A stretch of DNA of 64,000 nt, from positions 48,297 through 112,296 of the forward strand of contig CALHBJ010000006.1 of NCBI GenBank assembly GCA_937930845.1, in the 5' to 3' direction. How positions within the stretch are numbered: the stretch's first letter is position 1; every line of letters starts with the position of its first letter. The position numbers and the translations under genes were made by a program. Below the pieces are notes generated by a model. The model ran no database searches, was not told where the DNA came from, and worked only from the letters and a program-made list of their open reading frames with translations. The stretch comes from an uncultured Rhizobiaceae group bacterium (GTDB taxonomy: Bacteria > Pseudomonadota > Alphaproteobacteria > Rhizobiales > Rhizobiaceae). This document shows, one piece after another, positions 1 to 64,000 of the stretch.

Positions 1-47
1 ATTGTGATGGAGTGTTTTTCCAACATCAGGACAGGCCCGACAACGGG

Positions 48-611
48 TTATTTTTTGCGGAACGCATCTAGGGAGACAACATCGGCGGAGCCGGATTCTT
101 CCGCATCGTCTGCCAATTCATCATCGGATTTTTCTGACGCTTCTTCTGCCGATGGGGCGGGCAGGGCGCTCACCGAGGCTTCCGTGACCGTGTCGTCCTT
201 GTTCGTGTCCAGTTCATCTTCATCTTCTTCAACGGCTTCAAACTGAAGGCCGAACTGAACGGATGGATCGAAAAAGCCACGGATTGCGGCATAGGGGATG
301 AGGAGAGATTCGGGAATGTTGTCAAACGACAGGCCGATGGAAAATCCATTATCAGTTGTTTCCATGTCCCAATATTGATGTTGCACAACAATGGTCATCT
401 CGTCGGGATATTTTTCACGCATGCGCGACGACATGCGCACACCTGCATAATTGGTGTCGAAGGTAATATAAAAATGGTGCTCGCCTGGAAGGCCCGTACG
501 GGCCACTTCATGGAGAACTTTTTTTACAACACTGCGCAAGGCTTCCTGCGCCAGGATATCATAGCGGATCAGGTCTTCGGTTTCTTCTGTGGTGTGATCG
601 TCGGACATCAT
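48..611 (-). CDS. sspB: ClpXP adaptor SspB, alphaproteobacterial type
   Basis: SspB is a dimeric cytoplasmic adaptor that binds the ssrA tag on proteins released from stalled ribosomes and delivers them to ClpXP. The first ~130 residues look like the SspB core (YDILAQEALRSVVKKVL helix, then FYITFDTNYAGV and MTIVVQHQYWD strands). A long acidic, Glu/Asp/Ser-rich linker follows, and the protein ends in VVSLDAFRKK, the place where SspB carries its ClpX-docking motif. The ORF track starts 22 codons further upstream. I prefer the paired ATGs at 611/608 because recognisable sequence starts there, although no strong ribosome binding site is visible at either. The tmRNA gene that makes its ligand lies just upstream on the same strand. 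Confidence 0.9.
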   Translation of the reverse strand: MMSDDHTTEETEDLIRYDILAQEALRSVVKKVLHEVARTGLPGEHHFYITFDTNYAGVRMSSRMREKYPDEMTIVVQHQYWDMETTDNGFSIGLSFDNIPESLLIPYAAIRGFFDPSVQFGLQFEAVEEDEDELDTNKDDTVTEASVSALPAPSAEEASEKSDDELADDAEESGSADVVSLDAFRKK

Positions 612-794
612 GTGCTTGGGGCTAAAGGCGGTTGCTGGCTCACTATAACGTGGTGTTGAGGCATTAGCATAGCCCAATTAGCATGACCTCATGGCCATTT
701 TGCACGGGACAATGCATGTTTCTGGCACGAAATAGGGCAATTGATTTTTGCAAGCGGCGTTCTCAATCGGGAAAAGAGTGAAGGCTTCTGTTGC

Positions 795-1115
795 CAGGTG
801 CCTTCGAACCCCGCCTAAAGGTGTGAACCCCTAGGAGTTAATTTGAAGCTTGAGGCACTGCTTACGCAGCGACACGTGCTTCCACATAGTTGTTATCATT
901 TGCAACTACTATAATGGCCCGATATCGGTGGGTACCATGCCGAGTAAAAACGCAGTCTTTACACCCTCGTCGATCCTATTTCGCCCCCGCCAAACTGCTT
1001 GCAGTTTGAAAACAGTTTGGTGGAGGCGCCGGGTACCGCCCCCGGGTCCGAATGGCTTATTACAAAGGTCATTTATTACCATAGCCGGTTTGACCCGGCC
1101 TCTTACATATAGGCT
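795..1115 (-). ncRNA. ssrA: Two-piece (circularly permuted) tmRNA
   Basis: Read on the minus strand, the acceptor piece comes first: a T-arm with stem CCGGG/CCCGG, then CGCCTCCACCA ending at 1018. A short intervening segment follows. The coding piece begins at 988 with GGGGGCG, which pairs with CGCCTCC to make a 7-bp acceptor stem, and continues with GGATCGACG as in other tmRNA 5' ends. The tag reading frame lies at 862-903: resume codon GCA, peptide ANDNNYVEARVAA, stop TAA. The inverted order (3' half before 5' half) is the permuted arrangement known from alphaproteobacteria. The outer limits are estimates: the coding piece probably ends near 795, where AGGCAC can pair with GTGCCT just after the tag stop. 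Confidence 0.9.
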
Positions 1116-1285
1116 TGGCAATCGGATTTGAAAAGGTCACAATATTTTTGCGGGAGAGGCCGAAGCAATTGAACGCGGGACGCCAGATTGAAAAACCTGG
1201 ATTTGGCTGCCGTTTCCCAGCTATCGGCTGTGAATATTGGGTCTGGAAATTGCCGCCAGACTGGACTTAGAGAGGAGAGACACCA

Positions 1286-1597
1286 ATGAGCGAATATCTT
1301 GAGGACGTGCAACGCTATGATTCCGGCGCCGATGCAGGCGTGGTGGAAAAAATCGTCAAGCATTTGGGCATTGCCCTGCGCGGCAAGGATTCTTCCCTTG
1401 TTTCCTGTTCCGATACGTCGGAGCTCGACCGGGTGCGGGAAAAATGGTCTATGAAAAAGCTTGGTGAAACCGATGCGTCAGCCTGTGACGATGTGATTGG
1501 CAAAGTGTGTGAAGCCATGAGTGGGGATCGCAATAAAAGTCGTGTGACTTTTTATTATCTGGTCGCCAAGCATCACGGAAAACTCGGCGCGCTTTAA
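1286..1597 (+). CDS. DUF2853 family protein
   Basis: A 103-residue soluble protein of the DUF2853 family, known mainly from alphaproteobacteria and without an established function. It is predicted to be helical, and the segment SELDRVREKWSMKKLG aligns by eye with LETVKKNFLIKKLGLG in the second copy at 1755-2096. A strong ribosome binding site (AGAGGAGAGA) sits just ahead of the ATG. It faces its paralogue across a shared terminator. Family assignment is from remembered sequence pattern and is fairly safe; the function is unknown. Confidence 0.8.
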   Translation: MSEYLEDVQRYDSGADAGVVEKIVKHLGIALRGKDSSLVSCSDTSELDRVREKWSMKKLGETDASACDDVIGKVCEAMSGDRNKSRVTFYYLVAKHHGKLGAL

Positions 1598-1661
1598 CTG
1601 GCCTGTCTGATAATGTGTTTTGAGTGACACCTGATCCGGCTCAACACAAACCGGCCGAAAC

Positions 1662-1698
1662 AAAAAAGGCGGGCAACCTCGTGGTTTCCCGCCTTTGA
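1662..1698. terminator. Bidirectional terminator between the DUF2853 pair
   Basis: AAAGGCGGG and CCCGCCTTT form a G+C-rich stem around an inner CAACC/GGTT pairing. An A-run lies on the left and a TTTGATTT tract on the right, so the hairpin can end transcription from both converging genes. Confidence 0.7.
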
Positions 1699-1754
1699 TT
1701 TGGTTGGCACCTGACCGATGCCGACGCCCAGATGACCGAAATGGCCGGGCCTGA

Positions 1755-2096
1755 TTAGCCGTAGACGCTCTGTTTTCCAAAATGCACAGTCAGCATGTAA
1801 TAGACCACTGCGCGATATTTGTTGCGGTTGCTTTTGCCGTAGGTGGTCATCACAGCATCAATTGCTTCATCAAGCTTGGGGCCATCGCCCAGACCAAGCT
1901 TTTTGATGAGGAAGTTTTTCTTCACAGTCTCAAGTTCTGACTCATCAGAACCAGAAACGGTGGAGGCATCAGCGTTATAAATTGAAGGCCCACATCCAAT
2001 TGTGACTTTGCGGAGCAGGTCCATGTCGGGTGACATGCCGCATTTGTTTTTCAAATCATCTGCATATTTTTCAATAAGTTCGTCGCGTTTGCTCAT
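1755..2096 (-). CDS. DUF2853 family protein, second copy
   Basis: A 113-residue paralogue of the protein at 1286-1597, read from the opposite strand. Shared elements are the Val-Lys-(Lys)-(Asn/Trp)-(Phe/Ser)-(Leu/Met)-(Ile/Lys)-Lys-Lys-Leu-Gly segment and a C-terminal stretch ending in a (V/T)(V/F)YYxLxxxHxGK pattern (VVYYMLTVHFGK here, TFYYLVAKHHGK there). The N-terminus MSKRDELIEKYADDL is more charged than in the first copy. No signal peptide or membrane segment is seen. Function unknown. Confidence 0.8.
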   Translation of the reverse strand: MSKRDELIEKYADDLKNKCGMSPDMDLLRKVTIGCGPSIYNADASTVSGSDESELETVKKNFLIKKLGLGDGPKLDEAIDAVMTTYGKSNRNKYRAVVYYMLTVHFGKQSVYG

Positions 2097-2303
2097 GGCA
2101 ATCTCTTCTTCAGTGTTGGCGCGCGTCCTGTCCAGACGCTATAAAAATGACCTAACGTTAGTCAGCGTACTATCTTTAACCACGCAAAGCCGGTTCGTCC
2201 AATTCCCTTGTGGATGAAAAATGAAATCCAAATGGGATTTGTTGTGGTTAGGAGAATCTGGCTACAAGTGATTTCCTTTGTGAAACTGCCAAGATCAACC
2301 GCC

Positions 2304-3098
2304 ATGAAACAATATCTGGATTTGCTTGAAAAGGTTCTCAACGAGGGCACGGACCGGGGAGACCGTACCGGAACGGGCACGCGGTCGATTTTTGGCCATC
2401 AGATGCGTTTTGATCTGGCGCAGGGTTTTCCGGTTTTGACCACCAAGAAACTGCATTTGAAGTCGATCATTCACGAATTGCTTTGGTTTCTCCAGGGCGA
2501 ATCGAATATCCGCTATTTGAAAGAACATGGTGTGTCGATCTGGGATGAGTGGGCAGATGAATCGGGAGAACTTGGCCCGGTTTACGGTGTGCAGTGGCGC
2601 TCCTGGCCAACGCCGGACGGTGGCGCCATTGACCAGATTGCCAATGTGGTGGCGCAGATTCGCGCCAATCCCAATTCGCGCCGATTGATTGTTTCTGCGT
2701 GGAACCCGGCGCTTGTAGACGATATGGCGCTGCCGCCGTGCCACACCATGTTTCAGTTCTATGTTGCCGATGACAGATTGTCCTGCCAGCTATATCAAAG
2801 ATCAGCGGATATATTTCTGGGCGTTCCCTTCAACATCGCATCCTATGCTTTGCTGACCATGATGGTGGCGCAGGTTTGCGATCTGGAAGCGGGGGAATTT
2901 ATTCACACGCTGGGGGACGCGCATCTTTATTCAAACCATTTCGACCAGGCGCGCGAGCAATTGTCCCGCACACCCCATGACTTGCCAAAGATGATGATCG
3001 ACCCGCTGCAAAAGGACATATTCGGGTTTCGATATGAGCATTTTGAATTGCAGGACTATGTGGCCGCGCCCACGATTAAAGCGGCGATTGCGGTATGA
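2304..3098 (+). CDS. thyA: Thymidylate synthase
   Basis: Converts dUMP to dTMP using methylenetetrahydrofolate, producing dihydrofolate. The 264-residue length from ATG 2304 matches the usual enzyme. Visible landmarks are the N-terminal [12 protein letters not shown] dUMP-phosphate region, the catalytic cysteine in [13 protein letters not shown], and the [17 protein letters not shown] folate/dUMP site. The ORF track starts 32 codons early; the chosen ATG begins the family-typical MKQYLDLL. Its stop overlaps the folA start by 4 bp (ATGA), so dihydrofolate production and recycling are translationally coupled. Confidence 0.97.
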
Positions 3099-3607
3099 CC
3101 AGGCCTGTATGGGCCGTGGTGGCCATGGCGCAAAACCGGGTGATTGGTGCTTCGGGCGACATGCCGTGGCAATTGTCCACGGATTTGAAGCGTTTTAAGG
3201 CGATCACCCTTGGCAAACCCATGATCATGGGGCGCAAAACCTTTGAAAGCATTGGCATGGCCCTGCCGGGACGCACGTCGATTGTTGTTACGCGCGATAC
3301 CCAATGGCAGGCTGAAGGTGTGGTGCCTGTTTCCAGTCTCGACCGGGCGCTGGAAGTCGGTCAACAAGTGGCTGGAGCCACGGATGCAGAGGCTGTTTGT
3401 ATTGTTGGCGGTGGACAGATTTATGCCCAGGCGATGCCGTTTGTTGACCGCATTTATCTCACCGAGGTTCAGGCTTCGCCCGAAGGGGACACCGTTTTTC
3501 CTGAAATTGACCCGGCGCAATGGCGCGAAGTGACTTCGGAGTTTTTTGCAGCCGGCGAAAAAGACAGTGCCGACACTGTGTTTAAGGTGTTGGAAAAACG
3601 TCAATAA
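3095..3607 (+). CDS. folA: Dihydrofolate reductase
   Basis: Reduces dihydrofolate to tetrahydrofolate with NADPH, regenerating the cofactor consumed by ThyA encoded directly upstream. The 170-residue protein shows the family signature: [20 protein letters not shown] (active-site loop), then [14 protein letters not shown] and the NADPH-binding [13 protein letters not shown]. The start ATG overlaps the thyA stop, the common thyA-folA arrangement. Confidence 0.96.
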
Positions 3608-3766
3608 CGCCTACTGAGGTCGTTAATGGCCATTTGTCGCGATGTTGCACACTCTATTTCACCAAACGCGCGTTGAAAGCAGGCCAGAGCAACCCTATAA
3701 CCCTGTTAGTTCAATTAGTTTTTGCGCCCGAAAAAATCGGGTCGGATACGAGATCAAGGACACTAT

Positions 3767-4894
3767 ATGCCCTGGAGTAATCAAACTGGCGGTGGCCGGC
3801 CTGGCGGAAGTAACGGAAACGGTGGCGGTGGCGGCCCGTGGGGCCAAGGGCCTCGTGGACCTCAAAGACCTGCCGGAGGTGGCGGCGGCGGTGGCCAGCC
3901 ACCGGACCTGGAAGAAATTCTGCGTCGCGGACAAGACAGCCTGAAAAACGTGCTGCCTGGTGGCGGCAGTGGTGGATCAATTGGTGCGGCCGGTATCGGT
4001 ATTTTGCTGGTTGTTCTGGGGGGGCTGTATGTATTCTCCAGCGCCTATCAGGTGCAAGCGGATGAATTGGCCGTGGAAACCACGTTTGGCGTTCCCAGCA
4101 ATGATGTGAAGGAAGCCGGTCTGAACTTTGCCTGGTGGCCTTTCCAGACAGCTGAGAAAGTCAATATTGGTGTACGTCAGGCAGACATTGGCTCAAATGG
4201 CCGCGGTACATCGCGCCAGGGTCTGATGTTGTCGGGCGACCAGAACATCGTGGATGTGACATTCTCCATTCAGTTCAGCGTCACTGCGCCCAAGGACTTC
4301 CTGTTCAATGTCAACGACCCTGTTGGCATGGTCAGCGAAGTGGCGGAAAGCGCGATGCGTGAAATTGTGGGACGTCGTCCTGCGCAGGATATTTTCCGCG
4401 ATGACCGTCAGGGCGTTGCTGAAGAAGTGCGCAAGATTGCCCAGGAAACACTGGACAATTATGGTTCGGGCATTGGCATCCGCGCATTGAACATCGAGGA
4501 CGTGGCACCGCCACCCAAAGTGGCTGATGCATTTGACGAGGTGCAGCGCGCCGAACAGAACGAAGACCAGTTCCAGGAAGAAGCCAATCGCTATTCCAAC
4601 AAAATTCTGGGTGAAGCGCGCGGTGAAGCGGCTCAAATCCGTGAAGATGCGGCAGCTTACAAGAACCGTGTTGTTGAGGAAGCCAAGGGTGAGGCGCAGC
4701 GCTTCCTGTCTGTTTACGAGCAATATGCCAAGGCTCCCGAGGTAACGCGCAAGCGTCTCTTCCTGGAGACCATGGAAGGCGTTTTGAAAGAATCTAACAA
4801 GGTGATTATGGAAAGCGGTGGTGCCGGTGGAACCGGTGTTGTGCCGTATTTGCCATTGCCTGAAATCGGCAAACGCGCCGGAGGATCAAACTAA
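3767..4894 (+). CDS. hflK: FtsH protease modulator HflK
   Basis: Membrane-anchored band 7/SPFH protein that assembles with HflC into a large cage around the FtsH protease and restrains its activity. From ATG 3767 (AAGGA upstream; the track start is 15 codons early) the protein has a glycine/proline-rich cytoplasmic N-terminus, one transmembrane segment (GIGILLVVLGGLYVFSSAYQ) near residues 70-90, the SPFH domain, and a long charged helical region rich in Glu/Ala/Arg that ends in PYLPLPE. The stop TAA shares one base with the hflC ATG. Confidence 0.95.
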   Translation: MPWSNQTGGGRPGGSNGNGGGGGPWGQGPRGPQRPAGGGGGGGQPPDLEEILRRGQDSLKNVLPGGGSGGSIGAAGIGILLVVLGGLYVFSSAYQVQADELAVETTFGVPSNDVKEAGLNFAWWPFQTAEKVNIGVRQADIGSNGRGTSRQGLMLSGDQNIVDVTFSIQFSVTAPKDFLFNVNDPVGMVSEVAESAMREIVGRRPAQDIFRDDRQGVAEEVRKIAQETLDNYGSGIGIRALNIEDVAPPPKVADAFDEVQRAEQNEDQFQEEANRYSNKILGEARGEAAQIREDAAAYKNRVVEEAKGEAQRFLSVYEQYAKAPEVTRKRLFLETMEGVLKESNKVIMESGGAGGTGVVPYLPLPEIGKRAGGSN

Positions 4895-5793
4895 TGAGTA
4901 ATCGTCTAGGAGTATTGCTGGGTGCGATCGGCGTTGTGCTGTTCATCCTTTGGAGTTCTGCATTCGTGGTCAACGAGCGCGAACAGGCAATCGTGTTGCG
5001 CTTTGGTGAAATCCAGCGTGTGGAAACGGAGCCGGGTCTAAATTTCAAACTGCCCCTGGGCATGTTTGGCGCAGACCAGGTGCTGATCATCGAAGACCGG
5101 TTGTTGCGCTTTGACCTGGACGACATGCGCGTTCAGGTTTCCGGTGGTAAATTCTATGAGGTCGATGCGTTCATGACCTACAAGATTTCCAGCCCACAGA
5201 AATTCCGTGAACAGGTTGGTGCTTCCATTCAACAGGCTGAAGTGCGATTGCGCTCTCGTCTCGATGCCGCATTGCGTCAAACCTACGGTCGCCGCGGGTT
5301 TGAATCCGCGCTTTCGGCAGAACGCACCGCGATGATGTTGGAAGTTCGCGATCAGATGCGTCCGGAAGCGGAAAATCTTGGGGTGCAGATCGTCGACGTT
5401 CGTATTCGCCGTACAGATTTAACCGAAGAAGTTTCTGATCAGACTTTCCAGCGAATGAGTTCGGAACGTTTGGCCGAAGCGGAGCGCATTCGTGCGCGCG
5501 GTCAGGAAGCGGCGCGTCGCATCAAGGCATCTTCTGATCGTCAGGTTGTGGAGATTAAAGCGGAAGCCCAGCGTGAGGCCGAGATTTTACGCGGTGAAGG
5601 GGAAGGCGATCGCAACCGCATTTTTGCGGAAGCCTATACCAGAGATCCTGAATTCTTCTCGTTCTATCGGTCGATGCTGGCATATCGGGAAGCGTTGGAA
5701 AATTCGGACACTACTTTGGTCTTGTCGCCGGATTCTGAATTCTTCCAGTTCTTCCGGGATGCGTCTGGGAAAAACAAACCCGCTGGCAATTAA
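4894..5793 (+). CDS. hflC: FtsH protease modulator HflC
   Basis: Partner of HflK in the HflKC-FtsH complex. It has an N-terminal signal anchor (GVLLGAIGVVLFILWSSAFVV), then the band 7 domain beginning NEREQAIVLRFGEIQRV, and a charged coiled-coil segment (SERLAEAERIRARGQEAARR). The length of 299 residues is normal for the family. It is translationally coupled to hflK and followed after 30 bp by a DUF2065 gene. Confidence 0.96.
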   Translation: MSNRLGVLLGAIGVVLFILWSSAFVVNEREQAIVLRFGEIQRVETEPGLNFKLPLGMFGADQVLIIEDRLLRFDLDDMRVQVSGGKFYEVDAFMTYKISSPQKFREQVGASIQQAEVRLRSRLDAALRQTYGRRGFESALSAERTAMMLEVRDQMRPEAENLGVQIVDVRIRRTDLTEEVSDQTFQRMSSERLAEAERIRARGQEAARRIKASSDRQVVEIKAEAQREAEILRGEGEGDRNRIFAEAYTRDPEFFSFYRSMLAYREALENSDTTLVLSPDSEFFQFFRDASGKNKPAGN

Positions 5794-5823
5794 GGTCCGG
5801 CGGAAACGCGGAACGTTCGACAG

Positions 5824-6009
5824 ATGGTTGAGTTGTTGAGCATTGTCGGCGTGTTTCTGGCGATTGAGGGCGCGCTCTATGCGGGTGCGCCTTCGGCTGC
5901 GAAAAAAATAGCCTATCAAATCAGCCAGATGGATGAAGGCCAGTTACGCAATTTTGGCTTGATTGCGCTGGGTGCCGGCATATTTTTGGTCTGGCTGGTG
6001 CGCGGATAG
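5824..6009 (+). CDS. DUF2065 small membrane protein
   Basis: A 61-residue protein with two predicted membrane segments (LLSIVGVFLAIEGALYA near the N-terminus and FGLIALGAGIFLVWLV at the end) joined by a short polar loop. DUF2065 proteins often follow hflC, as here, and may belong to the HflKC-FtsH membrane system, but no biochemical role is established. It lies between hflC and a Deg protease gene on the same strand. Confidence 0.8.
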   Translation: MVELLSIVGVFLAIEGALYAGAPSAAKKIAYQISQMDEGQLRNFGLIALGAGIFLVWLVRG

Positions 6010-6210
6010 GAAACTTTCTTGCGGTTTGGCGCGTTCATGAATTGTTTGGGATGAACATCAGTTCATGACAAATTGACCTGAAAGAGGTGCACTTGCCCTT
6101 TCAATGCCACAGTGTTTTGGGCTCTATATAGACAAAGTGCCATCGCATCTGCCCATGGAATATCCAAGGGACAGTGCGCGGCTTATCTGCAATCGACGGA
6201 GACTTGATTG

Positions 6211-7701
6211 ATGAAGTTTATGAAACTCTTTGCGGCTTCGGTTTTAGCCACCTCACTGGTTGTGGGTGGTACGGTAGCTGTGCCCTCATTCAACGGCGTG
6301 ACCGGTCAATCGGCCCATGCTGCAGGCCCTGCCTCTGTCGCCGATCTTGCTGACAGCCTCATTGGCGCGGTGGTGAATATTTCGACTTCACAAAATGTTG
6401 GTGGCGAATCCCCAGGCGGCGCGCCACGGCCACGTGTGCCCGAAGGATCGCCGTTTCAGGATTTCTTCGATGAGTTTTTCAAACAACAGGAAAACGGCAC
6501 CAACCGTTCGCGGCCGCGCAAGGTGCAGTCACTGGGTTCGGGATTTGTGATTGATCCAAAAGGCATCATCATTACCAATAATCACGTGATTGCCGATGCC
6601 GATGAAATCACTATTGAATTCACCGATGGATCCGAACTGAAAGCCGAAGTGATCGGGACGGACCCGAAGACTGATATTGCCGTTCTTGAAGTCAAACCTG
6701 AAAAACCCTTGAAAGCTGTGCAGTTTGGCGATTCAGCCGCGTCGCGGGTTGGGGATTGGGTTATGGCCATCGGCAACCCGTTTGGTCAGGGAAGCTCCGT
6801 GACGCTGGGCATTGTGTCTGCGATCAACCGCGACATTCGGTCAGGCCCCTATGACAGTTTCATTCAAACGGACGCTGCGATTAACCGGGGTAATTCCGGC
6901 GGGCCGTTGTTTAACATGGATGGCGAAGTTATCGGCATTAACACGGCCATTATATCGCCCAGTGGTGGATCGATTGGTCTTGGATTTTCCATTCCGGCAA
7001 CGCTGGCAATCAAGGTCATTGATCAATTGCGTGAATTTGGCGAAACCCGCCGTGGCTGGCTTGGGGTGAGCATTCAGCCGGTGACTGACGATATTGCCGA
7101 AAGCCTCTCCATGGCTTCTGCGGAGGGCGCACTCGTTGCCGGGCTGACACCTAAGGGACCGGCAAAGAATTCCGGCATTCTGGTTGGCGATGTCATCTTG
7201 AAGTTTGACGGCAAGAGCATCCGCCAGATGCGCGATTTGCCGCGTATTGTGGCCGAGACACCCGTTGGCAAGAGCGTCGATGTGATCGTGCTGCGCAAGG
7301 GCAAGGAAGAGACCGTTGCGGTAACACTTGGCCGTTTGGAAGATGGTGAGAAACTCATCGCGGCTAACAGGCAAGGTGGCGATGAGGACAAGGCGCCCAA
7401 ACCGGTTGCTGCACTTGGCATGACCCTGGCCGAATTGACGGATGAAAAACGTGCTGAGTTTTCCATTGCCGAAGACATTAAAGGCGCTTTGATCACATCT
7501 GTTGAAGCCGGATCTGCTGCGGCAGAAAAAGGCATCAAGGCAGGCAGTGTGATTTCAGAAGTCGGGCAAGAGACTGTGTCCACGCCCGCGGATGTTCAAA
7601 AGCGGCTGGCTGATTTGAAAAAGGCGGACCGGAAAAAGGCGCTTTTGCTGGTCGCCGCCAAGGATGGTCAGCTTGGGTTTATCGTTCTTGATCTGGAATA
7701 A
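6211..7701 (+). CDS. degP: Periplasmic Do/Deg serine protease
   Basis: HtrA-family endoprotease and chaperone for misfolded envelope proteins. A signal peptide (LFAASVLATSLVVGGTVAV) is followed by a trypsin-like domain with the triad His in TNNHVIADAD, Asp in KTDIAVLEV and Ser in NRGNSGGPLF. Two PDZ domains follow (RRGWLGVSIQPV onward, and the region of GALITSVEAGSAAAEKGI). The track starts at a TTG just before the ATG at 6211; I prefer the ATG, with GACGGAG upstream. The spacer before it (6010-6210) contains repeated GTTCATGA/ATGAAC elements of unknown role. DegP versus DegQ cannot be decided; the symbol denotes the family. Confidence 0.93.
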   Translation: MKFMKLFAASVLATSLVVGGTVAVPSFNGVTGQSAHAAGPASVADLADSLIGAVVNISTSQNVGGESPGGAPRPRVPEGSPFQDFFDEFFKQQENGTNRSRPRKVQSLGSGFVIDPKGIIITNNHVIADADEITIEFTDGSELKAEVIGTDPKTDIAVLEVKPEKPLKAVQFGDSAASRVGDWVMAIGNPFGQGSSVTLGIVSAINRDIRSGPYDSFIQTDAAINRGNSGGPLFNMDGEVIGINTAIISPSGGSIGLGFSIPATLAIKVIDQLREFGETRRGWLGVSIQPVTDDIAESLSMASAEGALVAGLTPKGPAKNSGILVGDVILKFDGKSIRQMRDLPRIVAETPVGKSVDVIVLRKGKEETVAVTLGRLEDGEKLIAANRQGGDEDKAPKPVAALGMTLAELTDEKRAEFSIAEDIKGALITSVEAGSAAAEKGIKAGSVISEVGQETVSTPADVQKRLADLKKADRKKALLLVAAKDGQLGFIVLDLE

Positions 7702-7726
7702 ACAGAGCTGACAACGCACTGGGAAG

Positions 7727-7757
7727 GGCCGGGGCACATCGCTCCGGCCTTTTTCGT
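7727..7757 (+). terminator. Intrinsic terminator after degP
   Basis: GGCCGGGG and CTCCGGCC pair around a short loop, followed directly by TTTTTC. It lies 25 bp after the degP stop. Confidence 0.85.
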
Positions 7758-7790
7758 TGTGGGGAAATGGAGCTGTTGTTACACGGTGTA

Positions 7791-8351
7791 TCAGGCGGTG
7801 TCTTCGCGCCTGATTTCATAGAGAACATGCCGGGATAAATGGGGGTGAGTGTCGGGCACATTGGGGTGCGCGAAATCTCCCCCAACAATGCGTCTCATTC
7901 CGATACGTTCCATCACGCGGGTGGAGGCGGTATTTGCCGGAACGGCGAAGGCGACAACTTTTTCAAGTCCAATATCGTTGAATGCATGATCTATCAAAGC
8001 GGCTGCGGCTTCGGTTGCATATCCCTTGCCCCAGTGGTCTGGATCATATTGCCACCCGGTTTCGTAAGCCGGTGTGAAGTCCGCTTCAAAATCCACTTTG
8101 TACAGTCCGGTAAAGCCAACGGGTTCGCCTGATTTCAAACATGCAACGCCCCAGCCAATTTTTCCCGCGGTTGAGCGCCCCACCAGATCGCTCAACATGG
8201 TGTCACTTTCAGCCCGGGTCTTGCACGCGGGATAAAATCGCCGCGCCAGTTCATTCGACATGATCTTATGGAGAAAATCGGCGTCATGGGCATCCTTGCG
8301 CCAGTTGCGCACGATCAGACGTTCCGTCTCCAATATGTGCCCGGCCATCAT
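7791..8351 (-). CDS. GNAT acetyltransferase, RimJ/RimL type
   Basis: A 186-residue member of the acetyltransferase family that modifies protein N-termini or small amines. It begins with the typical LETERLIVRNWRKDD-like segment and contains the acetyl-CoA-binding region DHWGKGYATEAAAALIDHAF, then KVVAFAVPANTASTRVMERIGM, characteristic of the RimJ/RimL subgroup. The target cannot be told from sequence. Its start overlaps the serB stop by 4 bp, so it is probably co-transcribed with serB. Confidence 0.85.
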   Translation of the reverse strand: MMAGHILETERLIVRNWRKDAHDADFLHKIMSNELARRFYPACKTRAESDTMLSDLVGRSTAGKIGWGVACLKSGEPVGFTGLYKVDFEADFTPAYETGWQYDPDHWGKGYATEAAAALIDHAFNDIGLEKVVAFAVPANTASTRVMERIGMRRIVGGDFAHPNVPDTHPHLSRHVLYEIRREDTA

Positions 8352-9238
8352 GATGCAAAATCCGCTTTTCTGTATCCTTGGATATAAAGCAACGCAGTGA
8401 GATCGCCGTGATCAATAACTGTATCGGTTTGCTGTGCTACGATGGGTTTGGCGTGCAGTGCAACGCCGGTTCCAGCGAGTTGCAGCATGCCAAGGTCGTT
8501 GGCCCCATCGCCTACGGCGATAAAGTCTTCTGAGGGAATCTCATACGTGTTGGATATCTCGTTTAGCGCGGCCACCTTGGCGTCACGACCCAGTATCGGC
8601 GGGATGACTTCGCCGGTCAGTTTTCCATTTTCGATTGCCAGCGTGTTGGCGCGGTTTTCATCAAAGCCCAACGTGGCAGCGATCTTTTGCGTGAAGCGTG
8701 TGAAACCGCCGGAAACCAATGCGCAATAAGCGCCATTTTGTTTCATCGTGGAAACCAGTTCGCGCGCGCCCGGCATAAGTGTGATGCGGCTTTCAAGCAC
8801 AAGATCGATGACACTTTCTTCAAGCCCTTTGAGCAGTTTCACACGTTCGCGCAATGCGCCGTCAAATTCCAGCTCACCGCGCATTGCACGGGCTGTAATG
8901 TCTGCGACCTGTTCGCCAATGCCCGCCTGGGCTGCCAATTCATCGATGCATTCCTGCTGGATCATGGTGGAATCCATGTCGGCAATGAGGGCCTTCTTGC
9001 GCCGTGTGGCAGCATCATGCACAACCGCATCAATTGGCAGACTGCTGATGATTTCCTGCACGCGCGCCTGCGCGTTTTCACAATCGGGCGGCAAAGGAAT
9101 GTCACAGGCAATGCCGTCGGCCAGGAAATATACGGCAGATGCCCCCAGCGCAGCGCGACAGGCATCGGCAATCGGGCCGTCCAGCACCGGGGTGTCAGGG
9201 TTGGCAATGAGAGTGGTGACCCGTTGATCTGGGATCAT
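8348..9238 (-). CDS. serB: Phosphoserine phosphatase
   Basis: Last step of serine biosynthesis: hydrolysis of O-phosphoserine. HAD-superfamily motifs are in order: nucleophile motif DMDSTMIQQECIDELA near residue 92, motif II in LVSGGFTRFTQ, and motif IV VGDGANDLGMLQLAG. The ~85 residues ahead of the phosphatase domain are the variable N-terminal extension usual in this family. It is divergent from miaA with only 27 bp between the starts, so the two share a very compact promoter region. Confidence 0.95.
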   Translation of the reverse strand: MIPDQRVTTLIANPDTPVLDGPIADACRAALGASAVYFLADGIACDIPLPPDCENAQARVQEIISSLPIDAVVHDAATRRKKALIADMDSTMIQQECIDELAAQAGIGEQVADITARAMRGELEFDGALRERVKLLKGLEESVIDLVLESRITLMPGARELVSTMKQNGAYCALVSGGFTRFTQKIAATLGFDENRANTLAIENGKLTGEVIPPILGRDAKVAALNEISNTYEIPSEDFIAVGDGANDLGMLQLAGTGVALHAKPIVAQQTDTVIDHGDLTALLYIQGYRKADFAS

Positions 9239-9265
9239 GAAACCTCGCTTGAAGGGAGCAAATTA

Positions 9266-10180
9266 GTGGAACAGCCGGATGCGGTTTTGATAGCTGGCCC
9301 AACTGCCAGCGGCAAGTCGAAGCTTGCGCTGGAATGGGCTGAGCGGGTGAATGGTGAGATAATCAATGCTGATTCCATGCAATTGTTTGCTGAGTTAAGC
9401 GTGCTGTCGGCGCGTCCCGATGCTGAAGATCTGGCGCGTGTTCCCCACCATCTTTATGCCAGCATACCTGGAACGGGGCCATCATCGGTGATGATCTGGC
9501 TGGAACGGGCTGTTGCCATTGCCCAAGAGATTGATTTGCGAGGGCGGGTTCCCATTTTTGTGGGCGGCACGGGGCTGTATTTTCGGGCGCTGGAACAGGG
9601 GTTGGCCCGTGTGCCCGAAATTGCGCCCAGTGTGCGCGAAGATGTGCGTCAGCGGCTTATCCAACAGGGCAGTGAAAAGCTGTATGGCGAACTGCAGGAA
9701 CTTGATCCCCGGGGGGCGCAAAAATTGCGGCCAAGTGATGGGCAACGCATTGCCCGCGCGCTGGAGGTTGTTTTGTCCACCGGGGAACCACTTGCGCTTT
9801 ATCAACGCCGCAACCACGTACCGGGGCCGTTTTGCGGCGCGCGCCTGGACCGTACTTTATTGATGCCGCCCCGCGCAGTGCTGCACGAGCGTATCAATCT
9901 GCGCACAAAGGTGATGATGGAAAATGGTGCCATTGACGAAGTAAGGGCCTTATTGGCGCTTAATTATCCTCCACAATCCCCGGTATTGCGCGCCATTGGC
10001 GTTGAGGAAGTTGGAAAATATATTCGCGGAGACCTTACTCTCGACGAGAGTATTGAGCGGATCAGAGCGGCTACTCGACAGTATGCGAAGCGTCAATGTA
10101 CCTGGTTTCGCGGTCAATTTGGCGACAATTGGCAGATTTTGGATCATTTTGGTCAAGAAACGCTGCAAAATATCCAATAG
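9266..10180 (+). CDS. miaA: tRNA dimethylallyltransferase
   Basis: Transfers a dimethylallyl group to A37 of tRNAs reading UNN codons. The P-loop is LIAGPTASGKSKLALEWA, followed by INADSMQLFAEL and FVGGTGLYFRAL, and late AIGVEEVGKYIRGD and QYAKRQCTWFRGQF. The ORF track begins 193 codons early, running antisense through serB. The real start is GTG at 9266, with GAAGGGAG eight bases upstream, giving 304 residues, the normal size. Confidence 0.95.
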   Translation: MEQPDAVLIAGPTASGKSKLALEWAERVNGEIINADSMQLFAELSVLSARPDAEDLARVPHHLYASIPGTGPSSVMIWLERAVAIAQEIDLRGRVPIFVGGTGLYFRALEQGLARVPEIAPSVREDVRQRLIQQGSEKLYGELQELDPRGAQKLRPSDGQRIARALEVVLSTGEPLALYQRRNHVPGPFCGARLDRTLLMPPRAVLHERINLRTKVMMENGAIDEVRALLALNYPPQSPVLRAIGVEEVGKYIRGDLTLDESIERIRAATRQYAKRQCTWFRGQFGDNWQILDHFGQETLQNIQ

Positions 10181-10300
10181 GGTTATCTATCTATTTATAT
10201 TTTTTGACTAATTTTCCAATCATGATGTGAGGAAAATTTGCGTTAAATGAACGCAACTGAGCCCCCGACGAACTCCCGTTGCCCCGGGGGGTGGAGACGA

Positions 10301-11056
10301 ATGAGAAAAACAGCGGATACCGCCTATTGGATATACGCGGCCGGCGTGGTTGGTTCCATCGCGGTTGCGCTATTCGTGCTATCGCGTCTTGGCCCTTCAT
10401 CAAATTTGCTGACAAAGGGCTTTATCGGGCCGCTTAATTTCGTTCAGGTGGCGCTGGGCGTCATGGTGCTGACCCTGATTTACGGGCTTTTCATCGCCAT
10501 GCCCGTGTTGCGCAAAACCCATAGCGAACAGGTGCAATTGACCGACCGGGCGGCGCAATTGGAGGTCGCCGTCGTGACCGACCCGCTGACGGGGTTGTAT
10601 AATCGGCGTTATTTTGAAGATGCGCTGAATGAATATCTTCGCGAGTTTCAAAAAATCGGTGCGCCGCTTGCCTTGCTGACGTTGGATTTGGACCACTTTA
10701 AAAATGTTAACGATACCCATGGTCATGATGCCGGGGACCAGGTTTTGAAAGAACTTGCCCTGCGGCTGCGCAGCCTCACACGGGAGCATGATATTGTGGC
10801 CCGCACTGGCGGCGAAGAATTCTGCATTGTCGCGCCGTTTTCAGATCGTCAGCAGATTCAGCCGTTTGCGGAAAGGATTTGCCGCTCAGTTGGTGAGATG
10901 CGGGTGGATACCGGGCGCGCGGTTTTGCGGCCGACCATCTCAATCGGCGTGGCCTATACGAGTACGGGAACCGAGACTGCCAAAGATCTGTTGAAGGTTT
11001 CTGACGAGCGGCTTTATGAAGCAAAGGCTTCAGGGCGCGATCAGGTGGTGATTTAG
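10301..11056 (+). CDS. Membrane-bound diguanylate cyclase (GGDEF)
   Basis: Makes cyclic di-GMP from two GTP. Two transmembrane segments near the N-terminus (WIYAAGVVGSIAVALFVLS and VALGVMVLTLIYGLFIAM) lead to a C-terminal GGDEF domain with an intact active site, GGEEF. Five residues before it lies REHD, a complete RxxD inhibitory site, so product inhibition is expected. No separate sensor domain is visible. I chose ATG 10301, just behind GGTGGAG; an ATG at 10247 would add 18 residues and has a poorer site. The gene stands alone between miaA and the ilv leader. Confidence 0.85.
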   Translation: MRKTADTAYWIYAAGVVGSIAVALFVLSRLGPSSNLLTKGFIGPLNFVQVALGVMVLTLIYGLFIAMPVLRKTHSEQVQLTDRAAQLEVAVVTDPLTGLYNRRYFEDALNEYLREFQKIGAPLALLTLDLDHFKNVNDTHGHDAGDQVLKELALRLRSLTREHDIVARTGGEEFCIVAPFSDRQQIQPFAERICRSVGEMRVDTGRAVLRPTISIGVAYTSTGTETAKDLLKVSDERLYEAKASGRDQVVI

Positions 11057-11149
11057 ATTGGGCTGAATTGGAAGCGCAGGACACAAATGTGGTTGACGCC
11101 TGATTTCCAATCCGATTATGGTGCTGTCGCAGATTTAAGAAGGTACGAC

Positions 11150-11200
11150 ATGTTCAGACTTATCGTAGTAGTGGGAAAGCGCGTTGGCATGATGGGATGA
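11150..11200 (+). CDS. ilv leader peptide
   Basis: A 16-codon reading frame, MFRLIVVVGKRVGMMG, preceded by AAGAAGG. It holds a run of the regulating amino acids (Leu-Ile-Val-Val-Val, then another Val). The frame runs into the first hairpin of the attenuator ahead of ilvB. Peptides of this kind let ribosome stalling at branched-chain codons control read-through. It is too short for the ORF track. Confidence 0.85.
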   Translation: MFRLIVVVGKRVGMMG

Positions 11201-11250
11201 ACTCCATCATGAATGCTAACGCGCGTCAGGCTCCTTCGGGGGCCTTTTTT
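11180..11250 (+). promoter_or_regulatory. Transcription attenuator of the ilv operon
   Basis: A long hairpin pairs GCGCGTTGGCATGATGG (11180 onward, covering the end of the leader peptide) with CCATCATGAATGCTAACGCGC (to 11224). It is followed by a terminator, AGGCTCC-TTCG-GGGGCCT plus six T (11228-11250). This is the classic pause hairpin and terminator layout. I did not map the antiterminator pairing exactly. With the Leu/Ile/Val-rich leader peptide it predicts ilvB-ilvN expression when charged branched-chain tRNAs are scarce. Confidence 0.85.
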
Positions 11251-11334
11251 ATTGCCGGAATCATCTCGAAAGAGAATTTCGGTTTGGAGCAGAGCCGGCA
11301 GATCCGGCAAACAAAGTTCAGGTGAGACAAACAA

Positions 11335-13128
11335 ATGGCCAGTACGAAAAAGAGCGGAACCGAAGGACGCGAAATGACCGGAGCGGAGATGGTGGTTCAG
11401 GCCATGATCGACAATGGTGTGACCGACCTGTTTGGATATCCCGGTGGTGCAGTGCTTCCCATCTATGATGAGTTGCATCAACAGGATCGCATTCGCCATA
11501 TTCTTGTGCGCCACGAACAAGGTGCAGGACATGCCGCGGAAGGATATGCCCGCTCGACCGGCAAGCCCGGTGTGGTTCTTGTGACGTCTGGTCCAGGTGC
11601 CACCAACACGGTTACCCCACTCCAGGACGCCTTGATGGATTCAATTCCTTTGGTCTGCATTACCGGGCAGGTGCCCACACCATTGATCGGTTCTGATGCT
11701 TTTCAGGAATGTGACACGGTTGGCATTACCCGCCCCTGCACCAAACACAATTGGCTGGTTGATGATGTCAATGAACTCAGCCGCATCCTGCATGAGGCGT
11801 TTCATGTGGCTACGTCTGGCCGGCCCGGACCGGTTGTTGTGGATGTTCCAAAGGATATTCAATTTGCAACGGGAACCTATTTCCCGCCCGATGCTTTTGA
11901 CATGGGGCATTACCAGCCGCGCACCCAGGGAGACATGGATAAGATCAGGGAAGCCGTGGACCTGATGATGTCGGCGAAACGTCCGATCCTCTATACGGGT
12001 GGCGGCGTGATCAACTCCGGGAGCGAAGCAACGAAATTGTTGCGGGAACTGGTTGCACTTACAAATTTCCCGATCACGTCCACTTTGATGGGATTGGGCT
12101 GTTATCCGGCCAGCGGTGACAACTGGCTTGGCATGTTGGGCATGCACGGCACCTATGAAGCCAATATGACGATGCATGATTGCGATGTCATGGTGTGCAT
12201 CGGGGCCCGGTTTGATGACCGGATCACGGGACGCCTGGACGCCTTTGCGCCGGAAGCTAAGAAAATTCACATTGATGTCGACCCTTCCTCGATCAACAAG
12301 GTGGTCCACGCCGATGTGCCAATCATTGGTGATGTTGCTGCCGTTTTGAAAGAAATGGTGGCGCTGGTGAAAAACACCAAGGCGCGGCCCAAGGCCAGCG
12401 ATATGAAGAAATGGTGGGAGCAGATCGACCAGTGGCGTGCCCGCAAGTCTTTGTCTTATAAACCAAATCCAGACGTAATCATGCCGCAAATGGCGATTGA
12501 GCGTCTCTATGCGCTGACAAAAGATCTCGATACTTACATCACTACGGAAGTTGGCCAGCACCAGATGTGGGCGGCGCAATTCTATGGGTTTGATGAGCCC
12601 AATCGCTGGATGACATCCGGCGGCCTTGGCACTATGGGCTACGGCCTTCCTGCTGCTTTGGGTGTTCAGATTGCGCATCCGGATGCGCTTGTGGTCGACA
12701 TTGCCGGCGATGCTTCCATTCAGATGTGCATTCAGGAAATGTCGTGCGCGGTGCAGCATAATGCACCCATCAAGATCATGATCCTGAACAACGAATATAT
12801 GGGCATGGTGCGCCAATGGCAGCAATTGTTGCACGGCAATCGCCTGTCCCATTCCTATACCGAAGCGATGCCGGATTTTGTCAAGCTGGCGGAAGCCTAT
12901 GGGGGGCACGGCATTCGTTGCACGAAGCCATCTCAACTGGATGATGCGATCATGGAAATGATCGAGACTCCTGGACCTGTGATCTTCGATTGCTGTGTGG
13001 TGACTCTGGCCAATTGTTTCCCAATGATCCCATCGGGCAAGGCACATAATGAAATGTTGTTGCCGGATGAGGCAACCGATGAGGCGGTCGGTTCTGTCAT
13101 TGACGAAAAGGGCAAGGCGCTGGTGTGA
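11335..13128 (+). CDS. ilvB: Acetolactate synthase large subunit
   Basis: Thiamine-diphosphate enzyme that condenses two pyruvates, or pyruvate with 2-oxobutyrate, as the first common step to valine, leucine and isoleucine. Landmarks are GYPGGAVLPIYDEL, the catalytic-glutamate region RHEQGAGHAAEGYAR, a central FAD/Rossmann-like domain, and the cofactor motif GDASIQMCIQEM ending in ILNN. The length of 597 residues is typical. The catalytic subunit lies behind an attenuator, and its stop overlaps the start of an EamA transporter gene that separates it from the regulatory subunit gene. The naming ilvB versus ilvI is arbitrary. Confidence 0.95.
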   Translation: MASTKKSGTEGREMTGAEMVVQAMIDNGVTDLFGYPGGAVLPIYDELHQQDRIRHILVRHEQGAGHAAEGYARSTGKPGVVLVTSGPGATNTVTPLQDALMDSIPLVCITGQVPTPLIGSDAFQECDTVGITRPCTKHNWLVDDVNELSRILHEAFHVATSGRPGPVVVDVPKDIQFATGTYFPPDAFDMGHYQPRTQGDMDKIREAVDLMMSAKRPILYTGGGVINSGSEATKLLRELVALTNFPITSTLMGLGCYPASGDNWLGMLGMHGTYEANMTMHDCDVMVCIGARFDDRITGRLDAFAPEAKKIHIDVDPSSINKVVHADVPIIGDVAAVLKEMVALVKNTKARPKASDMKKWWEQIDQWRARKSLSYKPNPDVIMPQMAIERLYALTKDLDTYITTEVGQHQMWAAQFYGFDEPNRWMTSGGLGTMGYGLPAALGVQIAHPDALVVDIAGDASIQMCIQEMSCAVQHNAPIKIMILNNEYMGMVRQWQQLLHGNRLSHSYTEAMPDFVKLAEAYGGHGIRCTKPSQLDDAIMEMIETPGPVIFDCCVVTLANCFPMIPSGKAHNEMLLPDEATDEAVGSVIDEKGKALV

Positions 13129-14063
13129 CCCAGATGACGGACCCAGTGGCCCAGTCGGCGAGTGCCAATGTTGGCATGGGAGACTATGTTCTGCTTGTGC
13201 TGCTGGCGACCATCCTTGCGTCTAATTTCGCAATGACCAAGGTTTCGGTTCAGGCATTGCCGCCAATGTTTGTCGTGTCGGTTCGCCTGGCAATTGCGTC
13301 CACCATTCTCGTTGGTGTTATGCTGGCCGCGCGTATGTGGTTTCCCACCGGGCCGATTTGGGCAGCCATTATTGGTTCCGCATTTTTTGGGCACACATTG
13401 CCGTTTACGCTGTTGGCATGGGGCCAGACGCGGGTTGATGCGGGGCTGGCTGCAATCCTGATGGCGACCATGCCGTTGTTCACCCTGTTGCTGGCGCAAT
13501 TATTCACCAATGACGAGCGGCCCAACCGGTATTCTGTTCTGGGTTTTTCGCTGGCGCTAATTGGCGTGATTGTGCTGTTTGGGCCAAGCCGCCTGATCAG
13601 CCTGGCAGATCAAAGCTTGCGCCAATATGCCGTGATGTTGGCGGCTATGAGCTATGGTGCAAACGCCATCATCACCAAAGGTCTGACCGGGATTAAATGG
13701 CAGCAATCGACGGCATCCTTCATGCTTGTGGCGTTTTTGATGTCTCTTCCCTTGCTGTTGCTCAGTGATTTGAGCGACCTGTCTGCACCGACCCATGTGT
13801 GGATGGCAACATTATATACGGGCATCATGCCCACATCTGTTGGGGCCATTCTCATCGTGCTGGTGGTGCGCCGGGCAGGGGCGTCTTTCCTGTCACAGAT
13901 CAACTTTCTGGTGCCGGTATTTGGCACCGTATTTGCAATTCTGTTTCTGGGTGAGCAATTGCCGCCCAATGCAGTCATTGCGCTTGCAGTTATTCTAACC
14001 GGTGTCGCGATTGCGCGGCGCCGTCCAAAACGAGCCCTCATTTCGATCAATAAAGGCGTGTGA
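13125..14063 (+). CDS. EamA/DMT-superfamily transporter inside the ilv operon
   Basis: An integral membrane protein with about ten predicted helices and two EamA repeats, the pattern of drug/metabolite exporters and permeases. The recognisable features are an N-terminal GDYVLLVLLATILASNFAMTKV helix and the end-of-repeat FGTVFAILFLGEQLPPNAVI. The gene overlaps ilvB by 4 bp at its start (GTG; an ATG lies three codons later) and ilvN by 4 bp at its end, so it is certainly part of the ilv transcript. An efflux role for a branched-chain amino acid or precursor is a guess from position only. Confidence 0.88.
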   Translation: MTQMTDPVAQSASANVGMGDYVLLVLLATILASNFAMTKVSVQALPPMFVVSVRLAIASTILVGVMLAARMWFPTGPIWAAIIGSAFFGHTLPFTLLAWGQTRVDAGLAAILMATMPLFTLLLAQLFTNDERPNRYSVLGFSLALIGVIVLFGPSRLISLADQSLRQYAVMLAAMSYGANAIITKGLTGIKWQQSTASFMLVAFLMSLPLLLLSDLSDLSAPTHVWMATLYTGIMPTSVGAILIVLVVRRAGASFLSQINFLVPVFGTVFAILFLGEQLPPNAVIALAVILTGVAIARRRPKRALISINKGV

Positions 14064-14662
14064 TTCCGATGACCAAAACTATCCACAACCAGAACAAAAT
14101 CGTTACTCCGCCGGCATCGGCCTATTTCATAGAGAAGAATCTCGATGTGGTGGTGCAACACACATTGTCCGTACTGGTCGACAATGAAGCAGGCGTGTTG
14201 GCCCGGGTGATCGGCCTTTTCTCAGGCCGTGGCTATAATATCGAAAGCCTGACCGTCTCTGAGACCGAACATGAAAAGCATCTGTCGCGCATTACCATCA
14301 TTTCCAAGGGCACGCCCAAAGTGCTGGAACAAATCAAACGTCAGCTTGAGCGCATGGTGCCGGTGCACCGGGTGGTTGATCTCACACTTGTCGCCCATTC
14401 AAAGGGCCATGAAAAACCGCTAGAGCGCGAACTGGCACTGGTGAAGGTTGCAGCGGTGGGTGAGCACCGGGTTGAATCCCTGCGCCTGGCGGAGGCATTT
14501 GGTGCCATCGTAACCGATGCCACGACCGAACATTTCATTTTTGAAATTACCGGTCGCCAGCAAAAGGTGGAGCAATTCATCTCGATTATTTCACCGCTGG
14601 GTCTTGTAGAAGTGTGCCGAACCGGCATCGCGGCGATGAACCGCGGCCCAGAGGGCATGTAG
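14060..14662 (+). CDS. ilvN: Acetolactate synthase small (regulatory) subunit
   Basis: Activates the large subunit and confers valine feedback inhibition. An ACT domain near residues 30-100 (HTLSVLVDNEAGVLARVIGLF, then GYNIESLTVSETE) is followed by the conserved C-terminal domain of this family (EHFIFEITGRQQKVEQFI). It may start at GTG 14060, overlapping the transporter gene, or at ATG 14069. The 200-residue size fits the alphaproteobacterial IlvH/IlvN form. Confidence 0.93.
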   Translation: MIPMTKTIHNQNKIVTPPASAYFIEKNLDVVVQHTLSVLVDNEAGVLARVIGLFSGRGYNIESLTVSETEHEKHLSRITIISKGTPKVLEQIKRQLERMVPVHRVVDLTLVAHSKGHEKPLERELALVKVAAVGEHRVESLRLAEAFGAIVTDATTEHFIFEITGRQQKVEQFISIISPLGLVEVCRTGIAAMNRGPEGM

Positions 14663-14713
14663 TTTTAAGTAAGAACGGCGAATGCTTCGTCGCTGACCGA
14701 TCTTAGAAATCAA

Positions 14714-15313
14714 ATGATGTCTCTCACAACGTTTCTGGCCTTGCTGACATTTTCCTTTGTGTCGTCCATCACACCGGGTCCAAACAACATCATGCTGTTT
14801 GCTTCAGGGGTGAATTTTGGGCTGCGACGCACTGTCCCACATATGTTTGGGATAGCGTTTGGGTTTGGATTGTTACTTGCCGCCGTTGGTCTGGGACTGG
14901 GCGCCCTGTTGGAAGCTTTTCCGGCCATCCTGATTGCGCTGAAGATATGTGGCGGGGCTTATATGCTCTATCTCGCCTGGAAAATTGCCAATTCAGGCCC
15001 CGTTGAAGTGGGCGAAAGTGGTGCTCGCCCCATGCGATTCCTGGAAGCTGCGCTTTTTCAATGGGTTAATCCGAAAGCCTGGGTAATGGCTGTGGTGGCC
15101 ATGGCGACATACACCAGTGAGGGCACTTATTGGGTCAATGTTGCAATTGTGGTTTTTGCTTTCTGTCTCGTTAATTTTCCTTCCGTCTCTGTGTGGGCTG
15201 GGTTTGGGACTGTTCTGCGAAATTTCCTGCAAGACCCTGTAAAATTGAAGTTTTTCAACATTTGCATGGCGCTGGCCTTGGTTGCCTCACTGTGGCCGAT
15301 GCTGGCAGCATAA
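14714..15313 (+). CDS. LysE/RhtB-family amino-acid exporter
   Basis: A 199-residue membrane protein with about six predicted helices and the family signature SSITPGPNNIMLFASGVNFG near the N-terminus. Members export amino acids or related metabolites; the substrate here cannot be told. It follows ilvN by 51 bp on the same strand and could be an operon tail, but the spacer makes that uncertain. Two start ATGs are adjacent (14714 and 14717). Confidence 0.87.
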   Translation: MMSLTTFLALLTFSFVSSITPGPNNIMLFASGVNFGLRRTVPHMFGIAFGFGLLLAAVGLGLGALLEAFPAILIALKICGGAYMLYLAWKIANSGPVEVGESGARPMRFLEAALFQWVNPKAWVMAVVAMATYTSEGTYWVNVAIVVFAFCLVNFPSVSVWAGFGTVLRNFLQDPVKLKFFNICMALALVASLWPMLAA

Positions 15314-15380
15314 ATTGCGCCAGGCTGTGTTGTGAGTTTTCTCACAGTGATTGCTGCTGAATTGATTTAACTGTCTTTGC

Positions 15381-15500
15381 ATGGGGGTCATCAGGCTGTT
15401 GAGGGATAGTCGACCTCCTAAGACGCCCCTAAATAGCAGCCGTCGATCGCCCCTGAACGGTTGCTCCAGGCCCACCCTTTTCGTCCGGAGAGGGTGGGCC
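15381..15500 (+). ncRNA. Candidate structured RNA (unidentified)
   Basis: The 390-bp spacer between the LysE-type gene and moxR contains two strong consecutive hairpins. AGCAGCCGT pairs with ACGGTTGCT (15435-15465) around a loop carrying CGCCCC. GGCCCACCCT pairs perfectly with AGGGTGGGCC (15469-15500). A further CGCCCCT and a CCTCC lie just upstream, the kind of C-rich single-stranded element seen in alphaproteobacterial small RNAs. No good T-run follows, and I recognise no known family. The rest of the spacer, to 15704, holds nothing clear. Confidence 0.35.
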
Positions 15501-15704
15501 GTCCATTTCTGGCGTCCGTATATGGCGCGCGTTTTTGGCATTCGTATTAGTCCGACACCTCTTTCCCGTGATTCAAATATCTCACCACACTTTGAGTGGC
15601 TGACGCAGATTTTACCTGTGCGCTCCGGTGCGCAATTTGAACGGCTTCCGTTCTATTGTTCATCCGTATAGGTTTGGGTGTGTTCCCTGCTTGCCGTGAA
15701 AATT

Positions 15705-16661
15705 ATGGCCAATACCAAACCCAGCAATCTACCCACTTCCATTGATGAAACTCTGGCGCTTTTGAACGGCGCGGATTATGTCGCCGACCGGGCGCTGGCG
15801 ACGGTGCTCTATTTATCATTGAAGATGAACCGTCCCCTGTTTCTTGAAGGGGAAGCGGGCGTGGGGAAAACGGAAATTGCCAAGGTTTTGGCGTCTGAAC
15901 TCGACCGACCTCTTATCCGGCTGCAATGTTACGAAGGGCTTGATGTTTCATCAGCCGTTTACGAATGGAACTATGCGGCGCAAATGGTTGAAATTCGCAT
16001 GCGTGAGGCTTCCGGCGAGACCAATCGCGATGCGATGGAAGACAGTGTGTTTTCCGAACGTTTCCTCATTCGCCGTCCCCTGTTGCAGGCACTGGAACAG
16101 GTTAATGGTCGCGCGCCTGTTTTGCTGATTGATGAGCTGGACCGTACGGACGAGGCGTTTGAAGCCTTTCTGCTTGAAGTCTTGTCAGACTATCAGGTGA
16201 CAATTCCCGAGCTTGGGACAATCAAGGCCAAAGAGCCTCCGATTGTGATCATTACAACCAACCGCACCCGTGAAATTCACGATGCGCTGAAACGGCGTTG
16301 TCTCTATCACTGGGTGGATTATCCAGACGCCGAGCGGGAGTTGGAAATCGTGCGGCTCAAAGTGCCCGGTGCCGATGCCAATTTGTCCCGCGAAGTGGTG
16401 GACTATGTTCAGCGCCTGCGCACACTGGAATTGTTCAAGAATCCCGGCATTGCGGAAACGCTGGATTGGGCGACCGCGTTGATGGAGCTCGACAAAATTG
16501 CCCTGGACCCCCAGGCGATTTCGGACACGCTGGGCGTGTTGCTGAAATATCAGGATGATATTGCACAAATCCAGGGCAGCGAGGGTGCAGAGGTGTTGCG
16601 CGCGGTGAAAGCAGAAGCCAGCGCCAATTTAGCGGCAGCCGGTGCCGGTGTTTCCATCTGA
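15705..16661 (+). CDS. MoxR-family AAA ATPase (CoxD-like)
   Basis: ATP-driven chaperone of the MoxR class; CoxD, a member, acts in maturing the Cu-Mo site of CO dehydrogenase. Walker A is FLEGEAGVGKTEIAK, Walker B is VLLIDELDRTD, and a sensor-like TTNRTREIHDALKRRC follows. I start at ATG 15705 (318 residues), ten codons into the track ORF. The gene is followed after 10 bp by a VWA protein gene, the usual MoxR-VWA partnership, and then by XdhC-type genes, which points to molybdenum-hydroxylase maturation. Confidence 0.88.
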   Translation: MANTKPSNLPTSIDETLALLNGADYVADRALATVLYLSLKMNRPLFLEGEAGVGKTEIAKVLASELDRPLIRLQCYEGLDVSSAVYEWNYAAQMVEIRMREASGETNRDAMEDSVFSERFLIRRPLLQALEQVNGRAPVLLIDELDRTDEAFEAFLLEVLSDYQVTIPELGTIKAKEPPIVIITTNRTREIHDALKRRCLYHWVDYPDAERELEIVRLKVPGADANLSREVVDYVQRLRTLELFKNPGIAETLDWATALMELDKIALDPQAISDTLGVLLKYQDDIAQIQGSEGAEVLRAVKAEASANLAAAGAGVSI

Positions 16662-16671
16662 GGCGGCGGTG

Positions 16672-17877
16672 ATGTCCCAAACAATCACCGCTACACCCCG
16701 TGAAGCCCAGGGCGGGCGGCTGCCGGAGAATATTCTCTATTTTGCGCGCACTCTGCGTGATGCGGGACTGCGGCTTGGCTCGTCCAGCGTAGTGGATGCC
16801 GTTCGTGCCGTTGAGGCTGCCGGGCTGGGGGACAGGGATGATCTCTACTGGACGCTGCATTGCGTGTTTGTCACCCGCAAGGAAGACCATCCGGTATTTG
16901 ATGAGGCGTTCAAACTTTACTGGCGTTCGCGCGATCTGGTGGAAAAGATGATTGCCATGTTTTCGCCCATGGCGGACCCTGGGGCGAAGCCCGAAAAACC
17001 CAATGCGGGGCAGTCTCGTGTGGCGGAATCTCTGTTTCAAGACAATGGCGAACGGGAAATTCAGGAAAAGCCGGAAATTGAGATAGACGCTTCGTTTTCG
17101 ATGTCGGCAAAGGAAGTGTTGCGCGACAAGGATTTTGCCCAGATGTCGGCTGGCGAGTTCCACGAGGCAAGGGCGCAGATTGAACAGCTGAGGCTGCCGA
17201 TCGACAAGGTACGCACCCGCCGTTCCAAACCCTCACCACGGGGCCACAAGTTTGACGCCCGGCAGGTATTGCGCAAATCCATGGCAACCGGTGGCGACCT
17301 CATGCTGCCCGCCTTTCGCGAACCGCGCATGGTGCAGCCGCCTTTGGTTGTGCTGGCCGATATTTCCGGCTCCATGAGCCAGTATAGCCGTATTTTCCTG
17401 CACTTTCTCCATGCGCTGACCGATAAGCGCAAGCGCGTGCACACCTTCTTGTTTGGCACCCGGCTAACCAATATTACCCGCGCCTTACGCAACAAGGATC
17501 CTGATGAAGCGCTGGATGAGGTGGCGGAGCAGGTGGTGGACTGGGAAGGGGGGACGCGCATTGGCGCAACATTGCATGAGTTTAATCGCAAATGGGGACG
17601 GCGTGTTCTGGGGCAGGGTGCAGTTGTCCTGTTGATTACCGATGGTTTGGAACGGGCGGCCGATGAGGCCGAAATGGCACAATTGGGGCATGAAATGGAG
17701 CGATTGCAGAAATCGTGCCGTCGCTTGATCTGGCTCAACCCGCTGTTACGGTATGAAGGCTTTGAACCACGGGCCGCGGGTGTGCGCACCATGTTGCCCT
17801 ACGTGGATGATTTCAGAACCGTGCATTCGCTCAATTCACTAACCGACCTGTGTGGCGCATTGGGTACGCAACGTTGA
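16672..17877 (+). CDS. VWA-domain protein (CoxE-like)
   Basis: Partner of the MoxR ATPase encoded just upstream. The C-terminal half carries a von Willebrand A domain with a metal-ion-dependent adhesion site, VVLADISGSMSQYS, and later VVLLITDGLERAADE. The N-terminal half contains charged helical segments and a Pro/Arg-rich linker around RTRRSKPSPRGHKFD. From ATG 16672 the protein has 401 residues, matching CoxE-type proteins. It has no signal peptide, so it is probably cytoplasmic. It likely works with the ATPase in cofactor insertion; this is inference from family and context. Confidence 0.86.
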   Translation: MSQTITATPREAQGGRLPENILYFARTLRDAGLRLGSSSVVDAVRAVEAAGLGDRDDLYWTLHCVFVTRKEDHPVFDEAFKLYWRSRDLVEKMIAMFSPMADPGAKPEKPNAGQSRVAESLFQDNGEREIQEKPEIEIDASFSMSAKEVLRDKDFAQMSAGEFHEARAQIEQLRLPIDKVRTRRSKPSPRGHKFDARQVLRKSMATGGDLMLPAFREPRMVQPPLVVLADISGSMSQYSRIFLHFLHALTDKRKRVHTFLFGTRLTNITRALRNKDPDEALDEVAEQVVDWEGGTRIGATLHEFNRKWGRRVLGQGAVVLLITDGLERAADEAEMAQLGHEMERLQKSCRRLIWLNPLLRYEGFEPRAAGVRTMLPYVDDFRTVHSLNSLTDLCGALGTQR

Positions 17878-17901
17878 TCTTTGGGTGAAGGAGACTACAT
17901 C

Positions 17902-18255
17902 ATGTCCATGACCGCCTCAGATGAGAACACCACAAACCCATTGGCTGATCCGCTGGAGATTGCCCAACAATGGCATGCAAACGGGCGCAGCGTTGCAATT
18001 GCCACCGTTGTGGAAACCTGGGGCTCTGCACCTCGACAGGTTGGCAGCCACCTGGTGATCGATGGCGAAGGTAATTTTGAGGGCTCCGTTTCCGGCGGAT
18101 GCGTTGAAGGGGCTGTGGTGTTTGAAGCGGTGGAGGCGATTGAAACGGGCAAACCCAAAATGCTTGAATTTGGCGTGGCCGATGAGACCGCCTGGGAAGT
18201 GGGCCTTTCCTGCGGTGGGCGCATACGGGTCTATGTGGAGCCGGTAACTGTCTGA
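17902..18255 (+). CDS. XdhC/CoxI N-terminal-domain protein
   Basis: A 117-residue protein equal to the N-terminal XdhC_CoxI domain: RSVAIATVVETWGSAPRQVG and GSVSGGCVEGAVVFEA are the family's best-conserved parts, ending in SCGGRIRVYVEPV. XdhC proteins hold molybdenum cofactor and pass it to xanthine-dehydrogenase-type enzymes. ATG 17902 is chosen for its AAGGAG; the track begins seven codons earlier. The partner C-terminal domain is the next gene, overlapping by one base. Confidence 0.87.
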   Translation: MSMTASDENTTNPLADPLEIAQQWHANGRSVAIATVVETWGSAPRQVGSHLVIDGEGNFEGSVSGGCVEGAVVFEAVEAIETGKPKMLEFGVADETAWEVGLSCGGRIRVYVEPVTV

Positions 18256-18941
18256 TGGAAAGCACGCTACTGGAACACATCAATAGTGCCCGAAAATTGC
18301 GAAAGGCGGTCGCGGTTGTGACCGATCTTACCACAGGCGTGGCGCGGCTGGTGGACACGGCCAATGTGGATGATGATCCTTTGCAGGGCGAAATCGTATC
18401 ACGCCTGAAGAGCGGCAAATCAGGCATTGTGGAAACGCCAGTTGGCGAAACATTTATACAGGTGCATGTGCCGCCGCTGCGGCTTGTGATCATTGGCGCT
18501 GTTCACATATCCCAGGCTCTGGCTCCCATGGCGCAGGCCTGTGGATTGGATGTGTTGGTGATGGACCCGCGCACAGCCTTTGCAACCGCTGCACGGTTTG
18601 AAGGTGTGGCATTGCTGGCGCAGTGGCCGCAGGATGCATTGAACGCTGATCAACTAGACCGGTTTACTGCACTCGTGGCTGTGACCCATGATCCCAAGAT
18701 TGATGATTATCCAATCACCCAGGCTTTGCAGTCTGAGTGCTTCTACATAGGTGCACTTGGCAGCCGAAAAACCCATGGCAAGCGTTGCGAACGGCTGAGC
18801 GCGGCGGGTCTGTCTGAAACTCAATTGGCGCGGATCAGCGCGCCCATTGGCCTCGACATCGGTGCTGCCAGCCCGCAGGAGATTGCGGTTGCCGTTATGG
18901 CACAAATCATCGAAGCCCGGCGCAAGAAGGCTTCCTTTTGA
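18255..18941 (+). CDS. XdhC Rossmann-domain protein
   Basis: The second half of an XdhC/CoxI system. Its C-terminal two thirds form the Rossmann-like XdhC_C domain (LVIIGAVHISQALAPMA, then YIGALGSRKTHGKR and IGLDIGAASPQEIAVAVMAQI). The first ~70 residues are a small extra domain. Its ATG shares one base with the upstream stop. Splitting XdhC into two adjacent genes is a known variant. It probably binds molybdenum cofactor together with the preceding protein. Confidence 0.87.
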   Translation: MESTLLEHINSARKLRKAVAVVTDLTTGVARLVDTANVDDDPLQGEIVSRLKSGKSGIVETPVGETFIQVHVPPLRLVIIGAVHISQALAPMAQACGLDVLVMDPRTAFATAARFEGVALLAQWPQDALNADQLDRFTALVAVTHDPKIDDYPITQALQSECFYIGALGSRKTHGKRCERLSAAGLSETQLARISAPIGLDIGAASPQEIAVAVMAQIIEARRKKASF

Positions 18942-19942
18942 AATTCGCTGACACACCGCTGGACTGCACCGTTGGCGCGGTATTGGCCCATGCAACGACG
19001 CTGGGGGACCAGCGCCTCAAGAAAGGCCATGTGCTGAGTGCGCAAGACATCGCCCTGGCCAAGGCGCTTGGTATTGCCAGCCTCGTGGTTGCTATCCTCG
19101 ACGAGCATGATGTGGGCGAAGATGATGCCGCCCGCCGCATTGCCGCACCCTTGGCAAACGAGGCGATTGCCACCAGTGCCCCATTTACTGGCCGGGTGAA
19201 TTTGATCAGCGAAGTTTCCGGCCTGTTCTTTGCCGATGCCGACGAGATTGACGCACTTAATAGGGTCGATCCGGCGATTACCATCGCAACGCTTGCCACC
19301 GGCACATTTGTACGCCCCGGTGACATGGTTGCCACCGTCAAGATCATTCCCTTTGCAGCGGCGCAGGGGGATGTGGCGGAGGCTGTGGAACTGGCAAGCG
19401 CTGATCTGATGCAAATTCAGCCTGCCCAGCCAAAACGGGTTCGCCTGATTGCGACCACTTTGCCCTCCCTGAAGACCAGCGTGATGGACAAGACCCGGCG
19501 CTTGCTTGATGCCCGATTGGACCATCTGGGCAGCATATGCATTGACGAGACGCGCATTCCCCACACCCGCGCGGCCGTTAGTGAGGCACTGTCATCGGGA
19601 AATGAAGACGCAGATCTTGTTGTTGTATTTGGCGCATCGGCGATTGCAGATATGGCTGATGTCATACCTGCGGGATTGCTCGATGCTGGTGGTACGGTGG
19701 AACGGCTTGGGATGCCGGTCGACCCAGGCAACCTGCTGCTGCTTGGGCGGTTGGGTGATAAGCCGGTGATTGGCGCGCCCGGGTGCGCGCGCAGCCCCGC
19801 AGAAAATGGTTTTGACTGGGTGCTGCAACGCCTTGTGTGCGATTTGCCGATTACGTCAAAACAGATTTCCGGGTTGGGCGTGGGAGGCCTGTTGAAGGAA
19901 ATTTCGACCCGGCCCCAGCCGCGTGCAGGAAACCAAAGCTGA
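18938..19942 (+). CDS. MoeA-like molybdopterin-binding protein
   Basis: A 334-residue protein with a MoeA/MogA-like molybdopterin-binding domain in its second half (ADLVVVFGASAIADMADVIP, then PVIGAPGCARSPAENGFDWV). The N-terminal part (GAVLAHATTLGDQRLKKGHVLS) resembles the front of MoeA-like proteins found beside XdhC. The start is probably TTG 18938, overlapping the upstream stop and preceded by AGAAGG. In related bacteria this domain is often fused to a MobA-like domain; here that domain is a separate overlapping gene (TGATG). Confidence 0.82.
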   Translation: MKFADTPLDCTVGAVLAHATTLGDQRLKKGHVLSAQDIALAKALGIASLVVAILDEHDVGEDDAARRIAAPLANEAIATSAPFTGRVNLISEVSGLFFADADEIDALNRVDPAITIATLATGTFVRPGDMVATVKIIPFAAAQGDVAEAVELASADLMQIQPAQPKRVRLIATTLPSLKTSVMDKTRRLLDARLDHLGSICIDETRIPHTRAAVSEALSSGNEDADLVVVFGASAIADMADVIPAGLLDAGGTVERLGMPVDPGNLLLLGRLGDKPVIGAPGCARSPAENGFDWVLQRLVCDLPITSKQISGLGVGGLLKEISTRPQPRAGNQS

Positions 19943-20547
19943 TGGGTGTTGGTGCCGTTTTGCTGGCGGCGGGCACATCATCGCGTATGGGGGCTATCAA
20001 CAAGCTCACAACGCCATGGAATGGCAAACCGCTCATTGCGCATGTGTGGGATGCGATTAGCGCATCTGCTGTCGCCATGTGCATTGTTGTGACCGGACAT
20101 GAGGCCGACCATGTTGAAATGGCGGTGCCTGGCGCGCCTAATGTCCACAATCCAAATTTTGAAAGTGGCATGGCCAGTTCAATTGTTTGCGGACTGGCCG
20201 CGCTCAACTCTGCGTTTAGTAGTGACCACATGGAGCTGGAGGGCGTGATCATCCTGCTGGGCGACATGCCGCTGGTTTCGGCTGCTCATATTGACGGTAT
20301 GGTGGCGGCGTTTGAACGATCCAACAAGGGCGAAGCAACCATTGTTGTTGCCACGGATGATGGCAGGCTTGGCAATCCGGTCTTGTTCGGAAAGGCCCAT
20401 TTTGAAGCACTGAAATCGCTCAAGGGAGATCGCGGAGCCCGTGCGCTGATTGAATCCCATTCATCGGAACTCATTGCTGTCGAGATTGGGCGTGCAGCTA
20501 AACGGGATTTCGATACGCCAAAAGCGTTTGAAAATGATGTGAGTTAG
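19942..20547 (+). CDS. MobA/MocA-like nucleotidyltransferase
   Basis: A 201-residue NTP-transferase of the MobA/MocA type, which attaches CMP or GMP to molybdopterin for hydroxylase cofactors. It begins [21 protein letters not shown], the nucleotide-binding signature, and continues with [19 protein letters not shown] (metal-binding Asp) and [17 protein letters not shown]. The cytosine form (MocA) is more likely, given the XdhC-type neighbours, but sequence alone does not settle it. The track ORF begins 35 codons early inside the previous gene. It is the last gene of the maturation operon, and its stop overlaps that of lipB. Confidence 0.86.
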
Positions 20548-21278
20548 CTGGTTGCGCTGGCCGGGTTGATTTCGGTGGGGCCGAATATATCCTCAAATGT
20601 GCGGCGCATTTCGATATCCAGATCGGTCATTGTCACCGGTAGGCCCAGATCCACCAGGCTTGTCACGCCGTGTTCCTTAACGCCGCAGGGCACGATGCCC
20701 GCAAAATGGCTCAGTTCCGGTTCCACATTGATCGAAATGCCGTGCCATGACACCCATTTGGTAATCCGCACGCCGATGGCCGCGATTTTATCTTCTGCAA
20801 TCTGACCAGCCGGGGCGGGGCGCGTGGGCCGGCGCACCCATACACCGACCCGGTCTTCGCGCCGTTCTCCTTGAACGCCAAAGGCTGAAAGGGTGGATAT
20901 GATCCAGGATTCCAGGGCAGCCACATAGGCGCGCACATCCTGTTGTCGCCGCTTCAGATCCAACAGGACATAAGCCACCCGCTGGCCGGGGCCATGATAG
21001 GTGTATTGCCCGCCGCGCCCGGTCTGAAATACGGGGAACCGGTCCGGCTCCGTCAGATCGGAAGCGTTGGCGCTCGTTCCGGCGGTGTAAACGGGGGGAT
21101 GTTCCAGCAGCCAGACCTGTTCGGGCGCATCGTCTGCTGCAATGGCGCGTGCGCAATTTTCCATGTCGGCCAGCGTGGTCGAATAGTCCTGCTCCCCCTC
21201 CAATATGCGCCACAGCACGGGGGGCGAGCCGGGCAGGGCAGCAAAATTTTCATCAAGGCTGCTGCGGTTCGATTTCAT
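20544..21278 (-). CDS. lipB: Octanoyltransferase LipB
   Basis: Transfers octanoyl groups from acyl carrier protein to lipoyl domains, the first step of lipoate synthesis. Landmarks are [23 protein letters not shown], the lysine region [17 protein letters not shown], and the catalytic-cysteine motif [15 protein letters not shown] start at ATG 21278 (244 residues). The ORF track continues upstream through the tRNA-Leu gene and must be too long. It converges on the mocA-like gene with stop codons overlapping by 4 bp. Confidence 0.94.
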
Positions 21279-21567
21279 GAATGTGGCTGCGCAAATTGAT
21301 TGACGGACATGGTGGGTATCGGTTTCAGCCTTTTTCGAGTGGCAAAGATTGGGCGCATTAATCCGGCGGAAATGGCAATGACGGCAGTACTGGATATGTG
21401 CCAAAGGGATCGGCAGGATACAAGCCGCAACGCAGGGATGAGCGCTTGAAAACGGCCTGTTTGCACGGGAGTGGCAATTGAATTTTGCAGAATTGCAAGT
21501 TCGTGCTTGTGCAGGCCCAAGCCTTTTGTTACCACGCCGCGAACTACCGTGAAGACCCGGACAATGT

Positions 21568-21654
21568 GCGGCCGTGGCGGAATTGGTAGACGCGCAGCGT
21601 TGAGGTCGCTGTGGGGTAACACCCGTGGAAGTTCGAGTCTTCTCGGCCGCACCA
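21568..21654 (+). tRNA. tRNA-Leu (anticodon GAG)
   Basis: 87 nt including the encoded CCA. The acceptor stem is GCGGCCG/CGGCCGC with discriminator A. The anticodon stem is CAGCG/CGCTG around the loop TTGAGGT, giving anticodon GAG (codons CUC/CUU). A long variable arm typical of leucine tRNAs precedes a T-arm with loop TTCGAGT. A TTTTTC tract follows directly and could terminate the transcript. Confidence 0.95.
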
Positions 21655-22257
21655 TTTTTCTTCCGTGATCGGTTGATCTTGACCCGGAATGTGGAATTTG
21701 TCCTGTATGGCGTAGTGCCGTATGTGCGGGCTTGGTTGGTCCTTGGGGCTATCGATTTTGCATCAATGGCAATGATATGGCTTTGATCCTGCGTGACAAC
21801 ATTTTGGCAAAGTTGCTTTGCGACACCCGCCACCATGGGCGCTTGAAACTGTCGTAAATGCGAAATTTAGCATAGATACCACCACTATTAGGTAAGAAAT
21901 TATTTTCATGCCAACCTCACTTTCTTATCATTTGTTGCAATGATTTGAGTTTTTGGTCAACAATAATTTTTGGATAGATTTGCCGTTATTGTTGATCCTA
22001 AAATTGATATTACTACTCGCCAATTTTGTTGCCGTTTCAGGTGATCAAGTTCGCAAAAATTATAGATGTATTTTGGTGGAGTGTTTTGGACGTTCATTCA
22101 AGTTTGGATGAGTGGTTCAAGCAGGGCCATCGCTCTTGTAATTTTTCCAGGTTGAATTCAACGTTTGGATCACTGGGGTGATCTGGATATGATTTGGCAC
22201 ACTGCTAGCTATTGATTGGCTTCATTGAAAAAGCGTTGCTTGGTGTCAGGTGGGAAA
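21655..22257. other. AT-rich spacer after tRNA-Leu
   Basis: About 600 bp with no open frame I can support on either strand. It is visibly richer in A+T than the surrounding genes, especially 21880-22080. No repeat of the tRNA 3' end, integrase or insertion-sequence end was noticed. It may be remnant DNA at a tRNA-adjacent integration site, but nothing in it proves this. Confidence 0.5.
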
Positions 22258-22845
22258 ATGCACGTACTTGTTGTTCTTGATCATCCAAAGCCCGGCTCGT
22301 TTAGTGCAGCTGTTGCGCAACAGTTTATGGCTGGCGCAGAGGCGGCCGGGCATTCAACTGAATTGGCAGATTTACACTTGGAAGGTTTCGACCCGCGCTG
22401 GACGATTGCCGACATTGATGGAGATGAAGGTGTGGCGACACCCGCGGATGTGGCAAAGGAACAGGCCCGGATTGAGCGCGCCGATGCCATCTGTTTTGTC
22501 TTTCCACTTTTTTGGTGGGGCATGCCTGCCATGACCAAGGGCTGGGTGGAACGGGTCTGGTCGTGGGGCTGGGCTTATGATCAATTGGATGATCGTGAAA
22601 AATCGATGCAAAGACCGCGCACGGGCGTATTTCTTATTCCCGCCGGGGCCCGTTCTGACGAGATGGAAAATGCCGGCTATCGTGAGGCGATCGAAACCGC
22701 CTGGATAAAAGGCACATTTGGCTATTTTGGATTTGTCCAGCGCAAGCTCCAATTGCTCAATGGTTCAAAAGGCTCCAGCGCGCGGCGCAAGGACTTGCTC
22801 GACACAGCTTACCAAACCGGACTGACGCTTGCGCCACCTGGGTGA
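22258..22845 (+). CDS. NAD(P)H-dependent quinone oxidoreductase-like flavoprotein
   Basis: A 195-residue flavodoxin-like-fold protein of the NQO/KefF/MdaB group, which reduces quinones or related compounds by two electrons. It begins MHVLVVLDHPKPGSFSAAVA and contains DAICFVFPLFWWGMPAMTKGWVERVW, the active-site region of the family. ATG 22258 follows AGGTGGG and replaces the track start 14 codons upstream. It stands alone between the AT-rich spacer and the ABC operon; its substrate is not evident. Confidence 0.82.
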   Translation: MHVLVVLDHPKPGSFSAAVAQQFMAGAEAAGHSTELADLHLEGFDPRWTIADIDGDEGVATPADVAKEQARIERADAICFVFPLFWWGMPAMTKGWVERVWSWGWAYDQLDDREKSMQRPRTGVFLIPAGARSDEMENAGYREAIETAWIKGTFGYFGFVQRKLQLLNGSKGSSARRKDLLDTAYQTGLTLAPPG

Positions 22846-23264
22846 CCGCCGAATTGATCTGTCTGAACGGTTTACACGCTCGCCGGTTACAGGCAGCGCA
22901 AGTTCAAACCCAGTGGGCTTATCATTTGACACGGCCCAGCCTGTTCCCCCACTCTGGCAATACGTGTCGCGGAAGGGCCTTGGAGGGTCAGCATTCCATC
23001 CATATGGAAGCGCCGGTGGCTGCGACTTTTGCGAAACTTTTTTTTGGCGCATCAGATTTTGCCTTGGTTATGGGTGCGCTTTTCTGAATCCGCTTGAATA
23101 TACCGATGCGGCGCGGCTTATGTGCTCAAACGAAAGTGTGTTTGAAATTGCCCTGGAACTTGCCAAACAGGGGTGCGGGTATGTGCAAGAGAATCAATGG
23201 TGATTGGCAAGGTGTGGCCAATCGAATAATCCAGATTAAAATACGGCTATAGGGAGAAAATGAC
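22846..23264. other. Spacer upstream of the sugar ABC operon, with operator-like repeat
   Basis: 419 bp without a convincing gene; the 124-residue ORF crossing it resembles nothing I know. GATTGGC (23202-23208) and GCCAATC (23217-23223) form a perfect inverted repeat about 40 bp ahead of the binding-protein ATG, a good place for a repressor or activator of the operon. An AGGGAG ribosome binding site follows at about 23251. Confidence 0.5.
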
Positions 23265-24494
23265 ATGAAAAAATTACTTGGAGCAGTTGCGCTGGCGGCA
23301 TCGGTGGCCTTTGCGCCCCACGCCGTTGCGGACACGGCCGACGGCAAATCTTTGATTGGTCTGCCTTGGGAGAAAATTGTCGAAACGGCCAGGGGCGGCG
23401 AGGTGAACTGGTTCCTGTGGGGCGGTTCGGACAATATCAACAAATATGTATCTGAATATATCGGCGGCATTTTGAAGGATGAATATGGTATCACGCTCAA
23501 CCGGGTTGGCCTGTCGGATACTGTTGAGGCAGTGAACATTGTGTTGGGTGAAAAAGAATCCGGTGTCACAGACAAAGGGTCTGTAGACATGATCTGGATC
23601 AATGGTGAAAACTTCCGCACCATGAAACAGGGGGGACTGGCCTATTGCGGATATACGGACACGCTGCCCAACAACAAATTGGTCAATTGGGACAATCCTG
23701 CGATTGCCAATGACTTTGGTGTTCCGGTCAATGGCTGCGAAGTGCCGTGGTCCAAAGCGCAATTTGCGTTTGCCTATGATACCGCACGTACGGACAATCC
23801 GCCTCGGTCGATTGGTGAATTGATCGAATGGGTCAAGGCCAATCCGGGGCAGTTTACCTATTCGGCACCACCGGATTTCAACGGCTCGGTTTTTGTGCGT
23901 CACGTATTTTACCATGCCGCAGGTGGGGTGGAGAATCTGCTTGGTCCGTTCGATCAGGCCAAGTTTGATGCTGCTGCGGCCAAGACCTGGAAAATCCTAA
24001 ACGACATGGAGCCTTACCTGTGGCGCGAAGGCAAAACATATCCAACTTCGATCAACGCGCTGGAACAGCTTTTTGCCAATTCCGAAGTGGCGCTTTATTT
24101 CAATTATGAGCCAGCCGGTGTTGGCCTCAACATTGAAAACGGCACATTCCCGCCGACGGTCAAAGGTTATGGGCTCAGTGATGGGACGATTGGCAACACC
24201 AATTACACGATCATCCCGTTCAACTCACCCAACAAGGCGGCTGCGCTGGTTTTGCAAAATGTTCTGCTTTCAGGCGCTGCGCAATATGAGAAAGCCAAGC
24301 CTGATGTTTGGGGCGCAAAACCGGCCATCGAGATTTCCCGAACAGGAGATGATATCCGGACAAAATTTGCGTCGATCAAGTCTCACCCGGCGGTTGCCCC
24401 AGCAGAGGAGCTTGCGAAGAACGCATTACCTGAACTTCAGGCTTCCTGGATTTCGGCAATCGAGAAAGGTTGGCTGGCCAACGTTGGGCAATAA
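23265..24494 (+). CDS. ABC transporter substrate-binding protein, YnjB type
   Basis: Periplasmic solute-binding component. It has a signal peptide (KKLLGAVALAASVAFAPHAVA) followed by a ~385-residue binding protein resembling the E. coli YnjB family (GGEVNWFLWGGSDNINKYV; DMIWINGENFRTMKQ). The substrates of that family are not established. It opens an operon with two permeases and an ATPase, then isomerase and kinase genes, so a carbohydrate or polyol ligand is a reasonable inference. An alternative is a polyamine- or iron-type ligand, as in sister families. Confidence 0.83.
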   Translation: MKKLLGAVALAASVAFAPHAVADTADGKSLIGLPWEKIVETARGGEVNWFLWGGSDNINKYVSEYIGGILKDEYGITLNRVGLSDTVEAVNIVLGEKESGVTDKGSVDMIWINGENFRTMKQGGLAYCGYTDTLPNNKLVNWDNPAIANDFGVPVNGCEVPWSKAQFAFAYDTARTDNPPRSIGELIEWVKANPGQFTYSAPPDFNGSVFVRHVFYHAAGGVENLLGPFDQAKFDAAAAKTWKILNDMEPYLWREGKTYPTSINALEQLFANSEVALYFNYEPAGVGLNIENGTFPPTVKGYGLSDGTIGNTNYTIIPFNSPNKAAALVLQNVLLSGAAQYEKAKPDVWGAKPAIEISRTGDDIRTKFASIKSHPAVAPAEELAKNALPELQASWISAIEKGWLANVGQ

Positions 24495-24566
24495 GGCCAT
24501 GCGATTTCCCTGCGAGGTTGAAAGACTTCGCGGGGACATTACTCTGTTTCGAGGTTTCTCTTTGCC

Positions 24567-25424
24567 ATGTCCGACCGGCTGAAGATCGCACTGCTTCTGG
24601 CACCTGCGCTCTCCATTATTGGAATCCTGTTTTTTGGCGGGTTGTTGATCGGCTTCATGCGAAGCTTCAACTACATGCCGGTGATCGGGTTGGTCGACCC
24701 TGACCTGAGCGCCTATGTGGCGGTGTTCACGTCGAAGGAATTTTACCTATCCTTCCTGCTGACGTTCCATATTGCGTTCACATCGACGGTTATCTCTTCC
24801 ATATTGGCAATTGGAGCGGCCCTGCTTTTGCGGCGCACGTTCATTGGCCGTTCGCTGATCAATTTCCTGTTCCAGTTGAATTTGACCGTGCCGCATTTGG
24901 TGGGCGCGATTGGCATGCTCTATCTGTTTTCCCAATCGGGCTCGTTTGCCCGGCTGGGGGCAGAGTGGAACCTAATTTCCAAGCCAAGCGACTTCCCCGC
25001 GATGGTGTTTGACCCCTACGCCATTGGCATCATCCTGCAATATATCTGGAAAGAAGTGCCCTTTATTGGCGTCATTGTGCTGGCGAATATGCAATCTCTG
25101 GGCGAAGACTATGAGAGCGTTGCAAGGTCGCTGGGCGCCAGCAAGTGGCAGGCGTTTATTCATGTTCTCATGCCGTTGATTTTCCCAGGCGTCTTGTCCG
25201 CATCGGTCATTGTGTTTGCATTCACTTTCGGGGCCTATGAAATTCCCGCCATTTTGGGAGCAAGCTTTCCAAAGGCGCTGCCTGTTCTGGCCTATCAAAA
25301 ATATACCGATGTGGATCTTGCCGCGCGTCCTGAAGCAATGGCGATGGCGATCACTATTGCGCTCTTGAGTGCGCTGATGATCTATTTCTACGTGCGCTAT
25401 ACGCGGCGCAGGATCAGGAGCTGA
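24567..25424 (+). CDS. ABC transporter permease
   Basis: Inner-membrane permease, 285 residues, about six helices. The cytoplasmic loop that contacts the ATPase is visible as YESVARSLGASKWQAFIHVLMP (EAA motif). It lies 72 bp after the binding-protein gene and 1 bp before the second permease, with which it forms the channel. The family is that of YnjC-like and spermidine/iron/thiamine-type permeases. Confidence 0.86.
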   Translation: MSDRLKIALLLAPALSIIGILFFGGLLIGFMRSFNYMPVIGLVDPDLSAYVAVFTSKEFYLSFLLTFHIAFTSTVISSILAIGAALLLRRTFIGRSLINFLFQLNLTVPHLVGAIGMLYLFSQSGSFARLGAEWNLISKPSDFPAMVFDPYAIGIILQYIWKEVPFIGVIVLANMQSLGEDYESVARSLGASKWQAFIHVLMPLIFPGVLSASVIVFAFTFGAYEIPAILGASFPKALPVLAYQKYTDVDLAARPEAMAMAITIALLSALMIYFYVRYTRRRIRS

Positions 25425-25425
25425 C

Positions 25426-26250
25426 ATGGTTGGCAAAGAGAGTTTTTCTGTCCGCAGCTTCCGCGTTGTCACAGGGGTTATGCTGATCACATGGCTGGTC
25501 TTGCCGCTTATTCCGCTGGCGATCTGGTCATTTGCCAAAGGGTGGTTTTTTCCCGATCTGCTGCCAAAACGCTGGTCCATGCAGGCATGGGATTATGCCC
25601 TGTCAGACACTTCCGGGGTTCTCGACAGTTTGTGGCTGACGATTGGAATTTCGCTCACCGCAACCGTGCTTTCCATCTTGGTTGGTATTCCTGCCGGCCG
25701 TGCCTTGGGCATGTATAAATTCAAGGGCAAGGAACTGGTGGAACTGATGATATTAGCTCCCACCATCGTGCCGGGAATTGCTGTGGTTTTAGGTATTCAC
25801 AGCGTCTTTATCTCCATGGGGCTGAACAATACGGTCAGTGGCGTTATCTTGGTGCATCTCATTCCCACACTTCCGTACATGATCCTGGTCATGTCGGGCA
25901 TTTTTGCCAATTATGACCCCTCGTTTGAAGACCAGGCGCGCAGCCTGGGCGCATCACCTTTAAAAACATTCTGGTATGTGACCCTGCCAGCAATCATGCC
26001 CGGCATCATTGTGGGGGGGCTTTTTGCATTCCTGGTTTCGTGGAGCCAATACATTTTAACCCTGCTGATTGGCGGCGGGCGGGTGGTTACGCTGCCTCTT
26101 TTGCTGTTCAATTTTGCAACCTCAGGGCGCAATGACATCACCGGCGCAATTGGCATGATCTACATATTGCCCGGCATCATCATTCTGCTGTTGACGGCAA
26201 AGCATTTGTCAGGCCGCAGCGGCGCGGTTGGAGGATTTGGCCAGATATGA
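25426..26250 (+). CDS. ABC transporter permease
   Basis: Second permease of the system, 274 residues, with six or so helices and an EAA loop FEDQARSLGASPLKTFWYVTLP. It overlaps the ATPase gene by 4 bp. It pairs with the preceding permease to form the heterodimeric channel expected for this transporter class. Confidence 0.86.
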   Translation: MVGKESFSVRSFRVVTGVMLITWLVLPLIPLAIWSFAKGWFFPDLLPKRWSMQAWDYALSDTSGVLDSLWLTIGISLTATVLSILVGIPAGRALGMYKFKGKELVELMILAPTIVPGIAVVLGIHSVFISMGLNNTVSGVILVHLIPTLPYMILVMSGIFANYDPSFEDQARSLGASPLKTFWYVTLPAIMPGIIVGGLFAFLVSWSQYILTLLIGGGRVVTLPLLLFNFATSGRNDITGAIGMIYILPGIIILLLTAKHLSGRSGAVGGFGQI

Positions 26251-27290
26251 CCCATGTATCGATCAAAGAATTGTCGAAGACCTATCCCGGCTCCTCAGAA
26301 CCCGCCCTTGACCGCCTTTCTCTGGAAATTCCAACGGGCGAACTGACAGCGCTGCTTGGTCCGTCCGGGTGCGGCAAGACCACGACGATGAAGATGATTG
26401 CCGGATTGCTGGATCCTTCATCGGGCGATGTTCTGTTTGATGATCGCTCGGTTCTGGACGACAAGCCGGAACATCGGGGGGTGGTGATGGTGTTTCAAAA
26501 CTACCTGCTGTTTCCCTATATGAGTGTGGCAGATAATGTGGGATTTGGCCTAAAAATGCGAAAGGTGCCCAAGCCCGAAATAGACCGGCGCGTTGGGGAA
26601 ATGCTTGAGCTGGTCAAACTTCCTGATCTTGGCAATCGTCGGCCCTCCGCCCTGTCGGGCGGGCAACAACAGCGGGTGGCGTTGGCCCGTGCGTTGATTG
26701 TTCAACCCAATGTGTTGTTGCTGGATGAGCCCTTATCCAATCTGGATGCCCATTTGCGCTTTGAAATGCGCGATCTCATTCGTGGGCTGCAACAGAAAAT
26801 GGGAATCACCACAATTTTTGTGACCCATGATCAGGAAGAGGCCGTGGTGTTGGCCGATAAAGTGGCGCTGATACTTGATGGCCAATTGAAGCAATATGAA
26901 GACGCAGATGTGTTTTACAAACGCCCGGTTGACGAAGCTACGGCGCGGTTTTTTGGTGGCCAGAATTTTATTCCCGGATCGTCCAATGGTTCCGTTTTTG
27001 AAAGTGCGCTGGGCAGGCTCGTATTGCCTGAAGGGGCTATTTCAGGCGCTGGTAAACTCACCGTGCGGCCGGAAAATATTCGCATCAATGGATTGGACAA
27101 AGGCGAGAACAGTCTGAAAGCCGTGGTAAGTGAGCGGCTGTTCCTGGGCACGCAAACCCGCCTTCGACTGCTGGTAGGAGAAGAAAAAATCGACGCCATT
27201 GCAAACCCCAATGAAGTGGAAAACCTGTCGGTTGGTGATGCGGTGAACATCACCTTGCCGCCATCTTCGCTTTGGGTATTGCCCACATGA
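26247..27290 (+). CDS. ABC transporter ATP-binding protein
   Basis: Energises the preceding permeases. Walker A is LGPSGCGKTTTMK, the Q-loop is VFQNYLLFPYMSV, the signature is LSGGQQQRVALARAL, Walker B is VLLLDEPLSNLD, and the H-loop is VTHDQEEA. About 110 residues after the nucleotide-binding domain carry a TOBE-like regulatory domain (LTVRPENIRINGL), usual in carbohydrate and polyamine importers. Confidence 0.9.
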   Translation: MTHVSIKELSKTYPGSSEPALDRLSLEIPTGELTALLGPSGCGKTTTMKMIAGLLDPSSGDVLFDDRSVLDDKPEHRGVVMVFQNYLLFPYMSVADNVGFGLKMRKVPKPEIDRRVGEMLELVKLPDLGNRRPSALSGGQQQRVALARALIVQPNVLLLDEPLSNLDAHLRFEMRDLIRGLQQKMGITTIFVTHDQEEAVVLADKVALILDGQLKQYEDADVFYKRPVDEATARFFGGQNFIPGSSNGSVFESALGRLVLPEGAISGAGKLTVRPENIRINGLDKGENSLKAVVSERLFLGTQTRLRLLVGEEKIDAIANPNEVENLSVGDAVNITLPPSSLWVLPT

Positions 27291-27300
27291 GGTGTGTAAG

Positions 27301-28137
27301 ATGAAATTCGGCGTGCATGCCGGCCTTTGGTTGGCCCGATGGACTGATGAGATCATACCAGTTCTAAAAAAGGTCGCAGACCTTGGCTATGATGGCGTTG
27401 AAGTGTCCTTGCTCGGCATGAGCGACGAGAAGGCGCAGGCTTTGGCAAAAGCGGTTCGCGATCATGGACTGGAAGTGACATGTTCCGATGGCCTTTCGCC
27501 CCAAAACGACATCACCGCACAGGATGCGGATGTGAGGGCGGCTGGGCTGAATTATCTGCGCTGGGCCATTGCCACAACGGCGCGGATCGGTGCGCGGGGT
27601 TTGGCCGGTGTCGTTTATGCCCCCTGGGGTGTGTATGATCCGGCCAACAAGCCGGTGCGTGCCCGCCGCTCCGCCCAGGCATTCGCCGCCCTGCACGATG
27701 ATCTTGAACGCCATGATGTGACATTGGGCATTGAGGCGATCAACCGGTTTGAGACAGATCTGGTCAATACGGCCGCTGAAGCCAAGGCAATGGCCCTTGC
27801 TTCCGGTTCCTCCCGTGTTGGGGCGTTGCTCGACACGTTTCACCTCAATATTGAAGAAAAGGATATTGCCGCCGCGATTGTCGATACCGGTGACAAACTG
27901 GTGCATTTCCATGTTTCAGACAATGACCGTGGCGTTCCAGGCTCCGGCCATGTGCCCTGGGGTGAAGTTAAGCGGGCTTTGGATCAGGTGGGATATAATG
28001 GTTGGATCGTTGCCGAGATGTTTGTTGTTGCCGGCAATCCCGCCAGTGCTGATTTGAACATTTGGCGGGACATTGAGCCCGATGCAACGGACGCCGCGCG
28101 CCGTGCCTTGTCTTTCATGAAGAGTACGTTTGCATGA
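27301..28137 (+). CDS. Sugar phosphate isomerase/epimerase (xylose-isomerase-like TIM barrel)
   Basis: A 278-residue protein of the AP-endonuclease-2/xylose-isomerase-like TIM-barrel family, acting on sugars or sugar phosphates through a divalent metal. Likely metal ligands sit in GIEAINRFETDLVNT, LLDTFHLNIEEKD and LVHFHVSDNDRGVPGSGHVPWG. ATG 27301 is used; the track begins three codons upstream at GTG. It overlaps dhaL by 4 bp, tying the isomerisation to the following kinase. The substrate is unknown; a ketose or its phosphate is the best guess. Confidence 0.84.
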   Translation: MKFGVHAGLWLARWTDEIIPVLKKVADLGYDGVEVSLLGMSDEKAQALAKAVRDHGLEVTCSDGLSPQNDITAQDADVRAAGLNYLRWAIATTARIGARGLAGVVYAPWGVYDPANKPVRARRSAQAFAALHDDLERHDVTLGIEAINRFETDLVNTAAEAKAMALASGSSRVGALLDTFHLNIEEKDIAAAIVDTGDKLVHFHVSDNDRGVPGSGHVPWGEVKRALDQVGYNGWIVAEMFVVAGNPASADLNIWRDIEPDATDAARRALSFMKSTFA

Positions 28138-28661
28138 ACTCTTTCCTGTGCCTTTTGCTTGTCCGGTTTGAAGCGTTGGAGGCGGAACTCAACGCCCTTG
28201 ATGCGGCAACAGGGGATGGGGACCATGGAATAACCATGGTGAAAGGTCTGCGTGCGGCCGTGGCGGCGGAAAATCCGGCAAAGGCTTTCCGCATGGCATC
28301 TGGCGGCGCGTCGGGTTCGTTGTTTTCTGTTCTCATCGGCGCTTTGGCTTCGGTAATTGATCGAAGTTCTGATCTGGATGATACGCTACAGGATGCGGCA
28401 CATCGCATTGGCCAACTGGGCCAGGCTAAGGCGGGGGATAAGACCCTGCTCGACGCGCTCATTCCCGCCGCATCAGTTGGAAGCAATGCTGATGCGGCTG
28501 CACGGGCAGCGCGGGAAGGATGGCTGGCCACAAAAGACATGGCTGCCAGGCGGGGGCGGACAAAATATGTGGAGGGGGCGGGTGTTGGACATCTCGATGC
28601 CGGTGCCCGTTCAGTTGCAGAAATTCTTGAAGCCTTTGCCCAATGGCAGAAAGATCAATGA
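28134..28661 (+). CDS. DhaL-type kinase subunit (DAK2 domain)
   Basis: The nucleotide-binding subunit of a dihydroxyacetone-kinase-family enzyme. The Mg/ADP-binding aspartates lie in LDAATGDGDHGITM, and MASGGASGSLFSVLIGAL and TLLDALIPA follow as in the family. At 175 residues it is about 30 short of usual DhaL: the first helix (SFLCLLLVRFEALEAEL) is abbreviated. It overlaps both neighbours, the isomerase and DhaK. No PTS DhaM gene is in view, so whether it uses ATP directly or a distant DhaM is open. Confidence 0.83.
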   Translation: MNSFLCLLLVRFEALEAELNALDAATGDGDHGITMVKGLRAAVAAENPAKAFRMASGGASGSLFSVLIGALASVIDRSSDLDDTLQDAAHRIGQLGQAKAGDKTLLDALIPAASVGSNADAAARAAREGWLATKDMAARRGRTKYVEGAGVGHLDAGARSVAEILEAFAQWQKDQ

Positions 28662-29680
28662 TGAAGAAGCTGTTCAACAGTCAGGAAACGATGGCCGATG
28701 ACATGATCGACGGTTTTGTTGCTGCTTTTCCTGACATTGTCATGCGCGGGAAACATCCGCGGGTTGTCCGACGTCGCACGCTTAGGACAAAGGGGGGGAA
28801 GGTTGCCCTGTTGATTGGCAATGGCTGTGGCCATGAACCCATTGCGATGGGTTTCGTCGGTGAAGGATTGCTGGACGCCAATGTGGTTGGCGACGTGTTT
28901 GCCGCGCCATCGCAGGATTTGATTCTTGAGGGAATTGAAGAAGTGACCGGCGATGCCGGGGCCGTTTTGCTCATTTCGCGCCATGAGGGCGATGTGATCA
29001 ACGGCAATGCGGCTGCATTAATGGCTCAGGATGAGGGGCTGAATGTCAGGCCCTTGCTGATGTATGACGATATTTCGTCAGCACCCAAAGGACAGGAAGA
29101 CGAACGCCGGGGTGCCGCTGGCACGATGTTCATCTACAAGATTTTGGGTGCGGCTGCGGAAGCCGGCATGGGCCTGGATGCGCTTTATGCGTTGGGTGAA
29201 GACGTGCGGGCAAGAACGCGCACATTGGGGGCCGCGGTTTTGCCAGGCATCTCGCCCCTTACCGGCGAGCCAATGTTCAAACTGCCCGATGATGAAGTAT
29301 TTATCGGCATGGGTGTGCATGGCGAACCGGGGGTGGGGCGGCGAAAATTAGGGCCGGTCCATGAACTCGTTTCATTCATGATGGACGAATTGCTGGGGGA
29401 CCGTCACATCCCTTCTGGCACAACAACGCTGGTATTGATCAATGGTGCCGGTGGCACGACCCATATGGAATTGCTGACCATCTATCGCGAAGTTGTGCAG
29501 ATTTTGGAGGCGAGGGACATTCCCCATGTGTCGCCGATGATAGGATCATTTTCGACCACACAGGAAACCGGTGCATTTTCAATTTCCCTGTTCACGCCCA
29601 ACGAAGAAATGCTGACTTTTTGGCGGGCCGATCAGACGACACCCAATTTTCCAAAAATTCACGGGGGGAATGCAGGCTAG
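28658..29680 (+). CDS. DhaK-type kinase subunit (DAK1 domain)
   Basis: The substrate-binding subunit, which holds a short ketose covalently on a histidine. The key motifs are GNGCGHEPIAMGFVGEGLLD (normally GGSGHEP) and the histidine region FIGMGVHGEPGVGRRKL. ATG 28658 overlaps the dhaL stop; the track begins five codons early. The length of 340 residues is normal. The family phosphorylates dihydroxyacetone, and some members act on erythrulose. The neighbouring isomerases suggest a ketose other than dihydroxyacetone. Confidence 0.85.
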   Translation: MMKKLFNSQETMADDMIDGFVAAFPDIVMRGKHPRVVRRRTLRTKGGKVALLIGNGCGHEPIAMGFVGEGLLDANVVGDVFAAPSQDLILEGIEEVTGDAGAVLLISRHEGDVINGNAAALMAQDEGLNVRPLLMYDDISSAPKGQEDERRGAAGTMFIYKILGAAAEAGMGLDALYALGEDVRARTRTLGAAVLPGISPLTGEPMFKLPDDEVFIGMGVHGEPGVGRRKLGPVHELVSFMMDELLGDRHIPSGTTTLVLINGAGGTTHMELLTIYREVVQILEARDIPHVSPMIGSFSTTQETGAFSISLFTPNEEMLTFWRADQTTPNFPKIHGGNAG

Positions 29681-29795
29681 TCGCGTTGGCAGAAATTCAC
29701 GGCATAGCATTTGATACCGAGCTTCATATTTCTGCCCCATCGTGAATGGTGGTGCTTTTCGCATTTAGTGAGACCTGACACTAGGGAGAGATGAA

Positions 29796-31238
29796 TTGGG
29801 ACTGAATATTCAACCGTTGAAAATTGGACTCATTCGGGCATCTCTGCCGAGCTATTTCCCGGAAAAATTTGATGTTTGGAAACGGGCGGAAGCGGCCCTT
29901 GGCGGCTTGTGTGACAGACTGGGCGCACAGCTTTTTGTTGCCCCAGGCGTGCCAATGGATGCGCGGGAAACATGTGTTGCCCTGGAAAAATGTCGCGCGG
30001 AGGCCGTTGATTTTGTGCTCCTGCTACATGGCGGATTCAGCATGGGGGATGTGGCGCGCACGGTGGCAGCCGCGCCGGTGAGAGCCGGGTTCTGGTCGGT
30101 GCCGGAACCGGTTAGAACCGGCGATGTTCAACTGAATAATTTTGTGTCGCTCAACATGTCCATGTCGATTGCACGGCAGGTGCGCGATCTGAAATCGTCT
30201 CCTGTGCAGTGGTATCACGGTGCGCCAGACAGTCCAGCGCTTCTGCAACGTTTGGAAAACACATTGCGCGCCCTTCAGGCGGCAAAAGATTTGCAAGGTG
30301 CCCGCATCGGTGTGGTGGGTGGGCTGGCGATGACATTTTACAATATGGAAGTGTCCACCAACGAATTACGGTCTCGTCTTGGGGTGGAAGTGGCCAATCA
30401 TGACATGCATGAGCTTACCGACCGTATGGCGTCAATTGACAGCACAAGAATGGCCAAAGAACTGGCATTGATTTCTGCTGCCGCACGGGTGGATGGGGTC
30501 AGCTGTTCTCAAATGGCATTGACCACCCAATGCGCCCTGGCTTTGGAAGATATGGCCAGCGAGGGGAATTATGCGGCGCTTGCGGTAAGTGATTGGCCCG
30601 CATTGCAGGACAATCCAGGAATGCATCCCGGTGCCGCATTTACATGGCTGGAGGAAAAGGCGCGCCTGCCCATCGCATCGGAGGGAGATGTTTTGGGTGC
30701 GGTCACCCAGATTATTGCCAAGTCGATGACCGGCAGGGTTGGCTATCTGCTGGATATGACCGAGCCGGATCTGGATGCCGAACAATTGCTCATGTGGCAT
30801 GGCGGTGGCGGGCCGTTATATCTGGCCGATGATGGCGGCGCAAAATGGATCAACCATCCAATGATCGGTCGGGGTACAGACGCGGGGCCCATATATGGGG
30901 CGATCAGTGATCTGGTTTTTCAGGCCGGGCCGGTCAGTGTGTTTCGGGTGGCGCGTAACGCTTCGGCGTTTATTTCAATGACCGCAGAAGTTGTGTCGCG
31001 CGACCCATCTGGATTTAGCGGGTGCCGTGGGTGGCTTGAAGGTTTTGAGATTTTTGGCGCGCAGGCAACGCTGGAAGATGTGGTTGCCACGGTGATGGCC
31101 CATGGATTGGAGCACCATTTCGTGCTGGTGCCTGGCAATATTTCAGCACCTTTGACAGAGTTTGCGTCGTGGACCGGTATGGACCTGTTGGATCGTCGGC
31201 CCATGCGCAACCATCTCGACCGCCGCGACTTCACTTAA
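29796..31238 (+). CDS. L-fucose/L-arabinose isomerase-like protein
   Basis: A 480-residue protein related to the fucose/arabinose isomerase fold, which interconverts aldoses and ketoses with Mn2+. It begins LKIGLIRASLPSYFPEKFDVW, has a Rossmann-like segment GARIGVVGGLAMTFYNMEVS, and the pattern MLWHGGGGPLYLADD late, as in this superfamily. The start is TTG 29796, seven bases after AGGGAG; an ATG five bases earlier is out of frame and stops at once. It probably supplies the ketose for the DhaKL-type kinase upstream, but the substrate is unknown. Confidence 0.78.
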   Translation: MGLNIQPLKIGLIRASLPSYFPEKFDVWKRAEAALGGLCDRLGAQLFVAPGVPMDARETCVALEKCRAEAVDFVLLLHGGFSMGDVARTVAAAPVRAGFWSVPEPVRTGDVQLNNFVSLNMSMSIARQVRDLKSSPVQWYHGAPDSPALLQRLENTLRALQAAKDLQGARIGVVGGLAMTFYNMEVSTNELRSRLGVEVANHDMHELTDRMASIDSTRMAKELALISAAARVDGVSCSQMALTTQCALALEDMASEGNYAALAVSDWPALQDNPGMHPGAAFTWLEEKARLPIASEGDVLGAVTQIIAKSMTGRVGYLLDMTEPDLDAEQLLMWHGGGGPLYLADDGGAKWINHPMIGRGTDAGPIYGAISDLVFQAGPVSVFRVARNASAFISMTAEVVSRDPSGFSGCRGWLEGFEIFGAQATLEDVVATVMAHGLEHHFVLVPGNISAPLTEFASWTGMDLLDRRPMRNHLDRRDFT

Positions 31239-32320
31239 CTGCCCTGTCGGGCTGCTGCCTCCAGCTTATTGTAAAAGTCGATGAATATTTCATCGCGTTG
31301 CACATCATGGGCTTCACGCATGGAATGGCGCGATGCGTCCTGTTTCCAATTCAGCTCCCCATCCAAAACCGGCGAAGTCGTGATGAATGTCGGAACCCAT
31401 GCGGGATTAATCAGCCAGGCGATGTTGATGATGTCCCAGATCACCCATGTGCGGCGCGCCGTATCCTCAAGGGCAAACATGTGGTGCAACGGATTATGGG
31501 TATAGAGGTGCCATAGATAATCCCCGATCGCGCCGCGACCTTTGACGAATTGTGCCATTTCAGGTTGCGAGATCTTAAGCTGTGCCCCCACGTGATATCC
31601 CGGCAGATAGATATGCGGGACGCCACTGTCGAAGATAATGCGGGACGCTATCACGTCCTGGACAAGATTGAGCGAAGGTCTGTTGCAGTGGGGTGCGTTT
31701 GATGGATAGGCGGAGGTCCAGATCACCACAATATTTTCTGCAATCTCCGGCGCGACCACCAAGGCGGAGGCAATATTGGTCACGCATCCCAATGCTGCAA
31801 TATAAAGTGGCGAAGACCCTGACTTTGCCAGATCAATGATGGTGTCAACGGCGTGTGAGTGCACCGGCGTGTCTGCCGCTTCCATATATCGATCAGCACC
31901 ACGAAAAACCTTGCCGCTCGAATCGATGCCAAGTTTATCGTAGACCGTCAGAATTTCCCGATAGCTCAATTCCATGCCCTTGGCCGGGTCAATGAATTCC
32001 AGATCGGCGGCACGCCGTCCCTGGGCGTGCAATCGGTTGATCCAGCCCCGAAAGGCCCCCACCAGATGCTCCTGGTGTTTGTCGCCCTTTTCGATTGCCT
32101 GCTCGGCGGCAACAAGTTGTGTGCGGTGGTGGGCAAAGGAAAACGGTTCAGCGGTGACCGCTTCCACAGTCATTTTTTCCGGCGACAACAGGGCCCAGGC
32201 CAGCGCGAACTGATCGTCAATTTCATTGGCCGTATCTGTGTCGATGAGCAGCCGCACATTGCCGGTGGGGGGTGCAAGGCGTTGTTCCATGAGGGCCGGG
32301 GATAGCTGACGAAAACTCAT
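31235..32320 (-). CDS. Inosine/uridine-preferring nucleoside hydrolase family protein
   Basis: Cleaves N-ribosidic bonds of nucleosides or related glycosides. The calcium-binding signature is LLIDTDTANEIDDQFALAWAL, near residue 25, and a late histidine stands in HHMFALEDTARRTWVIWD. ATG 32320 follows AAGGAATTG; the track adds ten codons. It converges on the isomerase-like gene with a 4-bp overlap of stops. Released ribose or another sugar could feed the neighbouring pathway, but this is only proximity. Confidence 0.85.
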   Translation of the reverse strand: MSFRQLSPALMEQRLAPPTGNVRLLIDTDTANEIDDQFALAWALLSPEKMTVEAVTAEPFSFAHHRTQLVAAEQAIEKGDKHQEHLVGAFRGWINRLHAQGRRAADLEFIDPAKGMELSYREILTVYDKLGIDSSGKVFRGADRYMEAADTPVHSHAVDTIIDLAKSGSSPLYIAALGCVTNIASALVVAPEIAENIVVIWTSAYPSNAPHCNRPSLNLVQDVIASRIIFDSGVPHIYLPGYHVGAQLKISQPEMAQFVKGRGAIGDYLWHLYTHNPLHHMFALEDTARRTWVIWDIINIAWLINPAWVPTFITTSPVLDGELNWKQDASRHSMREAHDVQRDEIFIDFYNKLEAAARQGS

Positions 32321-32333
32321 GAGACACAATTCC

Positions 32334-32536
32334 TTAGATAAGGCGCGCACTGCGCGTTTGTTGCGACAGACTGAAACTTACCGTGCCGTTACGAATGACT
32401 TCCTCATAGAAAACGCCCTTGTCCTGATCGTCGAAGGCCGAACTCGCTTGCGTTAAAAGAGGCAGTCCAATTTCGGCATTATTGTATCGGCAAACGCAAC
32501 CGATCCTGGTCCCTCGCTTGCGCCAATATCATGAGA
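32334..32536 (-). pseudogene. Possible remnant of a gene upstream of the nucleoside hydrolase
   Basis: Reading the minus strand, an open frame without a usable start ends in GVFYEEVIRNGTVSFSLSQQ... and a TAA at 32334, exactly at the hydrolase ribosome binding site. An overlapping second frame a little upstream also looks protein-like (GASEGPGSVAFADTIMPKL). Together they suggest the tail of a degraded, frameshifted gene once co-transcribed with the hydrolase. I do not recognise the family, and chance cannot be excluded. Confidence 0.25.
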
Positions 32537-33076
32537 TAGGGGCACACTGACTTAACCTAATTATATTTACAAGTTGACCGCACCTCACTTTAATCTCTTG
32601 GAAAATCGCGATTCTATTGCAGGGTTCCGGTGGGCATTGCAGCTGCGCTATTGCTGATTATCAACTTTTGGTGAATTGTAACGCGGCATCACGAACCATT
32701 TTGTGGAGGCCGGATCATGCAGTTCCGATTGCTTTTCGAATATCGCGACTATGAAAAAGAAGAATCTCAAAGGTCCAAGCGCGCAGCAAAGCAATTGTCT
32801 GCCGGTGGAGAAATCTGTCCGGCCAACCCAGCCAGAAATTCACTGTTTATAAGGTGGGCGAAGCATTTTGGGTTTTTCGCAATTCCACCTTCCTGCAGAA
32901 GTCTGCACCTGAAATAGCCGCCATTTGGTCAGTCGAACCGTGGGTGAGGTTTAGCGACGGTGGTTCGATTGCGTTTCATCGTTGATAAAATGGATGTGCG
33001 GTGTCGACAAAAACTCATAATCACGTCAACTTATGACGAGATATTTGGACTGTAGAAATTCAACAGGGAGTTACAC
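32537..33076. other. Spacer ahead of the betaine-type transporter
   Basis: 540 bp without a convincing gene; a 66-residue ORF at 32717-32917 has no recognisable features. TCATAA (33015-33020) and TTATGA (33031-33036) form an inverted repeat about 45 bp before the proX-like ATG, a possible operator. ACAGGGAG serves as the ribosome binding site. Confidence 0.45.
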
Positions 33077-34003
33077 ATGAAGAAGCTGATCCTCAGCGCC
33101 GCCATGGTCGCTTTTATGGGTACTGCCCATGCGGCTGACCCAAAGGGTGCCGATACGCCGATCAAGATTGCCGTCAACGAATGGACAGGGCAAAATCTGT
33201 CTGCCCGTATCGCTGGCAGTTTGTTGGGCAAAATGGGCTACAAGGTTGAGTATGTGACTGCCGGGGCCGTTCCACAATTTGCCGCCATTGCCGAAGGCAG
33301 TCTCAACTTCAACCCGGAAATCTGGACCAACAATGTTGGAGATATTTATCCCAAGGCGGTTGAATCGGGCAAGATCATCGTCTCCGGCGATCTTGGCCTT
33401 GAGCCACGCGAAGGCTGGTTTTATCCCCCCTATATGGAAGAAAAGTGCCCTGGATTGCCCGCCTATTCGGCGCTTTACGATTGCGCACAGGCATTTGCCG
33501 CTGCCGATACTTTTCCCAAGGGGCGGTTGATAACATATCCGGCGGACTGGGGCACACGCTCAAGCGAACAGGTTGCCGCGATTGGTCTTCCGTTTCAGCC
33601 TGTGGCTGGCGGCAGCGAAGGCGCCATGATTGCTGAAATGAAATCGGCGATTGCTGCCAAACAGCCCATGTTGATGATGTTGTGGCAGCCGCATTGGATT
33701 CATGCTGATGTCAAGTTGAACCTCGTCAAGTGGGACAGCGAAAGCGCCGATTGCCTTGCGGGCAAAAATCAATCCAAGGGCAGCGCCTGCGGATTTGCCC
33801 AGGCCAGCGTGAAGAAAATCATCAATGCTGATTTTGCAAAAACATGGCCTGACGCGGTCAAGTTCGTGAATTCCTATTCGCTTTCCAATGACGTGCAAAA
33901 CGCGCTGATCAAGAAAGTGGATCAGGACAAGGTCAAGATCGAAGACGTTGTTGCACAATGGGTTGCTGACAATGAATCCGTGTGGAGCGGCTGGGTCAAA
34001 TAG
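33077..34003 (+). CDS. Glycine betaine/proline-type ABC substrate-binding protein
   Basis: Periplasmic binding protein of the OpuAC/ProX class. A signal peptide (KKLILSAAMVAFMGTAHAA) precedes IKIAVNEWTGQNLSARIAG, the family's typical opening. Aromatic residues likely to cage a quaternary amine are seen in NEWTGQ, NPEIWTNN, GWFYPPYM and LWQPHWIHAD. Ligands in this class are glycine betaine, choline, proline betaine or carnitine; the exact one is not decidable. It is the first gene of a three-gene importer. Confidence 0.87.
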   Translation: MKKLILSAAMVAFMGTAHAADPKGADTPIKIAVNEWTGQNLSARIAGSLLGKMGYKVEYVTAGAVPQFAAIAEGSLNFNPEIWTNNVGDIYPKAVESGKIIVSGDLGLEPREGWFYPPYMEEKCPGLPAYSALYDCAQAFAAADTFPKGRLITYPADWGTRSSEQVAAIGLPFQPVAGGSEGAMIAEMKSAIAAKQPMLMMLWQPHWIHADVKLNLVKWDSESADCLAGKNQSKGSACGFAQASVKKIINADFAKTWPDAVKFVNSYSLSNDVQNALIKKVDQDKVKIEDVVAQWVADNESVWSGWVK

Positions 34004-34053
34004 GGCGGGAAAACAGGGACCGCGTGGCGTGTTCCCACCCGTGCAATCAAGTG

Positions 34054-34084
34054 TGGCCCCGTGTGCTGTTTGCGCGCGGGGCCA
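34054..34084 (+). terminator. Hairpin between binding-protein and ATPase genes
   Basis: TGGCCCCG pairs perfectly with CGGGGCCA, followed by TTTCATTTCC. The weak T-tract suggests partial termination or 3'-end protection. This would leave more message for the binding protein than for the membrane components, a common feature of such operons. Confidence 0.5.
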
Positions 34085-34113
34085 TTTCATTTCCTTAACA
34101 CAAGACAAGACAA

Positions 34114-35202
34114 ATGCCCGGAACTGATCCCACGCCCTTGGAAGTCAAACTCTCCTGCCGCCATATCTGGAAGGTTTATGGAACCCATCCGGACAGATTT
34201 TTTTCCAATAAATCCGGTCGGTTGCCGGATGGCGTTGACCCATTGAATCATGCCCAGGAGATTCGTGACAGCAATCACATTGTGGCTGGTGCCAATGTTT
34301 CGTTTGATGTGCATGTGGGCGAGATATTTGTGATCATGGGGCTTTCCGGTTCCGGCAAGTCCACCATTGTTCGCTGCCTGTCTCGCCTTGTGGAACCAAC
34401 GGCGGGCGAGGTCTTGCTTGATGGGCAGAACCTGCTCGACATCAATAAACGCGAACTCATTGAATTCCGCCGCCACAAGATGGGCATGGTGTTTCAAAAT
34501 TTTGGCCTGATGCCCCATCTTAACGTGCTGGACAATGTGGCGTTTCCGCTGGAGTTACAGGGCATCGATGTGAAGGAGCGCCGCAGGAGGGCGCAGGAGA
34601 TTATCGACCTGGTGGGGCTGGAAGGTCGTGAAGCCAGTTTCCCAAGCCAGCTTTCCGGCGGCCAGCAGCAGCGCGTGGGCATTGCCCGCTCGCTGGCGGT
34701 GAAGCCAGAACTGTGGTTTCTCGACGAACCGTTCAGTGCGCTGGACCCGCTGATCCGTAAACAGATGCAGGATGAGTTCCTGCGCCTGCAACGGGAATTG
34801 CACAAGTCCATCGTGTTCATCACCCATGACTTTATGGAAGCCCTGCGCATTGCCGACCGAATGGCGATCATGCGCGATGGGGAAGTGGTTCAAATTGGCC
34901 GACCGGTGGACCTGATCCTTAACCCGGTTGATGATTATGTGCGTGAATTTACCAATGATGTGCCCTGGGAACTCGTGCTCACTGCAGGCGATATTGCTGA
35001 CCCTGCTCATAAATTCGCCAAGGGCATGGGTCATATTTCTGCCGATACGTCTGTGGCAACTTTGTTGCCGTATTTGGCTGACCACGAAGCCGGTGTTGTG
35101 GTCCGCGATGGGGACGGAAACGATATGGGCGTGGTCAATGCGCGCCGGGTGATCGAAGCTCTGGCAAGTGGCGTACAAAACCCGGCGCAGGTGGGTATGT
35201 AA
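34114..35202 (+). CDS. Quaternary-amine ABC transporter ATP-binding protein
   Basis: ATPase of the OpuAA/ProV type. Walker A is IMGLSGSGKSTIVR, the signature is LSGGQQQRVGIARSLA, Walker B is LWFLDEPFSALDPLIR, and the H-loop is ITHDFMEALR. The N-terminus has a family-typical insertion before Walker A (PDRFFSNKSGRLPDGVDP). About 70 C-terminal residues form a partial CBS-like segment (GVVVRDGDGNDMGVVNARRV) where ProV has an osmosensing CBS pair. Confidence 0.88.
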   Translation: MPGTDPTPLEVKLSCRHIWKVYGTHPDRFFSNKSGRLPDGVDPLNHAQEIRDSNHIVAGANVSFDVHVGEIFVIMGLSGSGKSTIVRCLSRLVEPTAGEVLLDGQNLLDINKRELIEFRRHKMGMVFQNFGLMPHLNVLDNVAFPLELQGIDVKERRRRAQEIIDLVGLEGREASFPSQLSGGQQQRVGIARSLAVKPELWFLDEPFSALDPLIRKQMQDEFLRLQRELHKSIVFITHDFMEALRIADRMAIMRDGEVVQIGRPVDLILNPVDDYVREFTNDVPWELVLTAGDIADPAHKFAKGMGHISADTSVATLLPYLADHEAGVVVRDGDGNDMGVVNARRVIEALASGVQNPAQVGM

Positions 35203-35206
35203 GAAG

Positions 35207-37273
35207 ATGGCGCGAATATCTTCTTCTCAATATCTTTGGCTTGGTCTGCTTGTTCTGGCCCTGATTTTACATTTTTCGCCGGGTCCACTTGGCGCATTCG
35301 TCACTTATCCGACTGAGTGGGTGGTGTCGGTCACAGACCAGATGAATGTGGCGATGCGCTGGTTTGTTGATGCATTTGGACCGGTTTTCAAGGCCATTGG
35401 CTGGCTGCTGGAATGGCCGGTATTTGCTGCACAAAAGATACTTGCCTTCCTGCCCTGGAGTGTGACCTGTTTCATCTTTATGGCCTTGTCATATCTGGCA
35501 TCGGGCTGGCGGCTTGCCCTGTTTGCCCTTGCGGCCATGCTCTACATGGCGGGCATTGGCTATTGGGCAGAAAGCATGAATTCGCTGGCCATTGTTCTGA
35601 TTTCTGTGCCCATGGCGATTGCGGTTGGATTTGGCCTGGGCGTATTCGGATTCTATTCCAAAAGGGCGCGGCGCATTATCATGCCGCTGCTGGACTTGCT
35701 GCAAACAATTCCTGCCTTTGCTTATCTGTTGCCGATCCTGATTCTGTTTGGTTTTGGTACAACGGTTGGTTTGGTTGCCAGTGTGTTGTTTGCGTTCCCG
35801 CCAACGGTGCGCAACACAATTCTGGGGCTTCGCGCGGTCAGCGCTGAAATCATCGAAGCCGGTGAAATCTCCGGCGCCAATGCCCGCCAATTGTTCTGGA
35901 AAGTCCGTTTTCCCGCCGCCAAAAGCCAGATTTTGCTGGGCGTGAACCAAACCACAATGGCTGCCCTGTCCATGGTTATCATCGCATCCATCATTGGCGG
36001 CACAAATGATATCGGCTGGGAAGTGCTTTCCACCATGCGCAAGGCCCAGTTTGGCGAAAGCCTTTTGGCCGGGTTCGTGATCGCGCTCATGGCCATGTTG
36101 CTTGACCGGATTACACATGCCTTTGCCACCCGCGATCGGGCGATTTCGAGCGATGAAAAAGCGCTGAAAAGCTGGCACTTGGTTTTGGCAATTGCCGGTG
36201 CTGTGTGGCTGTTGTCACTGGTGGTGCCAGCTTTAGCCGAATGGCCGGAAAACCTTGTTTTTGATCCCGCACCGGCCATGAATACGGGGCTTGAGAATTT
36301 CATTCTCAACTGGCGTCTGGTGTTGGAGGCGATCAAGAATTCCGCATTTTTCTTTGTCATGCTGCCGGTTAAGATCGGCCTTATCCAGGCCGTTAGCCCG
36401 TTTACCTGGGGCTTCGCGCTGACCCCGGTCTTAAGTTTTGCCTACGCGGCAGCGCTTGTGGTGATTGCTGGTTTCGCACTGGTGCGGGCCAGGGCGGCCA
36501 TGGGTGTGACCGTGCTGTTGATCGGTGCCACACTGTATATTGGACTGACAACAATGCCCTGGGCGGTGGTATTGGCCGCATTCGTATTGTTGTCCTATCA
36601 AACAGCCGGGGCACGGCTGGCAATTGGCACGGCGCTTGGCCTTGGCTTTTTGGTGATCATCGGGCTTTGGCCCCAATCGGCATTGTCGATTTATCTGTGT
36701 GGAGTGGGCGTTTTCATCTGTTTCGTGCTGGGCAGTGGCATTGGCATCTGGGCGGCACACAGCCAAACAGTTTCAACGATTGTGCGCCCGGTCATCGATA
36801 CGCTGCAAACAATGCCCCTGTTCGTAATTCTCATTCCCTTTGTGATGATCTTCAAGATTGGCGAGTTCACGGCGCTCCTGGCTATTATTGCCTATGCCAT
36901 TGTTCCGGCGATCCGTTACACAGAGCATGGTTTGCGCAATCTGCCACCGGACATTATCGAAAGCGCCACAACACTTGGTGCAACGCCAGCGCAGCTATTG
37001 TTCAAAGTGAAGCTGCCGCTTGCCCTGCCAGCAATTATGCTTGGCCTCAACCAAACGATTATTTACGGCATCAGCATGCTGGTGATCACAGCGCTGGTGG
37101 GCACCAATGGTCTTGGCCAGCGCATCTATATTGGCCTGGGGGACGGTGATTTCGGTGTTGGCATGACAGCCGGTATTGGCATGGCTATTATTGCAATGAT
37201 TGCCGATCGCATCACCCAGTCGGTCAGCCTGCGCAAGCAACAGGCCTTGGGGCTGAAAACCGAAATGCTGTGA
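35207..37273 (+). CDS. Tandem-fused betaine-type ABC permease
   Basis: A single 688-residue polypeptide carrying two complete permease domains. Each half has a long helical lead-in, a dipeptide-like pattern LDLLQTIPAFAYLLPI or IDTLQTMPLFVILIPF, and an EAA-type loop (IIEAGEISGANARQLFWKVRFP; IIESATTLGATPAQLLFKVKLP). Ordinary OpuAB/ProW proteins have one such domain and homodimerise, so here the pseudo-dimer is built in. ATG 35207 lies four bases after the ATPase stop; the track start 13 codons earlier is inside that gene. Confidence 0.88.
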   Translation: MARISSSQYLWLGLLVLALILHFSPGPLGAFVTYPTEWVVSVTDQMNVAMRWFVDAFGPVFKAIGWLLEWPVFAAQKILAFLPWSVTCFIFMALSYLASGWRLALFALAAMLYMAGIGYWAESMNSLAIVLISVPMAIAVGFGLGVFGFYSKRARRIIMPLLDLLQTIPAFAYLLPILILFGFGTTVGLVASVLFAFPPTVRNTILGLRAVSAEIIEAGEISGANARQLFWKVRFPAAKSQILLGVNQTTMAALSMVIIASIIGGTNDIGWEVLSTMRKAQFGESLLAGFVIALMAMLLDRITHAFATRDRAISSDEKALKSWHLVLAIAGAVWLLSLVVPALAEWPENLVFDPAPAMNTGLENFILNWRLVLEAIKNSAFFFVMLPVKIGLIQAVSPFTWGFALTPVLSFAYAAALVVIAGFALVRARAAMGVTVLLIGATLYIGLTTMPWAVVLAAFVLLSYQTAGARLAIGTALGLGFLVIIGLWPQSALSIYLCGVGVFICFVLGSGIGIWAAHSQTVSTIVRPVIDTLQTMPLFVILIPFVMIFKIGEFTALLAIIAYAIVPAIRYTEHGLRNLPPDIIESATTLGATPAQLLFKVKLPLALPAIMLGLNQTIIYGISMLVITALVGTNGLGQRIYIGLGDGDFGVGMTAGIGMAIIAMIADRITQSVSLRKQQALGLKTEML

Positions 37274-37298
37274 CGATCATGTGATTGGAAGCGAGCCA

Positions 37299-38225
37299 AT
37301 GTCTGCTGGCCGAAATTCGAACGCGAGTCCCCAGGCCAGGTTGCTGGCTGAACAATTGCGGACATCGCGGGACTCCGATTGTGATGATTTAACACCATTA
37401 AAGGCGCGGTATAGTCACAAGGATGGGTTTGTGCCGCGATCCACGCGCGCGGTGGCGCGATTTGAGCCGAAGATTGAATGGCACAAATTTGGTGGATGCG
37501 ATTGCCTCGTTTTGACGCCCAAGGTGCAAACGCAGGATGAAGTGGTTCTTTATTTTTTTGGAGGTGGCTATGTCTCCGGTGCGCCCCAATTGGATTTGGC
37601 GCTAACGGCATCTTTGGCTGACAAAACCGGCATGCGTATCGTCATGCCAGATTATCCGCTTGCACCTGAATATGGCCCTCCTGCAGCGGCTGTAACTGCG
37701 ATGGATGTTTATGGGTATTTGACAGGTTGCGAAGATTTGCAGCCCAGCATTATAGCCGGTGAGTCCGCCGGGGGTGGCCTGGCGCTTGCGTTGACCCATC
37801 GGTTGATCCGTGAGCGCCAATATCTGCCTAAAGGGATTTGCCTGTTTTCACCCTGGACCGATCTGACATCGATACGGCATCTGGCCGTGGACGACCCCAG
37901 CATGTCTGTGCAGATGCTGAATTTTTTTACACGCACCTTTGCACCCGAATTGGCGACACGATCATTGGTGGATGTGTCGCCGGGTCTGGCCGATTTTGGC
38001 GATGGTTTTCCGCCCTGTTTCATCTCTTCCGGCACGCAGGATAGTTTCCTGCCTGACCTTGTTCACCTGGAACAGAAAATGCGCACCAGCGGCGTGGAGA
38101 TTGTGTTGCGCATCTGGCCGGGCCTTTGGCATGTGTTTGAGATGTATGATGAAATCCCGGAAGCGGAATTGTCGCTGTTGGAAGCGGCAGGCTTTATCAA
38201 TAATTGTGTTGATGATGCCGGCTGA
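37299..38225 (+). CDS. Alpha/beta-hydrolase esterase, HSL/Aes-like
   Basis: A 308-residue serine hydrolase of the hormone-sensitive-lipase group. The nucleophile motif is IIAGESAGGGLALAL; the acid and histidine are probably in SSGTQDSFLPD and WPGLWHVFEMYDE. The oxyanion motif, usually HGGG, reads FFGGGYVSGAP with Phe for His. I use ATG 37299 behind GGAAGCGAG; a GTG 18 bp upstream is the track start. It follows the betaine transporter by 25 bp and may share its transcript; an ester of the imported compound is a possible substrate (inference). Confidence 0.82.
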   Translation: MSAGRNSNASPQARLLAEQLRTSRDSDCDDLTPLKARYSHKDGFVPRSTRAVARFEPKIEWHKFGGCDCLVLTPKVQTQDEVVLYFFGGGYVSGAPQLDLALTASLADKTGMRIVMPDYPLAPEYGPPAAAVTAMDVYGYLTGCEDLQPSIIAGESAGGGLALALTHRLIRERQYLPKGICLFSPWTDLTSIRHLAVDDPSMSVQMLNFFTRTFAPELATRSLVDVSPGLADFGDGFPPCFISSGTQDSFLPDLVHLEQKMRTSGVEIVLRIWPGLWHVFEMYDEIPEAELSLLEAAGFINNCVDDAG

Positions 38226-38291
38226 ATTGCTGCACTGGCATGGGTGTCGTAAACATACAAGCAGGCAGGATTGCCGCTGGGAGAAATGGCC

Positions 38292-39089
38292 ATGAGTGAT
38301 GTTTGGGAAATTTTGGCGTTGAAATATGCCGAGCGGAATACCCGGTCCCGCAATGACAGCTTTATCATTGATGACGACCACGCCAGCGATCACGATATGG
38401 ACTATTTCATATGGCTCCTGCGGTGTGGTGATCGCACGATCCTGGTGGATACGGGTTATGAACACGAAGAGGCGGCGCGGCGCGACAGGCCCATCCAACA
38501 AACACCGTCTGCCATGTTGGAAGCGATGGGCGTTTCGCCCGCCAGTATTGATACTGTGATCGTTACCCACCTCCATTATGACCACGCGGGTGGATTGCGA
38601 AATTATCCCAATGCCACCCTGCACATGCAGCCGTCTGAAATGGCCTTTGCGACTGGCCCTTGCATGTGCCACGATTTTATCCGCTTGCCGTTTACCGGCG
38701 AGCACGTGTGCGATGCTGTCAGAGCGCTCTATGCGGGCAGGCTGGTTTATACCCAGGGGTCCGGCGAAGTGGCTTCAGGCGTTGAAGTGCATCTGATTGG
38801 TGGTCACAGCCGTGGCCTGCAATGCGTGCGTGTGAGCACGCGCCGGGGATGGGTGGTATTGGCGTCTGACGCCAGTCATTATTATGAGAATTTCCAGTCC
38901 GGCAAACCGTTTCCCATCGTGGTCGATGTTCAGGAAATGCTGGACGGTTTTAGAACGATTGTCGATTTGGCGGACAGCCCGGCGCATGTCATTCCAGGGC
39001 ACGATCCGCTTGTTCGAACGCTGTATCCGCCTTTAACGGCTGGCGATGATCGCATCGTTCTACTTCACGCTGACCCGCTGGTTGTTTGA
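38292..39089 (+). CDS. Metallo-beta-lactamase-fold hydrolase, lactonase-like
   Basis: A 266-residue metallohydrolase of the group that includes N-acyl-homoserine-lactone lactonases. The zinc motif is VTHLHYDHAGG, with further ligands in HLIGGHSRGLQ, LASDASHYYEN and HVIPGHDPLV. ATG 38292 is preferred, about eight bases after GGGAG; 38286 is possible. It is the last gene before mgtE and sits with the esterase behind the betaine transporter, so the two hydrolases may act on one imported compound. AHL degradation is an alternative that sequence cannot settle. Confidence 0.8.
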   Translation: MSDVWEILALKYAERNTRSRNDSFIIDDDHASDHDMDYFIWLLRCGDRTILVDTGYEHEEAARRDRPIQQTPSAMLEAMGVSPASIDTVIVTHLHYDHAGGLRNYPNATLHMQPSEMAFATGPCMCHDFIRLPFTGEHVCDAVRALYAGRLVYTQGSGEVASGVEVHLIGGHSRGLQCVRVSTRRGWVVLASDASHYYENFQSGKPFPIVVDVQEMLDGFRTIVDLADSPAHVIPGHDPLVRTLYPPLTAGDDRIVLLHADPLVV

Positions 39090-39187
39090 TGCACAAGATG
39101 GTTTTTCATCCATCTGCGCGTGCAGGTGAATTGCAGAATTGTGGACACGGCTATGGCTGTGTCCTCCATGTGTGGTAACGCTGGGTC

Positions 39188-40591
39188 ATGAGTGAAACCG
39201 TCCCTTCCCAGATAGAAGAACAGCCGCCGATTGGGATCTACACCGAAGATGGTGTGGTGCGCGAAGAGGTTGTCGTCGCGCTTCAGAAGGCGGTGGAAGC
39301 GGGTAACTCCGACACGGTACGTGAAACATTCGTTGATCTGCACGAATCCGAAGTTGGCGACATCATTGAAGCGCTGCATGAGAATGCGCGCGGTGCCTGT
39401 GTTGAACTGGCTGGTGATGATTTCGATTTTGCCGCGCTGACCGAGGTTGAGGAATCAATTCGCGTCAACATTGTTGGCAATCTGGCGAACGACAAAGTTG
39501 CCAGCGCGGTGCGTGCCCTGGATTCCGATGATGCGGTTTATATTCTTGAAGATCTGTCGGATGACGAACGTGAGGAAATTCTTGCGCAAATTCCGTTTCA
39601 GGAACGGATACGCCTGCGCCGCTCGCTGGAATATCCTGAAGAAACTGCCGGTCGGCGTATGCAGACCGAGTTCATCGCCGTGCCGCCGTTTTGGACTGTT
39701 GGACAGGTGATCGACTATGTGCGGGCCGGTGAAGATTTGCCGGATCAGTTTTCGCAAATTTTCACCATTGATCCCACCTTTCGACTGTCGGGGACGTTGC
39801 CCCTGGATACCCTCATACGGGCCGGGCGCGATGTGGTTATTTCCAGTATTCAGGAAGACAATGCGCACCCAATTTTGGCCACGCTGGATCAGGAAGCGGC
39901 GGCGCAGGTTCTTGAACAATATGACCTGTTGTCCGCGCCAGTGATCGACGACAATGGACGCCTTGTGGGCGTGTTGACGATTGATGATGTGGTCGATGTG
40001 ATCCAGGAAGAGGCCGATGAGGACATCAAGCGTCTGGCCGGTGTTGGCAATGCGGAATTGTCCGATAGTGTTCAAAACATTGCCCGCTCGCGGATTGTCT
40101 GGCTGGCGATCAACCTGTTCACTGCCGTTTTGGCTTCCCTGGTGATCGGCCTGTTCGACGCGACGATTCAACAAATGGTGGCACTCGCCATTCTCATGCC
40201 CATTGTGGCCTCCATGGGTGGCAATGCGGGGACACAGACCATGACGGTGGCTGTGCGTGCGCTCGCGACCAAAGATATCGACACCTATAACGCGCGGCAA
40301 ATTGTGCGTAAGGAACTGATTGTGGGCTTGCTCAATGGCCTGTTATTCGCGGTCATTATGGGCGTGGTTGCTGGGTTCTGGTTTGGTATTCCTTCGCTGA
40401 GCATTGTCATTGCGGTTGCGATGGTTGTGAACATGGTGTTCGCCGCTGCTGCGGGCATTTTGATACCCATTGCATTGGATAAGGCTGGAGCCGACCCGGC
40501 GATTGCCTCTGGTGTTTTCGTCACAACCGTGACGGACGTGGTTGGCTTTTTCGCATTTCTTGGGCTGGCGGCCTGGTGGTTTGGCGTGTGA
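39188..40591 (+). CDS. mgtE: Magnesium transporter MgtE
   Basis: Mg2+-selective channel gated by cytoplasmic domains. In order: an N-terminal helical superhelix (DLHESEVGDIIEALHENARG), two CBS domains (FIAVPPFWTVGQVIDYVRAG; LSAPVIDDNGRLVGVLTIDD), and five C-terminal transmembrane helices with the pore motif ASMGGNAGTQTMTVAVRAL. At 467 residues it is full length. It stands alone ahead of a MerR-type regulator. Confidence 0.94.
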   Translation: MSETVPSQIEEQPPIGIYTEDGVVREEVVVALQKAVEAGNSDTVRETFVDLHESEVGDIIEALHENARGACVELAGDDFDFAALTEVEESIRVNIVGNLANDKVASAVRALDSDDAVYILEDLSDDEREEILAQIPFQERIRLRRSLEYPEETAGRRMQTEFIAVPPFWTVGQVIDYVRAGEDLPDQFSQIFTIDPTFRLSGTLPLDTLIRAGRDVVISSIQEDNAHPILATLDQEAAAQVLEQYDLLSAPVIDDNGRLVGVLTIDDVVDVIQEEADEDIKRLAGVGNAELSDSVQNIARSRIVWLAINLFTAVLASLVIGLFDATIQQMVALAILMPIVASMGGNAGTQTMTVAVRALATKDIDTYNARQIVRKELIVGLLNGLLFAVIMGVVAGFWFGIPSLSIVIAVAMVVNMVFAAAAGILIPIALDKAGADPAIASGVFVTTVTDVVGFFAFLGLAAWWFGV

Positions 40592-40651
40592 CATCAAGTC
40601 TCCAATCAGGTGACCGTCGAGCCGGAAAGCCGGGGGTTACGCTGCCCAAAC

Positions 40652-40673
40652 GTTGACTTTTACGTAAATCAAC
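40652..40673 (+). promoter_or_regulatory. Palindromic operator ahead of the MerR-type gene
   Basis: GTTGACTTTTACGTAAATCAAC contains outer arms GTTGA/TCAAC and an inner TTTACGTAAA palindrome, 38 bp ahead of the ATG of a MerR-family regulator. It suits autoregulation by a MerR-type dimer, which binds between widely spaced promoter elements. I found no second copy elsewhere in the window by eye. Confidence 0.6.
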
Positions 40674-40710
40674 CATCTAACTCAGACTGGACTTCTTTGG
40701 GCAGAACCGC

Positions 40711-41097
40711 ATGCGTGAATACTATTCCATTACAGAGCTGACACGAGAGTTTGGTGTTTCAACGCGCACAATCCGGTTCTACGAAGATGAGGGTTTGATC
40801 AAGCCTGTGCGCCGCGGCCGCACGCGGCTGTTTCGGCCATCCGACCGAATATTGCTCCGACAAATTCTGCGCGGCAAACGGCTGGGGTTTTCCATTGCCG
40901 AAATTCGCGAGATCATCGAAGTATACAAAGCGCCTTCCGGTGAGGAGGGGCAGATTAAACTCATGGTTGATCTGATCAGTGAAAAACGCGCTGAACTTGA
41001 ACAGAAGCGCCGGGATATCGATGAGATCCTGCAAGAGCTGGATGCAGCGGAAGAAAACTGCATCGAACGGATGGCCGAGCTGCGCATCAGCCAATAG
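40711..41097 (+). CDS. liuR: MerR-family regulator, LiuR-like
   Basis: A 128-residue regulator with an N-terminal winged helix (YYSITELTREFGVSTRTIRFYEDEGLI) and a C-terminal dimerisation coil (EKRAELEQKRRDIDEILQELD). No cysteine cluster for metal sensing is present; the single Cys lies near the end. The opening matches LiuR, the MerR-type regulator of leucine/isoleucine degradation. Isovaleryl-CoA dehydrogenase and a carboxyltransferase beta subunit occur 6-14 kb further on. The symbol is offered on that likeness and is not certain. Confidence 0.68.
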   Translation: MREYYSITELTREFGVSTRTIRFYEDEGLIKPVRRGRTRLFRPSDRILLRQILRGKRLGFSIAEIREIIEVYKAPSGEEGQIKLMVDLISEKRAELEQKRRDIDEILQELDAAEENCIERMAELRISQ

Positions 41098-41159
41098 GGC
41101 CGATCATACACCGCTGAACAGCGCGTGTTTGCAATAGCGTTTCCAGATGTGACTGGCGC

Positions 41160-42428
41160 TTACAGATAGCTCAGCGCCACGCCTGCCAATGCACATAGGC
41201 CGAGCAGAAGCGGCATCCCCAATTTGAGTTTGAACAGGCCAAGTGCGGCCCCCAGCGCCAACAGGCATACCCGCCAGTCCAGGGTTGCCAAATCCGGCGC
41301 CCAGGTGCGTATTGGCCCGGTTGCAATTCTCTCCACGTTTTCAAAGAACACGTTTAAGGCAAACCAGATGGACAGGTTGAGGATGACCCCCACCACCGCT
41401 GCCGTGATGGCAGATAATGCGCCGGTCAATCGTGGTTGGGTTGCCAGCCAGTCAATGTAAGGCGCACCTGCAAATATCCATAGGAAGCAGGGGATAAAGG
41501 TTGCCCATAAAGTGACGAAAGCGGCCGCAGTGCCAAACCAAAAACCACCCTGCTTGTGGGCCGCCAGGAAGCCGACAAATTCTGTGACCAGAATAAGCGG
41601 GCCGGGCGTGGTTTCCGCCAGACCCAATCCATCCATCATTTCGCCTGCAGTCAGCCAGCCTGACTGTTGCACCGCGTCTTGCCCCATATAGGCCAATACC
41701 GCATAGGCCCCGCCGAAAGTTACAACAGCCAGTTTGGAAAAGAACAGGCCGATCTCATTGAGCAGTGAATTGGGCAATATGGCTCGTAACGCCAACAGGG
41801 GTGCCCACCAGATGACAAGCCACATGCCAATGGTGGTGAGGGTAGCAGTTGGTGATCTTAAGGGTTTGATTTCTTCCACGTTCGACCCAGGTTTGGCAAA
41901 ACAGAAGAAGCCAAACACAGCCGCTGAAACAACGATTAGCGGGTAGGACAGATCAAAGAAAAACAGTCCGATGAACGCCAAAGCTGCCATGGCCCAATGG
42001 GCAGCTCCGGCCAGAGCACGCTTCGCCACGCGCAGCAACGCCTGCAATACGATGACAATTACGGCGGCTTTGACACCTAAAAACAAGGCGTCCACGAGGG
42101 GCATATTTCCAAATGCAGCATAAAGCCCCGCCAGCACCAACATGACGATCGCACCTGGAATGACGAACAGGGCACCGGCAATCAGCCCGCCCAAAGTTCC
42201 GTGCATGCGCCAGCCGGCATAGGTGGCCATTTGCATTGCCTCCGGCCCAGGCAACAACATGCAAAATGACAGGGCATTGAGAAATTGTTGTTCGCTTTGC
42301 CATTTATGGCGTTCAACGATTTCGCTGTGCATGAGTGCGATTTGCGCAGCCGGTCCACCAAAGGACAGCAAGCCAATACGGGCCCAAACACGGGTCGCGC
42401 TGGCTAGGGAAACATTTGTATCAGTCAT
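41160..42428 (-). CDS. chrA: Chromate transporter ChrA, two-domain form
   Basis: Exports chromate across the inner membrane. The 422-residue protein consists of two homologous halves with about five helices each. The conserved GGPAAQIALMH near the start, FCMLLPGPEAMQMATYAGW, and the second-half LAVVTFGGAYAVLAYM and GLAETTPGPLILVTEFVGF are typical ChrA elements. Its start overlaps the stop of the ChrB-like gene by 4 bp, forming a two-gene resistance operon. Confidence 0.93.
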   Translation of the reverse strand: MTDTNVSLASATRVWARIGLLSFGGPAAQIALMHSEIVERHKWQSEQQFLNALSFCMLLPGPEAMQMATYAGWRMHGTLGGLIAGALFVIPGAIVMLVLAGLYAAFGNMPLVDALFLGVKAAVIVIVLQALLRVAKRALAGAAHWAMAALAFIGLFFFDLSYPLIVVSAAVFGFFCFAKPGSNVEEIKPLRSPTATLTTIGMWLVIWWAPLLALRAILPNSLLNEIGLFFSKLAVVTFGGAYAVLAYMGQDAVQQSGWLTAGEMMDGLGLAETTPGPLILVTEFVGFLAAHKQGGFWFGTAAAFVTLWATFIPCFLWIFAGAPYIDWLATQPRLTGALSAITAAVVGVILNLSIWFALNVFFENVERIATGPIRTWAPDLATLDWRVCLLALGAALGLFKLKLGMPLLLGLCALAGVALSYL

Positions 42429-43234
42429 CGTGAGGTTGGCCAGTCATGGGTTTCGTCAAATGCATCGCGTGCCCAACGGTAAAATGCATCGTAAAGAAGC
42501 ATCCCGGCATCAAGCTGCGCCAGATCGTCCTTGTATAGACGCGATAAGCCAAGGGAAGCAGCCATGAGACCAGCAGCCTGTGGGGAAGAATCAATCTTGT
42601 CAGTATCTGCTGCACGGATGATTTCTGCCAGCCGGCGCAACCCTGTGAACTCAAGCTGCCATTCTGCAATCATCGTATCGAAGGTGCAGGTGTCGCCGCG
42701 ATGGCTCCAAAATGCGTCTTCGATATCAAAAGGGGTGGCATTGAATTTTTCGGCCACGGCCTCGACTTCTGCAGGGGCGACAAAAAGGAACCGGGCGCTG
42801 GGGTCAATGAAGCGGCGGATCAGCCATGGGCAGGCGATGCGATCGATCTTGGGCCGGTGCCGGGTAACCCAGGTCGTTCGGTTTTGAGAGTCCGTAGGCG
42901 GTATCGCTTTTGCTGGCACGAGAGGCAGCCCGGCATCGCGCCATGCGAATATTCCCCCTTCCAGATATTGAGCGTGAATGCCTTCCAACCTTAGCAAAGC
43001 TGCAACGCCTGCGCTGAGCTTCTTGCCCTTTTGGCAAATAACGATAATGGGCCCATCCCCCAGTTGCGGTGCCAATTCATCAATCAAGTTGTAGGGATGG
43101 CGAAACGAGGTCGGTATGAATCTGGGGTCGTCGTGAAAATCTTCATCGATGCAGACATCGACCAATTTGGGACAGTCGGGCGTGCCAATGAGGCGGGCCA
43201 ATTGGGAAACTGTAATCGTGTTTAGAGATGGCAT
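42425..43234 (-). CDS. Rhodanese-ChrB fusion, chromate resistance protein
   Basis: A 269-residue fusion. Residues 1-110 form a rhodanese-like domain with the active-site cysteine in PIIVICQKGKKLSAGV. Residues ~125-269 form a ChrB C-terminal domain (WVTRHRPKIDRIACPWLIRRF; FDIEDAFWSHRGDTCTFDTMI). ChrB-type domains are associated with chromate sensing or resistance, and the rhodanese half suggests a thiol/persulfide step. It is the first gene of the chrA operon. There is no DNA-binding region like that of classic ChrB, so a regulatory role is doubtful. Confidence 0.86.
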   Translation of the reverse strand: MPSLNTITVSQLARLIGTPDCPKLVDVCIDEDFHDDPRFIPTSFRHPYNLIDELAPQLGDGPIIVICQKGKKLSAGVAALLRLEGIHAQYLEGGIFAWRDAGLPLVPAKAIPPTDSQNRTTWVTRHRPKIDRIACPWLIRRFIDPSARFLFVAPAEVEAVAEKFNATPFDIEDAFWSHRGDTCTFDTMIAEWQLEFTGLRRLAEIIRAADTDKIDSSPQAAGLMAASLGLSRLYKDDLAQLDAGMLLYDAFYRWARDAFDETHDWPTSR

Positions 43235-43358
43235 AGTGCATCCTTTCTCTGACCTGAGTGGATGCGATACTTGGGCCTTGGCCTCACGGGGCGTTCGCGG
43301 ACCCCTTGGCTTTATTGGTATCTTCGGCTGCAGCGCAGGTCAAGCGGACGGCGTCGCC

Positions 43359-43799
43359 TTAGATGCGCTTGGCGGTGGCGACGGCGTTTGAAAACGTGCT
43401 TGTGCGGGTCAGCTCTTCGGCGATGATGGGTGGGGTGCCGCGGGCAATCATACGCTGGAATATGCGTGTGGCGGTTTTCCCCGTAACCTTTGCATCATAG
43501 GGGAGGGAGGCGCTGCTGGCCCGATTGAACAAAGCTGCTTCACGGAAGGTGCCGCTGTTGGGTGCTGCATTTTCAAAGCCGGGGCAATTGTTCACAATCG
43601 ACAATACTTGTTTGTTCTCACGTTCTGCGGTGATGCGAAACGCCTCGTTCAACAATTGGCATTCTGCCTGAATGGCCAGAGTCTTGTTGGACGGTGCCGC
43701 ATTCGCCTTTGGCGCTGCCTGTTGCACAGAGGGCGAGCAAGCGCTCAACAATACCATTGCCCCAATGAGTGCGGGGGGGATCATGATTGATTTGGACAT
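43359..43799 (-). CDS. Hypothetical lipoprotein
   Basis: A 146-residue protein with a lipoprotein signal (IGAMVLLSAC, cleavage before Cys21) and then an Ala/Pro/Asn-rich spacer. The mature part has two further cysteines (AECQLLN, NNCPGFE) that could form a disulfide. I do not recognise the family. It lies downstream of, and on the same strand as, the ICMT-like gene, 69 bp apart. Lipid anchoring to an envelope membrane is inferred from the lipobox. Confidence 0.6.
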   Translation of the reverse strand: MSKSIMIPPALIGAMVLLSACSPSVQQAAPKANAAPSNKTLAIQAECQLLNEAFRITAERENKQVLSIVNNCPGFENAAPNSGTFREAALFNRASSASLPYDAKVTGKTATRIFQRMIARGTPPIIAEELTRTSTFSNAVATAKRI

Positions 43800-43868
43800 G
43801 TTTTCCTCAATGGTGAGCGCTGTTTAATTTTGGCGCAAAAAGACGGGTCATCTTGCTGGCTATGTGCC

Positions 43869-44345
43869 TTAGACCCAACGGCGCACAGATTTGCAATAGT
43901 CTCTCCAGCGGTCGCCGAACAGGGCTTCCATGTGTTTCTCTTCACGCTTTATGGCCAGCTCGCCCAGCAAAAAGAACAACACCGCGCCACCGATCAAGTA
44001 CCAGCGACTGCCCAGCAGAAAGCCGAACCCAACTGTCAGCATGACATTGGCCACATAGATGGGGTTGCGAGAATGGGCAAATGGCCCGTTCATCAGCAAA
44101 TCGGTGGCGGCCTTGTGGGGCAACATGTTGGCGTTGTGTTTGCGGAAAACTGTATAGGCCCACACATCCAGGGCAATGGCGCAAACCAGCAGAAACAGAC
44201 CCGTGCCCCGCATGAAAGTGCTCACCTGATCGGCTTCCCAGCCCAGTGGCAAATACCGGTCGAGCAGCCAACACAGCGCCAGCATTCCCAAGGTCAAGAT
44301 TGGCGGCAGTGGATAGCGGTTTGGTCGCTCCTTGAAGTCGTTCAT
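43869..44345 (-). CDS. Isoprenylcysteine carboxyl methyltransferase-family membrane protein
   Basis: A 158-residue integral membrane methyltransferase-like protein. The C-terminal ICMT/PEMT signature is clear: GPFAHSRNPIYVANVMLTVGFG followed by REEKHMEALFGDRWRDYCKSVRRW. About four helices precede and surround it. The bacterial substrates of this family are mostly unknown. It is divergent from the ArsR-SRPBCC gene with a ~105-bp shared promoter region, suggesting control by that regulator. Confidence 0.82.
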   Translation of the reverse strand: MNDFKERPNRYPLPPILTLGMLALCWLLDRYLPLGWEADQVSTFMRGTGLFLLVCAIALDVWAYTVFRKHNANMLPHKAATDLLMNGPFAHSRNPIYVANVMLTVGFGFLLGSRWYLIGGAVLFFLLGELAIKREEKHMEALFGDRWRDYCKSVRRWV

Positions 44346-44451
44346 GGGGTTCCCGGCTCCTCATCATCTTCGTTCCTTCGTAGGGCAAACTTCTTCGGCC
44401 CGCCAGAATTTTTATGTGACTATATTGACACGTGACTAAATAGTAACATAT

Positions 44452-45246
44452 ATGAAAACTATGGACGCGATATTCAAAGCTCTCGGCGACGACACAAGGC
44501 GGAAAATTCTCGACACGCTGCACCGTAAAAACGGGCAGACCCTGTCGGAACTGGAAGCCGGTGTGGCCGATGCCGGGTTCGAGATGACCCGGTTTGGCGT
44601 GATGAAGCATTTAAAGGTCCTGGAAGCTGCCAACCTTGTGGTGAGCCGCAAGGAGGGTCGCTTCAAATATCACTACCTGAACGCGATTCCTTTGCAGGAG
44701 GTCATCGACCGCTGGATCGAGCCGCTCACTCAAAAACCCCTGGCGCGGGCAGCGCTTAATCTGAAATCACTTCTGGAAGGAGAAACTGTGATGAATACTT
44801 CAACCGAAACCAAACCCGACTTCGTGCTCGAAACCTATATCAAAACAACGCCGGAAAAATTATGGGATGCGCTGACCAATGGCGAGCTTTCCCGGCATTA
44901 TTTTCAGGGACAGGCGAGTGTGAAGTGCGATTTCAAAAAAGGGTCTCCCTATCTCTACACATCGGGCGAAGGCAATGAGATGCTGGGCGGGGAAATTATT
45001 GACGTGGAACCAATGAAGCGGCTGGAAATGAGTTTTGTGCCGGTCTGGATGGACAAGAAAGACGTGCCCGATTCCCGCAACGTGTATGAGATTGAACAGG
45101 CGGGTGAAACCTGCAAGCTCACGATCATGCATTTCGGCGTCACTGAGCAACTTGAAGGTGTGAGAAAAGGCTGGTCGCAAATTGCCGCGCGTTTGAAGTC
45201 TTATCTTGAAACCGGACAGGCACTGGACCTGTCAGCGCATAATTGA
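44452..45246 (+). CDS. ArsR-type HTH fused to an SRPBCC (AHSA1) domain
   Basis: A 264-residue fusion. Residues 1-~95 are an ArsR-type winged helix (MDAIFKALGDDTRRKILDTL; FGVMKHLKVLEAANLVVSRKEGR). Residues ~118-264 are an AHSA1-like START-fold domain (ETYIKTTPEKLWDALTNGEL; GWSQIAARLKSYLE). In many bacteria these are two adjacent genes; an internal GTG/ATG at about 44788 (GAAGGAGAAACTGTGATG) could still give the second domain alone. The START fold binds hydrophobic ligands, so it may sense one to control the divergent ICMT-like gene. Confidence 0.85.
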   Translation: MKTMDAIFKALGDDTRRKILDTLHRKNGQTLSELEAGVADAGFEMTRFGVMKHLKVLEAANLVVSRKEGRFKYHYLNAIPLQEVIDRWIEPLTQKPLARAALNLKSLLEGETVMNTSTETKPDFVLETYIKTTPEKLWDALTNGELSRHYFQGQASVKCDFKKGSPYLYTSGEGNEMLGGEIIDVEPMKRLEMSFVPVWMDKKDVPDSRNVYEIEQAGETCKLTIMHFGVTEQLEGVRKGWSQIAARLKSYLETGQALDLSAHN

Positions 45247-45318
45247 TCCCCATTCTTGCAGAACAGGCGATTGCGGTCGCCTGTTCCAAACCCGTATGCA
45301 TCGCCGTGCGGTCTGATC

Positions 45319-45933
45319 TTATTGGGTGAGCCGGTGAGCCTTGGGCACGAAGAATACATAATCATCGCTGGCTTTGGCGGCATGGCAGGCGTGGCAATAT
45401 TCCACCAGTTCCGGTTCTGCGCCCGTGGTGTCTCCAAACAATGTTCCATCTGGTAATACGACAAAATAGCGCCAGTCAGCAGTATCGGGGTTGGCTCCCG
45501 CCACCAGTTTTTCCATACCAAACATGGCACCTGGAAAAATCTTGTTGTCGCTGGTGACCGTGATCGCGTCCTTGGCGAAAACGGCACCCACAGGATACTT
45601 TTCCCCTTTGGCGAGTTTGCCATAGGCGCTGGCTTTGTCATTGGCAAAATTGTTGACAAATCGCTGGCCATGGGTGGCTGATACATAAGGGGCTGAATTG
45701 TAACGGGTCCAGGACTGGTAGTCCTTAATCTCGACCAGTTCAGCCAATGCATAATTGTCCGCCATACGCTGGCGAATCTGATCATAGATCCTGTTAGCAT
45801 CAGCGCCCGAAAGGGTGGCGGGGTTTTTGACCGTAACATGACCAGATTCCACCGTTTGCTGCGCCAGTGATGCCCCCAAGGTCAATAGCAACAACACTGC
45901 CGACGCCAATGCGGTTTGAAACATGTTGGTCAT
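45319..45933 (-). CDS. Cytochrome P460-family protein
   Basis: Exported c-type haem protein of 204 residues. A signal peptide (FQTALASAVLLLLTLGASLAQ) is followed by the P460-type domain (YVSATHGQRFVNNFAND; PVGAVFAKDAI) and a haem-binding CHACH motif near residue 185. Characterised P460 members oxidise hydroxylamine using a lysine-haem crosslink; whether this one does is unknown. The start is ATG 45933 with GGGAG ahead; the track adds 11 codons. It stands alone, divergent from the GNAT-ivd pair. Confidence 0.8.
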   Translation of the reverse strand: MTNMFQTALASAVLLLLTLGASLAQQTVESGHVTVKNPATLSGADANRIYDQIRQRMADNYALAELVEIKDYQSWTRYNSAPYVSATHGQRFVNNFANDKASAYGKLAKGEKYPVGAVFAKDAITVTSDNKIFPGAMFGMEKLVAGANPDTADWRYFVVLPDGTLFGDTTGAEPELVEYCHACHAAKASDDYVFFVPKAHRLTQ

Positions 45934-46108
45934 GCGAACTCCCTGAACCTGCCCAAAACTGGACAAAGTCTAGGGGGTCGCGACGTGTAAGTCTTTAATT
46001 ACACAGTCAACATCACCTAATTGTGCTTGGTCCGTTTGAGGCCCCATGTTCAGCAATCCCAACATGGGCTAGTCTCGCCATCGAATCCAAACAATCGGGA
46101 CGCCACTG

Positions 46109-46555
46109 ATGAGCCTGACTATCCGCCCGCTGGAAGCTGGAGACTATGATGCCTGGTATCCCCTTTGGCAGGGGTATCTGACGTTTTATAAATCCGAAGT
46201 TGCCGACGATGTGACGAAAAATACGTTCGCCCGTATCGTCGATCCCGGTGGTGACATATTCGGGTTTGCAGCCCTCGATGAAGCGGGGCAGCTGGTGGGT
46301 TTTGTCACCTATCTTTTCCATCCATTCACGTGGTCGAACGAACCACGTTGTTATCTGGGTGATCTGTTCACATTGCCAAAAATGCGCGGTGAGGGGGTTG
46401 GGCGCCGTTTGATCGATGCGGTTTGTGATGCGGCAAAGGCCCAGGGCGCTACGCAGGTATATTGGATGACCCAAGAGTTCAACTATCAAGGCCGCACGCT
46501 TTATGACAAGGTTGCCGAGAAAACGGATTTCATCAAATACGCAAAGAATATCTGA
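46109..46555 (+). CDS. GNAT-family N-acetyltransferase
   Basis: A 148-residue acetyltransferase with a typical opening (SLTIRPLEAGDYDAWYPLW) and the acetyl-CoA loop PKMRGEGVGRRLIDAVCDAAKA. The end, QVYWMTQEFNYQGRTLYDKV, is common in small GNAT enzymes acting on amines. The substrate is unknown. It ends 3 bp before the ivd start, so the two are probably one transcript. GTGTAA/TTACAC at 45985-46004 is an inverted repeat in its promoter region. Confidence 0.85.
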   Translation: MSLTIRPLEAGDYDAWYPLWQGYLTFYKSEVADDVTKNTFARIVDPGGDIFGFAALDEAGQLVGFVTYLFHPFTWSNEPRCYLGDLFTLPKMRGEGVGRRLIDAVCDAAKAQGATQVYWMTQEFNYQGRTLYDKVAEKTDFIKYAKNI

Positions 46556-46558
46556 CCC

Positions 46559-47731
46559 ATGATTCCCAACGACGTTCCCACCTTCAATTTCAACCTTGGC
46601 GAAGAGGCCGACATGCTGCGCGACAGTGTGCGGTCATTTTCCCAGGACCGCATCGCGCCGCTTGCCGACAAGATTGACCGCGAAGACTGGTTCCCGCGCG
46701 AATTGTGGCCGGAAATGGGGGCGCTGGGTCTGCATGGCATTACCGTGCCTGAAGAATGGGGCGGGGTGGGGCTCGGCTATCTGGAACATTGCATTGCCAT
46801 GGAAGAAGTCAGCCGTGCCTCCGCGTCTGTTGGCCTTTCCTACGGGGCGCATTCAAATCTGTGCGTCAATCAATTGTCCCGCTGGGGCAATGACGATCAA
46901 AAGGGGCGGTATCTGGAAAAGCTTGTCACGGGCGAGCATCTAGGTGCCCTGGCGATGAGCGAGCCGGGGGCCGGTTCCGATGTGGTGTCGATGAAATTGA
47001 GGGCCGACAAAAAAGGTGACCGCTATGTGCTGAACGGTTCGAAATTCTGGATCACCAATGCGCCGCAAGCTGATACGCTGATTGTCTATGCCAAGACCGA
47101 TATGCAGGCCGGATCAAAAGGGATCACGGCTTTCTTGATTGAGAAAGATTACCCAGGATTCTCCATTGCACAAAAGCTCGACAAGCTGGGCATGCGCGGG
47201 TCGGAGACCGGCGAACTGGTATTCGACAATTGCGAAGTGCCGCAGGAGAATGTTCTTGGCAAATTGAATGGCGGAGCTGCGGTTTTGATGTCCGGGCTGG
47301 ACTATGAACGCACCGTCCTTTCAGCGGGCCCGTTGGGGATCATGCAGGCAGCGATGGATATCGTTTTGCCGTATATTCATGAGCGCAAGCAATTTGGCCA
47401 ATCGATCGGTGAGTTTCAGTTGGTGCAGGGCAAAGTGGCGGACATGTATGTGGGGATGAATGCGACGCGCGCTTATGTCTATGCCGTGGCGCAGGCCTGT
47501 GACCGGGGGGAAACCACACGCGAAGATGCCGCCGGTGCCATCCTGTATGCGGCTGAAAAAGCCACGAAGATAGCGCTGGATGCAATTCAGTTATTGGGCG
47601 GCAACGGGTATATCAACGACACGGCAACCGGCCGTTTGTTGCGCGATGCCAAGCTTTATGAAATCGGCGCGGGCACCAGTGAAATTCGCCGCATGTTGAT
47701 TGGTCGGGAATTGTTCAACAAAACGGCTTAG
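46559..47731 (+). CDS. ivd: Isovaleryl-CoA dehydrogenase
   Basis: FAD enzyme of leucine breakdown, oxidising isovaleryl-CoA to 3-methylcrotonyl-CoA. The acyl-CoA dehydrogenase signatures are present: [20 protein letters not shown] and the C-terminal [22 protein letters not shown]. The pattern [18 protein letters not shown] is typical of isovaleryl-CoA dehydrogenases, as is the glutamate in [15 protein letters not shown]. The length of 390 residues is normal. Its product is the substrate of the carboxylase whose beta-like subunit is at 54615. Confidence 0.91.
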
Positions 47732-47830
47732 CTGCGCTCAACCGATGATTAACCACGGATGCAAATCGCGCCCGTGGTGTGTTCAACTTATAAATCGGTT
47801 GATGATAACATGTGTCCCAGAGGTTGGGAC

Positions 47831-48886
47831 ATGTTACACATTCACTGCGAAACCAAATATGATTTCGGAGCTGCGGAATTCGCAGCTCTATTTGACGGTG
47901 CGCAGGCAAGCGGCTTTCAACACCCCATCTGGCTGGGAAATTTTTACAATCTGATGTGCCCGGAACAGGGGGCGCAGGCTTGTATTGTTACCCTGCGTGA
48001 TGATGACAGATTGCTGGGTGTGGTGCCGCTGATTTTGCGTAACAAGTCCGGCCTGCGTCTTTTGGAAACCACCGATCTGGGGGTGAGCGACTACGCTGCG
48101 CCGGTGTTGAGTGATGAATTGCAAGACATGCTGGTGCGTGAACCTGCACTGAAACAGCAGTTCCAGTCTCACTTGCCAGCCCATGACGTGTTGCGCATTC
48201 GCCCCATCCGCGACGAACATTTGCCGCAGTGGCAATTGCTGTTTGATGGGGTGGCACAAAAGCTCGACTTTTCCGCCCACGCTGTTGAATTGGCTGAACC
48301 GTTCGATGAATGGCGTGTGGCGCATCTAGACCGCAGCATGGCCAGTCAAATGAAACGCAAGGCGAAGCGCTGGCAAAAACAACATGATGTCGAGCTTGGC
48401 CGTGCGGCTGATGCGTCACAGGCAAAGGCGGCCATCTTTGAACTTGCTGCCCTGCGGACAGGCCGGTTTGATGGGGATCCGATCCAACAGAATGCCGTGC
48501 GCCAATTTTATGAACAGGTCGCGGCCATGGGAGCGGATACGGGCTTTGCTGAAACCTGGATCTTAAAATCCGATGGTGACATCGCGGCCATCGTTTTTGG
48601 CATCACCCACAAGGGCAGTTTTTTGTATCTGTTGATCGGCTGCGATTATGAACAGCATGGCCGCCATTCTCCAGGATTGCAGATTTATGACTGGCTGATC
48701 CAGGACTGGATGGGCCGCAATGGCACGAGTTTCGATTTCACAATTGGCGACGAGCCGTTCAAGGCGCAGTTTGGCACCCAGGCCCACGGGATGAACATGT
48801 TGCTGGGTTCACGATCCTTGAAAGGCAAGTTCGCTCTGGCCTTTTTCAAGGGCCGTATTGCCCGCACGGGGGGAAGTGATGGCTGA
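47831..48886 (+). CDS. CelD/FemAB-like GNAT acyltransferase
   Basis: A 351-residue protein of the BioF2/CelD-like acetyltransferase group (FQHPIWLGNFYNLM early; a GNAT-like core with AAIVFGITHKGSFLYLLIGCDYE, then GLQIYDWLIQDWM and TIGDEPFKAQFG). In several bacteria such proteins take part in exopolysaccharide or cell-surface modification; the substrate here is unknown. I start at ATG 47831; an ATG 24 codons upstream opens the track ORF. TGTCCCA/TGGGACA flanks the ribosome binding site. The gene overlaps the PIG-L gene by 8 bp. Confidence 0.75.
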   Translation: MLHIHCETKYDFGAAEFAALFDGAQASGFQHPIWLGNFYNLMCPEQGAQACIVTLRDDDRLLGVVPLILRNKSGLRLLETTDLGVSDYAAPVLSDELQDMLVREPALKQQFQSHLPAHDVLRIRPIRDEHLPQWQLLFDGVAQKLDFSAHAVELAEPFDEWRVAHLDRSMASQMKRKAKRWQKQHDVELGRAADASQAKAAIFELAALRTGRFDGDPIQQNAVRQFYEQVAAMGADTGFAETWILKSDGDIAAIVFGITHKGSFLYLLIGCDYEQHGRHSPGLQIYDWLIQDWMGRNGTSFDFTIGDEPFKAQFGTQAHGMNMLLGSRSLKGKFALAFFKGRIARTGGSDG

Positions 48887-49682
48887 GCGTTTGGACTTCC
48901 TGTCAAATTCACTGATCGTTGCTGCGCATCCTGATGATGAATTGTTGTGGTTCGCCTCCATCTTGAAGGACGTGGACCGGGTATTGCTGGTATACGAAGA
49001 CTATTGGCCCGACCCCAACATGGGGCCGGCGCGAGACCGAGCGATCAGGAATTTTCCAAGGGCCAATGTATCTTCCTTGAAATTGCCGGAAGCGGCTACT
49101 TACGGGCTTGCCAATTGGCGCGCGCCGAAGCTCAGCCCCCAGGGTATTGAATTTAGCGCCAGTGCCAATCTGCGTGATATCAAACAAATGGTGAAGCGCA
49201 TGACCGGTTGTCGCCTGGCACCAAAGGTTGGTGTGCAAAAGCGGTATGATGAAAATGCCGCAGCGTTGTATCGCGAATTAAAGCCGCAACTGCACGCCGA
49301 CATGAATGTTTTCACCCACAACCCCTGGGGTGAGTATGGGCATGAGGATCATGTCCAGGTTTTCCGGGTGTTGGATAAATTGCGCCGCGAAATTGGCTTT
49401 AAATTGTGGATGTCAAACTATTGCACGGAGCGCGCACTGCCCCTTGCCATGACCTATTTCGATACTTCGCCGCACACATTCATTGAATTGCGCGTGGACA
49501 AGGATTTTGCTGAGCAGGTGGCGGATGTGTACCGCCATGCCGGGTGTTGGACATGGGCTGAAAGCTGGAACTGGTTTGATACGGAACGCTTTATCGAAGC
49601 GCCCTATGAACAGGCCTTTTCAAGCCAGCAGGGCAATCTGGTGCCCCTCAACATGTTCAATATCGAGCCGGTAGCGGCCTAA
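48879..49682 (+). CDS. PIG-L/LmbE-family deacetylase
   Basis: Zinc-dependent N-deacetylase fold, 267 residues. The metal motif is IVAAHPDDELLWFASIL near the start, with the third ligand in EYGHEDHVQVFRVL. Family members remove acetyl groups from GlcNAc-type sugars or their conjugates. ATG 48879 lies inside the end of the acyltransferase gene, so translation is coupled and the two enzymes probably act on the same molecule. The target could be a surface glycan precursor or a small thiol conjugate. Confidence 0.84.
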   Translation: MAERLDFLSNSLIVAAHPDDELLWFASILKDVDRVLLVYEDYWPDPNMGPARDRAIRNFPRANVSSLKLPEAATYGLANWRAPKLSPQGIEFSASANLRDIKQMVKRMTGCRLAPKVGVQKRYDENAAALYRELKPQLHADMNVFTHNPWGEYGHEDHVQVFRVLDKLRREIGFKLWMSNYCTERALPLAMTYFDTSPHTFIELRVDKDFAEQVADVYRHAGCWTWAESWNWFDTERFIEAPYEQAFSSQQGNLVPLNMFNIEPVAA

Positions 49683-49852
49683 CGCGCTGGGGCGCGGCAG
49701 TTGAAAATGTGCGTTTTTGCACACTTGAAAACAAATCTTCAAAAATGAACGATTTATGAATGATGCGGTCAAAAGCCGTTCAGGATGGCTGCGCTAATTC
49801 TGTTCTTGTCAAACACGGTTCCACGCCCCGGAACCAAACAAGGAGAGAGAAA

Positions 49853-50218
49853 ATGACCATCGCAAAATCCATCCGCAACACCGCACTTGCCGTTGTCGGT
49901 TTCGCCACTGTTCTGACGGGCCTTGCTGCCAGCGAAGCGTCCGCCGCGGGCTATTATGTCAATGCCAGTGCCCAGACCTCCAATTTTCCCAACTGGGATG
50001 TGCTCAACATTCGCAAATGGCCTGCAAGCCATTCCCAGAAGGTCGGTCACGTGAACCTTCATCAAAACGTCTATGTGCAGCGCTGCATCATCAAAAATGG
50101 CTCAGACTGGTGCAAGGTCAGCTCAGGCTGGAAGAGCGGCTGGGTGAATGGCCGGTACATCAAGAGATGGGGGCAGAACTTTGCCAAGCCCCATCCCTCT
50201 GCCCACGACTGGCACTAA
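49853..50218 (+). CDS. Exported SH3-like domain protein
   Basis: A 121-residue secreted protein: signal peptide (NTALAVVGFATVLTGLAASEASA), then one bacterial SH3 domain (VLNIRKWPASHSQKVGHVNL; WCKVSSGWKSGWVNGRYI) with a cysteine pair that could form a disulfide. Such domains often bind peptidoglycan or proteins in the periplasm. The start has a strong AGGAGAGAG site; the track starts 31 codons too early. It forms a single-gene unit ending at the terminator at 50294. Confidence 0.82.
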   Translation: MTIAKSIRNTALAVVGFATVLTGLAASEASAAGYYVNASAQTSNFPNWDVLNIRKWPASHSQKVGHVNLHQNVYVQRCIIKNGSDWCKVSSGWKSGWVNGRYIKRWGQNFAKPHPSAHDWH

Positions 50219-50293
50219 TGCCCGATGGGAGATAGCCCGCAATGTGATGTGGGTATGATTTTCTAACGCCTGCGTTCTTTGGCGTATGAAACG

Positions 50294-50326
50294 AACACCC
50301 GGCCAGCTGCCTCTTGGTCGGGTGTT
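50294..50326. terminator. Terminator hairpin between SH3 and DUF1624 genes
   Basis: AACACCCG and CGGGTGTT pair with additional inner pairing (CCA/TGG). It lies between convergent genes and directly abuts the DUF1624 stop. The T-tracts on both sides are weak (TTTGCTATT on the right), so efficiency is uncertain. Confidence 0.6.
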
Positions 50327-50328
50327 TG

Positions 50329-51282
50329 CTATTGGTCGTTAAACCGTGCCGTGCAGGTGTTGATGATCGTTTGGGCCGACTGGTTGGTCGCCAGGTCGAC
50401 TTTGCCTGCATTGAACGGGACGAACAGGCCCGCACGTTTGAGATCATCTGCGATACAGCTGCAATATTTGCTGCAGAATGCTTCACCCCGGTTTGGGGTG
50501 CATTGCAGGCTGCATTGCTGGAGGAAATTCGCGGTTTGATCGGGCGGGCCTGCGAGTGCCGTAAAACCCGCCAGCAGCCCAATCATAATGGGTTGATGCA
50601 CAAGATAGTAGACCAGTGAATGTCTGCCTATGAATGAAAACCCGGTTTGTATTGGAGCAGGCAGATTGATGCGGGCCAGCCTTTCCCAGGCTCTAGCAAG
50701 CCCCAGCAGTTTGGCAACAGCTATTCCAGCCAGCGGTGCGGCAAACCAGGGAAACAGGGGAACGAAGTCATTAGATACTGGAGGAACGGGTGACAACCCA
50801 ACCCAGAGCAAGAGCGGATGTTGAAAGATTTCAGCCGAGGTGCTGCGTGCAATCCATAACACCACAACTGCGGTGCCTGCACTTACAAACCACGGCAATC
50901 GCACAAAGATCAGCCCGATGAGCGAGAACAGCGCGATGCCATGCAATATGCCGAAAAAGATGAAGCCGCCGGGCACGGCAAACCAGGTCACCACGGAAAT
51001 GACCGCTGCTGCTGCCGTGAGCTGATATAATCGCTTGCGAAAACCGGGCCATTTGATGCCCTCACCATGGGCCAGAACGAGGCTGATACCGACAAGAAAG
51101 AGGAATGAACTGGCTATTGAGCGGGCAAACAAGACCCATCCGGGTTGGAAAGTCGTGCCGCTTGGGGTCCAGCCAAAAAACTCCAGATCCCATGCAAAAT
51201 GATAGATCGTCATGGCGACCAGCGCGACCCCGCGCAGCACGTCGATGAGCGCAATGCGCGCAGGTGGGATGGTGGTGCTCAT
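50329..51282 (-). CDS. DUF1624/HGSNAT-like membrane acyltransferase
   Basis: A 317-residue membrane protein of the heparan-alpha-glucosaminide N-acetyltransferase-like group. It opens with ALIDVLRGVALVAMTIYHFAWDLEFFG, the conserved first helix with a His, followed by about seven more helices ending SFIGRHSLVYYLVHQPIMIGLL. A Cys-rich, soluble C-terminal tail of ~75 residues (CSLQC, CSKYCSC, NTC) follows and probably lies in the periplasm. Its start overlaps the EamA gene stop by 4 bp. The acyl acceptor is unknown. Confidence 0.83.
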   Translation of the reverse strand: MSTTIPPARIALIDVLRGVALVAMTIYHFAWDLEFFGWTPSGTTFQPGWVLFARSIASSFLFLVGISLVLAHGEGIKWPGFRKRLYQLTAAAAVISVVTWFAVPGGFIFFGILHGIALFSLIGLIFVRLPWFVSAGTAVVVLWIARSTSAEIFQHPLLLWVGLSPVPPVSNDFVPLFPWFAAPLAGIAVAKLLGLARAWERLARINLPAPIQTGFSFIGRHSLVYYLVHQPIMIGLLAGFTALAGPPDQTANFLQQCSLQCTPNRGEAFCSKYCSCIADDLKRAGLFVPFNAGKVDLATNQSAQTIINTCTARFNDQ

Positions 51283-52181
51283 GGGGTGGCCTTCTTTGGA
51301 TTGATCCGGGCAATGAACAGACCCGACAGCACCAGCGCCAATGCAATGGCCGTGCGCAGGGTGATGACCTCTCCCAGGAGCAGCGCGCCAAGCACAACGC
51401 CAATGACCGGAATCAGATTAAGTGCCAGTGCAAAAGCGGCATATCCCACCCGGCGGATGAGCGTGAAGCGCAATATCTGGCCCAGCGCCGTGGGAAACAG
51501 TCCAAGATATAACAAGGCCCAGAAAACATTGGAGGACAGATTTGTGCGCGGCAGACCATCAACAAAAAGAGCGGCCATGATCAAAACCGTGGCGCCAATG
51601 CCGAACACAATGCAGCCAAGGCGAACGGGTGGCATGTCGATGCGGCGCACCATCAGTCCGGCAATGGTATAGCACAAAGCGCCCCCCACAGCGGCCAGTT
51701 GGGCCGTGGTGTGATTGCCGCCAAGGCCAGACAGGGCGTCGACACCGACAATGGTCAAAACACCGCTGAAGCCAAGCAGCACGGCCAAAGCCTTTGGCCA
51801 GGTGATGTGGTCGTCTGAGGTGAAAATGTGACTGCCGATCAAAGCCAGAAACGGACCCGTGCCCATAAGCAGTGATGCAACGCCTGCATCGATGGTTTGT
51901 TGTGCCCATGAAATCAAAAAGAACGGGAACACCACATTAAACAGCGAGGCGATGGCGATCAGCAACCACATGCGGGGGCTGCCGGGCCAAATCCAACCGC
52001 GCCAGATGGCATAGGGTAACAGCACCACAAACCCGATGAGCACCCGCCATGCAGCCAGCCACAGGGGGCCGGTTTCAACAACAACCACTTTTATGGCAAT
52101 GAATGCCGAGGCCCAGATGAAGGCGGTCAGAGCCATCAGAAACAGATCGCGATTATCCGGCTTTGATATCGTGGAAATCAT
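51279..52181 (-). CDS. EamA/DMT-superfamily transporter
   Basis: A 300-residue membrane protein with ten predicted helices and two EamA repeats (FIWASAFIAIKVVVVETGPLW at the N-terminus; LNLIPVIGVVLGALLLGEVI in the second repeat). Family members export metabolites or drugs; the substrate is unknown. I begin at ATG 52181, where the family-typical sequence starts, 34 codons into the track ORF. It leads a two-gene unit with DUF1624. Confidence 0.86.
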   Translation of the reverse strand: MISTISKPDNRDLFLMALTAFIWASAFIAIKVVVVETGPLWLAAWRVLIGFVVLLPYAIWRGWIWPGSPRMWLLIAIASLFNVVFPFFLISWAQQTIDAGVASLLMGTGPFLALIGSHIFTSDDHITWPKALAVLLGFSGVLTIVGVDALSGLGGNHTTAQLAAVGGALCYTIAGLMVRRIDMPPVRLGCIVFGIGATVLIMAALFVDGLPRTNLSSNVFWALLYLGLFPTALGQILRFTLIRRVGYAAFALALNLIPVIGVVLGALLLGEVITLRTAIALALVLSGLFIARINPKKATP

Positions 52182-52326
52182 CAGGTAGTGCTCTTTCACG
52201 AAGAGCCGCACCCAATGGGCTCTGTCACCATAGAAATGCCCTTTCGCGCGTTGAAATTGCAAGGGCGGGATTGTGACGCCCACAGCTGACCGCTGGGTCG
52301 TTCAACTTTGGCCAACGGATAGGAAT

Positions 52327-53679
52327 ATGAGTTTGGAACAAGGCGTCGCACCAATCCTGGAAATGATGCAATCGGCGTGGTGGAAAATTTATCAGCCATG
52401 GACTGCCTATCAATTGGCAATTGTGGCGATCCTCTATGGCATTAGCCTGGTGATTGCCAACCGCCTGGAACCGGGATTTGAAACCTGGATACGCGGGTTG
52501 AAAATCAATGCCGGTTTCCTGCGTGTATTGGCAGCTTTGTTGCGCCGCACCGAATGGATTGTATTTGTCGCCCTGGGGTGGACGGCCTTTACGATCCTGT
52601 CGACCTATACTTATCCCTGGAACACATTTGTCATCCGCGGGGCGTATACGCTGGCCTTTGCCTGGCTGGTGATCAATGTGTTGTCGCGCATTATCCGCTC
52701 ACGCCATCTGGCCCGGTTCGTGGCCATATTCACCTGGGTCATTGTGGCTTTAAGCCTCACTGGCTACCTGGTGCCCGTATCAACCACGCTTGATTCCCTC
52801 GCGTTTGACGTTGGCCAGATGCGCATTTCGGCCTTGCTGGTGATCAAGGCCGTCGTGTTGCTTCTGGGGCTGACCTGGCTTGCCAGCAACACAGGAAATT
52901 TTGTCGAAACGCGGGTCAAGTTAATGACCGACCTGACGCCGAGCCTTCAGGTGTTGATCGGAAAACTGGTCAAGATTTTTCTGGTTTCCATGGCCATTGT
53001 GGTGGCGCTGAACTCGGTTGGAATTGATCTGACCGCGCTTGCCGTATTTTCAGGCGCTGTTGGTGTTGGGCTTGGATTTGGGCTCCAGAAAGTCGTGTCC
53101 AATTTCATCTCTGGCGTCATCATCCTGCTCGACAAGAGCATTAAACCGGGGGACACGATCTCGCTGGGCGAAACGTTTGGCTGGATCCGCGAATTGCGCT
53201 CGAGGTTTGTATCTGTGGTGACGCGCGATGGGCGAGAATTCCTCATTCCCAATGAAGATTTTATCACAGAGAAGGTCATCAACTGGTCGTTTACAGATAA
53301 GCTGGTGCGGCTGGATGTGGAATTTGGCGTGTCCTATGACAGCGATCCCCATCTGGTGACCAAGCTGGCAATTGAAGCTGCGACCAAGGTTGAGCGTGTG
53401 AGTAAAATCAAAAACCCGGTCTGCTGGATGACTGAGTTTGGCGATTCTTCGATCAATTTCGTGACGCGGTTCTGGATTTCGGACCCGCAGAACGGACTGA
53501 CCAATATACGCGGGCAGGTGATGTTAGCGCTTTGGGATGCGTTTAAGGAAAACGACATCAATATTCCATTTCCACATCGCGAGATCATCATGCGAACGCC
53601 GGTGCAGGTTGCACCGGGGGAATCTGATTTGACGGCCCAAACCGTGTCAAAAAAACGAAAATCCGTATCGAAATCCTGA
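52327..53679 (+). CDS. MscS-family mechanosensitive channel
   Basis: A 450-residue inner-membrane channel. About four N-terminal helices precede the pore-lining MscS signature VGVGLGFGLQKVVSNFISGVI, followed by the cytoplasmic beta domain (LLDKSIKPGDTISLGETFGWI; RDGREFLIPNEDFITEKVINW) and an alpha/beta vestibule. It opens under membrane tension to release solutes on osmotic down-shock. The start is ATG 52327 with GGATAGG close by; the track adds 18 codons. Confidence 0.9.
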   Translation: MSLEQGVAPILEMMQSAWWKIYQPWTAYQLAIVAILYGISLVIANRLEPGFETWIRGLKINAGFLRVLAALLRRTEWIVFVALGWTAFTILSTYTYPWNTFVIRGAYTLAFAWLVINVLSRIIRSRHLARFVAIFTWVIVALSLTGYLVPVSTTLDSLAFDVGQMRISALLVIKAVVLLLGLTWLASNTGNFVETRVKLMTDLTPSLQVLIGKLVKIFLVSMAIVVALNSVGIDLTALAVFSGAVGVGLGFGLQKVVSNFISGVIILLDKSIKPGDTISLGETFGWIRELRSRFVSVVTRDGREFLIPNEDFITEKVINWSFTDKLVRLDVEFGVSYDSDPHLVTKLAIEAATKVERVSKIKNPVCWMTEFGDSSINFVTRFWISDPQNGLTNIRGQVMLALWDAFKENDINIPFPHREIIMRTPVQVAPGESDLTAQTVSKKRKSVSKS

Positions 53680-53923
53680 TGAAATCGGGCAGATTTGGCC
53701 CCGGTTTCAACATATTTGTTAACCAATCCTTAAGGTCGTAAATTCTTCAAGATATTGAAATATAGATATAAAAATAAGACTTGCACGCAGCGCGTGGCTG
53801 ACCTGCCCAAAATCCGCCTCAAATCGTGTTGCCAAGCCGTTCGCACGGGCCTATATCCGCGCCGTCCTTGGTGACAGGTAGGTTAAGCCTGTTGGAAGCC
53901 GGGCGCGTAATTTTTGGGGCCTT
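53680..53923. other. Spacer after the MscS gene
   Basis: 244 bp. The first part is AT-rich (53705-53785, with a run of A/T around ATATAGATATAAAAATAAG), the second G+C-rich. No hairpin with a T-run and no gene were identified. Confidence 0.4.
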
Positions 53924-54061
53924 ATGAACGACACTGTTGAAAAATCATGCTGGAGCGTCACGCTCTGGACCGTTGCGATTGTACTTGGCGCAGCGTTCTT
54001 TCTTTCAAATCTTGGTGGCAGCACCGCAGCGGACCCAGCCGCTATTGTCAGCACCGAATAA
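53924..54061 (+). CDS. Possible 45-residue single-span membrane protein
   Basis: An ORF too short for the track: a short polar N-terminus (MNDTVEKSCW), one hydrophobic segment (VTLWTVAIVLGAAFFLSNLG), and a small Ala/Pro-rich tail ending STE. Only a weak ribosome binding site (GGGGCC) is present. The clean membrane-span pattern argues for a real gene, but nothing else supports it. No homologue recognised. Confidence 0.4.
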   Translation: MNDTVEKSCWSVTLWTVAIVLGAAFFLSNLGGSTAADPAAIVSTE

Positions 54062-54198
54062 AAAATTCCTTTCTTGCCTGGGTGGGTGTGTTGCGGGATA
54101 AAATATCCCGGTTCTTCCCCTGATTGTGGTTGTATTTGGGTTTGTAATCTGGCGATGCGCTGGTAGTTTGCCGTGTGAATAATCCCTCATGTGAGCGC

Positions 54199-54618
54199 AT
54201 GGTGATGAAGAAAACTGCCGCCGAACTCGTGGCCGAAGCTGAAGCGGAAATCGTGACGCTTTCGGGCGCTGATGCCCTTGCAATGCAACAGGCCGGAGAA
54301 GCGGTGCTGGTCGACATTCGCGATATCCGCGAGCTAAAGCGGATGGGCAAAATACCCCAGGCCGTTCATGCCCCGCGCGGCATGTTGGAATTCTGGGTGG
54401 ATCCGGCCAGTCCCTATCATCGTGAAGAATTTGCCCAGCAGGGTAAAACCTACATCTTCTTTTGTGCGGCTGCTTGGCGCTCTGCGCTTGCGACGCGGGA
54501 CATGCAGAATATGGGATTGGCCCCCGTTGCCCAGATTGAGGGCGGTTTCAAAAAGTGGTCGGAAGATGGATTGCCCGTGGACCTGCCGGAAGATGCGCCT
54601 AAGAAAGCCAAATCATGA
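54199..54618 (+). CDS. Rhodanese-like protein
   Basis: A single-domain rhodanese of ~139 residues. The active-site cysteine lies in [19 protein letters not shown]; the domain opens with [29 protein letters not shown]. It may transfer sulfane sulfur or act as a thiol carrier. The start may be ATG 54199 or 54205; no strong ribosome binding site is visible. Its stop overlaps the carboxyltransferase start by 4 bp. Confidence 0.85.
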
Positions 54619-56222
54619 CGGTTCTAAAACCGCTGCTTTCCCTGAATGATGGTCAGGCGAACGCGAATGCCGCTTTGTGGAATGAACTGATTGACGATTT
54701 GGAAGCGCAACACGCGCGTGCGGCGCTGGGCGGTTCCCAGGCATCGCGGGAACGCCATGTGTCGCGGGGCAAAATGCTGCCCCGACAACGGGTGCAGCAA
54801 TTGCTCGACCCCGGCACGCCGTTTCTGGAACTCTCCGCACTGGCGGCCCATGGGCTCTATGGGGGAGAAGTTAACAGTGCCGGCATCATCACCGGCGTTG
54901 GCCAGGTTGAAGGCCGTCAATGCATGATCATCTGCAATGACGCGACCATTAAGGGCGGCACTTATTATCCCATGACTGTGAAAAAGCAGTTGCGGGCGCA
55001 GGAAATTGCCCAGGAAAACCGGTTGCCCTGCATCTATCTGGTGGATTCGGGAGGCGCGTTCCTGCCAAGCCAAACGGAAGTCTTTCCCGACCGCGATCAT
55101 TTTGGCCGCTCCTTCTATAATCAGGCGAACATGTCGGCGATGGGCATTCCCCAGATATCCGCCGTGATGGGATCATGCACAGCTGGTGGGGCCTATGTGC
55201 CTGCGATGTCTGACGAGGCAGTGATTGTTAAAAATCAGGGTACGATTTTTCTCGGCGGCCCACCGTTGGTGAAAGCGGCAACAGGCGAAGAGGTGAGTGC
55301 GGAAGATCTGGGCGGTGCCGATGTGCACACACGCCTTTCAGGCGTGGCGGATCACATGGCCGAAAACGACGCCCACGCCCTGGAAATCGTTCGTTCCATC
55401 GTGCGCAATCTGGGCAAGCCCAAACATGCCGAGCTCAATCTGCGCCCGGCAGAAGAGCCTCTTTATGATGTGGAAGAGTTGGAGACCATCGTACCAGTGG
55501 ATCTTAAGCGCCAATATGATGTGCGTGAGGTGATTGCCCGGTTGGTGGACGGCTCGCGATTTGATGAATTCAAAGCGCGTTATGGCACAACTTTGATCAC
55601 TGGCTTTGCCCGCTTGCAGGGCATGCCTGTGGGCATCATCGCCAACAACGGAATATTGTTTTCTGAAAGTTCAGTGAAGGGCGCGCATTTCGTTGAATTG
55701 TGCTGCCAGCGCAAGATTCCCCTGTTGTTTTTGCAAAACATCACCGGCTTCATGGTGGGGCGCGAGCATGAAACCGGTGGCATTGCCAGCGATGGGGCAA
55801 AGCTCGTCAATGCGGTTGCCTGTGCCCGTGTGCCAAAGCTCACCGTGGTGATTGGCGGATCTTACGGGGCGGGAAATTATGGCATGTGCGGGCGGGCCTA
55901 TTCACCCCGTTTCATGTTCATGTGGCCCAATTCGCGCATCTCGGTGATGGGCGGTGAGCAGGCGGCCTCGGTGCTGGCAACCGTCAAGCGCGATGGCATG
56001 GAACGGCGCGGCGAAGACTGGAGCGAAATCGAAGAGGCTGAATTCAAGCAGCCCATTGTGGAGCAGTTTGAGGAGGAGGGGCATCCCTATTACTCAACCG
56101 CCCGACTGTGGGATGATGGAATCATCCGGCCGCGCGACACACGCCGTGTCTTGGCATTGGCACTGTCGACCTGTTTGAATGCTCCCATTGAAGAAACGCG
56201 CTTTGGCGTGTTCCGCATGTGA
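54615..56222 (+). CDS. Acyl-CoA carboxyltransferase, methylcrotonyl-CoA carboxylase beta-like
   Basis: Carboxyltransferase subunit that moves CO2 from biotin to an acyl-CoA. The 535 residues match methylcrotonyl-CoA carboxylase beta: [39 protein letters not shown] and [19 protein letters not shown] in the N-half, and [20 protein letters not shown] with [20 protein letters not shown] in the C-half. The alpha (biotin) subunit is not in the window. It would use the product of the ivd enzyme. It sits between rhodanese and TSUP genes, overlapping both, which is an unusual setting. Confidence 0.86.
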
Positions 56223-56992
56223 TCGACTTTTTACCTTTTGAAACCGGTTTTTTGATTGTTGGTGCCCTGGTGGTGCTGATGACCGGAATTTCAAAATCCG
56301 GATTTGCTGCCGGGTTGGAAATGAGCGCTGTACCAATCATGGCCGTGTTCATCGCGCCGCCCCTTGCGGCGGCAATCATGTTGCCCATTTTGCTGACAAT
56401 CGATGGGGTCAATCTGTGGCGCTATCGCCACCATTGGAACCGGCGAGTCGTGGGCATTATGTTGCCTGCGGCATTGGTGGGGATTGCCCTTGGGGCTTTC
56501 ATGTTCGGCTCGTTCGACGCCGATTTACTGCGGCTGTTTCTGGGTATCTTGTGTGTGGTTTTTGTGGCGCAACGGCTGTTTCAACTGGGCAAGAGTGGCG
56601 ATCGGTCAGGCAGGGAACCTTCGCGGCTGTTCACCTTTGTGTTTGGCAGCCTTGCCGGGTTGACCAGTTTTATTGCCCATGCGGGCGGACCTGCGGCAAA
56701 GATTGTGCTGATCAGATATAATTTGGAGAAGCAACAATTCGTCGGCACCAATTCCTATTTGTTTGCCGCAATCAATGTGCTCAAACTGTTCCCCTATTTG
56801 CTGCTGGGCCAGATTACCTGGGAGAGTATGAAAGGCAGCCTGGCTTTTGCACCGTTTATTCCCATCGGTGTGTTGATCGGATTTTGGCTCAATAACCGGG
56901 TGACACAAAGACAATTCAACACCATTCTCCTCATTGCGCTAACGGTGGTTGGCCTGAAACTCATTGTAGATGGTATAGATGCATTGATGTGA
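56219..56992 (+). CDS. TauE/SafE (TSUP) family membrane transporter
   Basis: A 257-residue membrane protein with about eight predicted helices in two repeats ([42 protein letters not shown]). Members move sulfite, sulfoacetate or other small anions. The start is GTG 56219, overlapping the carboxyltransferase stop (GTGA), so it belongs to the same transcript. The substrate is uncertain; the rhodanese at the other end of the operon hints at sulfur. Confidence 0.85.
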
Positions 56993-57030
56993 GGATTCAC
57001 AAACCCCGATTGGTCACATAAGGTCACGAG

Positions 57031-57663
57031 ATGAGCGCAGAATCAGCCCCATCCAAGCTTGAATCCCGACGTGAAATTCGTGAGCGCCAGATATTGGCTG
57101 CCACAATGCGACTTGTGCGCACCCATGGGACCACCATCACCACTGCTCAGATTGCCGGTGCTGCCAAATGTTCCAAGGAAACGCTCTACGGGTGGTTCGA
57201 GGACCGCGATGGCATCATGCTGGCGCTGGTGCGCGAACAGGCGCGGGCCATGGGGATATTTCTGGAACACAGCTTCGCCGAGGTTGAAGGCAAGCTGGAA
57301 GACAGACTGCGCGCTGCAGCAGCACTATTGCTGGACATCATGACCGGTGACGCCGTTATCGTGGTCAATCGCATCGCCATGGCCCAGGCCTGCAAGACGG
57401 CATCGCAACTGGGGCAGGCCGTGCTGGAAAACTGGCACGAACAGGTGGAACGGCCCTTCTATCGCCTGTTCCAGGAAGGCACCAAGGCAGGCAGGCTGGT
57501 GGTGCACAGCGATGACGAAGCCTTCCAGGCCTTGCTTGGCCTGCTGGTGGGCGACCGGCAAAGACGCATCCTGCTCGGCGCCAACGAACGCCCCAACCCA
57601 ACAGACATGCTGGCCATAGCCGACAAAGCGGTCCAGCGCTGGCTGATTTTGTATCGGGTTTGA
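57031..57663 (+). CDS. TetR/AcrR-family regulator
   Basis: A 210-residue repressor-type protein: an N-terminal helix-turn-helix (RERQILAATMRLVRTHGTTITTAQIAGAAKCSKETLYGWF) and a helical ligand-binding C-terminal domain (DRLRAAAALLLDIMTGDAVIV). It lies 38 bp after the TSUP gene on the same strand, so it may be the operon's own regulator. The ligand is unknown. It is the last gene before the accessory segment. Confidence 0.85.
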   Translation: MSAESAPSKLESRREIRERQILAATMRLVRTHGTTITTAQIAGAAKCSKETLYGWFEDRDGIMLALVREQARAMGIFLEHSFAEVEGKLEDRLRAAAALLLDIMTGDAVIVVNRIAMAQACKTASQLGQAVLENWHEQVERPFYRLFQEGTKAGRLVVHSDDEAFQALLGLLVGDRQRRILLGANERPNPTDMLAIADKAVQRWLILYRV

Positions 57664-57799
57664 AGGGGGGGATTGGGGGAGCTATGGGGGGAAGCGGTCG
57701 TTGGGCTATTTTGAAATCACAAGTTCCAAGGCATGTAAGCAGACGTTGAAACATGACCATTCGAAGAAGTTGGGCCCACTACCAAGCTGGCCCGCTTGT

Positions 57800-58432
57800 T
57801 TAAACTTCCACACCTTCAGATATCGAAAGCGCGTCTTCCAGGTCGACGCCCAAATATCTGACCGTACTATCCATTTTGGTATGACCGAGTAACAACTGCA
57901 CAGCCCGAAGGTTGCCTGTCTTTTTGTAGATCTGAGCAACCTTTGTTCGACGCAATGAGTGAGTTCCAAAAGCGCTTGGTTCAAGACCGATGCTAGCCAC
58001 CAGTTCTTTTACCAGTCGAGCATATTGGCGTGTTGAGATATGATCAGGATTGTGAAAGCGGCTTGGCCATAGAAAACTTGAGCCAACCATCGCCGGATCA
58101 TTTAACCAAGCACTGAGTGATTTTCGCGTACCTTCGGTAATTTCGAATTGAACAGATTGTTTTGTTTTGGATTGCACAATCGACGTTCGCTCTTTTATGC
58201 ACCCCGCAACGAATACATCAGTCACCTCAAATTTTACGAGATCGCAGCCACGTAGCTTGCTATCTATCGCCATGTTGAACAATGCAAGATCTCGCAATCG
58301 TTCCGCAAGTTCCAACCGGACACGGATGGCCCAAACATGTTTGGGTTGAAGCGGACGTTTTTGTCCAATAATTCTGCCCTTATTCCAAGCGCGACGCGGC
58401 GGGATGACAGCGGGTAGGTTTGGCGTAGTCAT
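57800..58432 (-). CDS. Small tyrosine recombinase (phage-type integrase)
   Basis: A 210-residue site-specific recombinase consisting mainly of the catalytic domain. The catalytic residues can be placed as Arg in DSKLRGCDLV, His-x-x-Arg in FGTHSLRRTKVAQ, His in LLLGHTKMDST and nucleophile Tyr in VRYLGVDLED. The N-terminal core-binding domain is largely missing compared with full phage integrases (~350-400 residues). ATG 58432 follows GGAGA; the track adds nine codons. It opens the accessory segment. Confidence 0.84.
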   Translation of the reverse strand: MTTPNLPAVIPPRRAWNKGRIIGQKRPLQPKHVWAIRVRLELAERLRDLALFNMAIDSKLRGCDLVKFEVTDVFVAGCIKERTSIVQSKTKQSVQFEITEGTRKSLSAWLNDPAMVGSSFLWPSRFHNPDHISTRQYARLVKELVASIGLEPSAFGTHSLRRTKVAQIYKKTGNLRAVQLLLGHTKMDSTVRYLGVDLEDALSISEGVEV

Positions 58433-58582
58433 GACAGTTCTCCGACCGACCCTCCACACCGCACCGTCTGCGTTTTACTGACATTCAAAAAGCTAGCACG
58501 GCACAGTGTTTTGGACTGGTTCAACCTTTATAGGCCATGCTGCAAAAGTCGTTTTCAGAATATTTAGCGCTTTTCGCTCAAG

Positions 58583-59101
58583 CTAGGCGGTTCCCCGCAC
58601 GGGGCGATCATTATCAATGTTGAATTTCATGCCATCCAATAGTTCTTCCAGATCAGGGCGTGATGCCGGGCCATTGGAAATATCAACAAGCATGAGCGTT
58701 CCGTCCGGGCGAATTGCAAATGTACCGGGCTCAGCAAACAAACCGGTTGTTTCTGCCTCAGACAGAGGTTCAGAAACATACAATCCTAGTGATCGCATTT
58801 GAGTTTCAGTAAGTCCGTAGCAGAGATCGAATTCCCAACCGAATTCCTCTTTGTCAGCGAGCGCTTTTTCCTTGGTGTCAGCCGATACCACGACAACATC
58901 CATGACCGCAGTCCATGACTGCAATGCATCATTGAGTTTGTTCAGGTAACGCTTGCATCGCGGACAATGTTTTCCCCGGTAAACGACCAACAGTGTCCAT
59001 CGGTCTTTAGGTTCCCCAACAGCAATATTGTCCCCGCCCATAACAAAAGGAAAACTGGTTGGATGGATTGGAGCTCCAACGCTTGGTCTGGCAGTGGTCA
59101 T
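58583..59101 (-). CDS. Peroxiredoxin-like (redoxin-fold) protein
   Basis: A 172-residue thioredoxin-fold protein of the AhpC/TSA-redoxin type. The redox site reads VVYRGKHCPRCKRYLNKLN, a CPxC pair rather than the usual single peroxidatic Cys followed by Thr. Later segments VVVVSADTKEKALADKEEFGW and GTFAIRPDGTLMLVDIS are typical of the fold. It overlaps the GntR gene by 4 bp. It may reduce peroxides or disulfides; the family match is to the uncharacterised branch. Confidence 0.78.
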   Translation of the reverse strand: MTTARPSVGAPIHPTSFPFVMGGDNIAVGEPKDRWTLLVVYRGKHCPRCKRYLNKLNDALQSWTAVMDVVVVSADTKEKALADKEEFGWEFDLCYGLTETQMRSLGLYVSEPLSEAETTGLFAEPGTFAIRPDGTLMLVDISNGPASRPDLEELLDGMKFNIDNDRPVRGTA

Positions 59102-59778
59102 TCAAAGTACTCCGAGTGTTTTTCATGGACATCCGCGATTATGGCATCCAACCGTGCGAAATGCTTTCGGGCAACCGCAGTTGCGTCTTCTGGCGAACGT
59201 TCCTCGAGCGCTTTTGCCAATTGCAAATGATCGTCAAACAAAACAGCAGATTCGTTCTTTCGATCAAGACTGAGAACGCACAGGCGATCGACCTTATTTT
59301 TGCATTCTTCAATAGTATTGAACGCCATTGGGCACCCGCCAAGTTCACAAATCAATTTGTGATACTCATAGTCGAGCGTGTGAAATTGATCAGGTTGCCC
59401 GCTTTCCAGAGCCTGTTTTTGCCGCCTCATATTTTCGGCAAGGGTTTCGATACAACCCTGATCCCATATTGAACATGCGTGACGAATGACTTCCAATTCC
59501 ACCGCAAGACGAACGAAACGGGCATGTGCTATACGTTTCATGGAAAAACCACGCACTTCCGTTGCGCGTTGCGGCCGAATGAGCAGCAAGTCAAGATTCT
59601 CAAGACGATTGAATGCGTCGCGGACCGGCTGTCTGGAAACGCCGAAACGTTGAGCGATATCAGACTCAGATAGTTTCGCGCCCGGCAGGATTTTGAGCGA
59701 AGAAATTTCTTCATGCAGCTGGTCAAACACAACGTCCGTTGATGTTCGCCTTTGTAGGTTTTCAACTAAATTCAGCAT
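59098..59778 (-). CDS. GntR-family regulator, FadR/FCD subgroup
   Basis: A 226-residue regulator: an N-terminal winged helix (LSESDIAQRFGVSRQPVRDAFNRLENLDLL) and a C-terminal FCD domain (ALESGQPDQFHTLDYEYHKLI) that typically binds a carboxylate through a metal held by Asp/His residues. It is divergent from the SDR-TRAP operon, so it most likely controls that operon in response to its substrate. Two inverted repeats lie in the shared promoter region. Confidence 0.88.
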   Translation of the reverse strand: MLNLVENLQRRTSTDVVFDQLHEEISSLKILPGAKLSESDIAQRFGVSRQPVRDAFNRLENLDLLLIRPQRATEVRGFSMKRIAHARFVRLAVELEVIRHACSIWDQGCIETLAENMRRQKQALESGQPDQFHTLDYEYHKLICELGGCPMAFNTIEECKNKVDRLCVLSLDRKNESAVLFDDHLQLAKALEERSPEDATAVARKHFARLDAIIADVHEKHSEYFE

Positions 59779-59888
59779 TTAAAAATTTTCTCGCGTCGAC
59801 CATTTCAAGTGCATTTGCACGAAGTTGGAATAATCTCAATTCTTTAGCCGAAATGGCTCACAATCAGCAGTATTGTTGAGTTTTGCAG

Positions 59889-59907
59889 GTTGAATGTGAT
59901 GTTCAAC
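59889..59907 (+). promoter_or_regulatory. Inverted repeat in the divergent promoter region
   Basis: GTTGAA and TTCAAC form a perfect inverted repeat separated by 7 bp (TGTGATG), about 20 bp upstream of the TTGACA of the SDR-TRAP promoter. It may be an activator site or an operator for the gntR side. Confidence 0.45.
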
Positions 59908-59926
59908 GTATCAACAAATTTCTCTA

Positions 59927-59958
59927 TTGACAATACTAGTATGCTAGTACTCTATTAT
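59927..59958 (+). promoter_or_regulatory. Promoter with GntR-type operator
   Basis: A consensus -35, TTGACA (59927-59932), is followed directly by the palindrome TACTAG-TATG-CTAGTA (59934-59949) and a TATTAT-like -10 (59953-59958, long spacing) or TCTATT (59951-59956). An operator between -35 and -10 is expected to cause repression. It lies between the gntR and SDR starts and is the best candidate site for that regulator. Confidence 0.65.
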
Positions 59959-60010
59959 GCGGGAGAAGTAGCTTTCCGGCGAAATTCTGCCGATCAACAG
60001 GGTCGATTAA

Positions 60011-60787
60011 ATGTCAGACAACCCAGTAACCCCAGCAAATCACGTGGCAGGCAAAGTTGCAATTGTGACCGGCGGTGGCCGTGACATAGGCCGAGCCTGC
60101 GCATTGAAGTTGGCAGCCTGCGGTGCAGCAGTCGCCATCAATTATCACAGCTCATCTGACGGGGCAGACAGTGCAGTTAGTGAAATCACCGCGGGCGGTG
60201 GCAAGGCATTCTCACTGCAAGGCGACATGACATCGGGGGATGATGTTGCGGCTTTGATCGGGCAGACAGTTCAGTCTTTGGGCGGTCAAATTGATATTCT
60301 GGTCCATGTGACTGGTGGATTAGTGGCACGGAAAACCCTGGCCGAAATGGATGTTGACCATTGGGATCAGGTAATGGCGCTCAATGCCACATCTTTCATG
60401 CGCACTGCCAAGGCAGTCTTACCACACATGAAAAACGGGGGCTCAATCATTGGCCTCGCCAGTCAGGCGGGACGTGATGGTGGCGGCCCGGGTGCAACAG
60501 CATACGCAGCATCAAAGGGTGCCGTAATGACGTTTGCCCGTGGTTTGGCCAAGGAACTGGGACCTGATATCCGTGTAAATTCTGTCTGCCCCGGCATGAT
60601 TGATACGGATTTTCACAACACCTTCACCAAACCTGAAGTGCGCACACATGTTGCCAACATCACGCCTTTGAAACGTGAAGGCACTTCAGAAGACGTTGCA
60701 AATCTGGTGTCATATCTGGCGTCAGATCAGGCAGCCTTCATCACGGGCACCAACATCGACATCAATGGGGGCATGCTCTTTTCCTGA
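60011..60787 (+). CDS. Short-chain dehydrogenase/reductase
   Basis: A 258-residue NAD(P)-dependent oxidoreductase of the classical SDR type. The cofactor motif is VTGGGRDIGRACALKLA, the catalytic pair is in YAASKGAVMTFARGLAKELG with Ser in SIIGLASQAG, and NSVCPGMIDTDF and DQAAFITGTNIDINGG close the fold. It probably oxidises or reduces a hydroxy-acid or sugar-acid brought in by the TRAP transporter encoded directly downstream. Confidence 0.88.
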   Translation: MSDNPVTPANHVAGKVAIVTGGGRDIGRACALKLAACGAAVAINYHSSSDGADSAVSEITAGGGKAFSLQGDMTSGDDVAALIGQTVQSLGGQIDILVHVTGGLVARKTLAEMDVDHWDQVMALNATSFMRTAKAVLPHMKNGGSIIGLASQAGRDGGGPGATAYAASKGAVMTFARGLAKELGPDIRVNSVCPGMIDTDFHNTFTKPEVRTHVANITPLKREGTSEDVANLVSYLASDQAAFITGTNIDINGGMLFS

Positions 60788-60844
60788 CCAACATCCGTTG
60801 GTCTTCAATTCACCCGAAATACATCATCCAATGGGAGGACTAAA

Positions 60845-61825
60845 ATGTATAAGAAACTTTCAACAAAACTTTTGGGCGCAGCCGCTGCTCTGTCAATGTT
60901 GTGCGGTGTAGCAACTGCAGCAGACTGGAAAGCGTGGAACATCCACAACGACGGTCATCCAAACACAGCTGCGATGGACCGCTTTGCAGAGCTCGTAAAC
61001 ACGGACACCAAAGGCGAAATCAAGCTTCAGGTATTCCACGGTGGTGTGTTGGGCAATCAACCAGATGCTTTGGAACAGGTTCGTATCGGCGCGATTGAAA
61101 TTGGTAATTTCAACCTTGGACCAATTGGCCCGATGGTCAAAGAAGCCAATCTGGTTTCCCTGCCTTTCATTTTCAAAAGCGTGCCACACATGTTCCGCGT
61201 GCTTGAAGGCGAAGCGGGTGCAATCGTTGCAAAAGGTATGGCAGATGCCGGCGTATTGCCTTTGGCATGGTTCGACGCGGGTGCCCGCTCCTTCTACGCT
61301 CAAAAAGCTATCGAAACACCGGACGATGTCAAAGGCCTGAAGATCCGGGTTATGAACAACAACCTGTACACGGCTATGATCTCAGCAATGGGTGGCAATC
61401 CTTCGCCAATGGCTTTCTCGGAAGTTCAGCAAGCATTGAAAACCGGCGTTGTTGATGGTGCAGAGAACAACTTCCCATCGTTCAAGAACGTCGGCCACTA
61501 TGAAGTGACCAAGAACTACTCCTTGAGCGAGCACTTGATCATTCCTGAGTGCATCTGCGTTAACACTGCAAAGTTCAACGCGCTTTCACCAGAGATGCAA
61601 GCCGCTGTTAAGGGCGCTGCCGAAAAAGCGGCACTGTATCAGCGTGAACTCTGGTCTGTTCAATCAGAACAGGCTCGCAAAGATGTTGAAGCAGCTGGAA
61701 TCAAAGTAAACGAGATTGCAGACAAAAGCCCATTCCAAAATGCAATGGACTCCGTCTATGCCGATTATCTGAAGGCTAATCCCGACATGAAAAAGCTTGT
61801 CGATCTCGCTAAAGCGACAAAATAG
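60845..61825 (+). CDS. TRAP transporter substrate-binding protein (DctP family)
   Basis: Periplasmic binding protein of 326 residues. The signal peptide is KLLGAAAALSMLCGVATAA. The family motif around the carboxylate-binding arginine is GLKIRVMNNNLYTAMISAMG, with NPSPMAFSEVQQALKTGVVDG after it. Ligands are usually organic acids or sugar acids. A GGGAGGA ribosome binding site precedes it. A terminator-like hairpin separates it from dctQ. Confidence 0.91.
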   Translation: MYKKLSTKLLGAAAALSMLCGVATAADWKAWNIHNDGHPNTAAMDRFAELVNTDTKGEIKLQVFHGGVLGNQPDALEQVRIGAIEIGNFNLGPIGPMVKEANLVSLPFIFKSVPHMFRVLEGEAGAIVAKGMADAGVLPLAWFDAGARSFYAQKAIETPDDVKGLKIRVMNNNLYTAMISAMGGNPSPMAFSEVQQALKTGVVDGAENNFPSFKNVGHYEVTKNYSLSEHLIIPECICVNTAKFNALSPEMQAAVKGAAEKAALYQRELWSVQSEQARKDVEAAGIKVNEIADKSPFQNAMDSVYADYLKANPDMKKLVDLAKATK

Positions 61826-61849
61826 CCTATAGTCAAAATAGACTAAGCG

Positions 61850-61882
61850 CGCCCGGCTCCACAGTGGAAGTCGGGCGTTTTT
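61850..61882 (+). terminator. Intrinsic terminator-like hairpin between dctP and dctQ genes
   Basis: CGCCCGGCT and AGTCGGGCG pair, with CCA/TGG inside, followed by five T. It lies within a co-directional operon, so it probably reduces transcription of the membrane subunits relative to the binding protein. Confidence 0.75.
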
Positions 61883-61900
61883 ATCACCGGGGAGAGGTCA

Positions 61901-62428
61901 ATGCGTGGATCGGGAGAACCACCTCTGTTTTTGAGGAAAATGGACACCGTTTTCGATTTGATTTCTCGCGTGTGCACTTTTCTGGCCGGATTGGCCATTG
62001 TTGTGATGACAGTGATTTTTGCCTGGTTGGTTTTCGGTCGCTATGTCTTGAACGACACGCCAACATGGGTTGAGCAGGTTTCGCTTCTCCTCATAATGGT
62101 GATTTCGTTCCTGGGCGCAGCAGTTGGTGTCAATCAAAACACCCATTTGTCTGTTGTGATATTCAGAAGCATCGTTCCCGATTGGGTACGCACTGTATTT
62201 GTGATTATCACCGACCTGCTCATGCTGATCTTCGGCGGCATGATGTTTTGGTACGGTATTGAACTTACCCAGTTTAAATGGACTTCACTTATTCCGCTGA
62301 TCCAGGTGCCGGAAGGTTTGCGTTCGCTGCCTTTGACAATTTGCGGGTTACTTGTGTTCTTATTTTCTGCCGGCCACCTGATCCGTTTGTTTCTTGGCCG
62401 CGACGAGCGTGAAGACAGCATCGAATAG
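61901..62428 (+). CDS. TRAP transporter small membrane subunit (DctQ family)
   Basis: A 175-residue membrane protein with four predicted helices. The family pattern WVEQVSLLLIMVISFLGAAVGV and LPLTICGLLVFLFSAGHLIRL is present. It joins DctM to form the sodium-driven permease. ATG 61901 follows GGGGAGAGG. It lies 8 bp before the dctM gene. Confidence 0.88.
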   Translation: MRGSGEPPLFLRKMDTVFDLISRVCTFLAGLAIVVMTVIFAWLVFGRYVLNDTPTWVEQVSLLLIMVISFLGAAVGVNQNTHLSVVIFRSIVPDWVRTVFVIITDLLMLIFGGMMFWYGIELTQFKWTSLIPLIQVPEGLRSLPLTICGLLVFLFSAGHLIRLFLGRDEREDSIE

Positions 62429-62436
62429 AGAACACA

Positions 62437-63732
62437 ATGGGAATTTTACTTCTTCTGGGCGTCTTCATATTTTGCGTCATGATCGGTGCGCCAGTCGCCT
62501 TCGCATTGGGCATTGCCGCTTTGTCGGCATTTTGGTTCGAGGGGCTGCCGCTTTTTATAGGTTTCCAGCGTATTGTCTCTGGGATCAATGTGTACGCCTT
62601 CATGGCAATACCGTTTTTCATTTTTGCCGGGGAATTGATGTTTCACGGCGGCATCGCGATTCGGCTCGTACGCTTTGCCCAAGCCGCAGTCGGCGCAATG
62701 CGCGGCGGCCTTGGCATTGTAAACGTTCTTTCATCCATGCTGTTTGGCGGCATCTCTGGTTCTGCAATCGCTGACATTTCAGCGCTTGGCTCCATTTTGG
62801 TTCCGGTGATGAAAGACAAAGGCTATGATGCGGATTACGCAGTCAATGTAACTGTGACGTCTTCAATTGCGGGCATTATCATCCCGCCCAGCCATAACAT
62901 GATCATCTACGCCCTTGCAGCCGGTGCGGGTGTGGCTGGTTCAGTTTCCATTTCTCAACTCTTTCTTGCCGGTGTTGTGCCTGGCGTATTGATGTGTATT
63001 TGCCTTGCTGTCGCTGCTTATCTTGTTGCCGTTAAACGTGGATACCAGGCAGAAAAGTTTCCGGGTTGGTCAGCGCTGGTGATGTCATTTGCTCTGGCTA
63101 TTCCAGGGCTTTTAACTGCGGTCATCATTGTTGGTGGCGTCCTTTCCGGCATTTTCACGGTCACTGAATCCGGTGCTTTTGGAGCAATGTACGCATTCCT
63201 TGTTACCGTTCTGGTTTATCGCAGCCTCTCCTGGCAGGGTTTTAAGACGGCAGTGGTGTCGTCAGTACGCACGACATCCATGGTTATGATCTTGATCGCC
63301 TGCGCTGGTGCATTTGCCTACATGCTGACTTTCTACCGCGTCCCCGATAAAACGGTGGAACTTGTAACCGGTATCACTGAAAACCCAATCATGATCCTGC
63401 TGATGATCAACGTGGTGTTGCTGGTCCTTGGTATGATTATGGACATGGCCGCGTTGATCCTCATCTGCACACCGATATTCTTGCCCGTAGCCCACAGCCT
63501 CGGAATGGACCCATTGCAGTTCGGCATCATGATGCTGGTCAATTTGGGGTTGGGACTTTGCACCCCGCCGGTGGGAACCTGCCTGTTCGTGGGATGTGCC
63601 GTCGGCAAACTTCCGATTGAACAAGCGGTCAGAACGATCTGGCCATTCTACTTGGCGATTTTCGCCGCTCTGATGCTCATAACCTTCATCCCGGCAATTT
63701 CACTAACCCTGCCAGGTCTGATTGGAGACTAA
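62437..63732 (+). CDS. TRAP transporter large permease (DctM family)
   Basis: A 431-residue membrane protein with about 12 helices. Recognisable are IPFFIFAGELMFHGGIAIRL, MLFGGISGSAIADISALGSI, IIPPSHNMIIYALAAGAGV and NLGLGLCTPPVGTCLFVGCA, all typical of DctM. It carries the substrate and sodium pathway. It is the last gene of the SDR-TRAP operon, 110 bp before the insertion element. Confidence 0.92.
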   Translation: MGILLLLGVFIFCVMIGAPVAFALGIAALSAFWFEGLPLFIGFQRIVSGINVYAFMAIPFFIFAGELMFHGGIAIRLVRFAQAAVGAMRGGLGIVNVLSSMLFGGISGSAIADISALGSILVPVMKDKGYDADYAVNVTVTSSIAGIIIPPSHNMIIYALAAGAGVAGSVSISQLFLAGVVPGVLMCICLAVAAYLVAVKRGYQAEKFPGWSALVMSFALAIPGLLTAVIIVGGVLSGIFTVTESGAFGAMYAFLVTVLVYRSLSWQGFKTAVVSSVRTTSMVMILIACAGAFAYMLTFYRVPDKTVELVTGITENPIMILLMINVVLLVLGMIMDMAALILICTPIFLPVAHSLGMDPLQFGIMMLVNLGLGLCTPPVGTCLFVGCAVGKLPIEQAVRTIWPFYLAIFAALMLITFIPAISLTLPGLIGD

Positions 63733-63840
63733 GCTCAGACAAAATTCAGTATTTGCTTGCTGAGTAGAAGTCAGCTTCAACAGAGAGCCAACGAAACTTT
63801 GGTCCAACTAACTATTGTGCCGCAGTGAAATTCGATCAAC
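63733..63840. other. Short spacer before the insertion element
   Basis: 108 bp between dctM and the presumed insertion-sequence end. No terminator of good quality or gene was identified. Confidence 0.4.
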
Positions 63841-64000
63841 TGGTAATCCCCCCATTTTTGCGGGGTATTTTGGTAGAATTCATGCTGCCTGTTTGAGCTT
63901 TTGCGCTGGCGTTATTCCTCCTATTCCCATGTTTGGTCGTTGGTTGTTGTATGTCCATAGCCATCGTGTGGCGTGATCCTGAACCTGTTCCAGCGTGTCG
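63841..64000 (-). mobile_element. IS3-family insertion sequence, right part (continues beyond the window)
   Basis: The C-terminal end of a transposase is encoded at 63880-64000. The sequence outside it, TGGTAATCCCCCCATTTTTG, starts with TG and looks like an IS3-type terminal repeat, so the element probably ends at 63841. The other end and any target duplication lie outside the window. Confidence 0.7.
63880..64000 (-). CDS. IS3-family transposase (OrfB), C-terminal fragment at the window edge
   Basis: The last 39 codons of a DDE transposase, read on the minus strand and ending in TGA at 63880-63882. The pattern ATRWLWTYNNQRPNMGIGGI followed by TPAQKL is the integrase-core C-terminus of IS3-family OrfB. 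The protein is cut by the end of the window, so I cannot tell if the full gene is intact. It is too short for the ORF track. Confidence 0.85.
   Translation of the reverse strand, partial: DTLEQVQDHATRWLWTYNNQRPNMGIGGITPAQKLKQAA

Follow-up and report, generated by a model that had tools for sequence, protein, structure and literature searches.

Introduction

How is the acetolactate synthase operon of this Rhizobiaceae bacterium controlled, and does the transporter gene embedded in it share that control? The locus lies in a 64,000-nucleotide stretch of DNA (hereafter the window), and the initial annotation had proposed that a short leader peptide, a long hairpin and a terminator upstream of ilvB govern the whole transcript by ribosome-mediated attenuation. 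Attenuators of this kind are already known for alphaproteobacterial ilvB and ilvIH, so the finding is ordinary in kind. Papers citing Vitreschak 2004 credit that study with a cis-regulatory element of Sinorhizobium meliloti ilvIH (PMC2573895) and with an alphaproteobacterial 'ilvB leader peptide' (PMC1273637), and attenuation of Caulobacter ilvBN, involving Ile and Val codons, is described in PMC4117421, which cites Tarleton 1994. What the present analysis adds is a link between the RNA family RF02502 and the attenuator, the missing antiterminator, and the associations with transporters.

Results

Layout of the leader region

The elements found upstream of ilvB are the following.

11093..11122, + strand, promoter-like site TTGACG-N18-TATGGT (consensus scan, 9/12; start predicted at about 11129)
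11137..11143, + strand, Shine-Dalgarno (SD)-like AAGAAGG of the leader ORF (from sequence)
11146..11260, + strand, full-length match to RF02502 (Atu_C8), 61.8 bits, E = 1.9e-10, model positions 1-122 of 122
11150..11200, + strand, leader peptide ORF MFRLIVVVGKRVGMMG, start ATG, stop TGA at 11198-11200
11179..11224, + strand, long hairpin (arms 1 and 2), 46 nt, -26.3 kcal/mol
11228..11250, + strand, intrinsic terminator AGGCTCC-TTCG-GGGGCCT plus T-run (arms 3 and 4; stem-loop 11228-11245)

As had been claimed, a 16-residue leader with Leu, Ile and three Val codons occupies 11150-11200, and a long hairpin that overlaps it (11179-11224) is followed by a TTCG-loop terminator (hairpin 11228-11245, -11.5 kcal/mol, 6 T). 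The control codons Leu-Ile-Val-Val-Val span 11159-11173 (Leu CTT at 11159, Ile ATC at 11162, Val GTA/GTA/GTG at 11165-11173); the 5' arm of the long hairpin begins 5 nt past the last Val codon, and the leader stop codon falls within its apical loop. With the control codons just before arm 1 and the stop codon in the loop, the state of the long hairpin, open or closed, should therefore depend on where the ribosome stands. The two hairpins lie side by side without overlap, and the folding of the leader is unusually stable (z = -3.9; 0/200 shuffles equally stable). Three features by which a branched-chain attenuator is recognized are found in the window: an ORF with an LIVVV run, a hairpin overlapping the ORF together with a terminator, and an acetolactate synthase gene downstream. 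The Caulobacter crescentus ilvBN leader (ilvL), as described in the citing paper, likewise combines a leader containing Ile and Val codons with a rho-independent terminator before the same operon, and E. coli thrL and trpL also share the control-codon leader, hairpin and terminator.

By consensus match, a TTGACG...TANNNT site also lies about 27 nt 5' of the ATG in genus siblings. Of 84 leaders whose promoter fits the consensus well, 47 have a -10 box that ends 6-10 nt upstream of the ATG and 36, the window included, one that ends 23-32 nt upstream. The short spacing suggests leaderless translation, which has been reported for S. meliloti trpL (PMC7298713; PMC10117765). The S. meliloti trp attenuator (rnTrpL/peTrpL) resembles the window in being a rhizobial leader-peptide attenuator; it is leaderless, as the core Rhizobiaceae ilvB leaders appear to be, whereas the window has an SD-like site and a predicted start about 20 nt upstream.

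Conservation of the leader

A scan of the whole window against Rfam (cut-off for RF02502, 50 bits) found RF02502 alone above cut-off at the leader, and no riboswitch or T-box family there. Elsewhere in the window, on the - strand, the scan matched a chrB-a cis-regulatory RNA (43232-43310, RF03078, 67 bits) and an alphaproteobacterial two-piece tmRNA (777-1138, RF01849, 287.5 bits). A single RF02502 copy was found in this genome. The family is present in 13/14 other genomes of the genus, in 47/61 relatives overall and in 179/298 genomes of the order; it is near-absent from the class sample (4/240 genomes) and rare outside Hyphomicrobiales, the lone strong match outside the order sitting before an MFS gene. 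The match in Sinorhizobium meliloti Ak57 scores 121 bits and ends 44 nt before a gene annotated 'acetolactate synthase 3 large subunit' (ilvI/ilvB). S. meliloti is a named case of the attenuator credited to Vitreschak 2004. That attenuator and the leader studied here agree in gene, bacterial class, leader peptide and cis-regulatory assignment; the genus of the window differs in that a transporter gene separates ilvB from ilvN.

We read 118 leader copies, of which 117, from Hyphomicrobiales, could be analysed. Conservation of peptide and hairpins in close relatives, on which the initial annotation had staked its proposal, is borne out by 13/14 genus genomes and 117/117 leaders: every leader has a terminator and a short ORF with at least three consecutive L/I/V codons. 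Runs of at least three, four and five such codons occur in 100%, 91% and 50% of the real leaders; in approximate dinucleotide shuffles of them the figures are 10%, 1.9% and 0.3%. The position of the stop codon, within the loop of the long hairpin, is nearly fixed. Both hairpins covary: in a 40-sequence alignment 93% of cells are paired and 12 pairs have changes on both sides, with a covariation score of 0.479 versus 0.229 for shuffled and at most 0.133 for slid alignments. Both-side changes were seen in 8/10 basal pairs of the long hairpin across relatives, and the terminator covaries in 4/7 pairs. The basal GCGC of both arms of the long hairpin (11179-11182 and 11221-11224) and its homologues are near-invariant across the order, more so than pairing would need.

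From the peptide, the hairpins, their conservation and the gene linkage described below, we put at about 0.88 the probability that the leader is a ribosome-mediated transcription attenuator, responsive to branched-chain amino acids, of the ilvB-EamA-ilvN operon.

Search for an antiterminator

Control codons, hairpin and terminator are arranged as in a classical attenuator, in which a stalled ribosome exposes an antiterminator that pairs with the 5' arm of the terminator (arm 3). In the window, however, no stretch of at least 4 bases exposed upstream in the stalled state pairs with that arm, so that the classical 1:2 / 2:3 / 3:4 arrangement is not found there. The same test applied to E. coli thrL and trpL recovered the 5-6 nt antiterminators exposed only on ribosome stalling (CGGGCT and CGGGC, respectively) and nothing with the ribosome at the stop codon; these two were the only controls, since for E. 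coli ivbL and ilvL wrong, interrupted stems were picked. Nor did swap and shuffle tests reveal, across the 117 leaders, any other conserved partner for the terminator 5' arm. When arm 3 was exchanged between species its pairing was not lowered, and the native combination gained nothing over the swapped, although the power of this test is limited by the little variation in arm 3; applied to the two hairpins, the swap test gave p near 1e-20 between arms 1 and 2 and 5e-15 between arms 3 and 4. The upstream sequence was in fact less complementary to arm 3 than expected from shuffling (10.9 versus 12.8).

At equilibrium, the predicted probability of the terminator stays near 1 whichever codon the ribosome occupies, a result that does not discriminate, because stalled E. 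coli thrL also stays at 0.96. When the nascent chain was folded as far as the terminator loop, arm 3 had a mean pairing of 0.52 without a ribosome, 0.51 with a stalled one and 0.47 with one at the stop codon; values this close indicate no switch in nascent folding. Two pairings that the window's nascent fold shows when no ribosome is present were rejected as candidates: an extended 1:2 helix, joining the Val codons to the terminator arm, would be covered by a stalled ribosome, and a pairing of the SD sequence GAAGG with CCUUC involves an element that core Rhizobiaceae leaders seemingly lack.

A trp-type attenuator whose 2:3 antiterminator is weak or irregular and was missed by these tests is counted within our main reading. 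Some lineages do carry a stall-exposed complement of arm 3 (for example GGGGTCTG with CAGGCCCC in L071), and the swap test has the limit just given; against this, the window lacks even 4 nt of upstream complement where thrL and trpL have 5-6 bp, native complementarity is below shuffled and native pairs are no better than swapped ones. We therefore regard a hidden antiterminator as possible but rather unlikely. Of the mechanism first proposed, the peptide, hairpins, conservation and linkage stand; regulation by textbook competing pairings is not supported, the hairpins being non-overlapping and no alternative partner of the terminator 5' arm appearing in the window, nor a conserved one in the 117 leaders.

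Alternatives: an sRNA gene or a terminator of the upstream gene

In Rfam, RF02502 (Atu_C8) is described as 'Rhizobiales sRNA' and typed 'Gene; sRNA', and a literature search on Atu_C8 returned nothing relevant. Rfam thus treats as an sRNA gene the same element for which the evidence here points to attenuation in cis by a leader that encodes a peptide. The leader could be mainly a trans-acting small RNA with its own promoter and terminator, ilvB being controlled otherwise; besides the Rfam type, the S. meliloti trp attenuator gives a precedent, since both an sRNA that acts in trans and a functional peptide come from it (PMC7298713). A free sRNA, however, would need neither the peptide and its L/I/V run, kept in 117/117 leaders, nor a position directly 5' of ilvB on the same strand, which holds for 114/118 copies (113 by tblastn, and L052 by its ORF; the remaining 4 precede an MFS transporter). 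We consider this explanation improbable. A milder form, in which the leader, once terminated, has a trans activity as well, like S. meliloti rnTrpL, is compatible with an attenuator.

That the terminator is a constitutive one serving the GGDEF gene upstream, and the short ORF a coincidence, is hardly credible: it does share the strand of the GGDEF gene and lies about 170 nt past that gene's stop (11056), but a promoter-like site comes in between, two loci (L122 and L125) keep the leader with no GGDEF homologue found upstream, and the peptide recurs in 117/117 leaders.

The operon and its embedded transporter

Downstream of the leader lie four genes.

11335..13128, + strand, ilvB, acetolactate synthase large subunit (NF006581, 1170.6 bits)
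13125..14063, + strand, EamA-family (drug/metabolite) transporter (PF00892; 4-base overlaps with ilvB and ilvN)
14060..14662, + strand, ilvN, acetolactate synthase small subunit (NF008864, 209.7 bits)
14714..15313, + strand, LysE/RhtB-type exporter (PF01810; 51 nt past ilvN)

Because the EamA gene overlaps both neighbours by 4 bases, ilvB, EamA and ilvN are very likely co-transcribed. The proposed linkage of ilvB, transporter and ilvN held up: the order ilvB-EamA-ilvN is kept in 7/7 relatives found through the EamA protein, among them uncultured Rhizobiaceae and Ahrensia sp.; an eighth match, of 28% identity, occurs without ilvB. The RF02502 cut-off was passed in six of the seven; for the seventh, L121 (same position as G298), the G298 leader scores 48.0 bits, just below it. 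Since leader and gene order are kept together, the embedded transporter would share the control exerted by the leader on ilvB and ilvN. The LysE-type exporter is possibly the final gene of the operon; no terminator-like site was seen in the gap of 14662-14714 between ilvN and the exporter, which adjoins ilvN in several relatives, not all.

Further copies of the leader

In one rhizobial genus, 45/60 genomes have at least two RF02502 copies. Twenty further copies come from that genus and from a second family; a Bcr/CflA-like MFS gene follows 14 of them, a second ilvB paralogue follows 5, and the primary ilvB follows 1. The element lies before a Bcr/CflA-type MFS gene in Rhizobium lusitanum 629, Rhizobium sp. 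CC1099, Phyllobacterium sp. A18/5-2 and Rhizobium etli IE4803. Second copies with an L/I/V-run peptide of their own stand directly before such a gene in many genomes of Rhizobium-like bacteria and in some of other Hyphomicrobiales (loci L013, L014, L060, L061, L128-L134, L139-L143, L145, L147, L149, L150, L153 and L154). A narrow literature search found no paper on leader copies before MFS transporters.

Homologues of the MFS gene may have other leaders. That of Roseobacter denitrificans pTB1 has an RF02502-negative, valine-rich leader on the same plan (MTVKFVVVVSKRRMVR and stop, hairpin, terminator), and that of Agrobacterium plasmid pAt2 has a TPP riboswitch in front; alternative MFS leaders were located at L152:758-874 and L155:801-950.

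In some genomes of the rhizobial genus with frequent second copies, the second leader precedes a second, divergent ilvB, a paralogue that shares 60-67% identity with the ilvB of the window, at L059, L135-L138 and L144 (L136, L137 and L138 being G340, G371 and G377). Two genomes (L075/L076 and L101/L102) have two ilvB genes on the same strand about 2.7 kb apart, with a leader before each.

Discussion

The attenuator would work as follows. With ample charged tRNA, the ribosome would reach the stop codon and open the long hairpin, and RNA polymerase would halt near position 11250 and release a transcript of roughly 120 nt. Under starvation, the ribosome would stall at 11159-11173, the long hairpin could close, and more polymerases would then continue into ilvB, EamA and ilvN. 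The roughly 120 bases 5' of ilvB should in this way boost production of the enzymes for valine, isoleucine and leucine when these amino acids run short; that starvation raises expression we infer from precedent in related bacteria.

Because nothing upstream was found to pair with the terminator 5' arm, the step that relieves termination does not appear to have the textbook form. Our tentative suggestion, which may well prove wrong, is that termination is set solely by the non-overlapping upstream hairpin, toggled by the ribosome without a competing antiterminator, and that the module has also been copied onto stand-alone Bcr/CflA-type MFS genes in several Hyphomicrobiales. The attenuator reading thereby exposes a gap, namely how a widespread class of ilvB leaders relieves termination.

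The results indicate that RF02502, an 'sRNA' family in Rfam, is a cis attenuator whose leader encodes a peptide, and they place a transporter with no assigned substrate inside an operon regulated by branched-chain amino acids. If the module has indeed been copied before MFS genes, a transport function would join the branched-chain starvation response, and the second copies offer a testable lead to the role of those transporters.
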